From Paludibacter jiangxiensis (GTDB taxonomy: Bacteria; Bacteroidota; Bacteroidia; Bacteroidales; Paludibacteraceae), in contig CAMDGD010000010.1 of the NCBI GenBank assembly GCA_945897785.1, positions 1 through 47,364 on the forward strand: a DNA stretch of 47,364 nucleotides, read 5' to 3'. The notes under the pieces are model-generated. The model worked only from the letters and a program-made list of their open reading frames with translations, was not told where the DNA came from and made no database searches. Position numbers and translations under genes: made by a program. Each line of letters begins with the position of its first letter. Positions within the stretch are counted from its first letter, which is position 1. This document shows, piece after piece, positions 1-47,364 of the stretch.

Positions 1-173
1 GGCGTATGGCTCCTGCCTACGCCCTTACTACACAAAATTTCAGCTTATCATTAAAGCCTTTTTTTAAACCGATGTTTGTTCTCTTTATCTTTTGCCTTTT
101 GCCAGTCGGAGGCCGGCTTTTAGTCCCGAAACATCCGGACAAAGATGCTTCGCTTAGCTGCCTACGCTCATCG
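1..173. repeat. 173-bp interspersed repeat, copy 1
   Basis: This segment is repeated almost base for base at 1016-1188, with equal length and only a handful of substitutions, mostly around 60-90. It opens with an imperfect hairpin (GGCGTA...TACGCC) and ends in CCTACGCTCATCG. The window starts inside or at the edge of this copy, so its true left end is unknown. No convincing gene lies in 1-424: the 62-codon open frame at 145-333 begins inside the repeat and has no recognisable domain. Confidence 0.85.
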
Positions 174-424
174 AAGTTCTAGTTCCAGTCAGATACCCGC
201 CTACTATTGCCTCTTTGCTAATGTTTTCTTTTTTCTTGTCCATTCTTATTTTTGTGCGATGTTAAATTTACACTATTTGTGTAAACTTACATTATTATTA
301 GTCAAAAATTATTATAACCTTTGCAAATGTTAGAAGTGGATAGATTTAAACTTGCTTGCAACCACAGAAAAAAAAATGCTAAAACAGATTCAACAAGAGA
401 TTTATAAATTAAAAAAAGATTGTT

Positions 425-862
425 TTGAAAAAATTAATATTATTTGCTCTTATCATTTTCTCAGCTAATATTGTTTACGGACAAGACCTTATTATTAAAA
501 GCACAGGGGACAGTGTCTATTGTAAAATATTGAGCCAGGATTCAAATAAAATTAATATTAGTTTTATGAAAGATAATCAGGCAATTAAAACATACATACC
601 CATATCTGGTGTTAGTAAAATATTGCCTGCGTATTATACAAACACAGGTCATTATCTTAAATCTGCATCAAATTGTATGTGGGGACAAATGCTAACAGCG
701 ATGGCTTCAGGAGCATTGTTTTATTTTGGGGCAAAAAATAATAATACTACCTTATATGTTGCTTCAGGAGCGTTTGGTATAGCTTCTTTATTCTGTACTA
801 TTGCTATTCCAATTCAACTTAATAATGCTGGGAAATCATATATACGAGAGAAAAAAAAGTAA
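425..862 (+). CDS. Small secreted or membrane hypothetical protein
   Basis: This is a 145-residue protein of unknown function. The start is a TTG, followed at once by a lysine pair and a hydrophobic stretch ending in VYGQ, which reads as a Sec signal peptide with cleavage near residue 19-20. The middle (about 20-70) is a polar domain that begins DLIIKSTGDSVYCKI. The end holds two hydrophobic segments (about 85-102 and 107-128) that could form a membrane hairpin, then a basic tail. The gene stands alone between two copies of a 173-bp repeat, so it may be accessory. No ATG fits the signal peptide better. Family unrecognised; that it is a real gene is likely but not certain. Confidence 0.6.
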   Translation: MKKLILFALIIFSANIVYGQDLIIKSTGDSVYCKILSQDSNKINISFMKDNQAIKTYIPISGVSKILPAYYTNTGHYLKSASNCMWGQMLTAMASGALFYFGAKNNNTTLYVASGAFGIASLFCTIAIPIQLNNAGKSYIREKKK

Positions 863-1510
863 ATGCTAAATAATGAAGTGCTTCCCCAAAAAAGTTGTCT
901 AATTTATGGCGCGCACTTCACTTTTTTAGAAATTTCGCTTTTATTGTCCATTATCTGTAGTTAATCCCAGCTTGTCGTAGGCTAATAAATCAATGCAAAA
1001 CTTACCGCACTGCTGGGCGTATGGCTCCTGCCTACGCCCTTACTACACAAAATTTCAGCTTATCATTAAAGCCTTTTTAATAACCGATGTTTGATCTTTT
1101 TATCTTTTGCCTTTTGCCAGTCGGAGGCCGGCTTTTAGTCCCGAAACATCCGGACAAAGATGCTTCGCTTAGCTGCCTACGCTCATCGGAGCATTTCGTG
1201 CTAAATGCCGCATCTTCGTAAACTGCCATTAGAATACCGCTTGTCTTACCACACGATACGCTATCGCAAATCGTTCGGCAGCGCCGAACCCAGCCCTTTA
1301 TTTTGACACCCTACGACGAACGGAGGAAACTCTAAACTTAGTGAGCCAAAATTATTCAGCAATCCATTTGTAAGATTAGATGCTCTTAAATCAATACAAA
1401 ATTTAAAATCTATTGATTATCAACCACTTATAATTTCACGATACAACTAATGTTTTAGTATATATAAGGCACATATAGTGCAAATTAGTTAAAATTCAAA
1501 ACTATTCATC
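863..1510. other. Repeat-containing intergenic region, no gene seen
   Basis: This 648-bp stretch has no convincing coding frame. It holds the second copy of the 173-bp repeat (1016-1188), and after it a run with short hairpins such as TTCGGCAGCGCCGAA near 1273-1287. It separates the small secreted protein from the 3' end of hipA. Confidence 0.6.
1016..1188. repeat. 173-bp interspersed repeat, copy 2
   Basis: Direct repeat of 1-173. Its left edge carries GGGCGTA...TACGCCC, a hairpin head related to the perfect palindrome at 3334-3370, which is also followed by a TACGCTCATCG motif. This suggests a family of short palindrome-headed elements. No coding capacity was seen. Confidence 0.85.
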
Positions 1511-2800
1511 CTACTCTTTATTGAAGTCATTGATTCTTAAATTCCTTTCTATATGCTCAATTTGAGCTTTAGGTATATCTATTTCGGCAGCAATTTTAGA
1601 CCATTGACTAACCGCCAATATCACTTCATCAATAATTTGATTTGCCTTCTTAATACCAAATGTTTTACCTAGTGCCAACAAATCAGTTCTTGTAAAGTTA
1701 TCAAATTTTCCATTAATAGATGATTGATGAACATCTGTCCAAGCTCCACCGGCTTTATATTGAAAAATAATATCATACGCAGGAGAAATTTTCCATTCCC
1801 CATTTTTATCCATTAAAAATGAAAAGTTTTTTACATGATCATCATGGTTTCTTGCAATTACATTAAATAATGCCCGTCTATATTGTTGTTCCAACTGGAA
1901 ATAGGGAAGTTTAAGCCTTTTCATTACTCTAAATAATGTTTCGTAACTACTTGCTCTTTGTATTCGATAATCAATACCTGCTAATGCCCCTAAAGTTTGC
2001 ATGTGAATCTTCTCGCCACTGTCTGTTCTATCAAAACGCTTTGTTAGAAAATGGAATCTGTTGTTTTCTTCATACAAGATACTTTCAGTCATATCAACAC
2101 CTGCATTTTTTGCTAATTGGTAATATGCGTATTCTATTTTCCCTATTCCTTTTCCTTCACCTAAGGTCTTTTCATTTGCGCCGTCAATTTTTAAGAGCCA
2201 ATAGCTATATCCTTCGGGTTGAATAATATCTCCGGCTCTAATTGTTAGAATTTTGTTGTCTGAATTAGTTTTTATCGCAACTAATGCTTTTGCTCGTGCT
2301 CCACCAACAGACGAACCTATTCTTAGAATATCAGTCAAACTATCTTTGTTTAAATCACTATAAGAGGTTTCTTTCTTTCCTTCCAACACTTTTATAGCTA
2401 CTTCTAATATTTCATTTACGTTTATCTTATAATCACTTTTCTCTTTATGGTTTATCGGTTCAAATTCTAATGCCCCCATGCCTCTTCTACCTACATAGGT
2501 TAATCTATCTACATGATTTATAGCATCAAAAGACAAATCCCTTTGTCTTAACCATTCTTTCATCATTATATTACCAAAATCATCCGGCATCGAATCGGAT
2601 AACAAATATGGAAGATTATGGAAATTTATATGATTCCGGTTTGTTTCAAATATACGTTCTTGTAGAGGCATTACAATAGGAGAAGGTTCCAACCCACTTC
2701 TTAACGCTTTGCTACTATATTGAAAGGTCGTACTTCCTTTATTTTCATTCCATTCTACAGAACCTACAATTTCACCATATAATTTTACTGCTACTACCAT
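1511..2800 (-). CDS. hipA: HipA-family serine/threonine kinase toxin
   Basis: The 429-residue protein has the full HipA layout and is close to the 440 residues of the E. coli toxin. An N-terminal HipA_N-like region (about 1-110) includes LPYLLSDSMPDDFGN. A glycine- and serine-rich nucleotide loop, IGSSVGGARAKALVA, lies near 160-175. The kinase core is RNHDDHVKNF near residue 317-326, with the catalytic Asp, followed by ISPAYDII. HipA kinases phosphorylate and inactivate a translation target, glutamyl-tRNA synthetase in E. coli, causing dormancy; the target here is not known. The start lies 3 nt after the hipB stop, so the two are co-transcribed, antitoxin first. No inactivating change is visible. 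Confidence 0.92.
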   Translation of the reverse strand: MVVAVKLYGEIVGSVEWNENKGSTTFQYSSKALRSGLEPSPIVMPLQERIFETNRNHINFHNLPYLLSDSMPDDFGNIMMKEWLRQRDLSFDAINHVDRLTYVGRRGMGALEFEPINHKEKSDYKINVNEILEVAIKVLEGKKETSYSDLNKDSLTDILRIGSSVGGARAKALVAIKTNSDNKILTIRAGDIIQPEGYSYWLLKIDGANEKTLGEGKGIGKIEYAYYQLAKNAGVDMTESILYEENNRFHFLTKRFDRTDSGEKIHMQTLGALAGIDYRIQRASSYETLFRVMKRLKLPYFQLEQQYRRALFNVIARNHDDHVKNFSFLMDKNGEWKISPAYDIIFQYKAGGAWTDVHQSSINGKFDNFTRTDLLALGKTFGIKKANQIIDEVILAVSQWSKIAAEIDIPKAQIEHIERNLRINDFNKE

Positions 2801-2803
2801 ATA

Positions 2804-3121
2804 TTAGCTTCTTTTTTTACACGCTCTTTTTCTTTCGGTCTTTAGTTTTGCTTTTTCGAATTTTAATTTCAATTCCAAATCTTCCCCCACTCTAAATACG
2901 GATTCTAAATCCTTTATTCGATTTAATCTCACTAAAATCCGTATCAGGGTTTCAAGTGTCATAGATTTTCCTTGTTCTATTAAGCTTATAGTTGACACAC
3001 TTAATCCAACATCTTCACTCATCTCTTTTTGAGTAAGGTTGTGCTGTAATCTTATTTCTTTGAGTCTTTTCCCGATTTCTTCTAAGATTTCTTTTTCTGT
3101 AAGAAACATCCAATTATCCAT
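2804..3121 (-). CDS. hipB: HipB-like XRE-family antitoxin and repressor
   Basis: Helix-turn-helix protein of the Cro/C1 type: RLKEIRLQHNLTQKEMSEDV...VSTISLIEQGKS is a canonical HTH_3. HipB antitoxins bind HipA and repress the operon. The frame stays open to an ATG at 3172, but the first 17 extra residues do not look like protein domain and would place an operator-like palindrome (3127-3148) inside the gene. I therefore prefer the ATG at 3121 (105 residues, MDNWMFLTEKE). The C-terminal tail is very basic (KTERKRACKKRS). It is translationally close to hipA, with a 3-nt gap. Confidence 0.85.
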   Translation of the reverse strand: MDNWMFLTEKEILEEIGKRLKEIRLQHNLTQKEMSEDVGLSVSTISLIEQGKSMTLETLIRILVRLNRIKDLESVFRVGEDLELKLKFEKAKLKTERKRACKKRS

Positions 3122-3126
3122 AATAC

Positions 3127-3148
3127 AACTATTAATTATTTCGTAGTT
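3127..3148. promoter_or_regulatory. Putative HipB operator 1
   Basis: Inverted repeat AACTA-N12-TAGTT, 22 bp, directly upstream of the preferred hipB ATG. The same spaced half-sites occur at 3217-3238 and, with one change, at 3258-3279. Repeated palindromes in front of an antitoxin with an HTH fit autorepression; binding is inferred. Confidence 0.55.
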
Positions 3149-3170
3149 GCTGCTATTTATCATACACAAC

Positions 3171-3189
3171 AACTAAAACTTTATAAGTT
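3171..3189. promoter_or_regulatory. Putative HipB operator variant over the start site
   Basis: AACT-N11-AGTT, 19 bp, a shorter relative of the AACTA-N12-TAGTT sites. It sits where transcription from the box at 3195-3202 should begin, so a bound repressor would block initiation. It is weaker evidence than the 22-bp sites because the spacing differs. Confidence 0.35.
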
Positions 3190-3194
3190 ACAGA

Positions 3195-3202
3195 CAAAGA
3201 TA
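3195..3202 (-). promoter_or_regulatory. Candidate -7 box of hipBA
   Basis: On the minus strand this reads TATCTTTG, an exact match to the Bacteroidota -7 consensus TAnnTTTG. It lies between operator-like palindromes, with the start site predicted near 3188, upstream of hipB. No clear -33 TTG at the usual distance was found. Confidence 0.5.
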
Positions 3203-3216
3203 ATAATTATTTTCAC

Positions 3217-3238
3217 AACTACTATAATTTTCATAGTT
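3217..3238. promoter_or_regulatory. Putative HipB operator 2
   Basis: Perfect half-sites AACTA-N12-TAGTT (22 bp), located at the -33 side of the candidate hipBA promoter. Confidence 0.55.
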
Positions 3239-3257
3239 ATATAGCATAAATTCGAGT

Positions 3258-3279
3258 AACTATTAAACTTTCATGAGTT
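3258..3279. promoter_or_regulatory. Putative HipB operator 3
   Basis: AACTA-N12-GAGTT, 22 bp, one base off the other two sites. It is the farthest upstream of the set. Confidence 0.45.
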
Positions 3280-3333
3280 ATAAAGACATTTTTAATATCA
3301 TGCCATAGTAATTGTAGCATTTTTATCGCAAAA

Positions 3334-3370
3334 GCTGGGCGTAGGCTATGGGGCAGAGCCTACGCCCAGC
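3334..3370. repeat. Perfect 14-bp palindrome hairpin
   Basis: The arms GCTGGGCGTAGGCT (3334-3347) and AGCCTACGCCCAGC (3357-3370) pair perfectly around a 9-base loop. No T-run follows on either strand, so it is not an ordinary terminator. The same GGGCGTA/TACGCCC core heads the 173-bp repeats at 1 and 1016, and TACGCTCATCG follows here at about 3393-3403 as it does there. The rest of 3280-3504 holds no gene. Confidence 0.75.
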
Positions 3371-3504
3371 AACTACACCTTTATTTTATTTGACTACGCT
3401 CATCGGGAGTACACACCCTACTAAATTAAAACAACAGTTCAAACTCCAACAAACATATTGCTTTACTGTTTTTATATTACTAAAAATCAATTAGCAAAAT
3501 AAAA

Positions 3505-3529
3505 GGGTGAATATCCAAGACATTCACCC
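3505..3529 (-). terminator. Terminator downstream of mnmE
   Basis: Perfect 8-bp stem GGGTGAAT/ATTCACCC with a 9-base loop. On the minus strand it is followed by TTTTATTTTG. It lies just after the mnmE stop. Confidence 0.7.
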
Positions 3530-3582
3530 CTCTTATCTGCAATAAGCTATATAAAGACTTTACTTGCGACTAATCATATCAA

Positions 3583-4977
3583 TCACTTCCCTATACAAAA
3601 CCGACTAAAAATAGATCCCAGAATTTCCTCTGTACCAATAGCACCGGTTATTTCGCCCAAGTAGTGCATACACTCACGGATGTCTTGCGACAAGAAATCG
3701 GCTGGAATACTATTATCTAAGCCCTCTGCCACTCTATTTACGGCGGCAAGAGCCTTAACCAATGCTTCGTAATGGCGCACATTCGAAACAATAACATCTT
3801 GCTCGTTAATTGCTGCTAAGTTTGCGACATCCATCAACATATCTTGTAATTGTGGAGCATTTGTGCCGTGCTTAGCCGAAAGCAGCACAACCTTTTGCAC
3901 GGCAGGAAATTTTATTTCGGTTAAAGCCGCCAAAGCTGAAGCTGAAAGCAGGTCTGTTTTATTACACACCAAAATCATTTTTTTTTCAAACAAATACGGT
4001 TCTATTTTACTAATTTGCTGTTCAATAGCCCGAATATCTTGTACTGCATCCACCACCAGTAAAACAATTTCTGCCTGACTAATCTTTTGATAAGTCCGTT
4101 CAATACCCAAATTTTCTATCACATCAGTAGTATGTCGGAGTCCGGCAGTATCAATAAAACGAAAAGTAATGCCGTTAATTACCACCGTATCTTCAATACT
4201 ATCGCGCGTTGTACCGTGAATATCGGAAACAATAGCCTTTTCTTCGTTAAGCAATAAATTTAACAAAGTCGATTTTCCCACATTTGTTTCACCAACAATA
4301 GCCACCGGAATACCATTTTTAATGGCATTACCCAAACTAAACGAATTGGCTAAGTGGCTCAACTTATCACTAATCTTTTGAATTAAGGCTTTCAATTCTT
4401 CCCGATTGGCAAATTCCACATCCTCCTCCCCAAAATCGAGTTCCAACTCGAGTAAGGAAACAAAAGTAAGCAAGTCCTGCCGCAACAAAACCAGTTCGTG
4501 AGAAAACCCACCGCGCATTTGCTGCATGGCAATACGATGCGAGGCCGCCGAAGAAGAAGCAATTAAATCGGCAATAGCTTCTGCCTGCGACAAATCCATT
4601 TTTCCGTTCGAGAATGCTCGTTTAGAAAACTCTCCGGGCTGCGCCAAAACAGCCCCTTTACGCACGAGCAATTGCAACAGCTGCTGCTGAATATACTGAC
4701 TACCGTGGCAGGCAATTTCCACAGCATGCTCTCCGGTAAACGAATGTGGCGCTTTAAAAACACTAAGCAGCACATCATCCAATACAGTAGCACCATCATA
4801 AATTGACCCATAGTGAATAGTATTGGCAGGCACATCCTTTAGTTTTTTACCTGCTTTTGCTGCTACAAAAATAGCATCACAAATAGCAATAGCCTCATCA
4901 CCCGAAACACGAATAACAGCAATAGCCCCTTGTCCGGAAGCCGTAGAAATAGCGCAGATAGTTGGTAGATAGTTCAT
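3583..4977 (-). CDS. mnmE: tRNA uridine-5-carboxymethylaminomethyl modification GTPase
   Basis: MnmE acts with MnmG to install the 5-carboxymethylaminomethyl group on U34 of tRNAs. Visible hallmarks are the N-terminal folate-binding domain (TICAISTASGQGAIAVIRVSG, then PGEFSKRAFSNGKMDLSQAEA), the G1 loop VGETNVGKSTLLN near residue 228, G2/G3 DIHGTTRDS and DTAGLR, and G4 NKTD. The C-terminal FCIGK has the family's catalytic cysteine. The frame extends to 5022, but the family begins at MNYLPTICA, so I take the ATG at 4977 (464 residues, normal length). The extension lies inside an inverted-repeat element (4977-5175). Confidence 0.96.
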   Translation of the reverse strand: MNYLPTICAISTASGQGAIAVIRVSGDEAIAICDAIFVAAKAGKKLKDVPANTIHYGSIYDGATVLDDVLLSVFKAPHSFTGEHAVEIACHGSQYIQQQLLQLLVRKGAVLAQPGEFSKRAFSNGKMDLSQAEAIADLIASSSAASHRIAMQQMRGGFSHELVLLRQDLLTFVSLLELELDFGEEDVEFANREELKALIQKISDKLSHLANSFSLGNAIKNGIPVAIVGETNVGKSTLLNLLLNEEKAIVSDIHGTTRDSIEDTVVINGITFRFIDTAGLRHTTDVIENLGIERTYQKISQAEIVLLVVDAVQDIRAIEQQISKIEPYLFEKKMILVCNKTDLLSASALAALTEIKFPAVQKVVLLSAKHGTNAPQLQDMLMDVANLAAINEQDVIVSNVRHYEALVKALAAVNRVAEGLDNSIPADFLSQDIRECMHYLGEITGAIGTEEILGSIFSRFCIGK

Positions 4978-5175
4978 ATAGTACCTCCCCCCAACCGCAC
5001 CCCAAAGAAAGAGAAAATGCATGCCCTGTCAATGTATAGTTGATAGGGATAGTTTAATTTTTCCATACGATTATTACACCAATATTAATTATTCTTAAAA
5101 AACTTTTACCAAATAGCTAAGTGTACAGCAATCACTCTCCCACTCTTTGGGGTGCGGTTGGGGGGCGGCACTATA
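4977..5175. repeat. MITE-like inverted-repeat element
   Basis: The arms at 4977-5008 and 5144-5175 are 32 nt each and match as inverted copies at 30 positions; the inner 22 bp are perfect (CCCCCCAACCGCACCCCAAA core). They enclose 135 bp of AT-rich DNA with no gene. The left arm starts at the first base of the mnmE start codon, and the right arm ends in the stop codon region of the nucleoside phosphorylase. Both genes are on the minus strand, so a transcript crossing this region could fold into a long hairpin. No clear target-site duplication was found. Confidence 0.7.
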
Positions 5176-6040
5176 TCCTTTCCAACACCTTCTCAATCAA
5201 CGCCAACATAACCGGCTTATAATCGGTATTTACTGCTTTAACCCGCCTATTGGCAATAACACAACAAACAGTCATGGCTTTATGCCCCATAAGCTTAGCT
5301 AATCCGGCAATAGCAGAGCCCTCCATTTCATAATTCGTAATCTTATGATTATTGTAACGAAATGATTCTATCTTATCATTCATACTCGGATCATCCAAAC
5401 CTAATCTCAACACTCTCCCTTGTGGTCCGTAAAACCCATTAGAAGATATCGTTACACCACGCAACATATCATGCTGAGTAATTCGCTCTAACAATTCTTT
5501 ATTAGCCTTAACTATATAAGGAGAAGCCTTTAGTGGAGACCAACTCATGTGTTTCTTAAATGCTTCCTCGAATTGCAGGTCAGCTACTTCATTTCTTCCT
5601 GCATAAAAATTTAGCACCCCATCAAAGCCTATAGAATGTTCGGAAGCTAAAAACGAACCTAAAGGAATATCCGGCTGCATTCCACCGCAGGTACCAATTC
5701 GAACAATATCCAACTGTTTAAACTCAGTTTTTTCGGTTCTGGTATTCAAATCGATATTAGCTAAAGCATCCAATTCGTTCATCACGATGTCGATATTATC
5801 TGTGCCAATACCTGTAGATAAGACAGTTATACGCTTCTCCTTATACATTCCTGTAATAGTTTTAAACTCGCGATTAGCAACAACACACTCATGTGTATCG
5901 AAAAAAGAAGCAACTAGCTCAACCCTATCCGGATCGCCAACAAGTATAATTTTTTCGGCAAGCTGATGAGGCAACAAATGCAAATGGAAAATACTACCAT
6001 CTGCATTGAGAATCAGTTCTGACTCAGAAAAATACTTCAT
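5171..6040 (-). CDS. Nucleoside phosphorylase (uridine phosphorylase-like)
   Basis: This 289-residue protein belongs to the PNP/UDP phosphorylase family (NP-I fold), which cleaves nucleosides with phosphate to base plus ribose-1-phosphate. Markers in order are ILVGDPDRVE (phosphate loop, about 32-41), LSTGIGTDNIDIVMNEL, RIGTCGGMQPDIPLGS (about 117-132) and NYEMEGSAIAGLA (about 236-248) with the ribose-binding Met-Glu. The last motif and the overall layout favour uridine phosphorylase, but Bacteroidota members are often longer and less defined in substrate, so specificity is inferred. Salvage role, cytosolic. It is followed downstream by the inverted-repeat element and then mnmE. Confidence 0.88.
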   Translation of the reverse strand: MKYFSESELILNADGSIFHLHLLPHQLAEKIILVGDPDRVELVASFFDTHECVVANREFKTITGMYKEKRITVLSTGIGTDNIDIVMNELDALANIDLNTRTEKTEFKQLDIVRIGTCGGMQPDIPLGSFLASEHSIGFDGVLNFYAGRNEVADLQFEEAFKKHMSWSPLKASPYIVKANKELLERITQHDMLRGVTISSNGFYGPQGRVLRLGLDDPSMNDKIESFRYNNHKITNYEMEGSAIAGLAKLMGHKAMTVCCVIANRRVKAVNTDYKPVMLALIEKVLERI

Positions 6041-6078
6041 AAAAAATGGGCTAAGTATTGTTAGTTAAAAATGAAACC

Positions 6079-6086
6079 CAAAAATA
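6079..6086 (-). promoter_or_regulatory. Candidate -7 box upstream of the nucleoside phosphorylase
   Basis: The minus strand reads TATTTTTG (TAnnTTTG consensus) about 39 nt upstream of the start codon. The -33 element is not obvious. Confidence 0.4.
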
Positions 6087-6158
6087 CGGATAAGAAATTA
6101 ATAATTGGGTATGCATCCAACATAAATTTTGCCTTAGACAACTGCAATTGTAGGGCAT

Positions 6159-6187
6159 AAAAAAAGCCGAAGAGAGTATCTTCGGCT
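6159..6187 (-). terminator. Terminator of the ECF sigma gene
   Basis: Perfect 9-bp stem AGCCGAAGA/TCTTCGGCT (6165-6173, 6179-6187) with a 5-base loop. It is followed by a run of seven T on the minus strand. Confidence 0.88.
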
Positions 6188-6209
6188 AAAACCATTGAAC
6201 TTAAACTTA

Positions 6210-6722
6210 TTACTTATAATCTTTTAACGATTCTTGTAAATGTTGACGAGCAAAGAAAATACGACTTTTTACCGTACCTATTGGCAACTTCATTTTTTCG
6301 GCAATTTCATGGTACTTATACCCTGAAACATGCATCGAAAAAGGCACCTTATATTCGTCAGAGAAACTGTTAATGCAATGCGTAATCTCGTTAATAGAAT
6401 AGGCACCATCAGGAGTGTTAAAACCAGACTCTTGAGGAATGTTTAAGTAATAAGAATTTTCTGTATGATCAAGAATTGTTTGATCGCGAACAATTTTGCG
6501 GTAATTATTAATGAAGATGTTTTTCATTATCGTCAATACCCATCCTTTAAAATTGGTATTCTCGACAAATTTTTCTTCATTTGTCAATACTTTAAGTATT
6601 GTTTCCTGCAATAAATCTTTAGCTTCATCTCTATTGACCGTTAGAGAACATGCAAAGTTGTACATGTTATTTTGTAAGCCTAGTAATTTTTGTTCAAGTT
6701 CCAAGTTTCTCATGACATACAA
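6210..6722 (-). CDS. RNA polymerase sigma factor, ECF type
   Basis: Sigma-70 family protein of 170 residues with only regions 2 and 4. Region 2 has NRDEAKDLLQETILKVLTN and FKGWVLTIMKNIFINNYRK (core binding and -10 recognition). Region 4 has YKYHEIAEKMKLPIGTVKSRIFFARQHL, the helix-turn-helix for -35 contact. No anti-sigma or outer-membrane sensor is adjacent, unlike the SusCD- or FecR-linked ECF factors common in this phylum. It therefore resembles the stand-alone type. The start could also be the Met three codons downstream (6713). A strong terminator follows. Confidence 0.9.
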   Translation of the reverse strand: MYVMRNLELEQKLLGLQNNMYNFACSLTVNRDEAKDLLQETILKVLTNEEKFVENTNFKGWVLTIMKNIFINNYRKIVRDQTILDHTENSYYLNIPQESGFNTPDGAYSINEITHCINSFSDEYKVPFSMHVSGYKYHEIAEKMKLPIGTVKSRIFFARQHLQESLKDYK

Positions 6723-7073
6723 TATATAAGATAGGTTGGTAATACTTTTATATGCGTGCTTTTTATGTAATTAGAAATTCACAGACTGTTTTAATTAATG
6801 TTACATGTAATAAATATTATCACATACTAATTATTCTAGAAAGGGTAACAAACATACAACATTTTTTTAATATATTTCACACTCTACTAAGAAATTTTAA
6901 ATCTAAAACACTAAAAAATAGGCTTTCATACTTAGCACACTATCTAAAATATGTTAAATAGGCTAATGTAAGAAAAAAATGTTTTTTAACACAGTTTTTC
7001 AACAGCATTTGCAAGTTTTCAACAAATACATTATTTTTAGTTGCCAATTTAACACAAAAAAAAAACTATAATT
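6723..7073. other. Divergent intergenic region, no gene seen
   Basis: A very AT-rich 351-bp spacer between the leftward sigma gene and the rightward nitroreductase. It must contain promoters for both, but I found no exact TAnnTTTG box well placed on either strand. A repeated TTTTCAACA motif occurs at about 6995-7025. Confidence 0.5.
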
Positions 7074-7604
7074 ATGAATCAATTTTTGAATTTACTAAAG
7101 CAAAGAAGAAGCACACGGGTATTTACTGATAAAAAAATAACACCAGCCGAAATCGACAAAATATTACAAGCCGCATTAATGTCACCCTCAGGAAAAAGCA
7201 TCAACGAATGGGCATTTATTGTTATTGACGACAGCACTCTTTTAGAGAAACTAGCCCAAAGCAAAGCCCACGGCTCTCAACTACTAGAGAAAGCGCCTTT
7301 AGCTATAGTTGTTATTGGTGACACAACAAAATCGGATGTTTGGATAGAAGATTGCTCCATCGCCTCCATAATCATTCAACTGCAAGCTGAAGCCATGGGA
7401 CTAGGCTCTTGCTGGGTACAAATTAGACAACGAAGCGATAAAAACGGCACTCCCTCCGAAAATGTAGTACGAGATTTATTAGCAATACCGCAACAATACG
7501 GCATAGAAAGTATTATTGCTATTGGAGAAAAAGCACAAGAAAGAAAGCCTTTTGACGAAAGCAAACTGCAAAAAGAAAAGATTCATTACAACCAATACCG
7601 TTAA
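7074..7604 (+). CDS. Nitroreductase family flavoprotein
   Basis: A 176-residue FMN-dependent nitroreductase-fold protein. The N-terminal LKQRRSTRVFTDKKITPAEIDKIL with a downstream AALMSPSGKS is the conserved FMN-phosphate contact region, and GLGSCWVQIRQR plus AIGEKAQERKPFDE close the fold. Such enzymes reduce nitroaromatics, quinones or flavins with NAD(P)H; the natural substrate cannot be read from sequence. It heads a rightward run of genes, with the next ATG only 2 nt after its stop, so it is likely co-transcribed with the DUF2520 gene. Confidence 0.9.
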   Translation: MNQFLNLLKQRRSTRVFTDKKITPAEIDKILQAALMSPSGKSINEWAFIVIDDSTLLEKLAQSKAHGSQLLEKAPLAIVVIGDTTKSDVWIEDCSIASIIIQLQAEAMGLGSCWVQIRQRSDKNGTPSENVVRDLLAIPQQYGIESIIAIGEKAQERKPFDESKLQKEKIHYNQYR

Positions 7605-7606
7605 GC

Positions 7607-8383
7607 ATGAAAAACCTCCGTATCGTGTTAATTGGTTCGGGCAATGTTGCAACGCATTTAGCCAAGGCATTTACCCAAAGTGGGTGTGTCATTGAGCAAA
7701 TATACAGCCGCACAACACAAGCAGCAAAAAGCCTTGCTAAACAATACCAATGTAGCTTTACCACAAACTTAATCGACATTTATACTCATGCCGATTTATA
7801 TGTGTACGCCATAAAAGATGATGCGTTAAAAGACATTATATCAAGCATAAAACCAACCAACGGATTGCATATACATACCGCAGGTAGTTTGTCTTTAACC
7901 ATTTTTGAAGGATTTCAGCAGAATTATGGCGTATGGTATCCTTTTCAGACTTTCTCAAAAAAACGGGCGGTCGATTTTACTAATATTCCCATATTATACG
8001 AGGGAAACACCACCGATAACGAACTCGTTTTGGCAGCATTAGCAAAAAAAATTAGCAGACACAGCCTTTATTGTAGTTCAGAACAACGAAAAGCTGTACA
8101 TTTGTCTGGCGTATTTGCTTGTAATTTCACCAATCATTTGTATGCCATAGCAGCAGAAATACTTGAAGAGAGTGGACTATCATTTAACATATTGCTCCCG
8201 TTAATAAGCGAAACTGCTGCAAAAGTAAAAGAATTATCACCCTGCGAAGCACAAACCGGTCCGGCAGTACGATACGACAACCAAATTATCGAGAAACACG
8301 AAGAAGCATTGGCAAACAAACCAAACGAGCAAGAAATGTATAGACTAATCAGCAAAAATATTTTTATAAGAAGTACACACTGA
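7607..8383 (+). CDS. Rossmann-fold and DUF2520 domain oxidoreductase-like protein
   Basis: 258 residues. The N-terminal NAD(P)-binding fold has VLIGSGNVATHLAKAF at about residues 6-21. A DUF2520 C-terminal domain follows, with WYPFQTFSKKRAVDF near 109-123 and a helical end. It resembles the ProC/F420-dependent oxidoreductase superfamily, but no substrate is established. It lies in a conserved Bacteroidota neighbourhood before a KdsC-like phosphatase, a UbiA prenyltransferase and Maf. Start ATG immediately after the nitroreductase stop. Confidence 0.85.
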   Translation: MKNLRIVLIGSGNVATHLAKAFTQSGCVIEQIYSRTTQAAKSLAKQYQCSFTTNLIDIYTHADLYVYAIKDDALKDIISSIKPTNGLHIHTAGSLSLTIFEGFQQNYGVWYPFQTFSKKRAVDFTNIPILYEGNTTDNELVLAALAKKISRHSLYCSSEQRKAVHLSGVFACNFTNHLYAIAAEILEESGLSFNILLPLISETAAKVKELSPCEAQTGPAVRYDNQIIEKHEEALANKPNEQEMYRLISKNIFIRSTH

Positions 8384-8423
8384 TTTTTTAGCTAATATCA
8401 ATAAAAATTCACCTAATTATTGC

Positions 8424-8948
8424 ATGAAAAACTTTAAAGAATACCTACCCCAAGTGCAAGCAATGATTTTTGATGTTGACGGTGTTCTCTCAGCAGCATC
8501 AATAACCTTGCATCCTAACGGAGAACCTATGCGCAGCGTTAATACAAAAGACGGCTATGCCTTACACTATGCTGTATTAAAAAAAATGCCCATAGCCATT
8601 ATAACCGGAGGAAAAACCGAAGCTGTACGCATTCGCTTTGAAGCGCTAGGCATAAAAGAGGTACATATGAATGTGCATATAAAAATGGAGGTACTAAAAG
8701 ATTTTTTGAAAACATACCACTTAGCCCCTGAAAATGTATTGTATATGGGCGATGATATTCCTGATTACGAAGTAATGCAATTTGTGGGCATTCCGGTTTG
8801 TCCGGCAGATGCAGTGCCAGAGATAAAAGCCATCTCCCTATATATTTCCGATAAAAATGGAGGCGAAGGATGTGTACGCGACATTGTAGAACAGGTGCTT
8901 AAGTCGCAAGGCAAATGGATGGACAGCAAAGAAGCCTTTGGCTGGTAA
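8424..8948 (+). CDS. HAD-superfamily phosphatase, KdsC-like
   Basis: 174 residues, matching the length of 3-deoxy-D-manno-octulosonate-8-phosphate phosphatase (subclass C0 HAD, no cap). Motif I is MIFDVDGVL with nucleophile Asp17 and Asp19; motif II is IITGG; motif IV is YMGDDIPDYEVM; and GGEGCVRDIVEQVL is the KdsC-type C-terminal signature. Family enzymes remove phosphate from Kdo-8-P for lipopolysaccharide core synthesis in the cytosol. Some relatives act on other sugar acids, so I leave the symbol blank. It is the third gene of the rightward run, 40 nt after DUF2520. Confidence 0.88.
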   Translation: MKNFKEYLPQVQAMIFDVDGVLSAASITLHPNGEPMRSVNTKDGYALHYAVLKKMPIAIITGGKTEAVRIRFEALGIKEVHMNVHIKMEVLKDFLKTYHLAPENVLYMGDDIPDYEVMQFVGIPVCPADAVPEIKAISLYISDKNGGEGCVRDIVEQVLKSQGKWMDSKEAFGW

Positions 8949-9228
8949 AAAATAGAAACGGGTTATCACATGGCTACCAAACGATTAGCCACAGCGCATC
9001 GTGGTAAGATAATGCAATATCACGACTAACAGGAGTAACTATTGCCAAAGGCAATTATCGCGAAGCGAATATCAAACTAACAATGTAAATTAAGGGTAGC
9101 ATATTGTATTTTTACAATCAATGAACCTTAGAGTTGCATAAAAATAAAAATAAACCACAGCCCCTAAATGGGCTGAACTTTATATACTAAAATTCAACCA
9201 AGTAGTTCACATTAGTAACACACAATTT
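8949..9228. other. Intergenic spacer with small hairpin
   Basis: 280 bp without a gene. A short stem CAGCCC/GGGCTG (9158-9163, 9170-9175) lies 50 bp before the UbiA gene. It lacks a clear T-run, so its role is unknown. Confidence 0.4.
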
Positions 9229-10251
9229 ATGAAATCATTTTTTCAACTTATTCGATACAAAAACCTATTATTTATTGCCGGTTTGCAATGGTTAATGCGC
9301 TATTCGGTAATACTTCCCATACTCAACACATTTAAGGTTGACAAAGCTTTTATTATGAGCGACCTTCAATTTGGCTTCTTGCTATTGGCAACTGTATGCA
9401 TTGCTGCAGCAGGCTATGTTATTAATGATTATTTCGACACAAAGATTGATGGTATTAACCGACCCGACACGGTTATTGTTGGCAAAACAATTACTAAAAA
9501 ACAAGCCTCGTTGTTGCATCAGGCTCTTACGGGCATTGGCGTTGCGTTGGGCTTATTCGTTGCTTTTCAGTCGCAAAACTTATCGCTTGGTTTTATCATC
9601 CTACTTGTTCCGGGTTTGCTATGGTTTTACTCGGCAAGCTATAAAAGGCAATTTTTACTAGGCAATATCATTGTGGCCTTACATGCTGCTTTTGTACCAC
9701 TACTTATAGTTATTGCCGAAATGGCTTTTTTAAGACTAAACACAGACGAATTAATCTTTGCCACACCAATACCTATTAGCCTATATGGATGGGTAAGCGG
9801 TTTTGCAGCCTTTGCTTTTATTACCACACTTATGCGCGAAATAATAAAAGACATGGAAGATGTAAAAGGCGATCGTGAAATGGAATCACGCACGATGCCT
9901 ATCGTTTGGGGTATAAAAAAAACAAAAGTGGTGCTTTACCTTCTTATTGCGTTTACCATAACCGCACTCCTATTTGTTCAATTCAACTTGATAAACAGCT
10001 TCGACTTATTGCTCTCTGAGACAAAAAGCACCTTATCTATTCGTTATATTTTTGTTGGATTACTACTTCCTTTTGCCTATTTAGTCTATTTGCTGATAAA
10101 AGCAAAAAACACTACTGGATTTCATTATGCCTCATCGCTGCTTAAATTCATTATGGTTGTTGGTAGCTTGTATAGCTTAGTTTTTTATTTTCTATTGGCA
10201 AAAGCACAAGACATTTCTTTATTCAACTTATTTATTATCAATCAAGGATAA
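9229..10251 (+). CDS. UbiA-family prenyltransferase
   Basis: A 340-residue integral membrane protein with about eight to nine hydrophobic segments. It has both Asp-rich magnesium/diphosphate motifs of the UbiA superfamily: NDYFDTKIDGINRPD at about 66-80 and REIIKDMEDVKGD at about 203-215. The form NDxxDxxxD resembles the geranylgeranylglycerol-phosphate geranylgeranyltransferase-like clade common in Bacteroidota rather than quinone-forming UbiA or MenA. The acceptor is inferred only. Maf begins 5 nt after its stop, so the two are co-transcribed. Confidence 0.9.
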   Translation: MKSFFQLIRYKNLLFIAGLQWLMRYSVILPILNTFKVDKAFIMSDLQFGFLLLATVCIAAAGYVINDYFDTKIDGINRPDTVIVGKTITKKQASLLHQALTGIGVALGLFVAFQSQNLSLGFIILLVPGLLWFYSASYKRQFLLGNIIVALHAAFVPLLIVIAEMAFLRLNTDELIFATPIPISLYGWVSGFAAFAFITTLMREIIKDMEDVKGDREMESRTMPIVWGIKKTKVVLYLLIAFTITALLFVQFNLINSFDLLLSETKSTLSIRYIFVGLLLPFAYLVYLLIKAKNTTGFHYASSLLKFIMVVGSLYSLVFYFLLAKAQDISLFNLFIINQG

Positions 10252-10256
10252 ACGCT

Positions 10257-10838
10257 ATGTTAGAAAATCTTAAAAAATACAACATCATACTTGCTTCGCA
10301 ATCGCCACGAAGAAAAGAATTACTTAAAGGACTGGATATTCCTTTTACAGTAATGACTATTCCCGATTTGGATGAGTCGTACCCAAAAGAGTTACAGGCA
10401 GAAGCTATCCCCATGTATTTGGCCGAAAAGAAATCTCAAGCATACAACACTCTCCTTAATGACAACACCTTACTTATTACAGCAGACACTATCGTTTGGC
10501 TTAATAATAAAGAACTGGGAAAACCAAAAAACCTGACGGAGGCAAAAGAAATGCTATCTTTCTTATCTAACAAAGAACACGAAGTAATAACAGGTGTATG
10601 TATAATGACTACAAAGAAAAAGAAAAGCTTTTATGCTGTTTCAAAAGTAAAATTTGCGTCGCTTACCGAAGCTGAAATAGCTTATTATTTAACCAACTAC
10701 AACCCCCTTGATAAAGCCGGTTCTTATGGAGTGCAAGAGTGGATTGGCTACACCGCGGTAGAACATATGGAAGGCTCCTATTTTAATGTGATGGGTTTGC
10801 CAATACAACGGCTATATCAAGAACTGAAATCTTTTTAA
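10257..10838 (+). CDS. maf: Maf-like nucleotide pyrophosphatase
   Basis: 193 residues, standard Maf length. Signature ILASQSPRRKELLKGL at about 11-26, catalytic ADTIVWLNNKELGKP near 76-90, then KEHEVITGVCI and the C-terminal DKAGSYGVQEW with FNVMGLPI. Maf proteins hydrolyse non-canonical or damaged nucleoside triphosphates such as dTTP/UTP analogues or m7GTP, guarding nucleic acids. Which subfamily this is cannot be decided by eye. Last gene of the rightward run, convergent with the following metallo-hydrolase. Confidence 0.95.
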   Translation: MLENLKKYNIILASQSPRRKELLKGLDIPFTVMTIPDLDESYPKELQAEAIPMYLAEKKSQAYNTLLNDNTLLITADTIVWLNNKELGKPKNLTEAKEMLSFLSNKEHEVITGVCIMTTKKKKSFYAVSKVKFASLTEAEIAYYLTNYNPLDKAGSYGVQEWIGYTAVEHMEGSYFNVMGLPIQRLYQELKSF

Positions 10839-10870
10839 ACAAAACAAAGAGGTATTCGTTTTTTTACCTG

Positions 10871-11635
10871 TTACCGCTTACTTTCAAGCTCAATCTCCAA
10901 CCCATCCCAAGCTAAAAACACATTTTCGGGCAGCGATTTTTGCACCACTTCGTGTAGGCCCATATCGTGACTCATATGAATCAAATAAGTCCGTTTTGGT
11001 TTTAATTTATCTATCAGGGTTAGCGATTCACTTAACATCATATGTGCAGGATGTGGAAACTGACGCAAGGCTACCAATGCAAGCACATCCAACTGCTGTA
11101 GCTTTTCGCAGGCAGAATCATCTAAGGTACTCATATCGGTTAAATAGGCAAAGTTCCCAATGCGATAACCTAAAACAGGTAGTTTGTGATGATAAAGACG
11201 GATGGCCTGAATAGTAAATCCTGCTGCAACAAACGGTTCATTTCCAGCCTCTATTTGATGTAAATTGATTTTAGGCGCTCCCGGATAAGGATTTTCGCTA
11301 AAAACATAATGCAAATTGCGTTTCACTACAGCCAACACACGCTCCTCGGCATACACTTCGACTTGTTGCAAAGGACGCACCTCATCCAATCCGGAAACAT
11401 GATCATAGTGCTCGTGCGTCAACACAATTCCCTCAAGATGACTAATGTTATTCCGCACCATTTGTTCACGAAAATCGGGTCCGCAGTCGATAAGCAAATT
11501 GGAGTTTCCTGTTTGTACTAAAACCGAACTACGAAAGCGCTTATCTCGTTCGTCGGCACTGCGACAAACCTCACAAGCACAGCCTATTTGGGGTATTCCG
11601 GTAGATGTTCCGGTTCCTAGAAAGAGGATTTTCAT
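10871..11635 (-). CDS. MBL-fold metallo-hydrolase, PhnP-like
   Basis: 254 residues. Beta-lactamase-fold motif THEHYDHVSGLDE (HxHxDH) at about 75-87, preceded by FLGTGTSTGIPQIGC and LLIDCGPDF. The N-terminal CACEVC cysteine pair is typical of the PhnP/phosphoribosyl cyclic phosphate diesterase group. YLTDMSTL and a late HMSHDMG complete the metal site. Proteins of this group hydrolyse cyclic or linear phosphodiesters; the exact substrate is not visible. It lies downstream of an rRNA methyltransferase gene on the same strand, separated by a repeat-filled gap. Confidence 0.85.
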   Translation of the reverse strand: MKILFLGTGTSTGIPQIGCACEVCRSADERDKRFRSSVLVQTGNSNLLIDCGPDFREQMVRNNISHLEGIVLTHEHYDHVSGLDEVRPLQQVEVYAEERVLAVVKRNLHYVFSENPYPGAPKINLHQIEAGNEPFVAAGFTIQAIRLYHHKLPVLGYRIGNFAYLTDMSTLDDSACEKLQQLDVLALVALRQFPHPAHMMLSESLTLIDKLKPKRTYLIHMSHDMGLHEVVQKSLPENVFLAWDGLEIELESKR

Positions 11636-11640
11636 ACGTT

Positions 11641-11785
11641 AGCGAATTTTGAGAATTATTTTTGACAGGATTTACAGGATTAACAAGATAGCGAATTTTG
11701 AGAATTATTTTTGACAGAATTAACAGGATATACAAGATTTTGAAAAATTAAGTTACATTATCCTGTGAATCTTGAAAATCCTGTC
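11641..11785. repeat. Direct and inverted repeat cluster
   Basis: A 28-bp perfect direct repeat occurs at 11641-11668 and 11690-11717 (period 49). The first unit runs into GACAGGATTT (11664-11673), whose inverted copy AAATCCTGTC sits at 11776-11785. The sequence resembles the GACAGGATTTACAGGATTAACA family, another member of which is at 26757-26826. The cluster fills the gap between the metallo-hydrolase start and the end of the rRNA methyltransferase gene. Confidence 0.8.
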
Positions 11786-11799
11786 AATATTATCCTAAT

Positions 11800-13164
11800 C
11801 TACAGCCTCAAATTATTAGGATCAACTGCATCCTTAGGTAACTGCATTCGAATACGCCATTCGGAAGGATACAAGACATTGCATCGGTTGCCTAAGTTTT
11901 TTACCCATCCTAACGGAAAACCCTTGTAACAAATCAACACAAAGCCTTTAGGCATATCTGTTAACACAATATTTTCGGTGCGTAAAAAAGCGATAGCCGT
12001 TTGCCAATCGACATCAACACTAACACATTGAGCTCTATTTAATGCAGTTGACAGCGCCAACCCAGTATCCGGAATCAAATCTTTTCCCTTAATATCTGCT
12101 AAGGGTATTCCGGCATAAATCAATTTCATTTTCTTTTGCAAAAAATTCATTTTATCGGCATATATTGAAGGAACAGCCCACACTTTCTCCTTTGTAGAAA
12201 CCAACGTGTAATCTTCTGAATTAAGCAGATAGCCCAACAAATCGGTTTGTTGTTTGCTTGGTTTATCCGGTTGTTTATCCTGTTTTATTTTAAGGGTATT
12301 TTCTTCTTGTGTCTTCCGCAACACCGCCATAAAAAACCCTTCAGCCTTTGTTTTATGGGGATAAAAACGGTAACCCGCATCTGTTTCTGTTACCCCCCAA
12401 GCCTCATCAATTTTTATTCTTACAAGCTCAGCTCCCAAGGCTTCTTTCATCCACAAAACCATTAACTCATTTTCTTCCCTATTATAAGTACAAGTACTGT
12501 AAATAAGCAATCCATTGGTTTTTAATGCCGGCCAAACCTCTTGTAATAATGATTGCTGCCGCCTTACACATTGGCTAACATTTGCCGGCGACCACTCGTC
12601 AATTGCCTTTGGGTCTTTACGAAACATGCCTTCTCCGGAGCAAGGGGCATCGACCAATATATGATCAAAAAATCCCTTTAGGGCCGAAAAATCAGCCGGA
12701 CTATTATTGCTAACCAATACATTAGGATTGCCCCACTTCTGTAAATTCTCGGCTAAAATATACGCCCTAGAGCGAACAAACTCATTGGCTATAAGCATAC
12801 TATCTTTGGGTAAAAGAGAAATCAAGTGTGTAGCTTTTCCCCCAGGAGCAGCACATAAATCGAGCATAGTAGCAGGCTTATGTACCAACTGCGTAAGCAC
12901 CTGCTCCAAAAACATGGAACCGGCCTCTTGCACATAATACACACCGGCATGCAATAAGGGATCAAGGGTGAAAGAAGGACGTTGAGACAAATAGTGCCCA
13001 GTACTACACCAAGGCACTTTGGCATATGACAACACAGCATCAGTCTTGGCTAAATTTATACGAATACTGCTTGGAGAAATAGTACTTAAACTCTCCACAA
13101 ACGAAGAAAAAGCATCGCCCAACAAAGGGGCTGTACAATCAATAAAAGCTTGAGGAAGTTTCAT
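11800..13164 (-). CDS. rRNA cytosine-C5 methyltransferase (RsmF/NOL1-NOP2-Sun family)
   Basis: 454 residues. The SAM-binding motif is LDLCAAPGGKATHLISLL (about 101-118). The two catalytic cysteine motifs are DAPCSGEGMFRKDP (about 172-185) and YSTCTYNREENE (about 222-233). The N-terminal part SSIRIN and YVQEAGSMF is typical. The long C-terminal extension, ending with ICYKGFPLGWVKNLGNRCNV, matches the PUA-like domain of RsmF, which makes m5C1407 in 16S rRNA. Site specificity is inferred from architecture. Divergent from the next gene with a 71-bp gap holding a candidate -7 box. Confidence 0.9.
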   Translation of the reverse strand: MKLPQAFIDCTAPLLGDAFSSFVESLSTISPSSIRINLAKTDAVLSYAKVPWCSTGHYLSQRPSFTLDPLLHAGVYYVQEAGSMFLEQVLTQLVHKPATMLDLCAAPGGKATHLISLLPKDSMLIANEFVRSRAYILAENLQKWGNPNVLVSNNSPADFSALKGFFDHILVDAPCSGEGMFRKDPKAIDEWSPANVSQCVRRQQSLLQEVWPALKTNGLLIYSTCTYNREENELMVLWMKEALGAELVRIKIDEAWGVTETDAGYRFYPHKTKAEGFFMAVLRKTQEENTLKIKQDKQPDKPSKQQTDLLGYLLNSEDYTLVSTKEKVWAVPSIYADKMNFLQKKMKLIYAGIPLADIKGKDLIPDTGLALSTALNRAQCVSVDVDWQTAIAFLRTENIVLTDMPKGFVLICYKGFPLGWVKNLGNRCNVLYPSEWRIRMQLPKDAVDPNNLRL

Positions 13165-13184
13165 GCAAGAGCTAAATTTTACCG

Positions 13185-13192
13185 CAAATTTA
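13185..13192 (-). promoter_or_regulatory. Candidate -7 box of the RsmF-like gene
   Basis: The minus strand reads TAAATTTG (TAnnTTTG) 20 nt before the start codon. On the other strand TACTTTTA (13205-13212) could serve the divergent methyltransferase but has one mismatch. No clear -33 elements. Confidence 0.4.
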
Positions 13193-13235
13193 TAAAAATA
13201 GTCGTACTTTTACGGCATAAAAATGCATCTTAATT

Positions 13236-13943
13236 ATGGCAGGCACCGTTTACCTTATTCCGACTACCTTAGGCGAATGCGATTTAAACACCGTATTACC
13301 CGAAGGAAATAATACAATAACAAAACAAATTAGGCATTTTATTGTAGAAGATATTCGCACGGCAAGACGGTTTTTGCGTAAAGTGGATGCCGAATTTCCG
13401 ATAGACGACTGTGCTTTTTTTATCCTTAATCAACACACCTCCGAGCTTGAATTAAACTCCTTTTTAGCTCCTATCGCAGCAGGGCACGATATGGGGATTA
13501 TATCCGAAGCAGGCTGTCCGGCAGTAGCCGACCCCGGAGCCGCCATTGTGCAACTTGCACAGCAAAAAAATTATACCGTAGTACCTTTGGTAGGCCCCTC
13601 GTCAATATTATTGGCTTTAATGGCATCAGGATTTAACGGACAAAGCTTTGCGTTTGCAGGGTATATACCTATCGAAAATAGCGAAAGAATAAAAGCCCTA
13701 AAAAAATTAGAACAACGGGCAATACACGAAAAACAAACCCAATTATTTATTGAAACTCCATACAGGAATAATAAGCTAATGGCAGACATACTAAAGCACT
13801 GTCAACCCAACACGCTATTATCCATTGCAGCCAACATCACATTGCCTGATGCATATAGTAAAACAAAAACAATAAAAGCATGGAGTAATGCGGTGCCCGA
13901 TTTAGCAAAAAAACCTTGTATTTTCGGACTATTTGGAGCGTAG
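13236..13943 (+). CDS. RsmI-like tetrapyrrole-fold methyltransferase
   Basis: 235 residues of the SAM-dependent tetrapyrrole methylase fold. The glycine-rich AAGHDMGIISEAGCPAVADPG (about 79-99) and VPLVGPSSILLALMASGFNGQ (about 111-131) match RsmI, the 2'-O-methyltransferase of C1402 in 16S rRNA. The start MAGTVYLIPTTLGE replaces the usual ATPIGNLGD, and the protein is about 40 residues shorter than classical RsmI. It may be the Bacteroidota short paralog with a different target. Convergent with the membrane/Nudix-like gene, 7 bp away. Confidence 0.8.
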   Translation: MAGTVYLIPTTLGECDLNTVLPEGNNTITKQIRHFIVEDIRTARRFLRKVDAEFPIDDCAFFILNQHTSELELNSFLAPIAAGHDMGIISEAGCPAVADPGAAIVQLAQQKNYTVVPLVGPSSILLALMASGFNGQSFAFAGYIPIENSERIKALKKLEQRAIHEKQTQLFIETPYRNNKLMADILKHCQPNTLLSIAANITLPDAYSKTKTIKAWSNAVPDLAKKPCIFGLFGA

Positions 13944-13950
13944 TTAGCAA

Positions 13951-15072
13951 TTATTTTTCGATACCAGCAGCAAACTGTTCGGCAACAAAAACGGTGTTTT
14001 TCAAATACTCGTATTCCGTTTCAAAAGCTTCGGTAAATATACCCTTGCCTAAATTTTCTTCTACTTGCCATTTAGGCCAATATTTTAACTGTCCGCTATT
14101 GGTATGTTTTAAATGAGCATCTTCCATTTCCGAGACATAATACAACAACACATACTGGTTTTCTAACTGACATTCCACAATATGCTTTAATAAAAAATGT
14201 GGAGTAACTGCTAAGTTATGAAATCTATCAGCAATGGCTCTTTTGATGGAATCATCAATCTTTTCTGAGTATAACAGATGTGTTGTAACCATACAATCCC
14301 ATTTTCCATCAGAATCCACATCCTCGTTACGAAAAAGCAATACGGCATCTTTTAGCAAAAAATGTATTCGCACTACCGGATGTAATTCTTTATATGACGA
14401 ATTGGCAAGCGCAACAGAACGGGCTACTTTTCCAACAACAACACCATCTTTATTTACTATTGGCCAAAAATCTTCTAAATCTAACAATCTACTAACATAC
14501 CGAATACGAAAAATCTCAAAAACAACTAATCCGACGATAAGCGAAAACTCAAATATATCAAAAGATTTATGAACCCCTATAACATCTAATTGAGGCATAT
14601 AAATGGATAACACATAAAGAAACACATGCAAAAGCATGATTACCATCAATAGCTTAGAAATAAAATAAAACTCACGCAAATTATTCTCAAGCACCTTGGC
14701 TTTACCGGCATAGCTTTGATGAAAAAATTTATACATGGAGGAACGCATAAAAAAAGTTCCGATAATACCTACGACTGCTAAGCCATGAAAAATAATTAAT
14801 TCTAAAATAGATCCATCAGGAACAATGAACACATACGAAGTAATAAATTTATAAAAGGAAAAAAAGAAAAGATAAAACAGCACTATGGGCTGATTAGAAT
14901 ACACTTTCAGAAAATAATTATACATTAACACAACAACCGAAAGTAAAACACCAATATGCAATGCAATAGTAAGCCCAAAAAACGGTTCGACCATAGAAAC
15001 CGTAATAATAGGCGACAATCCGATTAGTGGATTATACAAATGATTGTGTTCTTTATTAAATCGTGTTTTCAT
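13951..15072 (-). CDS. Membrane protein with degenerate Nudix-like C-terminal domain
   Basis: 373 residues. The first 200 contain about five hydrophobic segments (roughly 15-55, 60-80, 92-110, 140-162, 175-192). The cytosolic tail from about 210 begins PIVNKDGVVVGKVARSVAL and HPVVRIHF, then GKWDCMVTTHL. This follows the pattern of Nudix proteins (PVVNxxGxVxGxxxR, HxVVHxH, GKWDxxxGGH). The Nudix box itself (Gx5Ex7REUxEExGU) is not preserved: after TTHL comes EKIDDSIKRAIADRFHN, with the REUxEE glutamates missing. It may therefore bind rather than cleave a nucleotide. The function is not known; the resemblance is by eye. Confidence 0.6.
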   Translation of the reverse strand: MKTRFNKEHNHLYNPLIGLSPIITVSMVEPFFGLTIALHIGVLLSVVVLMYNYFLKVYSNQPIVLFYLFFFSFYKFITSYVFIVPDGSILELIIFHGLAVVGIIGTFFMRSSMYKFFHQSYAGKAKVLENNLREFYFISKLLMVIMLLHVFLYVLSIYMPQLDVIGVHKSFDIFEFSLIVGLVVFEIFRIRYVSRLLDLEDFWPIVNKDGVVVGKVARSVALANSSYKELHPVVRIHFLLKDAVLLFRNEDVDSDGKWDCMVTTHLLYSEKIDDSIKRAIADRFHNLAVTPHFLLKHIVECQLENQYVLLYYVSEMEDAHLKHTNSGQLKYWPKWQVEENLGKGIFTEAFETEYEYLKNTVFVAEQFAAGIEK

Positions 15073-15439
15073 CTTTTACCGAGAGCGTCATAGTGATATG
15101 CAACAACTCGTATCCAAGTGTATTTTAATAAAACCTTAAACAACATTGAACAAAAGAAAGTTCAGTTAAGTATGCCTGTTTTGCAACATTTAACACCTGA
15201 TTGTCCTTTTTTTATTACACATTAACTTACTACGTTCAAGTAAGAATAAATATCATTTTAGAATGATTTATCTTTACCACCTAACTACCAATGAAAAATA
15301 GCCTTTATTTTAAGAAAAGGCTTCAAAGGTAGTAGAATTGTACAATAAAACAATACACTATACTTCATATACTGTAAAATGAAAACAAAGTCATTTTTCA
15401 ATAGATAAGTATAAATGCTAAAACATCGTTAACACATCA
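15073..15439. other. Intergenic region with weak terminator, no gene seen
   Basis: 367 bp with no convincing coding frame. It contains the hairpin at 15300-15322. Nothing else was recognised. Confidence 0.5.
15300..15322 (-). terminator. Possible terminator downstream of ribE
   Basis: Stem AGCCTTT/AAAGGCT with a 9-base loop. On the minus strand it is followed by ATTTTTC. It is about 120 nt past the ribE stop and has a modest stem. Confidence 0.45.
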
Positions 15440-16039
15440 TTATAAAGACATCATTTTACTAATGTATTTACCAATAATATCAAATTCTAAATTTACCGTA
15501 GTGCCCGGTTTGATTTGATGAAAATTGGTATGCTCGTAAGTAAAGGGAATTATAGCAACAGAGAAGCTGCTTTTTTGGGAATTACAAACGGTTAAACTTA
15601 CGCCATTAACGGTAACAGAACCTTTTTCAACCGTCATGTACCCCTGTTTTTCCATTGTAACATTTAAAGGATAGTCAAAAGTAAAGTACCAGCTACCAGC
15701 CTCTTCTTTCACCTCAACACAAGTGGCGGTTTGATCCACATGTCCCTGAACAATATGCCCGTCTAAACGGCCATTCATCAACATGCTTCGTTCTAAATTC
15801 ACCTTACTGCCAATTGCCAGTTTGCCTAAATTTGATTTCTCGAGCGTTTCCTTAATCGCCGTAACGGTATATACATCTTCAGTAATATTTACTACCGTTA
15901 AACATACACCATTGTGTGCAATACTCTGATCAATTTTCAACTCATGGGTAAACGAACACCGCATGCTAATATGCAAATTTTCTTGTTCTTTTTCTATGGC
16001 AACTACTGTTGCTGCCTCTTCTACTATCCCTGAAAACAT
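15440..16039 (-). CDS. ribE: Riboflavin synthase, alpha subunit type
   Basis: 199 residues, the normal length. It dismutates two 6,7-dimethyl-8-ribityllumazines to riboflavin. The two repeated lumazine-binding barrels are visible. The first begins MFSGIVEEAATVVAIE with HNGVCLTVVN. The second begins DGHIVQGHVDQTATC with VNGVSLTVCN (paired GVSLT/GVCLT motifs). The hydrophobic C-terminal helix is LEFDIIGKYISKMM. No FMN riboswitch-like structure was found upstream. It starts 52 nt from the neighbouring sulfatase stop with its own candidate -7 box. Confidence 0.96.
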   Translation of the reverse strand: MFSGIVEEAATVVAIEKEQENLHISMRCSFTHELKIDQSIAHNGVCLTVVNITEDVYTVTAIKETLEKSNLGKLAIGSKVNLERSMLMNGRLDGHIVQGHVDQTATCVEVKEEAGSWYFTFDYPLNVTMEKQGYMTVEKGSVTVNGVSLTVCNSQKSSFSVAIIPFTYEHTNFHQIKPGTTVNLEFDIIGKYISKMMSL

Positions 16040-16061
16040 AAGCTTATTTATTTTTGAAAAA

Positions 16062-16069
16062 CAAAAGTA
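16062..16069 (-). promoter_or_regulatory. Candidate -7 box of ribE
   Basis: The minus strand reads TACTTTTG (TAnnTTTG), 22 nt before the start codon in the short gap after the sulfatase gene. No -33 TTG at 19-23 nt. Confidence 0.45.
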
Positions 16070-16091
16070 CTAAAGTTTTATTCAAATGCAA

Positions 16092-18029
16092 TTACTTTTC
16101 CGTTAAGCGATTGTCAATCATCCGATTGTTATATTGCTGAATAAAAGCTTGCGCTTTCTTCAACACCTTTTGCTTAACAACCTCATCATCAATATTTTTT
16201 TGCAACGAGCGGTCGTTTTTATACGCATACAACCCGTTCACCTTTTTGCCATCGTACAACAACAAATAATCATCTACAAAAAACTGATAATTATCGTGCA
16301 TAAAATTTACCGCATAAGCCGCTTCCTTTTCAACAGAAAACAAATCCTTACCAAAGGAAAGAAAGGGTTTGTCGTACTGCAAATAACCTAATACTGTGGG
16401 CATTATATCAATTTGCTGCGCAAGAATCGAATCATTGTATCCTTTCATACTACCATCTGGAGTATAAAAAATTAGCGGTACCGAAAATTTATCCACCGAA
16501 TTTTTATAGGCCTCATAATGCGGAGAGAAAGCATGATCGGCTGTAATAACAAAAAGAGTATTATTGAACCAAGGCATACGGCTTGCTTGCTCAAAAAAAC
16601 GACGCAAGGCAATATCGGCATAATGCACACAACGATGAATGGGGTGTGGCCCCTCTTTTAACTTCCCCTCGTATGCCAAAGGCACTTTAAATGGATGATG
16701 CGATGAAATAGAAAACACCGTAGCACAAAACGGTTGCTTAAAGCCATTCATCTTTTTGGCAAAGAATTGAAAAAAAGGCTCATCCCAAATACCCCACATA
16801 CCATCATAATCGCCATTGTTACCATACTCTTTTTTTCCATAATATGCCTCAATTTTTGCTGTTTTTGCATATGCATCAAAACCCATAGAGCCATTTTGTG
16901 CTCCATGAAAAAAGGCAGTATAATACCCTTTTTCGCGTAGTAAACCAGGCAAACTAACAATGGTATTGTATGCATACGAGGTTAAAATATAGGGCGATTG
17001 CATGGCAGGAATGCCAGATAAAACAGCAGGCAATCCGTCGATAGATTTCTTACCATTGGCAAACGCTTCTTCAAACACCAAACTCTCATTAATTAATGAA
17101 TCAAGGAATGGTGTATAGCCGGTATAGTCGGGTATGTCATTGTGCTGATTTAATCCCCCAATATATTCTTTTGAGAAACTCTCCAATATAAAAACCACCA
17201 CATTTTTTGCTTGAAAAGTGCCCACTTTTGGTAAAAAATAAGGCGAATAAATAGCCTCCAATTGAGCTTCTGAAAAATAGTTTTTCTTATCCAACCCTTT
17301 TTGATCGGTAGTGCGAATTATACTAAAAGGGGTATTCAGCACCAATACGGTATGCTCCGGTTTTTCGACAAAAGCCGATGCGTTACTGAGTGTAATTGGT
17401 CGGGTACTATGCCTAAAGCCTCCCCTTACTCCTCCAATAAACAAGGCTACCACAAATAAAAAAGCCAGGAAATTTGCTGTATAATATAAGTAGCTGTTGT
17501 TGATTTTCACTTCCCTATATACTGGCACTTTTTTATACCAATAAGCCAACAAAAAAAGTAAGGCAACAAAAAACAATACGGCATACCAATAATCCACTAA
17601 AAATTGTATGGTAAGGCTTAACAAGTTTTCTTCGTGACTAAACTGAGCAAAGACATCCCAGCTTGTTCGCCTAAAAGTGAATGAATAATACGGTATATCA
17701 GCAATATTCGCAATTAACGCTATGCTATTGGTAAGCATGAAAATCCAAAACAACATACGTTGATACGACGGCAGCAATCTGAATTTGAATGGAATGGCAT
17801 TCCCCAATATAAAAAGAATGTTGACATACAAAATTGCGGAGGTATCAAACCGTAATCCTCCTAAAAAAATGTACAACAATTGATTGCCCGAAATACCTGT
17901 AAAAAACTCAATATTATACCAATAGTAAGCTAATCTGCAAATACTAAACAACACAAAAACGAGCAACAACCTAAGCACTAACGCTACGAAAATATTTCCA
18001 TGTAAATATGTTACCAAACGATGCTGCAT
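16092..18029 (-). CDS. LTA-synthase-family membrane sulfatase or phosphotransferase
   Basis: 645 residues. The first 210 hold about five membrane spans; the rest is an extracytoplasmic alkaline-phosphatase/sulfatase fold. VVVFILESFSKEYIGG (about 272-287) supplies metal ligands, ANGKKSIDGLPAVLSGIPAM (about 326-345) contains the expected nucleophile region with Ser in place of the LtaS Thr, and VITADHAFSPHYEAY (about 494-508) gives the Asp-His metal site. The family transfers phosphoglycerol or phosphoethanolamine from lipids, or hydrolyses esters, at the cell surface. In a Gram-negative, lipoteichoic acid is not the product; a membrane glycolipid or LPS head-group modification is more likely. 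Exact reaction unknown. Confidence 0.86.
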   Translation of the reverse strand: MQHRLVTYLHGNIFVALVLRLLLVFVLFSICRLAYYWYNIEFFTGISGNQLLYIFLGGLRFDTSAILYVNILFILGNAIPFKFRLLPSYQRMLFWIFMLTNSIALIANIADIPYYSFTFRRTSWDVFAQFSHEENLLSLTIQFLVDYWYAVLFFVALLFLLAYWYKKVPVYREVKINNSYLYYTANFLAFLFVVALFIGGVRGGFRHSTRPITLSNASAFVEKPEHTVLVLNTPFSIIRTTDQKGLDKKNYFSEAQLEAIYSPYFLPKVGTFQAKNVVVFILESFSKEYIGGLNQHNDIPDYTGYTPFLDSLINESLVFEEAFANGKKSIDGLPAVLSGIPAMQSPYILTSYAYNTIVSLPGLLREKGYYTAFFHGAQNGSMGFDAYAKTAKIEAYYGKKEYGNNGDYDGMWGIWDEPFFQFFAKKMNGFKQPFCATVFSISSHHPFKVPLAYEGKLKEGPHPIHRCVHYADIALRRFFEQASRMPWFNNTLFVITADHAFSPHYEAYKNSVDKFSVPLIFYTPDGSMKGYNDSILAQQIDIMPTVLGYLQYDKPFLSFGKDLFSVEKEAAYAVNFMHDNYQFFVDDYLLLYDGKKVNGLYAYKNDRSLQKNIDDEVVKQKVLKKAQAFIQQYNNRMIDNRLTEK

Positions 18030-18377
18030 GAGTAATAAATATGAATTTTGGAGGGTGCAAATGTAAAAAATATTTGTGGATTAGCCCTTGTACAATTGGA
18101 ATTTTGCAAGCTGAACAGCACTGGAATTTGCTGTAAAATTCTATATAATAAGGCGTTTATTGCTTTTATTGCCGTCGGCATTTAGCTAACAAAGATATAT
18201 TTCTGACCAGGCGGTGGGCTTTATCTCCATATTATCTTGTATGTGGTTAAAGCCAATGACACCTCAATTATCTGTCCGTCTCTTAAATAAGACGAAAAAT
18301 AACATATAATAATACGATAGTATGTTGTTCTCATTACTTATCAATATCTTTACAAGCGTAAATCTGCAACTCAATAA
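18030..18377. other. Divergent intergenic region with promoter box
   Basis: 348 bp without a gene. On the minus strand TACATTTG (18058-18065) fits the TAnnTTTG consensus for the sulfatase gene, 29 nt from its start. On the plus strand TATCTTTA at about 18347-18354 could serve the rightward hypothetical gene, with one mismatch. Confidence 0.45.
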
Positions 18378-19073
18378 TTGAAAAAAAACTTACTATTTCA
18401 GTGTTTATTGGTGAAAAATATTGCGTTCATACTGCTTTTCTTTATGTCTTTATCGTTGGGTTATGCTCAATACGGCGCTTGCTATAAACCTACAAAATTT
18501 AAACAAAAAAAAGCCAACTCCGGCATATCATTATTTTCACGAAAGCAACAGTCAAACAACAGCCAAAACAACTACTATTCGGGTATTGGCATAGAAAATA
18601 CCATTTTTAACGGTCCTGCCGCATACTATCATTTTACTTCCGAAATCAATAATTACATCTACCTTGTTCATAATATTGGGATAACTTATGCTACGGAACC
18701 AAAGGAAACAAATACCACCGAAAATTACCGCGTAAAAGAAAGTCTTGGCGGTTACGGCTCAACCAGCTTGCGGATATATCTTTCGAGTAACTACCGATTA
18801 CAAAAAGGGTGGAGCACCCATCAATTTCCGGGGCAATTTGTAGGAGTAAAAATTGGGGCACATTATATACCCGGATTTGAAACAACGCAATTTTATTACT
18901 TTGGCAACGCACATATTGGTACACGAAGAGTGTTTTTTAAACGACTGATTTTCGAGCTTAGTGCGGGTATAGGGAACAACAGCATTAAAAACAAAAGCTA
19001 TTCTGCTGACAACACAAAAAACGCTTATATCAACCCTGAAATTAACGGACAACTAATTTTTTTGCTTTTCTAA
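18378..19073 (+). CDS. Secreted outer-membrane-like hypothetical protein
   Basis: 231 residues. A TTG start is followed by KKNL and a long hydrophobic stretch ending LGYAQYGAC, a probable signal peptide cleaved around residue 30. The mature part is rich in aromatic, alternating-strand segments (NTIFNGPAAYYHFTSEINNY, STSLRIYLSSNYRLQ, GVKIGAHYIPGFE, FELSAGIGNNS) and ends in INGQLIFLLF. An aromatic C-terminal strand is typical of small outer-membrane beta-barrels. Family unrecognised. Its stop codon overlaps the stop of the convergent relA by a few bases. Confident it is a gene, not of its role. Confidence 0.6.
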   Translation: MKKNLLFQCLLVKNIAFILLFFMSLSLGYAQYGACYKPTKFKQKKANSGISLFSRKQQSNNSQNNYYSGIGIENTIFNGPAAYYHFTSEINNYIYLVHNIGITYATEPKETNTTENYRVKESLGGYGSTSLRIYLSSNYRLQKGWSTHQFPGQFVGVKIGAHYIPGFETTQFYYFGNAHIGTRRVFFKRLIFELSAGIGNNSIKNKSYSADNTKNAYINPEINGQLIFLLF

Positions 19074-21265
19074 TTTATCCGCTCCACTTGTTTTACCCCT
19101 TTTACCGTCTTAATTTTTTTAATCAAGCCTTCTAAATCGTTTAACTGATTTACCATAACGGTTAAATGTCCTTGAAATAAGCCATCAACAGAATCGACAG
19201 AGATGGAGCGCAGGTGTACCGATGCTTCTTTGGCAATTAACGAAGTGATGTTTGTTAGTATACCAATATCATCTTTACCCAATACTCGTAGTGAAATTTG
19301 GTATTGATTGCCCGACTTACCGGACCAGCGAGCAGGCACAATGCGGTAACCAAAACGGTGTATTAATTGTGGTGCATTCGGACAGTCAACACGGTGAATC
19401 TTTATCCCTCCCACAACAGATACAAATCCGAAAATAGCATCGCCATAAATAGGATTACAACACTTGGAGAGTTTATATTGAATGTTTTTCAGGTTTTGAT
19501 CAATAACCAACACATCCTTTGAAGTGAACGAGTCACTCTCGACCGATTGCACAAAAGTACCTGCACTACGGCTTTCGGCAGGCTCTACAGGAACATCCGA
19601 CTTACTATTATCCGTTAACTGATGCCGTATGCTTAATAAGTCGAGTTTTTCTTGAGCAATAGCCTGATAAAAATCGCTAACAGCTTTATAGCCAAGCTTT
19701 TTAGCCAAACGAGTAATGTCAGCATCTTCTACGGTAAGTTTCCAGTTTTTAAACCGACGCAACATCATTTCTCGCCCTTGCTCAGCATCTTTATATTCAA
19801 GCTCTTTAAGCACTTGCTTAATTTTTGTTCGCGCTTTAGAGGTGAGCACAATTTGCAACCAATCCCGTTTAGGTTTTTGTCCGGCTTGGGTTAAAATCTC
19901 CACCTGATCGCCATTATTTAACACATAACGAATGGGTACATTTTTACCGTTAACCCGAGCACCAACACATTTACTACCCAAATTACTATGAATAGTAAAA
20001 GCGAAATCGAGCACTGTTGCGCCTTTTCTGAGTTTATGCAAATCGCCCTTAGGGGTAAAAACAAACACCTCATCATCGTATAAATTAAGCTTAAAATCAT
20101 CCATAAAATCAACGGCATTCAATTCGGGGTTTTCCAATATTTCCCGAATATTTTTCAGCCAATCATCCATACCATCTTCACTTTTAATGCCTTTATATTT
20201 CCAGTGAGCAGCAAGTCCCTTTTCGGCAATTTCATCCATTCGTTGAGTACGAATTTGCACCTCAACCCACTTTCCTTGCGGACCCATAACGGTGGCATGC
20301 AGCGACTCGTATCCATTTGATTTTGGTATAGATAACCAATCGCGCAAGCGGTTTGGGTTAGGTTGATACTTATCGGCAACAATAGAATATACTTGCCAGC
20401 AAGCTGCCTTTTCTTTTAGTAAATCGACAGATAAAATTACCCTAATGGCAAACAAATCATAAATATTTTCAAAAGGCGTATGTTGTTTTTTCATTTTATT
20501 CCAAATAGAATAAATCGATTTGGTGCGCCCTTTAATGTCGAAAGTCAAACCCGCTTCTGCAAGCTCCTTTTGTAAGGGAGTTATAAAATTGGTGATATAC
20601 TTATCTCTAGTAGCCTTTGTCTCTTTTAGTTTCTGGGCAATATCAAAGTAAGTATCGGGCGAAGTATAACGCAAGGATAAGTCCTCCAACTCCGTTTTTA
20701 AGCGATACAAACCCATGCGGTGTGCCAATGGAGCATATAAATAAGAAGCCTCTCGGGCTATCTTCATTTGCGATTCGGCATCGTAAACCTTCAAATTTCG
20801 CATGGTAAATACCCTATCGGCAATCAATATCAACACCACACGAATATCCTCAGCAAAAGTCAAAAGTAGTTTTCTAAAATTTTCCGTTTCTACCACCTTA
20901 TCTTGTACAAACAATTCGTTTGCCTTTATCAATCCACGCACAATAGTTGCTATAGAACGATCAAATTTCTCGTCCAATGCTTCGAGCGTAATTACTCCGC
21001 ATAAAACGGAATCATACACCATAACACTAATAATACTAGCTCTACCCAAGCCTATTTCTTGTTCAACAAGCAAGGCCGTGCGTAAATTTTTTATTACCGG
21101 ATGAATAGCGTAATCCTTTGCTGTCATGGTTTTTTCTGCCGTTTTGGCTAACAACAAACGAATTTCTTTCCTATCTTGGGCAGAAAACAGATGTCCGGTG
21201 GAGCGCAACAGCAAACGGTACGCTATACGAAGTTCTTTTTGTTCAGCTATAGAAAAATAGGTCAT
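19070..21265 (-). CDS. RelA/SpoT-family (p)ppGpp synthetase with degenerate hydrolase domain
   Basis: 731 residues. The order is N-terminal HD region, synthetase domain, TGS (VFVFTPKGDLHKLRKGATVLDFAF, about 415-438) and a C-terminal ACT domain after a conserved-cysteine/zinc-finger-like stretch (SKCCNPIYGD). The synthetase looks active: KSIYSIWNKMKK, IYDLFAIRVI, NRLRDWLSIPKSNGYESLH and VQIRTQRMDEIAEKGLAAHW. In the HD region His55 and Asp150 remain, but the HDxxED core reads YDSVLC (Tyr84, Asp85). The metal-ligand His and the acidic pair are lost, so ppGpp hydrolysis is probably absent. It is likely the RelA-type synthetase of this genome, needing a partner hydrolase elsewhere. The protein starts the stringent response from amino-acid starvation. 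Confidence 0.93.
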   Translation of the reverse strand: MTYFSIAEQKELRIAYRLLLRSTGHLFSAQDRKEIRLLLAKTAEKTMTAKDYAIHPVIKNLRTALLVEQEIGLGRASIISVMVYDSVLCGVITLEALDEKFDRSIATIVRGLIKANELFVQDKVVETENFRKLLLTFAEDIRVVLILIADRVFTMRNLKVYDAESQMKIAREASYLYAPLAHRMGLYRLKTELEDLSLRYTSPDTYFDIAQKLKETKATRDKYITNFITPLQKELAEAGLTFDIKGRTKSIYSIWNKMKKQHTPFENIYDLFAIRVILSVDLLKEKAACWQVYSIVADKYQPNPNRLRDWLSIPKSNGYESLHATVMGPQGKWVEVQIRTQRMDEIAEKGLAAHWKYKGIKSEDGMDDWLKNIREILENPELNAVDFMDDFKLNLYDDEVFVFTPKGDLHKLRKGATVLDFAFTIHSNLGSKCVGARVNGKNVPIRYVLNNGDQVEILTQAGQKPKRDWLQIVLTSKARTKIKQVLKELEYKDAEQGREMMLRRFKNWKLTVEDADITRLAKKLGYKAVSDFYQAIAQEKLDLLSIRHQLTDNSKSDVPVEPAESRSAGTFVQSVESDSFTSKDVLVIDQNLKNIQYKLSKCCNPIYGDAIFGFVSVVGGIKIHRVDCPNAPQLIHRFGYRIVPARWSGKSGNQYQISLRVLGKDDIGILTNITSLIAKEASVHLRSISVDSVDGLFQGHLTVMVNQLNDLEGLIKKIKTVKGVKQVERIN

Positions 21266-21328
21266 TGGGCATATAATTTAAGCGGTTCAACGAACACATA
21301 TTCCTCCTAAGGCCTGTTCGCTTAGCTG

Positions 21329-21336
21329 CAAAGATA
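21329..21336 (-). promoter_or_regulatory. Candidate -7 box of the relA-like gene
   Basis: The minus strand reads TATCTTTG, an exact TAnnTTTG match, 63 nt before the start codon and back to back with the rplU promoter. Confidence 0.5.
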
Positions 21337-21355
21337 AAATATTTTCTTAAAACTA

Positions 21356-21386
21356 TTTGAAAATCAAATTTCCTTTCGTACATTTG
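21356..21386 (+). promoter_or_regulatory. Promoter of rplU-rpmA
   Basis: TTTG (21356-21359), then exactly 19 nt, then TACATTTG (21379-21386). This is the full Bacteroidota housekeeping promoter pattern (-33 TTTG and -7 TAnnTTTG). It would give a leader of about 85 nt before rplU. Confidence 0.8.
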
Positions 21387-21477
21387 CAGCCTCATTTTCG
21401 CAAAGAGGTAAATAAGAAGCACTGTTGCATGAGGCAGCATCTCACCTCCCCGAAGTAATTATAAAACAAGGTATTAT

Positions 21478-21792
21478 ATGTACGCAATTGTTGAGATTTT
21501 AGGACAGCAATTTAAGGTGGAAGCCGGAAAAAGATTGTTTATCCACAGAATGGAAGAAGCCGAAAAAGGTTCGGTAATTGAATTTGATAAAGTATTGTTA
21601 GTTGACAACAACGGCAAAGTAAAAGTAGGTGCACCTACAGTAAAAGACGCCAAAGTGCTGGCAGAAGTAGTTGACCATGTAAAAGGTGACAAAGTGTTGG
21701 TTTTTCATAAAAAACGACGCAAAGGATACCGTAAATTAAACGGTCACCGTCAGTATTTTACTCAACTGTTAATTAACGAGATTGTAGCTTAA
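21478..21792 (+). CDS. rplU: 50S ribosomal protein L21
   Basis: 104 residues, standard size. Recognised from [37 protein letters not shown] and the basic end [15 protein letters not shown], which binds 23S rRNA domain V. First gene of the rplU-rpmA pair, the usual bacterial arrangement. Confidence 0.98.
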
Positions 21793-21811
21793 ATTAAAAA
21801 CTTAAAAGAAA

Positions 21812-22078
21812 ATGGCACATAAAAAAGGAGCGGGTAGCTCAAGAAACGGTCGTGAATCGGAAAGTAAACGACTTGGTGTGAAAATTTACGGCGGACAATT
21901 TGCTAAAGCAGGCAATATCTTGATTCGTCAACGCGGTACAGTGCATAACCCGGGCGAAAATGTAGGCATGGGAAAAGACCATACCTTATTTGCTTTAGTA
22001 GATGGTGTTGTTACTTTCAAAAAGAAAAGAGACAACAAGTCGTTTGTATCTATTTTACCTAATGTAGAAAATAACTAG
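21812..22078 (+). CDS. rpmA: 50S ribosomal protein L27
   Basis: 88 residues. [16 protein letters not shown] opens with the N-terminal tail that reaches the peptidyl-transferase centre. [16 protein letters not shown] and GVGKDH-like [16 protein letters not shown] follow. There is no N-terminal extension needing cleavage as in Firmicutes. It begins 19 nt after rplU and is followed by a strong terminator. Confidence 0.98.
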
Positions 22079-22100
22079 TTCTAGTTTAACAACATAATGA

Positions 22101-22140
22101 ATCCCGATTTTTTCTAAAAGAGAAATCGGGATTTTTGTTT
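22101..22140 (+). terminator. Terminator of rplU-rpmA
   Basis: Perfect 10-bp stem ATCCCGATTT/AAATCGGGAT (22101-22110, 22123-22132) followed by TTTTTGTTT. Confidence 0.92.
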
Positions 22141-22148
22141 TATATTTG
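22141..22148 (+). promoter_or_regulatory. Candidate -7 box of serS
   Basis: TATATTTG, an exact TAnnTTTG, placed directly after the rpmA terminator and 90 nt before the serS ATG. The -33 element is unclear because it would fall in the terminator stem. Confidence 0.45.
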
Positions 22149-22237
22149 CGAGGAAATTAATAATAAAAACAAACCGGTAAAAAGGGTAATTGAGCATTCC
22201 TCTTTCTCCCTTTTCACTGCTAACTTTTCACAAAGAA

Positions 22238-23509
22238 ATGCTAACACTCAAACAAATCAACGACAACAAAGATGAAGTAATTCGTCGGTTGGCACGCAAA
22301 CACTTTGATGCAACTGCTATTATTGAGCAAGTAATTGACATTAACAACAAACGCAAGCAAACACAAGCAATACTTGATGCCAACCTTGCCGAACTTAATA
22401 CTATTTCAAAATCTATCGGTGCCTTGATGCAAGCCGGTAAAAAAGAAGAAGCTGAAAGTATTCGCGCTAAAGTTTCAGAGATGAAAGAAGGCAATAAAGA
22501 ATTGGAAGATAGCATGAAAGATGCGGAAGAAAAGCTAACAGGTCTTCTTTATACTATTCCAAACCTACCTGCCGATAGCGTTCCCGAAGGAAAGCATGCC
22601 GAAGATAATGTGGTGGAAAAACAGGGAGGCACAATGCCTAACTTATACAGCCAAGCACTTCCGCACTGGGAGTTAGCCAAGAAATACGATCTTATCGATT
22701 TTGAATTAGGTGTAAAAATTAGTGGAGCCGGTTTTCCTGTATATAAAGGAAAAGGTGCTCGATTGCAACGGGCTTTAATTAACTTTTTTTTGGATAATGC
22801 CCGCGATGCCGGCTATTTAGAAATACAACCTCCTTACCTTGTAAATGCAGTTTCGGGCTATGGCACGGGGAATTTGCCCGACAAAGAGGGTCAAATGTAT
22901 CACTGTCAGCTGGACGATTTATACCTGATTCCTACTGCCGAAGTACCTGTTACCAATATTTACCGCGATGTTATTGTAGAGAAAAAAGACTTGCCTATAA
23001 TGAATTGTGCCTATTCTGCTTGTTTTCGTCGTGAGGCAGGTTCGTACGGAAAAGATGTGCGTGGGTTAAACCGCCTGCATCAGTTCGATAAAGTAGAAAT
23101 TGTGCGTATAGACACACCCGAAAACTCATACTCTTCTTTAACAGAAATGGTACACTATGTACAATCATTAGTTGATAAACTGGAACTTCCGTGGCGAATA
23201 TTACGGCTTTGCGGTGGTGATATGAGCTTTACAGCTGCCCTAACCTTCGATTTCGAAGTATTCTCTGCAGCACAAGAACGATGGCTAGAAGTTAGCTCGG
23301 TATCGAACTTTGAGAGCTACCAAGCCAACCGCTTAAAATGCCGCTACCGCACCGACGATAAAAAAACAGAACTCTGCCACACGCTTAATGGCAGTGCCTT
23401 GGCTTTGCCCCGGATTGTGGCCGCATTATTGGAAAACAACCAAACAGCCGAAGGAATTAAAATTCCGAAGGCCTTGATTCCTTATACTGGATTTGAAATA
23501 ATTGCATAA
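22238..23509 (+). CDS. serS: Seryl-tRNA synthetase
   Basis: Class II synthetase charging tRNA-Ser (and tRNA-Sec where present). From the ATG at 22238 it is 423 residues and starts MLTLKQIND, the family's usual beginning. The frame runs back to a TTG at 22190, but those 16 residues are not family-like. The N-terminal coiled-coil arm spans about 25-105. The catalytic domain has GAGFPVYKGKGARLQRALI (motif 1 area), SACFRREAGSYGKDVRG (motif 2) and NGSALALPRIVAALLENNQ (motif 3). Confidence 0.97.
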   Translation: MLTLKQINDNKDEVIRRLARKHFDATAIIEQVIDINNKRKQTQAILDANLAELNTISKSIGALMQAGKKEEAESIRAKVSEMKEGNKELEDSMKDAEEKLTGLLYTIPNLPADSVPEGKHAEDNVVEKQGGTMPNLYSQALPHWELAKKYDLIDFELGVKISGAGFPVYKGKGARLQRALINFFLDNARDAGYLEIQPPYLVNAVSGYGTGNLPDKEGQMYHCQLDDLYLIPTAEVPVTNIYRDVIVEKKDLPIMNCAYSACFRREAGSYGKDVRGLNRLHQFDKVEIVRIDTPENSYSSLTEMVHYVQSLVDKLELPWRILRLCGGDMSFTAALTFDFEVFSAAQERWLEVSSVSNFESYQANRLKCRYRTDDKKTELCHTLNGSALALPRIVAALLENNQTAEGIKIPKALIPYTGFEIIA

Positions 23510-23548
23510 ATGTAAATACGCACAGCCGTGCGTATTTACTCATACAAC

Positions 23549-24586
23549 ATGGCAAAATCTGACCTACATATTACCCTCCCTCCCGAATGGGCTCCACAAA
23601 GTGGCGTGCAACTTACTTGGCCACACGAGGATACCGATTGGAAAGACATACTAGACGAAGTTATTCCTTGCTTTGCAGCCATAGCAAAAGAAATTACGCT
23701 ACGAGAAAAACTACTGCTTGTTTGTCGAAACATAGAAACCGTACGCAAACAACTGCCTTCAGATATTAACTTTGAACAAATACAATTTATAGAGCTACCA
23801 AGCAACGACACTTGGGCACGCGACCATGGAGCTATTTCTGTTTTTGTAAACGGGGAGCCTTGCCTCTACGATTTTTGTTTCAATGGTTGGGGCATGAAAT
23901 TTCCGGCCAATTACGACAATCAACTAACCAAAGCACTTTATTGTCAGGGAGTTTTTCAATCAGATGTGGCTTACCAAAATATGCTGCATTGCATACTAGA
24001 AGGAGGCAGCATAGAAAGCGACGGAAAAGGCACAATACTGACTACAACCGAATGCTTGCTCTCCGAAAACCGTAACGACCATCTTTATAAAGAAGAATTG
24101 GAAGAATACATACAATTGATTTTTGGAGCTAAACGAATTTTATGGCTCAACAACGGTTATTTAGAAGGCGATGATACCGACAGCCATATAGATACTTTAG
24201 TGCGTTTTTGCTCGGATGATACCCTTGCTTATGTACAATGTACCGATAAAAATGATGAGCATTACGATGAATTAAAACTCATGGAAGAAGAATTGCAAGC
24301 ATTTAAAACTATGGATGGCAACCCCTATAATTTATTGCCACTACCAATGGCTGACAAAATACTGAATAATAACGACAGACTACCGGCTACTTATGCTAAT
24401 TTTCTTATTATCAATGGAGCAGTATTGGTTCCTACTTATGATTCGCCAAAAGACACCATCGCTTTGCAACAAGTAAAGAAAGCATTTCCCGACAGAGAAG
24501 TTATTGGTATCGATTGTACTTCTTTAATCCAACAACACGGATCGTTGCATTGTGTTACGATGCAATTTCCTAAAGGAATACTCTAA
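23549..24586 (+). CDS. aguA: Agmatine deiminase (peptidyl-arginine deiminase family)
   Basis: 345 residues from the ATG at 23549. An in-frame GTG at 23528 would add seven residues, but the family starts near LPPEWAPQSGVQLTWPH. It converts agmatine to N-carbamoylputrescine and ammonia. Visible catalytic groups of the guanidino-modifying fold are NDTWARDHGAISVF, ILEGGSIESDGKG, DTDSHIDTLVRF and the C-terminal HGSLHCVTMQ with nucleophile Cys about 335. Its stop overlaps the start of the next gene by one base (TAATG), so aguA and aguB are translationally coupled and form a two-step putrescine route. Confidence 0.94.
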   Translation: MAKSDLHITLPPEWAPQSGVQLTWPHEDTDWKDILDEVIPCFAAIAKEITLREKLLLVCRNIETVRKQLPSDINFEQIQFIELPSNDTWARDHGAISVFVNGEPCLYDFCFNGWGMKFPANYDNQLTKALYCQGVFQSDVAYQNMLHCILEGGSIESDGKGTILTTTECLLSENRNDHLYKEELEEYIQLIFGAKRILWLNNGYLEGDDTDSHIDTLVRFCSDDTLAYVQCTDKNDEHYDELKLMEEELQAFKTMDGNPYNLLPLPMADKILNNNDRLPATYANFLIINGAVLVPTYDSPKDTIALQQVKKAFPDREVIGIDCTSLIQQHGSLHCVTMQFPKGIL

Positions 24587-25461
24587 TGAAAATAGCCTTA
24601 ATACAACAAATCAATTCAGCCGATATTCAAAAGAACATCGTTATGCTGAAAGAAAACATTAGCACTTGTGCCCAACAAGGTGCCGAACTCATTGTGTTGC
24701 AAGAACTGCACAACGGACTCTATTTTTGCCAAACGGAAGACCCAAAAAATTTTGATTTAGCCGAAGAAATTCCTGGTCCAAGTACTACAGAATTTGGTGC
24801 GTTGGCTAAAGAACTAGGCATTGTACTGGTGATTTCCTTGTTCGAAAAATGTATGCCCGGCTTGTATTACAATACGGCGGTGGTAATTGAAAAAGACGGC
24901 AGTATAGCCGGAAAATACCGCAAAATGCATATCCCTGACGACCCTGCTTATTACGAGAAATTCTATTTTGCCCCGGGCGATATTGGTTTTGAACCCATAG
25001 CTACTTCTGTAGGCAAATTGGGTGTACTTGTATGTTGGGATCAATGGTATCCGGAAGCTGCTCGGTTAATGGCTCTGGCCGGAGCAGAAATACTTATCTA
25101 CCCTACGGCTATTGGTTTTGAAAGTACCGACAGCGAAGAAGAAAAAACCCGTCAACGAGAAGCATGGATGATTTCGCAACGGGCACATGCTGTTGCCAAT
25201 GGCTTGCATGTTGTTGCTGTTAACCGCAGCGGTTTTGAAGCCGACCCATCGGGTGTTACTAATGGCATTCAGTTTTGGGGCAGTAGTTTTATTGCCGGCC
25301 CTCAAGGAGAAATTTTGGCACAAGCCTCAACTGATAAAGAAGAAAATTTGCTTATATCCATCAACCTAAAACGAACGGAGGAAGTTCGCCGTATGTGGCC
25401 TTTTTTTAGGGATAGACGGATTGATGCTTTTGCTGATTTAACAAAAAGAAGTAAAAAATAG
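24586..25461 (+). CDS. aguB: N-carbamoylputrescine amidase
   Basis: 291 residues of the carbon-nitrogen hydrolase (nitrilase) family. The Glu-Lys-Cys triad is visible as Glu40 (VLQELHN), Lys113 (KYRKMHIPDDP) and Cys150 (VLVCWDQWYPEAARL). Length and pairing with aguA identify it as the enzyme releasing putrescine, CO2 and ammonia from N-carbamoylputrescine. Start overlaps the aguA stop. It is followed by a palindromic repeat and then a clear terminator. Confidence 0.94.
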   Translation: MKIALIQQINSADIQKNIVMLKENISTCAQQGAELIVLQELHNGLYFCQTEDPKNFDLAEEIPGPSTTEFGALAKELGIVLVISLFEKCMPGLYYNTAVVIEKDGSIAGKYRKMHIPDDPAYYEKFYFAPGDIGFEPIATSVGKLGVLVCWDQWYPEAARLMALAGAEILIYPTAIGFESTDSEEEKTRQREAWMISQRAHAVANGLHVVAVNRSGFEADPSGVTNGIQFWGSSFIAGPQGEILAQASTDKEENLLISINLKRTEEVRRMWPFFRDRRIDAFADLTKRSKK

Positions 25462-25476
25462 AAACTCTTTCGCAAT

Positions 25477-25506
25477 GCGACTTTTAGTCGCGCCCCGAAT
25501 TGCAAA
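25477..25506. repeat. GCGACT palindromic repeat, copy A
   Basis: GCGACT-TTT-AGTCGC followed by GCCCCGAATTGCAAA, 30 bp. The same 30-bp unit with a different loop is at 25641-25670, and the palindrome recurs at 45682-45696. Confidence 0.8.
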
Positions 25507-25521
25507 AGCAGGCTGCAAAAC

Positions 25522-25568
25522 AAAAAAAAATGAGCGGGAGTTAAAAATCACCCGCTCATTTATATTTA
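25522..25568. terminator. Bidirectional terminator after aguB
   Basis: Perfect 9-bp stem ATGAGCGGG/CCCGCTCAT (25530-25538, 25551-25559). An A-run precedes it and TTATATTT follows. It serves aguB on the plus strand and could also stop transcripts from the left-going dus gene. Confidence 0.85.
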
Positions 25569-25640
25569 TCTTAATCCTAAAAACTACGCACAACAGAAAT
25601 TATCAATTATAACAGCTTTATGCGATGTTTTTTTCGGAGT

Positions 25641-25670
25641 GCGACTCAAAGTCGCGCCCCGAATTGCAAA
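25641..25670. repeat. GCGACT palindromic repeat, copy B
   Basis: GCGACT-CAA-AGTCGC followed by the same GCCCCGAATTGCAAA tail as copy A, 164 bp away. Its left side GGAGT is shared with copy C at 45678-45682. Confidence 0.8.
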
Positions 25671-25693
25671 GAAATCCCTATTTGTGAAAATTT

Positions 25694-25725
25694 GTGTCAT
25701 TTGCGTCATTTGCGTCATTTGCGTT
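25694..25725. repeat. Short tandem repeat TTTGCGTCA
   Basis: Three near-perfect 9-bp units (GTCATTTGC) just before the dus stop codon. No function is evident. Confidence 0.6.
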
Positions 25726-25738
25726 CAAACTATTATTC

Positions 25739-26701
25739 TCAACCCAATCCAATAATTTCTTCATTACGCAATATATCCACAACCGCAGCCTCATAGGTCC
25801 TCATATGTTGTGCCTTTTTTATCTTTTTCAAGCATTTATGTGAGTTGGAAAAAAGCAAAGAGAAATACTCCCAAAAGTGATACATCTTTAAAAGTAGATG
25901 TTTATCACCAGATAATACCAAAGCATATTCAGCCATAAGTGCATCATGAAAAGCACTAAACTGCTTGTTCGCATTTTCGGGATACACCAAGCTGTTATGC
26001 TTTATCATACCGGGCAAAAATGGGTCTTGAATAATTCCTCGCCCAAGCATCCAAGTATCAAGAGTAGGAAACCTTTCTTGCATGTACCTAAACTTAGCCA
26101 CCGAATCGATATCTCCATTATAAATTATTTTGTGAGCACTAAGCTTCAAACATTGCTCAAAGCTCTCCAAATCTACCGTACCCTTATATTGCTGTTTGCC
26201 CAAACGCGGATGAATAGCAATGTATTTTATGGGATAGACATCTAAAAGAGGTAACAGTTGCTCTATTTCGCTCGGATTATCATTCCCCAACCGCATTTTA
26301 AGTGACACTACAATATCAGACTCCGCTTTTACCGTATTCAATATCGAAAGTATAAGGTCTTTTTGCTTAATTAACCCCGCTCCCATGCCCCGCTTGGTAA
26401 CCATCGAATACGGACAACCCAAGTTCCAGTTCAATTCTTTATAACCAAGAGATTGTACAAACTTAGCTACAGTTAAAAAATCCACTGCATCCTTACACAT
26501 AACTTGCGGAATTACATGTGTTGTAGCGTTATTCTCAGGAAGTATATCCTTTATATTGGACGATTTCATTTCGTGCACCCCGTTTAAGCGAAAATAAGGC
26601 GCATAAAAAGTATCAATTCCAGCAAAGTGTTTTTGAAAAGCAGTACGAAAACGGTAGTCGGTAAACCCTTGTAAGGGGGATGAAAGTAGGGTGAGGCTCA
26701 T
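25739..26701 (-). CDS. dus: tRNA-dihydrouridine synthase
   Basis: 320 residues, FMN-dependent Dus family (TIM barrel), which reduces uridines in tRNA D-loops. SPLQGFTDYRFRTAF opens the barrel. ELNWNLGCPYSMVTKRGMGAG carries the catalytic cysteine near residue 95. VSLKMRLG, IAIHPRLGKQQYKGTVD, IIYNGDID and WMLGRGIIQDPFLPG follow the FMN-binding order. The layout is nearest DusC-like proteins, but target positions are not assigned. Upstream is the inverted repeat 26757-26826 and then ruvC on the same strand. Confidence 0.92.
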   Translation of the reverse strand: MSLTLLSSPLQGFTDYRFRTAFQKHFAGIDTFYAPYFRLNGVHEMKSSNIKDILPENNATTHVIPQVMCKDAVDFLTVAKFVQSLGYKELNWNLGCPYSMVTKRGMGAGLIKQKDLILSILNTVKAESDIVVSLKMRLGNDNPSEIEQLLPLLDVYPIKYIAIHPRLGKQQYKGTVDLESFEQCLKLSAHKIIYNGDIDSVAKFRYMQERFPTLDTWMLGRGIIQDPFLPGMIKHNSLVYPENANKQFSAFHDALMAEYALVLSGDKHLLLKMYHFWEYFSLLFSNSHKCLKKIKKAQHMRTYEAAVVDILRNEEIIGLG

Positions 26702-26756
26702 AGGAAATTAGTAACTGTTTATTATTTAATCTGAATATAATCTAAAAACTAAAACT

Positions 26757-26826
26757 AGACAGGATTTACAAGATTAACATGATTTATTCATCTTTATATT
26801 ACATGTTAATCGTGTTAATCTTGTCT
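26757..26826. repeat. Inverted repeat with 24-bp arms
   Basis: The arms at 26757-26780 and 26803-26826 are inverted copies matching at 21 of 24 positions around a 22-base loop. The left arm reads AGACAGGATTTACAAGATTA and continues. It belongs to the same sequence family as the cluster at 11641-11785. It lies between dus and ruvC and could act as an mRNA stem-loop. Confidence 0.8.
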
Positions 26827-26857
26827 AAAAATAAAATTAAACAATTCCTCGATTACA

Positions 26858-27430
26858 TCATTTTTTACTTTGTCCTTTTACCTTGGTTTCATTCTTCGCT
26901 GCAAAATCTTTCCAGCTGCTATATTTTTTTTCAGCTTTTGGTGCTCCTGAGGCAAAAAAATGACAAAGCGCCGCCGCCAATCCATCGGTGGCATCCAATT
27001 CTTTAGGCATTTGTTCTTGTGGTATAGATAAAAAACGCCTTAACATATCGGCTACTTGCGACTTATCTGCTCTGCCATTACCGGTAATAGCCATTTTAAT
27101 TTTTAGCGGAGCGTACTCACTTATAGGTAATTCTCTAAACAAACCGGCAGCCATGGCTACCCCTTGTGCCCTACCCAATTTTAGCATCGACTGCACATTT
27201 TTACCAAAAAAAGGCGCTTCCAAGGCCATCTCATCCGGGTGAAACTCATCGATCAAAGCCACCGTTTTAGCAAATACCTGTTGTAGCGTTAAGTAATGGT
27301 CTTTAACCTTCTTAAAATCAAACACCCCCATAGTAAGAAACTCCGGCTTGTTATTGAGTACCCGAATTACGCCGTACCCCATTACTGTTGTTCCGGGGTC
27401 AATACCTAAAATAATTCGTTCGTTTATCAT
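26858..27430 (-). CDS. ruvC: Holliday junction resolvase RuvC
   Basis: 190 residues. It is the endonuclease that cuts four-way junctions with Ruv[16 protein letters not shown] gives Asp11, [20 protein letters not shown] contains the conserved Glu, and [14 protein letters not shown] supplies the C-terminal acidic pair. The tail after about 165 is basic and lineage-specific. Start is 58 nt from the DUF4286 stop on the same strand. Confidence 0.96.
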
Positions 27431-27488
27431 AAATTTGGCTAAGGAATAAGTGCGTTGTAAGAAAAAAACAAGTACAATTTACTTGCTT

Positions 27489-27794
27489 TTAGTCTATTAC
27501 CTCTAAAAAAGTAGCAAAAGAAAGCACTTCCTCAGAAAATAACGAAGCGAGCTCCATACGATACAAATCGCCATATTGCTCATTCCATTTCGTAACTGCG
27601 TCCCTATTTTCGGCTTCTAATTGAACCGAAACAGAAGTGCCTTCTTGCACATCGTCAGGTAATACTTTACACATACGAGCATTGGTAAAATAACCCGACT
27701 CCAATTGTTGTGGAATATGTGTTGCTTTCATCCACTTTATAAAAGCACTGTACACTTTATCAGCAACCAAATAGGTAGTATTATAAATAATCAT
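27489..27794 (-). CDS. DUF4286 family protein
   Basis: 101 residues, small and soluble. MIIYNTTYLVADKVYSAFIKWMKATHIP with GYFTNARMCKVLPDD and a late SFATFLEVID match DUF4286, a Bacteroidota family with a ferredoxin-like fold and unknown role. It lies upstream of ruvC on the same strand and next to tRNA-Ala. Confidence 0.85.
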   Translation of the reverse strand: MIIYNTTYLVADKVYSAFIKWMKATHIPQQLESGYFTNARMCKVLPDDVQEGTSVSVQLEAENRDAVTKWNEQYGDLYRMELASLFSEEVLSFATFLEVID

Positions 27795-27942
27795 AAAAAG
27801 TTTTTTACAAAGAAAGAAAAAAAATCAATCGAATAACCAACAAATAGGCAAATGAAATTACTCGTAGTTCATAGCAAAAAAATTACAGCTTAAAAAAATC
27901 GTAAATAGTAAATCGTCTAATAGTAAATTAAAAAATTATGTT

Positions 27943-27950
27943 TACTTTTG
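27943..27950 (+). promoter_or_regulatory. -7 box of tRNA-Ala
   Basis: TACTTTTG (TAnnTTTG) ends 13 nt before the tRNA. The -33 element is not obvious in the AT-rich DNA upstream. Confidence 0.6.
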
Positions 27951-27963
27951 ACACGCTAAAAAA

Positions 27964-28037
27964 GGGGTATTAGCTCATCTGGCTAGAGCGCGACACTGGC
28001 AGTGTCGAGGTGAGCGGTTCGAGTCCGCTATACTCCA
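27964..28037 (+). tRNA. tRNA-Ala, anticodon GGC
   Basis: A full cloverleaf can be drawn. The acceptor stem is GGGGTAT/ATACTCC with the G3:U70 wobble that is the alanine identity element. The D-arm is GCTC/GAGC, the anticodon stem CGACA/TGTCG has loop CTGGCAG, and the T-arm is AGCGG/CCGCT. No CCA is encoded. Its 3' end from 28022 onward is duplicated at 38235-38255, marking the integration site of the island to the right. Anticodon GGC reads GCC and GCU codons. Confidence 0.95.
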
Positions 28038-28042
28038 CTAAA
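28022..28042. repeat. Left attachment-site repeat of island (attL)
   Basis: 21 bp including GTCCGCTATACTCCACTA, covering the T-stem and acceptor 3' side of tRNA-Ala plus five bases beyond. It is identical to 38235-38255. Insertion into a tRNA 3' end that regenerates the gene is the usual signature of tyrosine-recombinase elements. Confidence 0.9.
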
Positions 28043-28043
28043 C

Positions 28044-28060
28044 ATGTTGTATATCAACAT
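28044..28060. repeat. Inverted repeat next to attL
   Basis: ATGTTG-TATAT-CAACAT, a perfect 6-bp palindrome immediately inside the left end. It could be a site for a recombination or excision protein; this is inference. Confidence 0.5.
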
Positions 28061-28070
28061 ATTATAAAAC

Positions 28071-28119
28071 TTACACCCATATTTACACCCATATTTAATA
28101 AGTTTATTAATATGGGTGT
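28071..28119 (+). promoter_or_regulatory. TTACACCCA motifs and hairpin inside left end
   Basis: TTACACCCAT occurs at 28071-28080 and 28083-28092, and inverted (ATGGGTGT) at 28112-28119. The second and third form an 11-bp perfect stem ACACCCATATT/AATATGGGTGT (28085-28095, 28109-28119) with a T-rich tail, so it may also terminate tRNA-Ala transcription. Related ACACCCA pairs lie inside the right end at 38089-38110. I infer arm-type integrase sites. Confidence 0.55.
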
Positions 28120-28202
28120 TTCTATTATATAGCAATAATATACCATTCAATAGAAATTATTTTATTTATCTTTAATTTTCAAAATTCTAATTAAGATTTC
28201 CA

Positions 28203-31200
28203 ATGATAGAAACTCTTATCACCCAATTTTCAAATAAAAACCTTGTTAACCTACTTAGAAAACAAAACTCTTCATTTATCGAACAAGAAGAAAATTTATC
28301 TGAGATTGTTTCTTCGTTTGATAAGTTTGACGAACTCATTAAACTTGGTGAAATTGAGTACGACAACAAGGATGTACTTATGGTTTTTACCTGTCAATAT
28401 CTGGGTGAATTATCTTCAAGAAGTTCCAAAAAAGCTCAATATGAAATAGCGAAAAAGGCTCTGAAAGAAGATTTTAAAGATGGAGCTGTGTTTGTGTTTT
28501 ACGATGAGGTTGGTAGGTTTCGTTTTAGCTTTATAAGAAGGAATTATGGTGATAAAAGCCAAAAATATACACCATGGAAACGGTACACTTATTTTGTAGA
28601 TGCCAACCAGGATAGAAACCGTACGTTTGTTGAAAGAATTGGGACTTGTAAATTTGATTCGCTAGATAATATCCAAGATGCATTCAGTGTAGAGAAGCTT
28701 ACCAAAGAATTTTACAAGGAATTATCAGATTGGTACTTCTGGGCTATCAAGAATGTTTCTTTTCCGAATGATGTTAAAGATGATGCTGATGACGAGAAAT
28801 ACAACTCGGAAAATATAATAAGATTAATAACCAGGCTTGTTTTTGTTTGGTTCTTAAAACAAAAAGGATTAGTTAAAAATGAACTGTTTGATCCAGCTGC
28901 ATTATCAAATATCTTAGTAGCTTTTGAAGCTGAAAGTGAAACACAGAATAACTATTATCGGGCTATTCTACAAAATCTATTCTTTGCAACCTTAAACCAG
29001 GAGATTGATAAACGGAGTATTGCTGAAGACAAAGGGTTTGTTTTAAATCAAAACACCTATACAATTAAAAACCTTTACCGTTATGAAATCGAATTCATTA
29101 ATGGTTTGGATGAGATTATGGAATTGTTTAGTCAAGTTCCATTCTTAAATGGTGGCTTGTTTGAATGTTTAGACCATAAGGAAAAGGATGGTAAAATTTA
29201 TGACTGGGATGGTTTTAGTAGAAATCCAAAATACCAGGCTAGAATACCGAATGCCTTATTTTTTGCAAAGGAAAGCAAGGTAGATTTGAGTGGTGAGTAC
29301 AATGATAAAAAAATGAAAGGGGTAAAAGTTTCTGGTATCATTGAAATACTAAACCGCTATAACTTTACGGTAGAAGAAAACACCCCTGTTGAAATTGAAG
29401 TTGCACTTGACCCTGAATTGCTGGGTAAAGTATTTGAAAATCTATTGGGTGCATTTAATCCAGAAACACAAGAAACTGCTCGTAAACAAACTGGCTCGTT
29501 TTATACTCCCCGTGAGATTGTAAACTATATGGTGGATGAAAGTTTGATTGCATACTTCCAATCCAAAATACCAGAGATACAAGAAGAAATACTTCGTTCA
29601 TTATTTAGTTACGATGATGAAACTTTAGAGATAGCTGAGGAGCAAAAAGAATCATTAATACAGGCTGCATTCGATTGTAAAATACTAGACCCAGCTTGTG
29701 GCTCTGGTGCTTTTCCAATGGGTATATTACAACAAATGGTGCATGTACTTAAAAAGCTTGATCCCGATAATTCTCATTGGAACAATGTGGTATTGACCCA
29801 AACGATGAAGGACTTTGAAAAGGCAGAAAAGTTAAGTGATGAAGATAAGGATGAACTTCGAACAGAAATTGAAAAAACGTTTGATGCAGGATTAAATTAT
29901 CCAGATTATGCCCGAAAGTTACATATTATTGAAAACTGTATTTATGGTGTAGATATACAAAGTATAGCGGTGCAAATTAGTAAACTGCGTTTCTTTATCT
30001 CTTTGGTATGTGAGCAAAGGCGTAATACCGAAGCTGACGAAAACTTTGGCATACGCCCACTACCAAACCTTGAAACGAAGTTTGTGGCTGCTAATACGCT
30101 AATTGGACTTGAAAAAACGGAAGAAGACTTAGAACTTTTTAATGATTCACACATTAAAACACTAATTGATAAACTGCAACATGTACGCCACCGACAATTT
30201 TTGGTAACTAACGCCACTGAGAAAAAACGATTGCGTGATAAAGACCAAGTTATCCGTGAAGAAATTGAAAAAGTGGTTTCGGAGCTTTACAAGAAACACA
30301 AAGATGATAATAAAGCAATATATGTTAGTGGAAAAGCAACACTGGAGAAACAGCTGGAACTGATTGATAAAACCATTAATCGCACTGCTGTTTCTACAAC
30401 TATTTTTGGTGATCAGGTTGAAAAAACCTACAATCCATTAGAAAAACAAAAAAAAAACTTACAGAAAAAGATTGATGAATTAACAAAAAATATTGAAGGT
30501 GCTGGTGAGTATACTCGACTTGATGCTGTTGTATCTCTAGCCAAACAACTAACCGCTTGGAATCCTTACGACCAAAACGCATCTTCTCCTTTCTTCGATC
30601 CAGAGTGGATGTTTGGTTTACCTAATCATCGTCATGGCTATTTTGATGTGGTGATTGGAAACCCACCCTACGGAGCAAAATTAACAAAAGATGAAAAAAA
30701 TATATATAAAATAAAATATCCTGAAAGTCAATTTAAAATTGATACGTATTCATTATTTATTCTACATTCTATAAGCATTCTTCGTGAGATGGGCTTTTGT
30801 TCGTTTATAATTCCTAATACTATATTAGATAATTACTTTGAAGAGAATGTAAGAAGAAAATTATTACTTAGTAATAGAATTTATGAGTTATGTGATTTAA
30901 ATGATAAGGTTTTCGAATCTGCTGTAGTTCATGCAATGATTTTTTCATATTTTAAAGATTCTAGTATTAGTGATTACAACATAAAAGTTAACGTTTCAAA
31001 TAACTTATATGCTAGTTCTTCATTAGTTTCTAATAGATTTTTTGAAAAACAAGATAATTGTATTTTTCAGTTAAGGAGCCATGGGAATAATAATTTTATT
31101 GATAAATTAAGAATAAAAAGTGAGCGTCTTGAGAATGTTTTAGACATAAGGCAAGCTATAAAGTCTGGAGATGATAAGCTGTTTTTAACAGACACACAGA

Positions 31201-31784
31201 TTGATGATAATTATAAACCAATATTAAGAGGTAAAGATGTTTTTCGATACAACTTTTTTTCACCTAATAAATTTATTTATTATGGGAAGCATCTTGCTTG
31301 CCCTCGTTCTAAAGAGATATTTGAACAACCGAAAATCTTAATAAGAGAAGCAGGAGCTATTATTACTGCAACATATGATGATTCCAATTTTTATATTATG
31401 TCATCTTTATATAATGCAATATCTAAAGATTCAGGATTTGATTTAAAGTATTTATTAGGGTTAATCAATTCGAAACTTTTTCAATACCTAATGAACCAGT
31501 CTACTTTTGAAAAAACAAAAGGAGCATTTACAAAAGCTAAAATATATCACTGGTATAGTTTACCAGTAAAAATAACTGATAAACAGAAAATCATAATTGA
31601 TTTAGTTGATAAAATTCTAAAATTTAATAAAACAGGTGATGCAGTAAATAATGATGAATTAGAACAGAGAATCGACAATTTCGTTTACCATCTTTATGAA
31701 CTTACTTATGAAGAAGTAAAAGAGATAGACCCCGAAATAGAGAGCAAGATAAGTGAGGCGGATTATAATGCGATAGAGGTGTAA
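28203..31784 (+). CDS. Large DNA adenine methyltransferase (Eco57I/PglX-like)
   Basis: 1193 residues. It contains N6-adenine methyltransferase motif I DPACGSGAFPMG at residues 496-507 and motif IV NPPYGA at 820-825; the long gap between them includes a charged coiled-coil insertion (about 650-770). FVWFLKQKGLV near 215 and KQTGSFYTPREIVNYMV near 428 are typical of the Eco57I/type IIG-like class. After motif IV comes a target-recognition-like part (LRGKDVFRYNF). I see no clear PD-(D/E)xK nuclease motif at the N-terminus, so cutting may depend on partners. It opens a four-gene operon; a TATCTTTA box is at 28167-28174. Probable role: marking self DNA in a restriction-like defence. Confidence 0.85.
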   Translation: MIETLITQFSNKNLVNLLRKQNSSFIEQEENLSEIVSSFDKFDELIKLGEIEYDNKDVLMVFTCQYLGELSSRSSKKAQYEIAKKALKEDFKDGAVFVFYDEVGRFRFSFIRRNYGDKSQKYTPWKRYTYFVDANQDRNRTFVERIGTCKFDSLDNIQDAFSVEKLTKEFYKELSDWYFWAIKNVSFPNDVKDDADDEKYNSENIIRLITRLVFVWFLKQKGLVKNELFDPAALSNILVAFEAESETQNNYYRAILQNLFFATLNQEIDKRSIAEDKGFVLNQNTYTIKNLYRYEIEFINGLDEIMELFSQVPFLNGGLFECLDHKEKDGKIYDWDGFSRNPKYQARIPNALFFAKESKVDLSGEYNDKKMKGVKVSGIIEILNRYNFTVEENTPVEIEVALDPELLGKVFENLLGAFNPETQETARKQTGSFYTPREIVNYMVDESLIAYFQSKIPEIQEEILRSLFSYDDETLEIAEEQKESLIQAAFDCKILDPACGSGAFPMGILQQMVHVLKKLDPDNSHWNNVVLTQTMKDFEKAEKLSDEDKDELRTEIEKTFDAGLNYPDYARKLHIIENCIYGVDIQSIAVQISKLRFFISLVCEQRRNTEADENFGIRPLPNLETKFVAANTLIGLEKTEEDLELFNDSHIKTLIDKLQHVRHRQFLVTNATEKKRLRDKDQVIREEIEKVVSELYKKHKDDNKAIYVSGKATLEKQLELIDKTINRTAVSTTIFGDQVEKTYNPLEKQKKNLQKKIDELTKNIEGAGEYTRLDAVVSLAKQLTAWNPYDQNASSPFFDPEWMFGLPNHRHGYFDVVIGNPPYGAKLTKDEKNIYKIKYPESQFKIDTYSLFILHSISILREMGFCSFIIPNTILDNYFEENVRRKLLLSNRIYELCDLNDKVFESAVVHAMIFSYFKDSSISDYNIKVNVSNNLYASSSLVSNRFFEKQDNCIFQLRSHGNNNFIDKLRIKSERLENVLDIRQAIKSGDDKLFLTDTQIDDNYKPILRGKDVFRYNFFSPNKFIYYGKHLACPRSKEIFEQPKILIREAGAIITATYDDSNFYIMSSLYNAISKDSGFDLKYLLGLINSKLFQYLMNQSTFEKTKGAFTKAKIYHWYSLPVKITDKQKIIIDLVDKILKFNKTGDAVNNDELEQRIDNFVYHLYELTYEEVKEIDPEIESKISEADYNAIEV

Positions 31785-31791
31785 CTAAAGT

Positions 31792-32766
31792 ATGAAAGTT
31801 AACAAAACATATCGTAGTCTACTTGATAAATCAATAGCGTCAATGTTGTCAGCTATTGAGATATACAATAAACCTAACTTTGCATATAGAGAAGAAACTT
31901 TTGCAATACTGGCTGTAAATGCTTGGGAGCTTTTACTTAAAGCCTACATTCTGAAGATTAACAAGTACAACCTAAATAGCATATATTTTCTAGAGCCTGT
32001 AAAAAAGAAAGATGGTCAAAACTCAACAAGAAAGAAGCCTGTATTGAATAATATTGGGAATCCTAAAACAATTTCAATTTCGGATGCACTTATTAGGTTA
32101 AGTAATCAAAAGAAGATTTCTAAGAACTTAGTTGATAGTATCGAATCAATTATCGAATTAAGAGATAATGCAGTTCATTTTATTAACGAGAAATCAATGG
32201 TAAAAGAAATACAGGAATTAGGTTTCGCATGTATTAAAAACTATATGTCTATTATAAGAAAATGGTACTTGGAAATTGATTTAAGTGATTATAACTTTTA
32301 CTTAATGCCATTAGCATACGTTGATTCTAAAGTTTATGCTGATACAGTTATTACTTCAGAATCCCAGAATTATATTGATTTTATAAAATCGAAATTAGAA
32401 GAAAAGGATGAGACTGATGAGGAATTCGATATTGCAATTTCTATAGATATAAGTTTCAACAAAACGAACTCTTTTGAGGGTTTAGGGTTTGTTTATCATA
32501 AAGATGGAGTTAAAATAAATCTTTCGGAAGAAGATATCAAATTAAGATTCCCATTGACTCATAATAAGATTATTAATTCAGCAAAATCAAGATATTCTAA
32601 TTTTAAAGCAGATAGTAGTTTCAGGAGTTTAATAAAAGAAGTTAAGAAAAATCCACATTTACATTATTTGAGAAAACTTGATACTGATAATACTAAAGAA
32701 AAAGGTAAGCCTTTTTACAGTTCAAATATTTGGCAAGTGTTTGACGAACATTATAACAAAAAATAA
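31792..32766 (+). CDS. DUF3644 protein with HEPN-like Rx4H motif
   Basis: 324 residues. The N-terminal half matches DUF3644: LLDKSIASMLSAIEIYNKPN, then ILAVNAWELLLKAYILK and IIELRDNAVHFI. The last contains Arg124-x4-His129, the Rx4-6H motif of HEPN ribonucleases, in a helical context. The function of DUF3644 is not established; an RNase toxin or abortive-infection role is inferred from the motif and setting. The C-terminal part (about 200-324) has no recognised domain. Starts 7 nt after the methyltransferase stop and is followed 26 nt later by the AlbA_2 gene. Confidence 0.75.
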   Translation: MKVNKTYRSLLDKSIASMLSAIEIYNKPNFAYREETFAILAVNAWELLLKAYILKINKYNLNSIYFLEPVKKKDGQNSTRKKPVLNNIGNPKTISISDALIRLSNQKKISKNLVDSIESIIELRDNAVHFINEKSMVKEIQELGFACIKNYMSIIRKWYLEIDLSDYNFYLMPLAYVDSKVYADTVITSESQNYIDFIKSKLEEKDETDEEFDIAISIDISFNKTNSFEGLGFVYHKDGVKINLSEEDIKLRFPLTHNKIINSAKSRYSNFKADSSFRSLIKEVKKNPHLHYLRKLDTDNTKEKGKPFYSSNIWQVFDEHYNKK

Positions 32767-32792
32767 AATATTCAATCATTTATAACTAATAT

Positions 32793-34421
32793 ATGGCATT
32801 ACCTATAAACATTGAAGATTTAGTACACGGTCGTACCGTAGAATGGGAACGATTGGAATTTAAAAAAGGATGGAATCCAGAAGTTGTGATTCGTACCATG
32901 TGTGCTTTTGCCAACGATATAAACAATTGGGGTGGTGGGTATATTATTGTAGGTATTGACGAAGTAGATGGTCAACCTGTTCTTCCACCAGCAGGTTTGC
33001 AACAAAACCAGTTAGATCCTATCCAAAAAGAAATTATTCAATTAGGTCATCGGATATCGCCAAATTATTTTCCCATAAGTCAACCTTATGAATTGGATGG
33101 TAAACATATTTTGGTGCTTTGGTGTCCCGCTGGAGATAATCGTCCATACCAAGCCCCTGAAACTATGGGGAAAGGTGCACCCTATCATTATTATATTAGA
33201 AGAACTTCTAACAGTATTCAAGCAAAAGGAGACGATTTAAGACAACTTCAAGAACAAACAGCCCGTATCCCCTTTGATGACAGAGTTAATAATAGAGCTA
33301 CCATCAATGATTTAGATTTGGGATTAATCCAGGCGCATCTCCACGAGATTAAAAGTGATTTGTTTGAAGAGAGCTTAACAATGCCCTTTAAGGATCTTTG
33401 CCGTGTCATGTTAATTGCAAAAGGTAGTGATGAAGATATTCGGCCTGTTAATGCTGGTTTACTTTTCTTCAATAAAGCTCCCGAAACTTTCTTTCCTCGC
33501 ACCTGGATAGAATTGGTTTGGCATAAAGATAATTCAAGTACTAATTTCACCGAACATTACTTTAAAGGTGAATTACAAAAACAATTGCGTGATGCGCTTT
33601 CGTTTATTCAAACCAATATACTTTCTGAGAAAGTAGTTAAACATGCTTATGTAGCCGATGCAGACCGTTTCTTCAATTTTCCTTATGCAGCCATAGAAGA
33701 AGCCCTTTCAAATGCGGTGTATCATAAGAGTTACGAATTGGATTCACCTATTGAAATACAAGTTTGGACAGATAAGATTGAGATATTAAGTTATCCTGCT
33801 GCAATACCTCCCGTAAATAAGGAAGAGATGAGTTCAAAGCGCAGAATCATTGCCCGTCAATATCGGAATCGTAGAATTGGTGATTTTTTAAAAGAACTTC
33901 ATTTAACCGAAGGTCGTGGTACTGGTTTCCCTACCATACACGATTCCATGGAAAAGAATGGTTCTCCAAAGCCAGCTTTTGATTCGGATGATAGTTCTTA
34001 TGTGCTGGTAACTTTACCTATTCATACTCAATTTAATGTTCCATCTGAGGCAGAAAGTAACGGAGCTAGTAACGGAGTTAATCAATTGTTATTTAGGAAT
34101 TTGAGTGATTTTATTGGGTATATTAACGGAGCTAGTAACGGAGCTAGTAACGGAGCTAGTAACGGAGCTGAGTTTATACTTGAACAATTTGTACATAGCA
34201 AGGTAAAAGATATGCTTATAGCTACTGATTCGTGGATTAGTAGAGAAAAATTATTTGAAACTATTGGACTTAGCAATCAATCAACAAATAGGGAAAGATA
34301 TTTAGATCCGTTATTGGATTTTGGTTGGATTGAAATGGAGTTTCCTGAAAATAGAACACATCCGAAACAACGATATCAAATATCTGAAAAAGGAAAGAAA
34401 GTATTATCACTTGTTAATTAA
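32793..34421 (+). CDS. Schlafen/AlbA_2 domain protein with ATPase-like and winged-helix regions
   Basis: 542 residues. The AlbA_2 putative nucleic-acid-binding domain lies at about 15-150 (WERLEFKKGW, FANDINNWGGGYIIVGIDE). A GHKL-ATPase-like C-terminal half of the COG2865 kind follows at about 297-410, with AIEEALSNAVYHKSYE (N-box like) and GRGTGFPTI. A low-complexity linker of repeated Ser-Asn-Gly-Ala (nt 34056-34079, 34122-34169) precedes a winged-helix end (TDSWISREKLFETIGLSNQS). Proteins of this family act as transcription or defence regulators, often with such variable linkers; the role here is unproven. Third gene of the operon, helicase 5 nt downstream. Confidence 0.8.
   Translation: MALPINIEDLVHGRTVEWERLEFKKGWNPEVVIRTMCAFANDINNWGGGYIIVGIDEVDGQPVLPPAGLQQNQLDPIQKEIIQLGHRISPNYFPISQPYELDGKHILVLWCPAGDNRPYQAPETMGKGAPYHYYIRRTSNSIQAKGDDLRQLQEQTARIPFDDRVNNRATINDLDLGLIQAHLHEIKSDLFEESLTMPFKDLCRVMLIAKGSDEDIRPVNAGLLFFNKAPETFFPRTWIELVWHKDNSSTNFTEHYFKGELQKQLRDALSFIQTNILSEKVVKHAYVADADRFFNFPYAAIEEALSNAVYHKSYELDSPIEIQVWTDKIEILSYPAAIPPVNKEEMSSKRRIIARQYRNRRIGDFLKELHLTEGRGTGFPTIHDSMEKNGSPKPAFDSDDSSYVLVTLPIHTQFNVPSEAESNGASNGVNQLLFRNLSDFIGYINGASNGASNGASNGAEFILEQFVHSKVKDMLIATDSWISREKLFETIGLSNQSTNRERYLDPLLDFGWIEMEFPENRTHPKQRYQISEKGKKVLSLVN
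34056..34169 (+). repeat. 12-bp in-frame tandem repeats
   Basis: Units of AGTAACGGAGCT encode Ser-Asn-Gly-Ala. Two units (second ends GTT) occupy 34056-34079, and four units (first begins ATT) occupy 34122-34169, with 42 bp between. The units in each block are nearly identical in DNA, which indicates recent expansion. Gain or loss of a unit keeps the frame. Confidence 0.9.
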
Positions 34422-34426
34422 GAATT

Positions 34427-37400
34427 ATGTCGCAAAACTTTATCACCAACAATACAGGTCAAAAGGCTCTGAAAAGTAGATTAAACACACTTATTTCAAT
34501 AAGTGAAGAATTGAAATTCCTAGTGGGATTCTTTTACTTTTCAGGTTGGAAAGAAGTGTATGAATCTTTAAAAGCGAATGAAAACATAAAGCTTCGACTT
34601 TTGGTGGGCTTACAAGTTGATAAGCTTGTTTATGATAATTTGGTGGAATTTGGTTACCAAGAAGAACGTACTTCTGATGAGGATAGGTTTAATGCTTTTA
34701 TGAGTTCACTTAGCAAGGCACTAAATACCGATAATGTAGATACCGAGGAATTTTATAATCAAGTGTTTTTCTTTTTGGAAATGATTGAACAGGGTCGTTT
34801 AATCATTCGCAAAACCAAGAACCCTAACCATGCTAAGGTTTATATCTTTAAGCTCAATCAAGCACAAGCTGATATACAGGGAATGAAGGGTCAGTTTATT
34901 ACAGGTAGTAGTAATCTTACTTCAGCTGGATTAGTGGGTCAGGAAGAATTTAATGTGGAGATTAAAGATTATGGTTTTGAAGATGCTGATAGCTATTTTG
35001 AAGGGCTATGGAGTGAAGCTACACCCATAACAGAAGTTCCACCTAAGAAACAAATTCTAATTGATTACGTGGGCACCAAAACACTGGCATCAAAGGTGAG
35101 CCCTTATGAAGCGTATGCGCTTATTTTAAAGACCTACTTAGACCTACAACAAACCAAACATATTCGTTCATCCGTAATTGAATTGTTAGCTAAGAATGGC
35201 TTTAAAGAGTTCGCATATCAGATAGATGCAGTAAACCAAGGTTTAAGTGTTATCAATGAATATAATGGTGTAGTAATAGCTGATGTGGTTGGACTTGGTA
35301 AATCAGTAATTGCAGCATTAATTGCCAAGAACTTGGATAAACGAACTATGATTATCTGCCCTCCAGGACTTATTGGAGATAAAAATGCAGACAGCCCAAC
35401 AGGATGGTATGAGTATGTATATAATTTCGAGTTGAACTGTGAGGTAGAAAGTCGTGGAAGACTGGTTGATCTTGCCAATTCTATTGATAACAAGAATATA
35501 GAAGTGGTTATCATTGATGAAGCCCACTATTTCCGAAATCAAGATACCGAAGATTATGAAGCATTATTGAAGATATGTCGTGATAGAATTGTAATATTAT
35601 TAACAGCAACACCATTCAATAATTCACCTGCCGACATTTTCTCACTACTTAAACTATTTATTGTTCCTGGTAAGTCTGGAATTACAATTGATTATGATTT
35701 AAATGCGCTTTTTGTTGGTTATGGTAACCGATTCAAAAAGTTGTCGGATATATTGAAGTTTAATAATTCGAAAAAAGCCGACAAAAACGAAAAAGCGAAA
35801 AAACTATATATTGAGATGTTTGGTGAAGACACCATAAATATTCCCAAAGTAAGGCACGAAACGAAGCGACTAGCTAACCAAATTAAGAATGTAATATCAC
35901 CCGTAATAATCCGTAGAAATCGCTTGGACTTAAAGAATGACTTTGTTTATTCGAAAGAGGTTACAGAACTTTCAACGGTAAAAAATCCTGTGGAGTTATT
36001 TTATAATCTCACATCAGCGCAAAGTGCATTTTATGATAAAGTGTTAACCGAATACTTTGGTGAAGATGGTGGATTTACGGGAGCAATTTATCAACCGTAT
36101 GTTTACGAGAATGAAGCTAAAGATAATGAGAAATTAGATGAAGCTGGAAATAGAGCAGCCGTAATCCAGGCTAACTTATTCGACTTCATGCGTAGGTTGT
36201 TGGTGAAACGCTTTGAAAGTTCATTTGGGGCTTTTAGCGAGTCTATTAACCGCTTCTTAAACATTCATATCAGAGTTAGTGGATTTATTGAAAAAACGAA
36301 CGGAAAATACATCCTTGATAGAAAGCTAATGGACTCTTTGTTGGAAGAAGAGGATATGGATGTGATACTTAAAACCCTAGATGATTATGAAAATAATGTT
36401 TTGGCTAAAAAGGTTCCTAAAAACAATACTGTTTACGATACAACTAAATTTAAACGCAAAACAGAATTCTTTCAAAATATTGAAAAGGACATTAAACTGT
36501 TAACCCGAATTAAATCTGAGTTGGCAGTATTAGATATTGTAGAGAACGATCCCAAACGAGATGAGGTATCTGTACAAATTGAAAAGATACTTGAAGAAAA
36601 CGGTGACCGAAAGATTATTGTTTTCTCTGAATATGTTGATACAGTAAAACATTTGGAAGCCTATTTTAGAAATAAATTTGGTAAAAGAATGATTATTTGT
36701 GATGGTGGTATGACCCCCACACTACACAAATCGCTTAATGCTAATTTTAACGCTCAACATAAGGGTGAAAAAGAAAATGAGTACGATATACTAATTACCA
36801 GCGATAAGCTCTCTGAAGGCTTTAATTTGAACCGTGCTGGTGTTATTATCAATTATGATATACCTTGGAACCCAACCAGGGTAATTCAGCGTGTTGGTCG
36901 TATCAATCGTATCGGTGCAAAAGTATTTGATGAATTGTATATCTATAACTTCTTTCCAAGTGAAGCTGGTGCTGGAGTTGTTCAGATTCGAGAAATCGCC
37001 ATGCAGAAAATGTTCTTAATACATAACGCTCTGGGTGAAGATTCAAAGATGTTTGATGAAGATGAAGAGCCAACGCCAGCAAAGTTATTTAATAAGGTAA
37101 ATGATAACCCAGATAATGATGGTGAAGAAAGCCCTGCGACACAAATCAGAAACAAATACTTTGAGATTGAACTAAAGCATCCAGAGGTAATAACACGAAT
37201 ATCCGATTTACCAACAAGAGTAAAATCAGCTAAGCCATTTGCTGAAAACCAGGTTTGTGTTGTTAGACGTAAGGGGTTAAGTTTGTTTACTCACTTGATA
37301 AATGATACCCATGCAGATAAGCTTGAAGTTACTGAGATTACATTTGAAGAGTTATTGAACCTGGTTGAATGTGAATTCGATACCCCTCAATTGATGCTTT

Positions 37401-37792
37401 CACCTAAATTCTGGAGTGCTTATAATGAAGTGAAAGATTTCAAAACAGCAAGTAAAAAAGGATTACCACCAAAATCATTAGAAGCAAGAGCACATGAGAA
37501 TTTGAAATGTGCTTTGAAGGTATTTAATTATTCAGATGAAGTACTTATCAAATTTGTCAAGGATTTAATTACTGATATTGAGAAATACAAAACACTATCG
37601 GATAGAACACTTGGTCGGTTAGCCAGAAATCCATTAACCATTAAATCCAACGAAACAGAAATCAAAAACTTCAAAGAAGAAGTGCTTTGGATAAAACATA
37701 GCCTTGGTGCTGATTACCTTGAACGGATTCTTAAACGGATTGAACACCAGAAAAATGAGGTGGTTATTGCGGTGGAGAATATTAAAAGTTGA
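34427..37792 (+). CDS. SNF2-type helicase with N-terminal PLD-like domain
   Basis: 1121 residues. The N-terminal phospholipase-D-like part (about 1-200) has His135-Ala-Lys137 (HAKVYIF) and GSSNLTSAGL, but the Asp of classical HxKx4D is Lys142, so nuclease activity is uncertain. The helicase core shows VVGLGKSVIAALIAKN (Walker A, GLGKS 289-293), IIDEAHYFRN (DEAH 364-367), LLTATPFNNS, DILITSDKLSEGFNL and IQRVGRINRIG (motif VI, about 820-830). It is superfamily 2, DNA-translocating. It is the last gene of the operon. It probably translocates on DNA to find or degrade unmodified targets with the methyltransferase. Confidence 0.88.
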   Translation: MSQNFITNNTGQKALKSRLNTLISISEELKFLVGFFYFSGWKEVYESLKANENIKLRLLVGLQVDKLVYDNLVEFGYQEERTSDEDRFNAFMSSLSKALNTDNVDTEEFYNQVFFFLEMIEQGRLIIRKTKNPNHAKVYIFKLNQAQADIQGMKGQFITGSSNLTSAGLVGQEEFNVEIKDYGFEDADSYFEGLWSEATPITEVPPKKQILIDYVGTKTLASKVSPYEAYALILKTYLDLQQTKHIRSSVIELLAKNGFKEFAYQIDAVNQGLSVINEYNGVVIADVVGLGKSVIAALIAKNLDKRTMIICPPGLIGDKNADSPTGWYEYVYNFELNCEVESRGRLVDLANSIDNKNIEVVIIDEAHYFRNQDTEDYEALLKICRDRIVILLTATPFNNSPADIFSLLKLFIVPGKSGITIDYDLNALFVGYGNRFKKLSDILKFNNSKKADKNEKAKKLYIEMFGEDTINIPKVRHETKRLANQIKNVISPVIIRRNRLDLKNDFVYSKEVTELSTVKNPVELFYNLTSAQSAFYDKVLTEYFGEDGGFTGAIYQPYVYENEAKDNEKLDEAGNRAAVIQANLFDFMRRLLVKRFESSFGAFSESINRFLNIHIRVSGFIEKTNGKYILDRKLMDSLLEEEDMDVILKTLDDYENNVLAKKVPKNNTVYDTTKFKRKTEFFQNIEKDIKLLTRIKSELAVLDIVENDPKRDEVSVQIEKILEENGDRKIIVFSEYVDTVKHLEAYFRNKFGKRMIICDGGMTPTLHKSLNANFNAQHKGEKENEYDILITSDKLSEGFNLNRAGVIINYDIPWNPTRVIQRVGRINRIGAKVFDELYIYNFFPSEAGAGVVQIREIAMQKMFLIHNALGEDSKMFDEDEEPTPAKLFNKVNDNPDNDGEESPATQIRNKYFEIELKHPEVITRISDLPTRVKSAKPFAENQVCVVRRKGLSLFTHLINDTHADKLEVTEITFEELLNLVECEFDTPQLMLSPKFWSAYNEVKDFKTASKKGLPPKSLEARAHENLKCALKVFNYSDEVLIKFVKDLITDIEKYKTLSDRTLGRLARNPLTIKSNETEIKNFKEEVLWIKHSLGADYLERILKRIEHQKNEVVIAVENIKS

Positions 37793-37865
37793 TTTTGAGT
37801 TAGGCTTTGTTGAAACATTTATTAGTGGGGTTGGGGAGTAATAGAATTTTAAATATTAGTTTAAG

Positions 37866-38078
37866 TCAGAATTTACAATTATAAAATGGGAAGAAACCTT
37901 GATTATTATAACAACCGTGCTTAACTTTACTGGATGCATCATCCCATTTTTCAAATGGAATAGTATAACCAGAATACAAATCACATCTTTTACCATCAAA
38001 TGTAACTCTTATTCTAATAGGAAGATTTACAGTTGAATTCTTTCTTTGTTCTAATGAAATTTTTACTCGGTGTTTCAT
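37866..38078 (-). pseudogene. Truncated tyrosine integrase (arm-binding domain only)
   Basis: 70 codons. RVKISLEQRKNS, then IRIRVTFDGKRCDLYSGYT and FEKWDDASSKVKHG match the N-terminal arm DNA-binding domain of Bacteroidota tyrosine recombinases, which are normally about 400 residues. After residue about 61 it turns into unrelated residues and stops. The core-binding and catalytic domains (R..HxxR..Y) are not found in the window. It sits 157 nt inside attR, pointing away from it, the normal integrase position. Thus a relic; it may still bind arm sites. Confidence 0.8.
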
Positions 38079-38088
38079 TTTAAAAGTT

Positions 38089-38110
38089 TTACACCCAAAT
38101 ATACACCCAT
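38089..38110. promoter_or_regulatory. ACACCCA motifs inside right end
   Basis: TTACACCCA (38089-38097) and ATACACCCAT (38101-38110) sit just upstream of the integrase stub. They match the TTACACCCAT motifs at 28071-28092 in the left end. Together they look like paired arm-type binding sites. Confidence 0.5.
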
Positions 38111-38234
38111 TTTTTATAATAACAAAACGAACTTAAATAAACCTTAAATAGAAATGCGTGAATATAACCAATTACATATCTGGTATTTGCAGTAAAATGT
38201 GAACTTTAACGAAATATAGCGAACCTTAAAAATA

Positions 38235-38255
38235 AGTCCGCTATACTCCACTAAA
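38235..38255. repeat. Right attachment-site repeat of island (attR)
   Basis: Identical 21-bp copy of 28022-28042, the 3' end of tRNA-Ala. It lies directly before a hairpin with T-run that probably was the original tRNA-Ala terminator. Confidence 0.9.
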
Positions 38256-38291
38256 TAAAAAAGCAATTGTTCAATAACAGTTGCTTTTTTT
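38255..38291. terminator. Bidirectional terminator (displaced tRNA-Ala terminator, rsmD end)
   Basis: Stem GCAATTG/CAGTTGC (38263-38269, 38278-38284) with one G-U pair. It is flanked by A-runs on the left and T-runs on the right, so it works both ways. It lies 8 bp after attR and overlaps the rsmD stop. Confidence 0.8.
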
Positions 38292-38820
38292 ATTCAAAAA
38301 AACTAAAATGCACATTGCCGTAATTTCGATGTTCTTTAAAATGGGCATGTGAATCAAAACTAATGTTGGAAGGATGCTCCAAAATAAAAACGCCCTCCTC
38401 TTTCAACAGGCCATTTTCGAAAATCATATCGGGCAATGCTTCTAAATTAGGTAGTTGATACGGAGGATCGGCAAAAACTAAATCAAACCGAGTAGCACAA
38501 GAGCGGATAAACCGAAAAACATCTGCTTGCAACAAATGAATGGTATCTATCTGTAAATCCTTAGCTATTTTGCGTATGAAAGTTGCCTGAATCTTACTCA
38601 TCTCTACTGCCGTTACCTGCACACACCCTCTGGAGGCAAACTCCAAACTTATAGAGCCCGTACCGGCAAACAAATCGAGCACCGTTAATGCGTCAAAATC
38701 TACACGATTAGCTAACACATTAAACAAGGCTTCTTTGGCAAAATCGGTTGTTGGCCGAGCCGTAATATTCGATGGAGGTTGAATTCTTCGGCCTTTATAT
38801 TTTCCACTAACTATACGCAT
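38290..38820 (-). CDS. rsmD: 16S rRNA (guanine966-N2)-methyltransferase
   Basis: 176 residues from the ATG at 38820 (two codons earlier is another ATG at 38826). MRIVSGKYKGRRIQPP is the family start. LDLFAGTGSISLEFASRG gives SAM motif I (about 45-62). LVFADPPYQLPN holds the catalytic DPPY near 122-125. It methylates G966 of 16S rRNA in assembled 30S subunits. Downstream neighbour is the tRNA-Ala island. Confidence 0.95.
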   Translation of the reverse strand: MRIVSGKYKGRRIQPPSNITARPTTDFAKEALFNVLANRVDFDALTVLDLFAGTGSISLEFASRGCVQVTAVEMSKIQATFIRKIAKDLQIDTIHLLQADVFRFIRSCATRFDLVFADPPYQLPNLEALPDMIFENGLLKEEGVFILEHPSNISFDSHAHFKEHRNYGNVHFSFFE

Positions 38821-38913
38821 ATGCAATAAAACAGCTTACAAAGAAAAAAGAAAACGCAAAGTACTCTAATTTCTTGAGCTTTGCGTTCTCTTTATTATCT
38901 TCAATTTCTTTTG

Positions 38914-39591
38914 TTACGATTCCCAGTTTCCAGATATACTAGGTTCTGTTACCGAACCTATTTTTAAACCGGGGTATCTTTCTAATTTCTTTTGTAAATC
39001 AATTAAATTTATCAACTCTTGTTTATCTAAATCATGTAAAAACAAGGTGTAAGGAGCCTTAATCTCAAGCAAGGGTATTACCATTTGGTTCTTTTCTTGC
39101 GAACCCACTTCAATCTCGAATTGCTTGCCTCCGCTGTAAGGAATTTCGGCAATTTTTGCTATGGTTTCCTCGGTATATACTCCAGCATAAAGGGTTTCAA
39201 TAATACCTACATAAGTAGTATCTCTACTAAACCCTTGCAATCCATTTTCGGCAATTTCCTTGACATTACCTTTTTTTACAATGGCCAAAGCGGTTTCTTC
39301 TGTCAATCCCTTATCTAACTGTTCGTCACTTAGCGTTCCTTCTTTTTTTACCATTTTCATCTGCCCTTCTTTTAAAAAGAGTATCAATGTATCAATGCTG
39401 GCTGTGTAGCGTCCGTGCTGATTTTTATACTCAATCTCTGCTTTCCTAATATCTAACAAAGCAGCAATTACTGCTTGTTCTCTATCGTTCCGCTCTTCTT
39501 CAAAACGAATGGGAGTTAGAATACTCATTACACAAAAATAGCCTAATACGGCAATGGATATTCCTAATAAAATTTTGATTACTTGTTTCAT
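38914..39591 (-). CDS. Membrane-anchored hypothetical protein
   Basis: 225 residues. One N-terminal membrane helix (about 5-25, IKILLGISIAVLGYFCVMSI) is followed by a long helix containing ALLDIRKAEIEYKNQHGRYT. This resembles the pseudopilin-like layout of an N-terminal hydrophobic helix and a YKNQHGRYT-type turn. No prepilin peptidase site was seen. The remainder, including GLQGFSRDTTYVGIIETLYAG, is not recognised. Likely faces the periplasm. A minus-strand TAAATTTG box (39642-39649) may drive it; the gene is divergent from the RecD-like helicase. Confidence 0.65.
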   Translation of the reverse strand: MKQVIKILLGISIAVLGYFCVMSILTPIRFEEERNDREQAVIAALLDIRKAEIEYKNQHGRYTASIDTLILFLKEGQMKMVKKEGTLSDEQLDKGLTEETALAIVKKGNVKEIAENGLQGFSRDTTYVGIIETLYAGVYTEETIAKIAEIPYSGGKQFEIEVGSQEKNQMVIPLLEIKAPYTLFLHDLDKQELINLIDLQKKLERYPGLKIGSVTEPSISGNWES

Positions 39592-39613
39592 GGGTTCTGT
39601 ATTATTTTTAGTT

Positions 39614-39649
39614 TACTTTTGTTTTTCTAAACATGCAAGCGCAAATTTA
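39614..39649. promoter_or_regulatory. Divergent candidate -7 boxes
   Basis: TACTTTTG on the plus strand (39614-39621) and TAAATTTG on the minus strand (39642-39649) both fit TAnnTTTG. They lie between the leftward hypothetical gene and the rightward helicase. The plus-strand start would give a leader of about 110 nt. Confidence 0.4.
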
Positions 39650-39738
39650 TAAAAGAATTTGAAATTGATGATTTTTATAGGGTAATTTTATCAAAATAAT
39701 TTACTTACTCTTGGGCTTTGCTATAAAAACAGGTTAAA

Positions 39739-41148
39739 ATGCTAACAGATTTTCTATCCGATAAAATCCGCCAACAACTTCCGTTCGAACCTACCGAAGA
39801 ACAAACACAATTAATAAACGAGTTAAGCCTGTTTTTATTATCCAAAGAAAAAGACAGTCTTTTTTTACTCAAAGGCTATGCCGGTACGGGAAAAACTTCC
39901 ATCATTGGATCACTAATTAAAGTACTTAACGAGGTACAAAGCAAAACGATGCTCATGGCTCCTACGGGTAGGGCTGCAAAAGTATTTACTAGCTACGCCA
40001 ACCATCCGGCAACTACTGTTCATAAAAAGATTTACCGACAAAAATCGGCTTCCGACTTTCATTTCGAACCCGCCATAAACTTACATAAACACACCTTATT
40101 TATTGTTGATGAAGCGTCAATGATTAGCAACACTCAAAGCGGATCGAGCATCTTTGGTTCCGGTCGACTACTGGACGATTTAATTCACTTTGTGTACAAC
40201 GGCGAAGGCTGTCGTTTATTACTCATGGGCGATGATGCTCAGTTACCTCCCGTAGGCCAACAGGGTTCACCGGCACTAGAAAAAGGGGTGCTCGAAGCCT
40301 ATGGGTTTACCGTTCACAATTTTAGCTTAAGCAAAGTGGTGAGGCAAAGCGAGGCAAGCGGCATCTTATTTAACGCAACAGCCATACGCAACGAAATGAC
40401 GCAATGGAACCCAAGACAAAAACCAACCCTTACTATAAGCAATTTTTCCGACATCAAAAGAATTAAAGGCGATGAACTGATAGATGCGCTAATAGCAACC
40501 TATAATAATACGGGTATAAGCAACAGCTTGGTGATTACCCGTTCAAATAAATCGGCATTGCTTTACAATAGAGGCATCCGAAATCAGGTATTGCAAAAAG
40601 AAGAAGAACTATCGTCGGGCGATTTGCTAATGGTAAATAAAAACAATTATTTTTGGAGTAAAAACTACGAAAACCTTGAATTTATAGCTAACGGAGATTC
40701 GTTTGAGGTTGTTCGGATAAAAAAACAACACGAATTGTACGACTTGCATTTTGCCGATGTTTCGCTCCGTTTTCTGGATTATGATATGGAGATTGATGCC
40801 CGCATACTTATGGAGTCCTTGTATGCAGAAACACCTGCCGATATTGAGAATTTAAACCGAAAACTATTCGAAAAGGTAAGTGAAGATTATATGGATATCG
40901 GGAATAAAAAAGACCGGATGAAAAAGATTATGGCCGATGAATATTACAACGCCCTTCAAGTAAAATTTGGCTATGCAGTAACCTGCCATAAAGCGCAAGG
41001 CGGACAGTGGGATACGGTTTTTATCGACCAAGGGTATCTGCCCGAAATACTTAATAGCGACTACCTAAATTGGTTATATACAGCTATTACTCGAGCGGTA
41101 GCAAAGGTGTATCTGGTAAATTTCTCCGACGATTTTTTCAATAAATAA
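39739..41148 (+). CDS. RecD-like AAA DNA helicase
   Basis: 469 residues of superfamily 1B. Walker A is LLKGYAGTGKTSIIGSLI (about 43-60), followed by APTGRAAKVF (Ia). Walker B is LFIVDEASMISN, then LLMGDDAQLPPVGQQGSP (III). The C-terminal VTCHKAQGGQWDTVFID and LNWLYTAITRAVAKVYLV are motifs V-VI. This is shorter than RecD2 and lacks its N-terminal extension. The Bacteroidota version is usually annotated ATP-dependent RecD-like helicase; function in repair is inferred. Confidence 0.9.
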   Translation: MLTDFLSDKIRQQLPFEPTEEQTQLINELSLFLLSKEKDSLFLLKGYAGTGKTSIIGSLIKVLNEVQSKTMLMAPTGRAAKVFTSYANHPATTVHKKIYRQKSASDFHFEPAINLHKHTLFIVDEASMISNTQSGSSIFGSGRLLDDLIHFVYNGEGCRLLLMGDDAQLPPVGQQGSPALEKGVLEAYGFTVHNFSLSKVVRQSEASGILFNATAIRNEMTQWNPRQKPTLTISNFSDIKRIKGDELIDALIATYNNTGISNSLVITRSNKSALLYNRGIRNQVLQKEEELSSGDLLMVNKNNYFWSKNYENLEFIANGDSFEVVRIKKQHELYDLHFADVSLRFLDYDMEIDARILMESLYAETPADIENLNRKLFEKVSEDYMDIGNKKDRMKKIMADEYYNALQVKFGYAVTCHKAQGGQWDTVFIDQGYLPEILNSDYLNWLYTAITRAVAKVYLVNFSDDFFNK

Positions 41149-41270
41149 CACATCAAATCTTTTGGTTATTATTTCTCACTATCTTCCTGAATATCTTATA
41201 ATTAAAAAAGAATGTTCCAGTAATGTGAAAATAAACAATTACCACGCATTATTATTTATTAAACTTTTTT

Positions 41271-41278
41271 TACTTTTG
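41271..41278 (+). promoter_or_regulatory. Candidate -7 box of lipoprotein-OmpA operon
   Basis: TACTTTTG (TAnnTTTG), 26 nt before the lipoprotein start codon. The -33 site is not clear. Confidence 0.5.
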
Positions 41279-41304
41279 AAGCTTAATGTAAAAAACCTAC
41301 CATT

Positions 41305-42963
41305 ATGAAATTAACAACTCCTAAAGTATTGGCAGTAATACTTGCCGCAGGAATGCTTTCTCTATCGTCCTGTATTGACGAAAGTATCGACCTGAAAAAT
41401 CTATCGTCAGATGTTCAAGTAGGCGGAAATATTGCGGCACCACTTGGTGAAATGACAGTTACTATAGATGATTTAATTAACGAACTTACAATTGATTCTA
41501 CCTTAGGTATCGAAATTAATGAACGAAACGGTGTTGTTAATATATATTTCTCAGACACCCTATCTTTCGAAAACCCTGCAAATGTAGACTTAACAAATTT
41601 TGGAAGCATACACAAGGTACTAACACCGGGTGTAAGCATAGGTTTACCGGTTGTTATTCCGGTAGGCGACCAAACCTACACCATAACAGAAACATACGAT
41701 TTTAACGACATAAACATCGACACTACCGAACAACGGGTAGATAGTATTCGCTTCACCAATACAACCATCAAAGCAACTATAGAAACGAATCTTCCACCCA
41801 ATTTTATAAGTATTGATATTGAACTACCCGTCGAGTTTGAAGGTGAATCAGGTCAGGTTGTTAAAATGGATTTAACAGGACCAACAACAACCCGAAATTT
41901 TACGGCGGAGAACTTTATTGTTCGCTCAGAAGACGGACAACTTTCTACTACTTTCCCTATTAATGTAATTGCGCATGGCGACGGGGTAACAGGGTTAAGT
42001 GGCACCGACTCTATTGCTATCAATATTTCGCTTGAGTCTGCAACTTATATTGCTTATGGTTATTTTAATTATGGCGAAAATTTAGTACAAGACAGCCTTG
42101 ATGTGAAATTCGATTTGTACTCCGAACTACCTGATGGCTCAATGATTTACCCTAAAAACCCTGAATTCCAATTTGACCTGATTAGCAATGTTGGGATACC
42201 ATTAAAATTCAATATTAACGAACTAAAAACTTTCGAAACTAGTGCTACACCAACAGTAACTAAATCAGCTTCTTTTAGCGGAAATCCTACATTGAGCAAA
42301 AACATTACCGCGGCGCCAAACACAACTACAACAGCTACCACAACAGTTACTTTAAACAACGAACCTGCCAATGGAGAAATAGACGAACTGTTTAAAATTA
42401 AAGTAGATAGCATCTCAACTAAATTTGGCTTTGGCATTAAGGATATGCCTATTAACACTTCAGGACAATTTGTTAGCTCCAACAGTAAAATTGATATAAA
42501 GTTGGGCATCAATGTTCCTTTCTGGTTAGATGCCGGAAGTGTTTTAAGCATGACAGACACACTTAAGAATGTAGGTAACGACCTTACAACTATTTTAGCG
42601 GATGACAATATCAAAGAGGCTTACTTGCGACTTAAATATACCAATATGCTGCCAATGGGCCTTGCTTTAAGCATGCAACTAATGGATGAATCTTATGCCG
42701 TAATAGCTCTAACAACTTTATATGAATACGAAATTAAAGCAGCATCAGTGAATGCTCAAGGAGAAGCAACTACGGCTTCCGAAAAAACCATCGACATCAA
42801 GTTTGACAAAAACGCTATCAATGAGTTAAAACAAACCAAACACATCAAACTTATCGTTACGGCTCAAGGGTACGATGCTAGTTCGCAAATGAAATTCAGA
42901 ATGCAGGATTGGTTGAAAATAAAGCTCGGCGCTTATGCTATCGGTCAATATATGTCTAAATAA
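41305..42963 (+). CDS. Lipoprotein, function unknown
   Basis: 552 residues. The signal sequence ends LSLSSC, a lipobox, with the lipidated Cys at residue 23. The mature protein is rich in short beta-strand-like stretches and Thr/Ser (for example NTTTTATTTVTLNNEP), with no domain I recognise. It is probably anchored in the outer membrane. The OmpA gene starts 33 nt downstream, so the two are likely a functional pair. The DNA and codon usage resemble the flanks. Confidence 0.72.
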   Translation: MKLTTPKVLAVILAAGMLSLSSCIDESIDLKNLSSDVQVGGNIAAPLGEMTVTIDDLINELTIDSTLGIEINERNGVVNIYFSDTLSFENPANVDLTNFGSIHKVLTPGVSIGLPVVIPVGDQTYTITETYDFNDINIDTTEQRVDSIRFTNTTIKATIETNLPPNFISIDIELPVEFEGESGQVVKMDLTGPTTTRNFTAENFIVRSEDGQLSTTFPINVIAHGDGVTGLSGTDSIAINISLESATYIAYGYFNYGENLVQDSLDVKFDLYSELPDGSMIYPKNPEFQFDLISNVGIPLKFNINELKTFETSATPTVTKSASFSGNPTLSKNITAAPNTTTTATTTVTLNNEPANGEIDELFKIKVDSISTKFGFGIKDMPINTSGQFVSSNSKIDIKLGINVPFWLDAGSVLSMTDTLKNVGNDLTTILADDNIKEAYLRLKYTNMLPMGLALSMQLMDESYAVIALTTLYEYEIKAASVNAQGEATTASEKTIDIKFDKNAINELKQTKHIKLIVTAQGYDASSQMKFRMQDWLKIKLGAYAIGQYMSK

Positions 42964-42996
42964 TTCATGTGTAAATTAAAGAAACTAAATATAGCG

Positions 42997-45459
42997 ATGA
43001 AAAAACAAGCAACAAAACACCTCATTATTAGCTTAATAGCTTTAGTAATGGGTAGCAACAGTTTTGCTCAACAAGTAAACACGCTTTACTTTATGAAAAA
43101 CATTCAGGAAAGAAACGCTTACAACCCTGCTTTCCAACCTATCACAAATTATTTTAATATTCCGTTTTTTCCCGATTTTCGACTAGAAGCCGGCAACAAC
43201 TCCCTAGTGTTTAAAGATATCATCTTAAATCAAAAAATAAACGGTATTGATAGTACCATCACTTTTATGCATCCACAAGCAAACAAAGATGATTTCTACA
43301 ATACGCTTAGAAAAACAACACGCTTAAATACCGATTTCACTTTTAACCTTTTCGGCTTAGGTTTTCGTTCAAAAAACAAGAAAAATTACTACTCGTTTAA
43401 TGCGTACCAAAAACTGGAAAATAGCATTTATCTTCCTAAAGATTTATTTAAACTGGCCTTATACGGCACACCCGACTTGGTTAATGCAAACAAATACGAT
43501 TTAAGCAAGTTTGGACTTGATGCCTCAATTTACACCGAATTGGCTTTTGGTTACTCCCGTACAATTAACGACAAGCTAACTATTGGGGGTAATCTCAAAT
43601 ACCTTATAGGCCAGGTCAATGTATCTACCAATATCGAAAATTTTAATTTAGAAGCTGGTATTGACAAATGGGCTATTGAAGGTGAAGGAAGCATAAACGC
43701 ATCAATCCCATTACTTACTATTCCTGTACAACTAGATGGGTCGTTCGACTTCAATAATATTGACATGAACGATATGGATGAAAGCCAGATTAGAGGAATT
43801 GCGCTTAGTGGAAACTGGGGGTTAGGACTTGATTTAGGAGCCACTTATCTTATTATACCCGACCTTGAACTATCTGCTGCTATAACGGATTTAGGCTTTA
43901 TTCGTTGGCGCAAAAATGTAACAAACGGCAAACTTAATGGAGCGTATGAATTTACCGGCGTCGAATACGGTATCAACGACGATATCGATGCTAAAATGGA
44001 TACACTGGTAACTCAATTGGAAGATGCTTTTGTTACCACCGGAACGAATAATAGCTACACAACCAGCCTCTCTACGCGCCTAAATGTTGGTGCAGAATAT
44101 AGTGTTGTTGACGACCGCATCGGCTTTGGTGTGTTATCTTCTTCTTTATTTGCGAATAAAACAATATTTCAAGACATAACTACTTCGGTAAACTTCCGAC
44201 CTTGGCATTGGTTTAGCACTTCTTTTAGTTATTCTTTGCTAAACGGCCAATGGAGCACTATCGGTTTTGGAGCTCAATTACGGATACTTGCATTTAACAT
44301 GTATATCGCTGCCGATAGAATTCCGCTAACATTTGTAAATAGTGGTGGTTCTCCTAATATACCTGTTCCAAATGGATTGCAATCTATGAACCTGCAAGTG
44401 GGCTGGGCATGGAATTTCGGACGAACCGATAAAGACGACGATAAAGATGGTGTGCGTAATAAAAAAGATAAATGTCCGGAAACTCCACTAGGCGATTTAG
44501 TTGACAAAAAAGGCTGTACCGTTGATACCGACGGAGATGGAGTAGCTGATAATAAAGATTTATGTCCGGATACCCCTAAAGGTCACCCTGTTGATTCGGT
44601 GGGTTGTACCCTCGATGACGATAAAGACGGCGTATTTAATCCAGACGATGCTTGTCCGAATACTCCGACAGGGGTTAAAGTAGACGAAAAAGGTTGCCCG
44701 CTTGATACCGACGAAGATGGCGTTCCTGATTACTTGGATGAGTGTCCAAATACCCCAAAAGAAGCCAAAGGTACTATTGACGAAAAAGGTTGTCCGAAAG
44801 ACACCGACCAAGATGGTGTAGAAGATTACAAAGACAAATGTCCTAATACTCCTGCCGAAGCCAAAGGAACAGTTGACAAAAATGGTTGTCCGATAGATAC
44901 CGACGGCGATGAAGTGCCTGATTACAAAGACAAATGTCCGGGTACAACTGCAGAAGCAAGAGGAACCGTTGACGAAAATGGCTGTCCGAAAGATACCGAC
45001 GGTGATGGCATTCCTGATTACAAAGACAACTGCCCTACTATTGTTGGTCCGGTAAGCAATAATGGCTGTCCGGAAGTGAAAGCTGAAGTAAAAAAAATAT
45101 TCCAACAAGCCTTACAAGGCATTCAGTTCGATACCGGAAAATCAACTATTAAACCAGCTTCATTCACGGTTATGAATAAGATTGTTTCCATTATGAAAGA
45201 CAATGCTGATTACAATATCGAAATAAACGGACATACAGATAATGTTGGCAAAGATGATTTGAACCAAAAACTATCAGACGACCGTGCCAATGCCGTAAAA
45301 CAATACCTAATAAACAAAGGCATTGAAGAAGATAGAATGAAAGCCACCGGATTTGGGGCTTTGATGCCGGTAGATACAAATAGCACTCCTGCAGGACGAT
45401 TCAAAAACCGCCGTGTAGAGTTCGTGGTAAAATTTGAACGATTTATAAAAGAAGAGTAA
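42997..45459 (+). CDS. Outer-membrane protein: DUF5723-like barrel, TSP3 repeats, OmpA domain
   Basis: 820 residues from the ATG at 42997, giving a signal peptide (MKKQATKHLIISLIALVMGS...FAQ). An upstream ATG at 42967 would add ten residues. The N-terminal part (about 25-475) resembles the DUF5723 beta-barrel, with NAYNPAFQPITNYFNIPF near its start. Seven thrombospondin type-3 calcium-binding repeats follow (D-x-D-x-DG-x-x-D...CP), then an OmpA C-terminal domain with INGHTDNVGKDD and LSDDRANAVKQYL, which binds peptidoglycan. It likely tethers the outer membrane to the cell wall and may aid gliding or surface structure. It ends with a terminator. Confidence 0.87.
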   Translation: MKKQATKHLIISLIALVMGSNSFAQQVNTLYFMKNIQERNAYNPAFQPITNYFNIPFFPDFRLEAGNNSLVFKDIILNQKINGIDSTITFMHPQANKDDFYNTLRKTTRLNTDFTFNLFGLGFRSKNKKNYYSFNAYQKLENSIYLPKDLFKLALYGTPDLVNANKYDLSKFGLDASIYTELAFGYSRTINDKLTIGGNLKYLIGQVNVSTNIENFNLEAGIDKWAIEGEGSINASIPLLTIPVQLDGSFDFNNIDMNDMDESQIRGIALSGNWGLGLDLGATYLIIPDLELSAAITDLGFIRWRKNVTNGKLNGAYEFTGVEYGINDDIDAKMDTLVTQLEDAFVTTGTNNSYTTSLSTRLNVGAEYSVVDDRIGFGVLSSSLFANKTIFQDITTSVNFRPWHWFSTSFSYSLLNGQWSTIGFGAQLRILAFNMYIAADRIPLTFVNSGGSPNIPVPNGLQSMNLQVGWAWNFGRTDKDDDKDGVRNKKDKCPETPLGDLVDKKGCTVDTDGDGVADNKDLCPDTPKGHPVDSVGCTLDDDKDGVFNPDDACPNTPTGVKVDEKGCPLDTDEDGVPDYLDECPNTPKEAKGTIDEKGCPKDTDQDGVEDYKDKCPNTPAEAKGTVDKNGCPIDTDGDEVPDYKDKCPGTTAEARGTVDENGCPKDTDGDGIPDYKDNCPTIVGPVSNNGCPEVKAEVKKIFQQALQGIQFDTGKSTIKPASFTVMNKIVSIMKDNADYNIEINGHTDNVGKDDLNQKLSDDRANAVKQYLINKGIEEDRMKATGFGALMPVDTNSTPAGRFKNRRVEFVVKFERFIKEE
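44434..45072 (+). repeat. Seven thrombospondin-3 repeats in coding DNA
   Basis: Seven units, each starting with DxDxDGV-like residues and containing CPxTPxG or a variant, average about 90 bp. Units four to seven are longer (with EAKGT or EARGT inserts) and more alike, suggesting recent duplication. They bind calcium and form a stiff spacer between barrel and OmpA domain. Confidence 0.85.
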
Positions 45460-45478
45460 TTTCTATTGTGATACTTTT

Positions 45479-45520
45479 TAAAAAACATTCCTTAACCACC
45501 GTTTTGGAATGTTTTTTTTT
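45479..45520 (+). terminator. Terminator of the OmpA gene
   Basis: Stem AAAAACATTCC/GGAATGTTTTT (45481-45491, 45506-45516) with T-run following, 20 nt after the stop codon. Confidence 0.85.
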
Positions 45521-45555
45521 GAGTCAAGATAAAAGAGAACGGAGTACAGAGTACA

Positions 45556-45625
45556 GACAAGGGTTGCGTTTTAATTAGTGTAAGTTAGTGCTAATTAGTG
45601 GACCTGCATTTACGCTGTGTTAATC
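45556..45625. repeat. 70-bp repeat, copy 1
   Basis: Starts GACAAGGGTTGCG and ends TGTGTTAATC. It matches 45769-45838 at nearly every position. Inside are three spaced ATTAGTG motifs (TTAATTAGTGTAA...). No gene in 45460-46030; the region is a patchwork of repeats. Confidence 0.85.
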
Positions 45626-45677
45626 CGTGTAATCCGTGGACAAACAGCGTGTGAATGTCACTTTTAGTAATCTGTGG

Positions 45678-45701
45678 GAGTGCGACTTAAAGTCGCGCCC
45701 C
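45678..45701. repeat. GCGACT palindromic repeat, copy C
   Basis: GCGACT-TAA-AGTCGC (45682-45696) with flanks GGAGT and GCCCCC, related to copies at 25477 and 25641. Confidence 0.75.
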
Positions 45702-45768
45702 CACTGTCTCTAAAGAACCAAGTGCCAAGACAAAAGAACGGAGTACACACAAAAGAGAACGGAGAACG

Positions 45769-45838
45769 GACAAGGGTTGCGTTTTAATTAGTGTAAATTA
45801 GTGCTAATTAGTGGAACTGCATTTACGCTGTGTTAATC
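45769..45838. repeat. 70-bp repeat, copy 2
   Basis: Second copy of 45556-45625, separated by 143 bp. It differs only at a few bases. Confidence 0.85.
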
Positions 45839-45865
45839 TAGGCAATCCTTGACAGCAGCGTGATA

Positions 45866-45952
45866 GAAATACCTCAGCCCCGAAAAGTCGGGACTTCGGA
45901 AATACCTCAGCAATTAAATCCCGAAAAGTCGGGACTTCTGAAATACCTCAGC
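45866..45952. repeat. Hairpin tandem repeat
   Basis: GAAATACCTCAGC occurs three times (45866, 45899, 45940). Between them are two hairpins CCCGA-AAAG-TCGGG (45879-45892 and 45920-45933), each followed by ACTTC. No gene. Confidence 0.8.
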
Positions 45953-46000
45953 AGTTAAACAATGCTTGAACCAAGAATCAAGCACAAAGAGTAAAAACAA

Positions 46001-46028
46001 AAAAAGCCTCACAGCATAACTGCGAGGC
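46001..46028 (-). terminator. Terminator of tRNA-His
   Basis: 9-bp stem with one mismatch, GCCTCACAG/CTGCGAGGC (46006-46014, 46020-46028). It is followed on the minus strand by TTTTTTTG. Confidence 0.85.
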
Positions 46029-46033
46029 TTTTG

Positions 46034-46108
46034 GGGTGGAAGGCGGGGCTCGAACCCGTGACCTCCTGAACCACAATCAGGCGCTCTAACCAACTGAGCT
46101 ACAACCAC
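46034..46108 (-). tRNA. tRNA-His, anticodon GTG
   Basis: Anticodon stem CCTGA/TCAGG with loop TTGTGGT gives GTG. D-arm and T-loop TTCGAGC are normal, and the extra 5' G (G-1 at 46108) faces C73 as in all histidine tRNAs. The acceptor stem is unusual: GTGGTTG against CTTCCAC leaves U-U at 5:68 and 6:67, and 49:65 is A-C. An encoded CCA may follow (46031-46033). Probably functional but worth checking. It is followed by a terminator and preceded by a good promoter. Confidence 0.85.
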
Positions 46109-46121
46109 CGTGTTTTCGGAT

Positions 46122-46153
46122 GCAAATATAATAGAACAAATTATTTCCTGCAA
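46122..46153 (-). promoter_or_regulatory. Promoter of tRNA-His
   Basis: On the minus strand TTG (46151-46153), 21 nt, then TATATTTG (46122-46129). Spacing fits the Bacteroidota consensus, and the tRNA begins 14 nt later. Confidence 0.7.
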
Positions 46154-46500
46154 TACTTTAGTCATTTATATCAAAAAGATTTCAGCGTGATTGAAATAAT
46201 AATATCTATAGTGAATTTAGTATGTGGCTTAATAAACTACGAATTGTAAATATTATAAAGTTTGTAAAACTAAAAGAAAACTTTATCCCAAAAATATGAT
46301 TATGACTTATTATTTTAAGAGAGTAAGCAATGTAAATTTAAGATGCTACCCCTATAAGTTGATTAAAAAAGCAAATTACACATTGTAAATAACACATACT
46401 TGATTACATTACCAAGGCATTTAATGATATTATTTTTATAACAACTACTATCCGCCACTTTTGTTAGCTGTTCATATTGAATTCTTTTATATATTTGTGT
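46154..46500. other. AT-rich intergenic region, no gene seen
   Basis: About 350 bp between the tRNA-His promoter and the Fur-like gene. Only promoter-like T-rich DNA was seen; a TATATTTG at 46490-46497 ends 3 bp before the fur ATG. Confidence 0.45.
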
Positions 46501-47022
46501 ATGTCACACAAAAAAACAGCCTCCCTCAAAAAAGAAGATATCAAAGCCATTGTTAAAGGGCTTTTTACCGATTACCTACAAGAACATAATCAACGAAAAA
46601 CACCGGAAAGGTATGCCATTCTCGAAAAAATTTATGATACAATAGGCCATTTTACAATAGACACTCTACACAGCATAATGACAGAAGATTTTCAGGTAAG
46701 CCGAGCAACAGTTTACAATACGCTCGAATTGCTTGCCGACTGTCATTTGGTTATAAAACACCACTTTCATTCAGAATATTTTGAATACGAAAAAGCGTAC
46801 AACAACCTCCACCATCATCTTATTTGCACCAATTGCAGAAAAATAAAAGAGTACTCTGACGAAAACATAAAAAAAATTATTCGAGCAAAACCGCTTGGTG
46901 GTTTTGAAGTGAAAAATTTTTCCATTTACACCTACGGAATCTGTCATAAATGTGCCAAACAATTAAAAAACAACAAGCTAAAAAAAGCACAAACAGAAAT
47001 GGCAAAAAAAATAGAAAAATAA
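46501..47022 (+). CDS. Fur-family transcriptional regulator
   Basis: 173 residues from the ATG at 46501. The frame extends back to a TTG at 46477, but the eight extra residues are unlikely. The winged-helix region TPERYAILEKIYDTIGHFT and FQVSRATVYNTLELLADCHLV are family hallmarks. The metal-binding half has NLHHHLICTNCRKIKEY with CxxC, and GICHKCAK gives the second CxxC zinc site. Regulates by metal or peroxide; Fur, Zur or PerR cannot be separated by eye. It precedes purA, an arrangement often seen in Bacteroidota. Confidence 0.9.
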   Translation: MSHKKTASLKKEDIKAIVKGLFTDYLQEHNQRKTPERYAILEKIYDTIGHFTIDTLHSIMTEDFQVSRATVYNTLELLADCHLVIKHHFHSEYFEYEKAYNNLHHHLICTNCRKIKEYSDENIKKIIRAKPLGGFEVKNFSIYTYGICHKCAKQLKNNKLKKAQTEMAKKIEK

Positions 47023-47301
47023 CTATCTTTACAAGCGCAAATTTATTTAGCCGTTATTGGAATAGTCCGTTTTCTAAGCGGGCCATTTTTATGTATAAAA
47101 AACGCATTTAAGTAATTAGAATATCCCATTGTCGTCCTCTCCATTTAATTTGGATGATAGTTAATAACTGTTTAATTATATAGCACATATTTAAGAGGCT
47201 CTGCCCTCTATCAAAAAAAAAAAAAAATAATATCAACAAAGAGATTTCAAAAAGAACACAGTTGGATGCTGTGAAATGGGAGCTCATCACACAAAAAGAA
47301 A

Positions 47302-47364
47302 ATGAAAATTGATGTATTGTTAGGCCTCCAATGGGGTGACGAAGGTAAAGGGAAAATAGTCGAT
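47302..47364 (+). CDS. purA: Adenylosuccinate synthetase, 5' end only
   Basis: The window ends after 21 codons. MKIDVLLGLQWGDEGKGKIV is the nucleotide-binding start of PurA, with the GDEGKGK loop that binds IMP and GTP. The enzyme joins IMP and aspartate in AMP synthesis. It lies 280 bp downstream of the Fur-like gene. Confidence 0.95.
   Translation, partial: MKIDVLLGLQWGDEGKGKIVD

Follow-up and report, generated by a model that had tools for sequence, protein, structure and literature searches.

The window analysed here (47,364 nucleotides) is the whole of contig C10 of a Paludibacter jiangxiensis draft genome of 1.91 Mb in 77 contigs, which is 85.8% complete. A complete tRNA-Ala (GGC) gene, located by ARAGORN at 27964-28038 (+), is the integration target of an island. 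A 21-bp core repeat, attL (AGTCCGCTATACTCCACTAAA, 28022-28042, +), spans the 3' end of this gene and is repeated directly and perfectly at the far end of the island as attR (38235-38255, +), and the spacing between the two repeats gives an island length of 10,213 bp. Two inverted half-sites, TATAGCGAAC (38215-38224) and GTCCGCTATA (38236-38245), occupy 38215-38245 at attR; they are complementary at 9 of 10 positions, lie 11 bp apart and are probably core-type integrase sites. The chromosomal right flank begins with an rsmD-like methyltransferase gene (38290-38826, -; PF03602), which we take to be rsmD.

The empty site is found in the same-genus genome G002, in which the tRNA-Ala gene lies about 40 bp from rsmD and the flank aligns with the right flank of the window immediately after the repeat. 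The island is also absent behind tRNA-Ala in the other two same-genus genomes listed (G001 and G003). On this comparison of aligned sequences the segment is an insertion. The island carries no functional integrase of its own; an integrase stub (37866-38078, -) lies at its right end.

Cargo of the island

The cargo genes, all on the + strand, encode an Eco57I/type-IIG-like methyltransferase of 1193 aa (28203-31784; PF07669 and PF12950; PADLOC REase_MTase_IIG), a DUF3644 protein of 324 aa (31792-32766; PF12358; PADLOC PDC-S19, E 2.6e-115), an AlbA_2/Schlafen-type protein of 542 aa with a HATPase_c_4 region (32793-34421; PF04326 and PF13749) and a PLD/HKD-SNF2 helicase of 1121 aa (34427-37792; Pfam, PADLOC and alignment with G411), respectively. 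In genome G411 the methylase and helicase genes are adjacent. The island helicase is 79% identical to the G411 protein over residues 1-1119. The methylase is 70% identical to its G411 counterpart (L106) over residues 1-941 but only 40% identical in the C-terminal part (1003-1193), which carries a TaqI_C specificity domain, the pattern that an exchange of the target-recognition part would produce. In G416 homologues of the AlbA protein (65%) and the helicase (60-61%) are encoded side by side. In composition the cargo resembles a modular defence unit of the restriction type.

Genes for a methylase and an HKD-SNF2 helicase also recur as neighbours in distant genomes (L081, L106, L107, L110, L111 and L112), with DUF3644, AlbA or other genes beside or between them; one of these accompanying genes is presumably RhuM/BRO-like. 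The AlbA gene of the island contains an in-frame 12-bp tandem repeat encoding Ser-Asn-Gly-Ala units (34056-34080 and 34122-34170), and similar repeat DNA is present in the G416 homologue. The length of this repeat could vary without a frameshift.

The truncated integrase gene and its relatives

The stub is a 70-aa reading frame with its ATG at 38078. As the original prediction had it, the frame contains the RIRVTFDGKRCDLYSGYT segment, and its assignment to the integrases is confirmed by BLAST matches and by the arm-binding family PF17293 (Arm-DNA-bind_5), which it matches with 27 bits against a curated cut-off of 22.6 (E 6.8e-6). This is the only Pfam match of the stub at E <= 0.1, and both the core-binding domain PF13102 and the catalytic domain PF00589 are absent from it. 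The prediction that the window holds no catalytic domain also stands, for PF00589 was found at five places in the assembly and at none on this contig. No family matched the stub in PHROG (E <= 0.1), NCBIfam (E <= 0.01) or PADLOC (E <= 0.001). The reading frame, the start codon and the promoter-like region are all undamaged.

Stub residues 11-58 correspond to profile positions 5-53 of 87, whereas the profile match of two intact relatives extends to position 86 or 87. Homology to the arm domain covers residues 1 to about 61 and excludes about the last nine, FFPFYNCKF, for which alignment gave nothing convincing. Among 393 genomes of the order, 30 (own genome included) match the stub at E <= 0.001. 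The 35 non-own matches are 29-48% identical to its N-terminal 60 or so residues; in 33 of them the frame is 389-469 aa long, and the remaining two, of 275 and 141 aa, are cut off by the end of a contig or locus. Since every one of the 35 alignments stops between stub residues 50 and 64, the stub is, judged by sequence, the front of an integrase that ends inside the arm domain. Intact integrases with the order PF17293-PF13102-PF00589 (e.g., L091, 427 aa) resemble it in the N-terminal 60 or so residues, and the stub lacks the end of their arm domain as well as PF13102 and PF00589.

Two records of the phage collection and three of the plasmid collection match the stub with 39-41% identity, and two are annotated as site-specific integrase. 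A scan of viral_contigs with the stub protein returned nothing. Two further matches were judged to be due to chance: one in genome_contigs covers 12 residues, and one on contig C38 of the own genome (E 0.07; BLAST 2.3e-4 in a small set) lies in a pyridine-nucleotide oxidoreductase with iron-sulphur domains.

The structure of an intact arm domain, modelled with phage-collection sequences, consists of three strands and a helix (residues 67-91; mean pLDDT 94.5). The stub model, built with the same family sequences, retains strands at 3-9, 18-27 and 30-41 and has no helix (mean pLDDT 80.3); block means are 80-92 over residues 1-50, and the tail (64-70) falls below 50. The three-stranded sheet is the DNA-contacting part of known arm domains. 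The arm domain of the IntTn916 subgroup has been described as three strands and one helix, and similar secondary structure is reported for the arm domains of all six subgroups in the published survey (PMC8138268). Set against the intact model and this fold, the stub as modelled is less than an arm domain, with the sheet kept and the 25-residue helix lost. The description of the gene as an integrase reduced to its arm-binding domain is thus right as to a truncated island integrase, but about one third of that domain, including the long helix, is missing.

A Foldseek search of the PDB with the intact arm and stub models gave no match at E <= 0.001, and an intact integrase used as the query of a PDB sequence search had no match at E <= 0.01. 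In a second structure comparison the best match of the intact arm model was a membrane protein (Z 5.2), and an AP2 DNA-binding domain scored Z 3.8 (rmsd 2.7, 57 aligned residues); both values are too weak to use.

Short arm frames were also surveyed in 295 genomes of the class. PF17293 is present in 174 of these, and 11 of the 150 listed matches fall in frames shorter than 200 aa. Nine of the 11 were retrieved with their flanks and compared with intact integrases (E <= 1e-4). Three frames (L223, L226 and L228) reach contig ends, one (L230) has its stop 163 bp from a contig end, and in two (L224 and L225) a frameshift separates the arm part from a catalytic part downstream. The short frames of G496 (also read as L196) and G536 were judged contig-end cases by their coordinates. 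L231 (G476:C9, 684-2251) is an arm-only fragment directly beside a complete second integrase and is possibly a snapshot of tandem island accretion that leaves stumps. L227 and L229 are lone arm pieces, the two clear lone cases among the 150 class matches listed. Lone arm pieces are rare and scattered among the matches listed, as decay would give.

Arm-type sites and a candidate promoter box

Each end of the island has, just inside it, the double arm site GGGTGTA-N5-GGGTGTA. The motif search located two ACACCC words 12 bp apart on the left (28071-28097, +), a third, inverted ACACCC word at 28113-28119, and on the right the arrangement TGGGTGTA-TATT-TGGGTGTA just upstream of the stub ATG (38090-38109, -). 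A search of the window for ACACCC/GGGTGT pairs with words 12 bp apart, allowing up to three mismatches, returned 28073-28090 and 38091-38108, both exact; the mean expectation was 0.18, and two of 100 shuffles reached two matches. In the 1.91-Mb draft, with up to one mismatch, only these two end sites were found, against none for the reversed control. The same GGGTGTA word, 12 bp apart, stands directly before the start codon of many of the integrases nearest by arm sequence, and five of six viral_contigs stretches with TGGGTGTANNTTTGGGTGTA run into an arm-integrase frame. The ends of the island consequently look like those read by the GGGTGTA-pair type of integrase.

The right-hand pair also overlaps a candidate promoter. 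A computed -7 box, TATATTTG (38096-38103, -), fits TAnnTTTG and lies across both arm words. A TTTG at 38123-38126, 19 bp from this box, is a candidate -33 element by its word and spacing. The -7 consensus of Bacteroides is given as TANNTTTGY (PMC12632263); the base after TATATTTG is G in the window and in the other TTTGGG-type members, so that the final Y does not fit.

The same arrangement was sought in 22 integrases less than 70% identical to one another, the stub included, drawn from 33 loci picked by arm similarity to the stub. In 14 of the 22 an 8-bp word recurs after 12 bp with at least 7 of its 8 positions identical, and the next best distance between 8 and 30 reaches 8. A TAnnTTTG box lies across the repeat in 12 of these non-redundant integrases: the window (38090-38126), L008, L009, L047, L049, L053, L059, L060, L062, L063, L065 and L069. 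In 500 mononucleotide shuffles of the same upstream regions the mean was 0.018 and the maximum 1. The box offset is 6 or 7 in the 11 in which the box-overlapping repeat is also the best repeat. The arm words vary by enzyme (TGGGTGTA, TGTATGTA, TTGTGTGT and TTGTAGGT), and the geometry is constant. The arrangement is not general, for a repeat over the -7 box was found in only 2 of 39 usable phage-collection integrases (80 fetched, reduced to 42 representatives, three of which were dropped for short upstream regions).

In Escherichia coli, integrase genes with att sites over the promoter have been described, and several, such as intS of KplE1, are negatively autoregulated (PMC2951348). The integrase-binding att sites of intS overlap the integrase promoter, as the arm words in the window overlap a candidate promoter; autoregulation of this type has been established experimentally for full-length proteins (PMC2951348), whereas here it is predicted. 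Arm repeats that straddle a -7-like box suggest that arm binding would block the integrase's own promoter, i.e., autorepression. No account of arm repeats over an integrase promoter box in Bacteroidota was found among the open-licence papers searched. The arrangement suggests that the promoter of an integrase may reveal its arm word, which could then be sought at element ends, and this by-product may matter more than the grounded island itself.

State of the island and alternative explanations

The explanation that we favour, at a probability of about 80%, is that the stub is the product of decay by deletion, which grounded the island and left its att and arm sites intact. The integrase of which the stub is the remnant would once have moved the 10.2-kb island into tRNA-Ala (GGC). 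A deletion would then have removed everything after codon 61 or so: the remainder of the arm domain together with both the core-binding and the catalytic domain, a loss of about 365 codons as judged by 427-aa relatives. A product that lacks the catalytic domain could not cut or join DNA, so the island would be grounded and inherited with the chromosome, and its defence-like cargo genes meanwhile keep open frames. That the island is locked in place, as the original prediction proposed, is its most likely state. The stub itself is most likely an inert, non-functional leftover, because a helix belonging to the fold is lost and the sheet alone is kept. The undamaged frame, start and promoter-like region are a point against decay, being features that need not survive in an old pseudogene.

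The deletion is inferred, as no intact version of the island was found in the loci examined. The DUF3644 protein has five non-own matches in the 393 order genomes, and the helicase is matched in 26 non-own genomes at E <= 1e-100; in the plasmid collection they occur in five and four records, respectively. No arm integrase was found beside the cargo genes at the five DUF3644 loci (stub alone as query) or in 7 of the 26 helicase genomes (stub plus six integrases), several of these contigs being short. Neither a second copy of the island nor a copy with an intact integrase gene, for which relatives were to be compared, was present among the order-sample loci examined. Two other histories were considered and fit less well. 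A helicase truncated by the integrase deletion does not agree with the seven best non-own end-reaching matches, which align to residues 1118-1119 of 1121 and show its C-terminus to be intact. A stub from an element older than the cargo is less likely, as the left end bears the same arm word as the stub side.

Mobilization in trans would make the island a satellite in practice, one that does without an integrase of its own and relies for excision on integrases of other elements that read the same arm words and the tRNA-Ala core. Since neither the att cores nor the arm-site pairs are damaged, an incoming integrase with matching arm and core specificity might in principle excise the island. Integrase frames whose start is immediately preceded by the identical arm word occur in the same family, in genomes G027 and G059, and both are cut by contig ends. 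We consider mobilization in trans unlikely as the present mode of life of the island. The exact pair stands before an arm-integrase frame in only two of 199 other family genomes sampled, with both frames cut by contig ends, and the bare GGGTGTA-N5-GGGTGTA motif is not enriched in the sample of 200 family genomes, where it occurs at 14 places (in 12 genomes) and the reversed control at 18. No integrase using this tRNA-Ala core was identified, and the lack of a second island copy in the order-sample loci also speaks against such traffic. The check put forward in the original prediction, for an intact integrase elsewhere in the genome whose arm domain resembles that of the stub, was negative in the 85.8% complete assembly: PF17293 has no match at E <= 10 besides the stub, and the integrase frames at the five PF00589 places gave no BLAST match with the stub at E <= 1. 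The draft thus contains no candidate enzyme that would act on the island ends by its arm domain. Movement in trans is accordingly conceivable from the surviving repeats and arm-site pairs, and no helper was found in the assembly.

A working regulator would bind the arm sites, repress its own promoter and block excision by incoming integrases. We regard this as very doubtful. In its favour, neither the promoter-like region nor the start is damaged, the candidate -7 box is straddled by the arm repeats, and the sheet is retained at block-mean pLDDT 80-92 over residues 1-50; by analogy with the att-overlapped, negatively autoregulated integrase promoters of E. coli (PMC2951348), such a role might be imagined. 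The stub has, on the other hand, a low-confidence tail in place of the helix, it has no match in PHROG, NCBIfam or PADLOC at the cut-offs given above, and none of its 35 close arm matches is a lone stub. Homologues of 70 aa do not stand alone widely, with 0 of 35 close cases and two among the 150 class matches listed, and the suggestion that the protein regulates excision gained no positive evidence. A search of the open-licence literature for dominant-negative or lone arm domains yielded nothing usable. Even more doubtful is a domesticated, sheet-only arm protein that would be transcribed from a promoter within its own sites, sit on the arm sites at both ends of the island, repress itself and shield the defence island from excision by incoming integrases of like specificity.

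An assembly or base-calling error that hides a full-length gene is the least probable explanation: the genome is a draft, and contig ends do truncate several other short arm frames in draft assemblies, but here the nearest contig end is 9 kb away, the stub is flanked by a full-length helicase gene and attR, the 73 bp between the stub stop and the helicase stop leave little room for a frameshifted remainder, and tblastn with intact integrases (33000-42000, E <= 1e-4) detected none.

Several known systems resemble the grounded island. Cryptic (grounded) prophages, in which the recombinase or an att site is mutated, are likewise fixed while their cargo persists (PMC6379469); here the element is a 10-kb defence-type island, and its att and arm sites look intact. 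The 10K genomic island of Riemerella anatipestifer at tRNA-Arg is a close known system, but it encodes a full-length integrase (1356 bp), excises, and is bounded by a 53-bp repeat, compared with 21 bp here (PMC6764341). The suicidal archaeal integrases of the SSV type, split into Int(N) and Int(C), also leave an N-terminal piece at one end of the element (PMC8371274). A split of that kind was rejected for the stub, since the att repeat begins 157 bp upstream of its start instead of inside the gene, and no catalytic piece (PF00589) is present on the contig.

Taken alone, the locus is an ordinary case of an island that has lost its integrase, with unusually legible ends. It is a clean example in which att cores and arm-site pairs can be read from the sequence, and it could serve to test mobilization in trans in this bacterial group. 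Two partial PF00589 frames of 114 and 75 aa (L006 and L007) are located on contigs C59 and C34 of the same draft (G000), so this island is not the only site of recombinase remnants in the genome.
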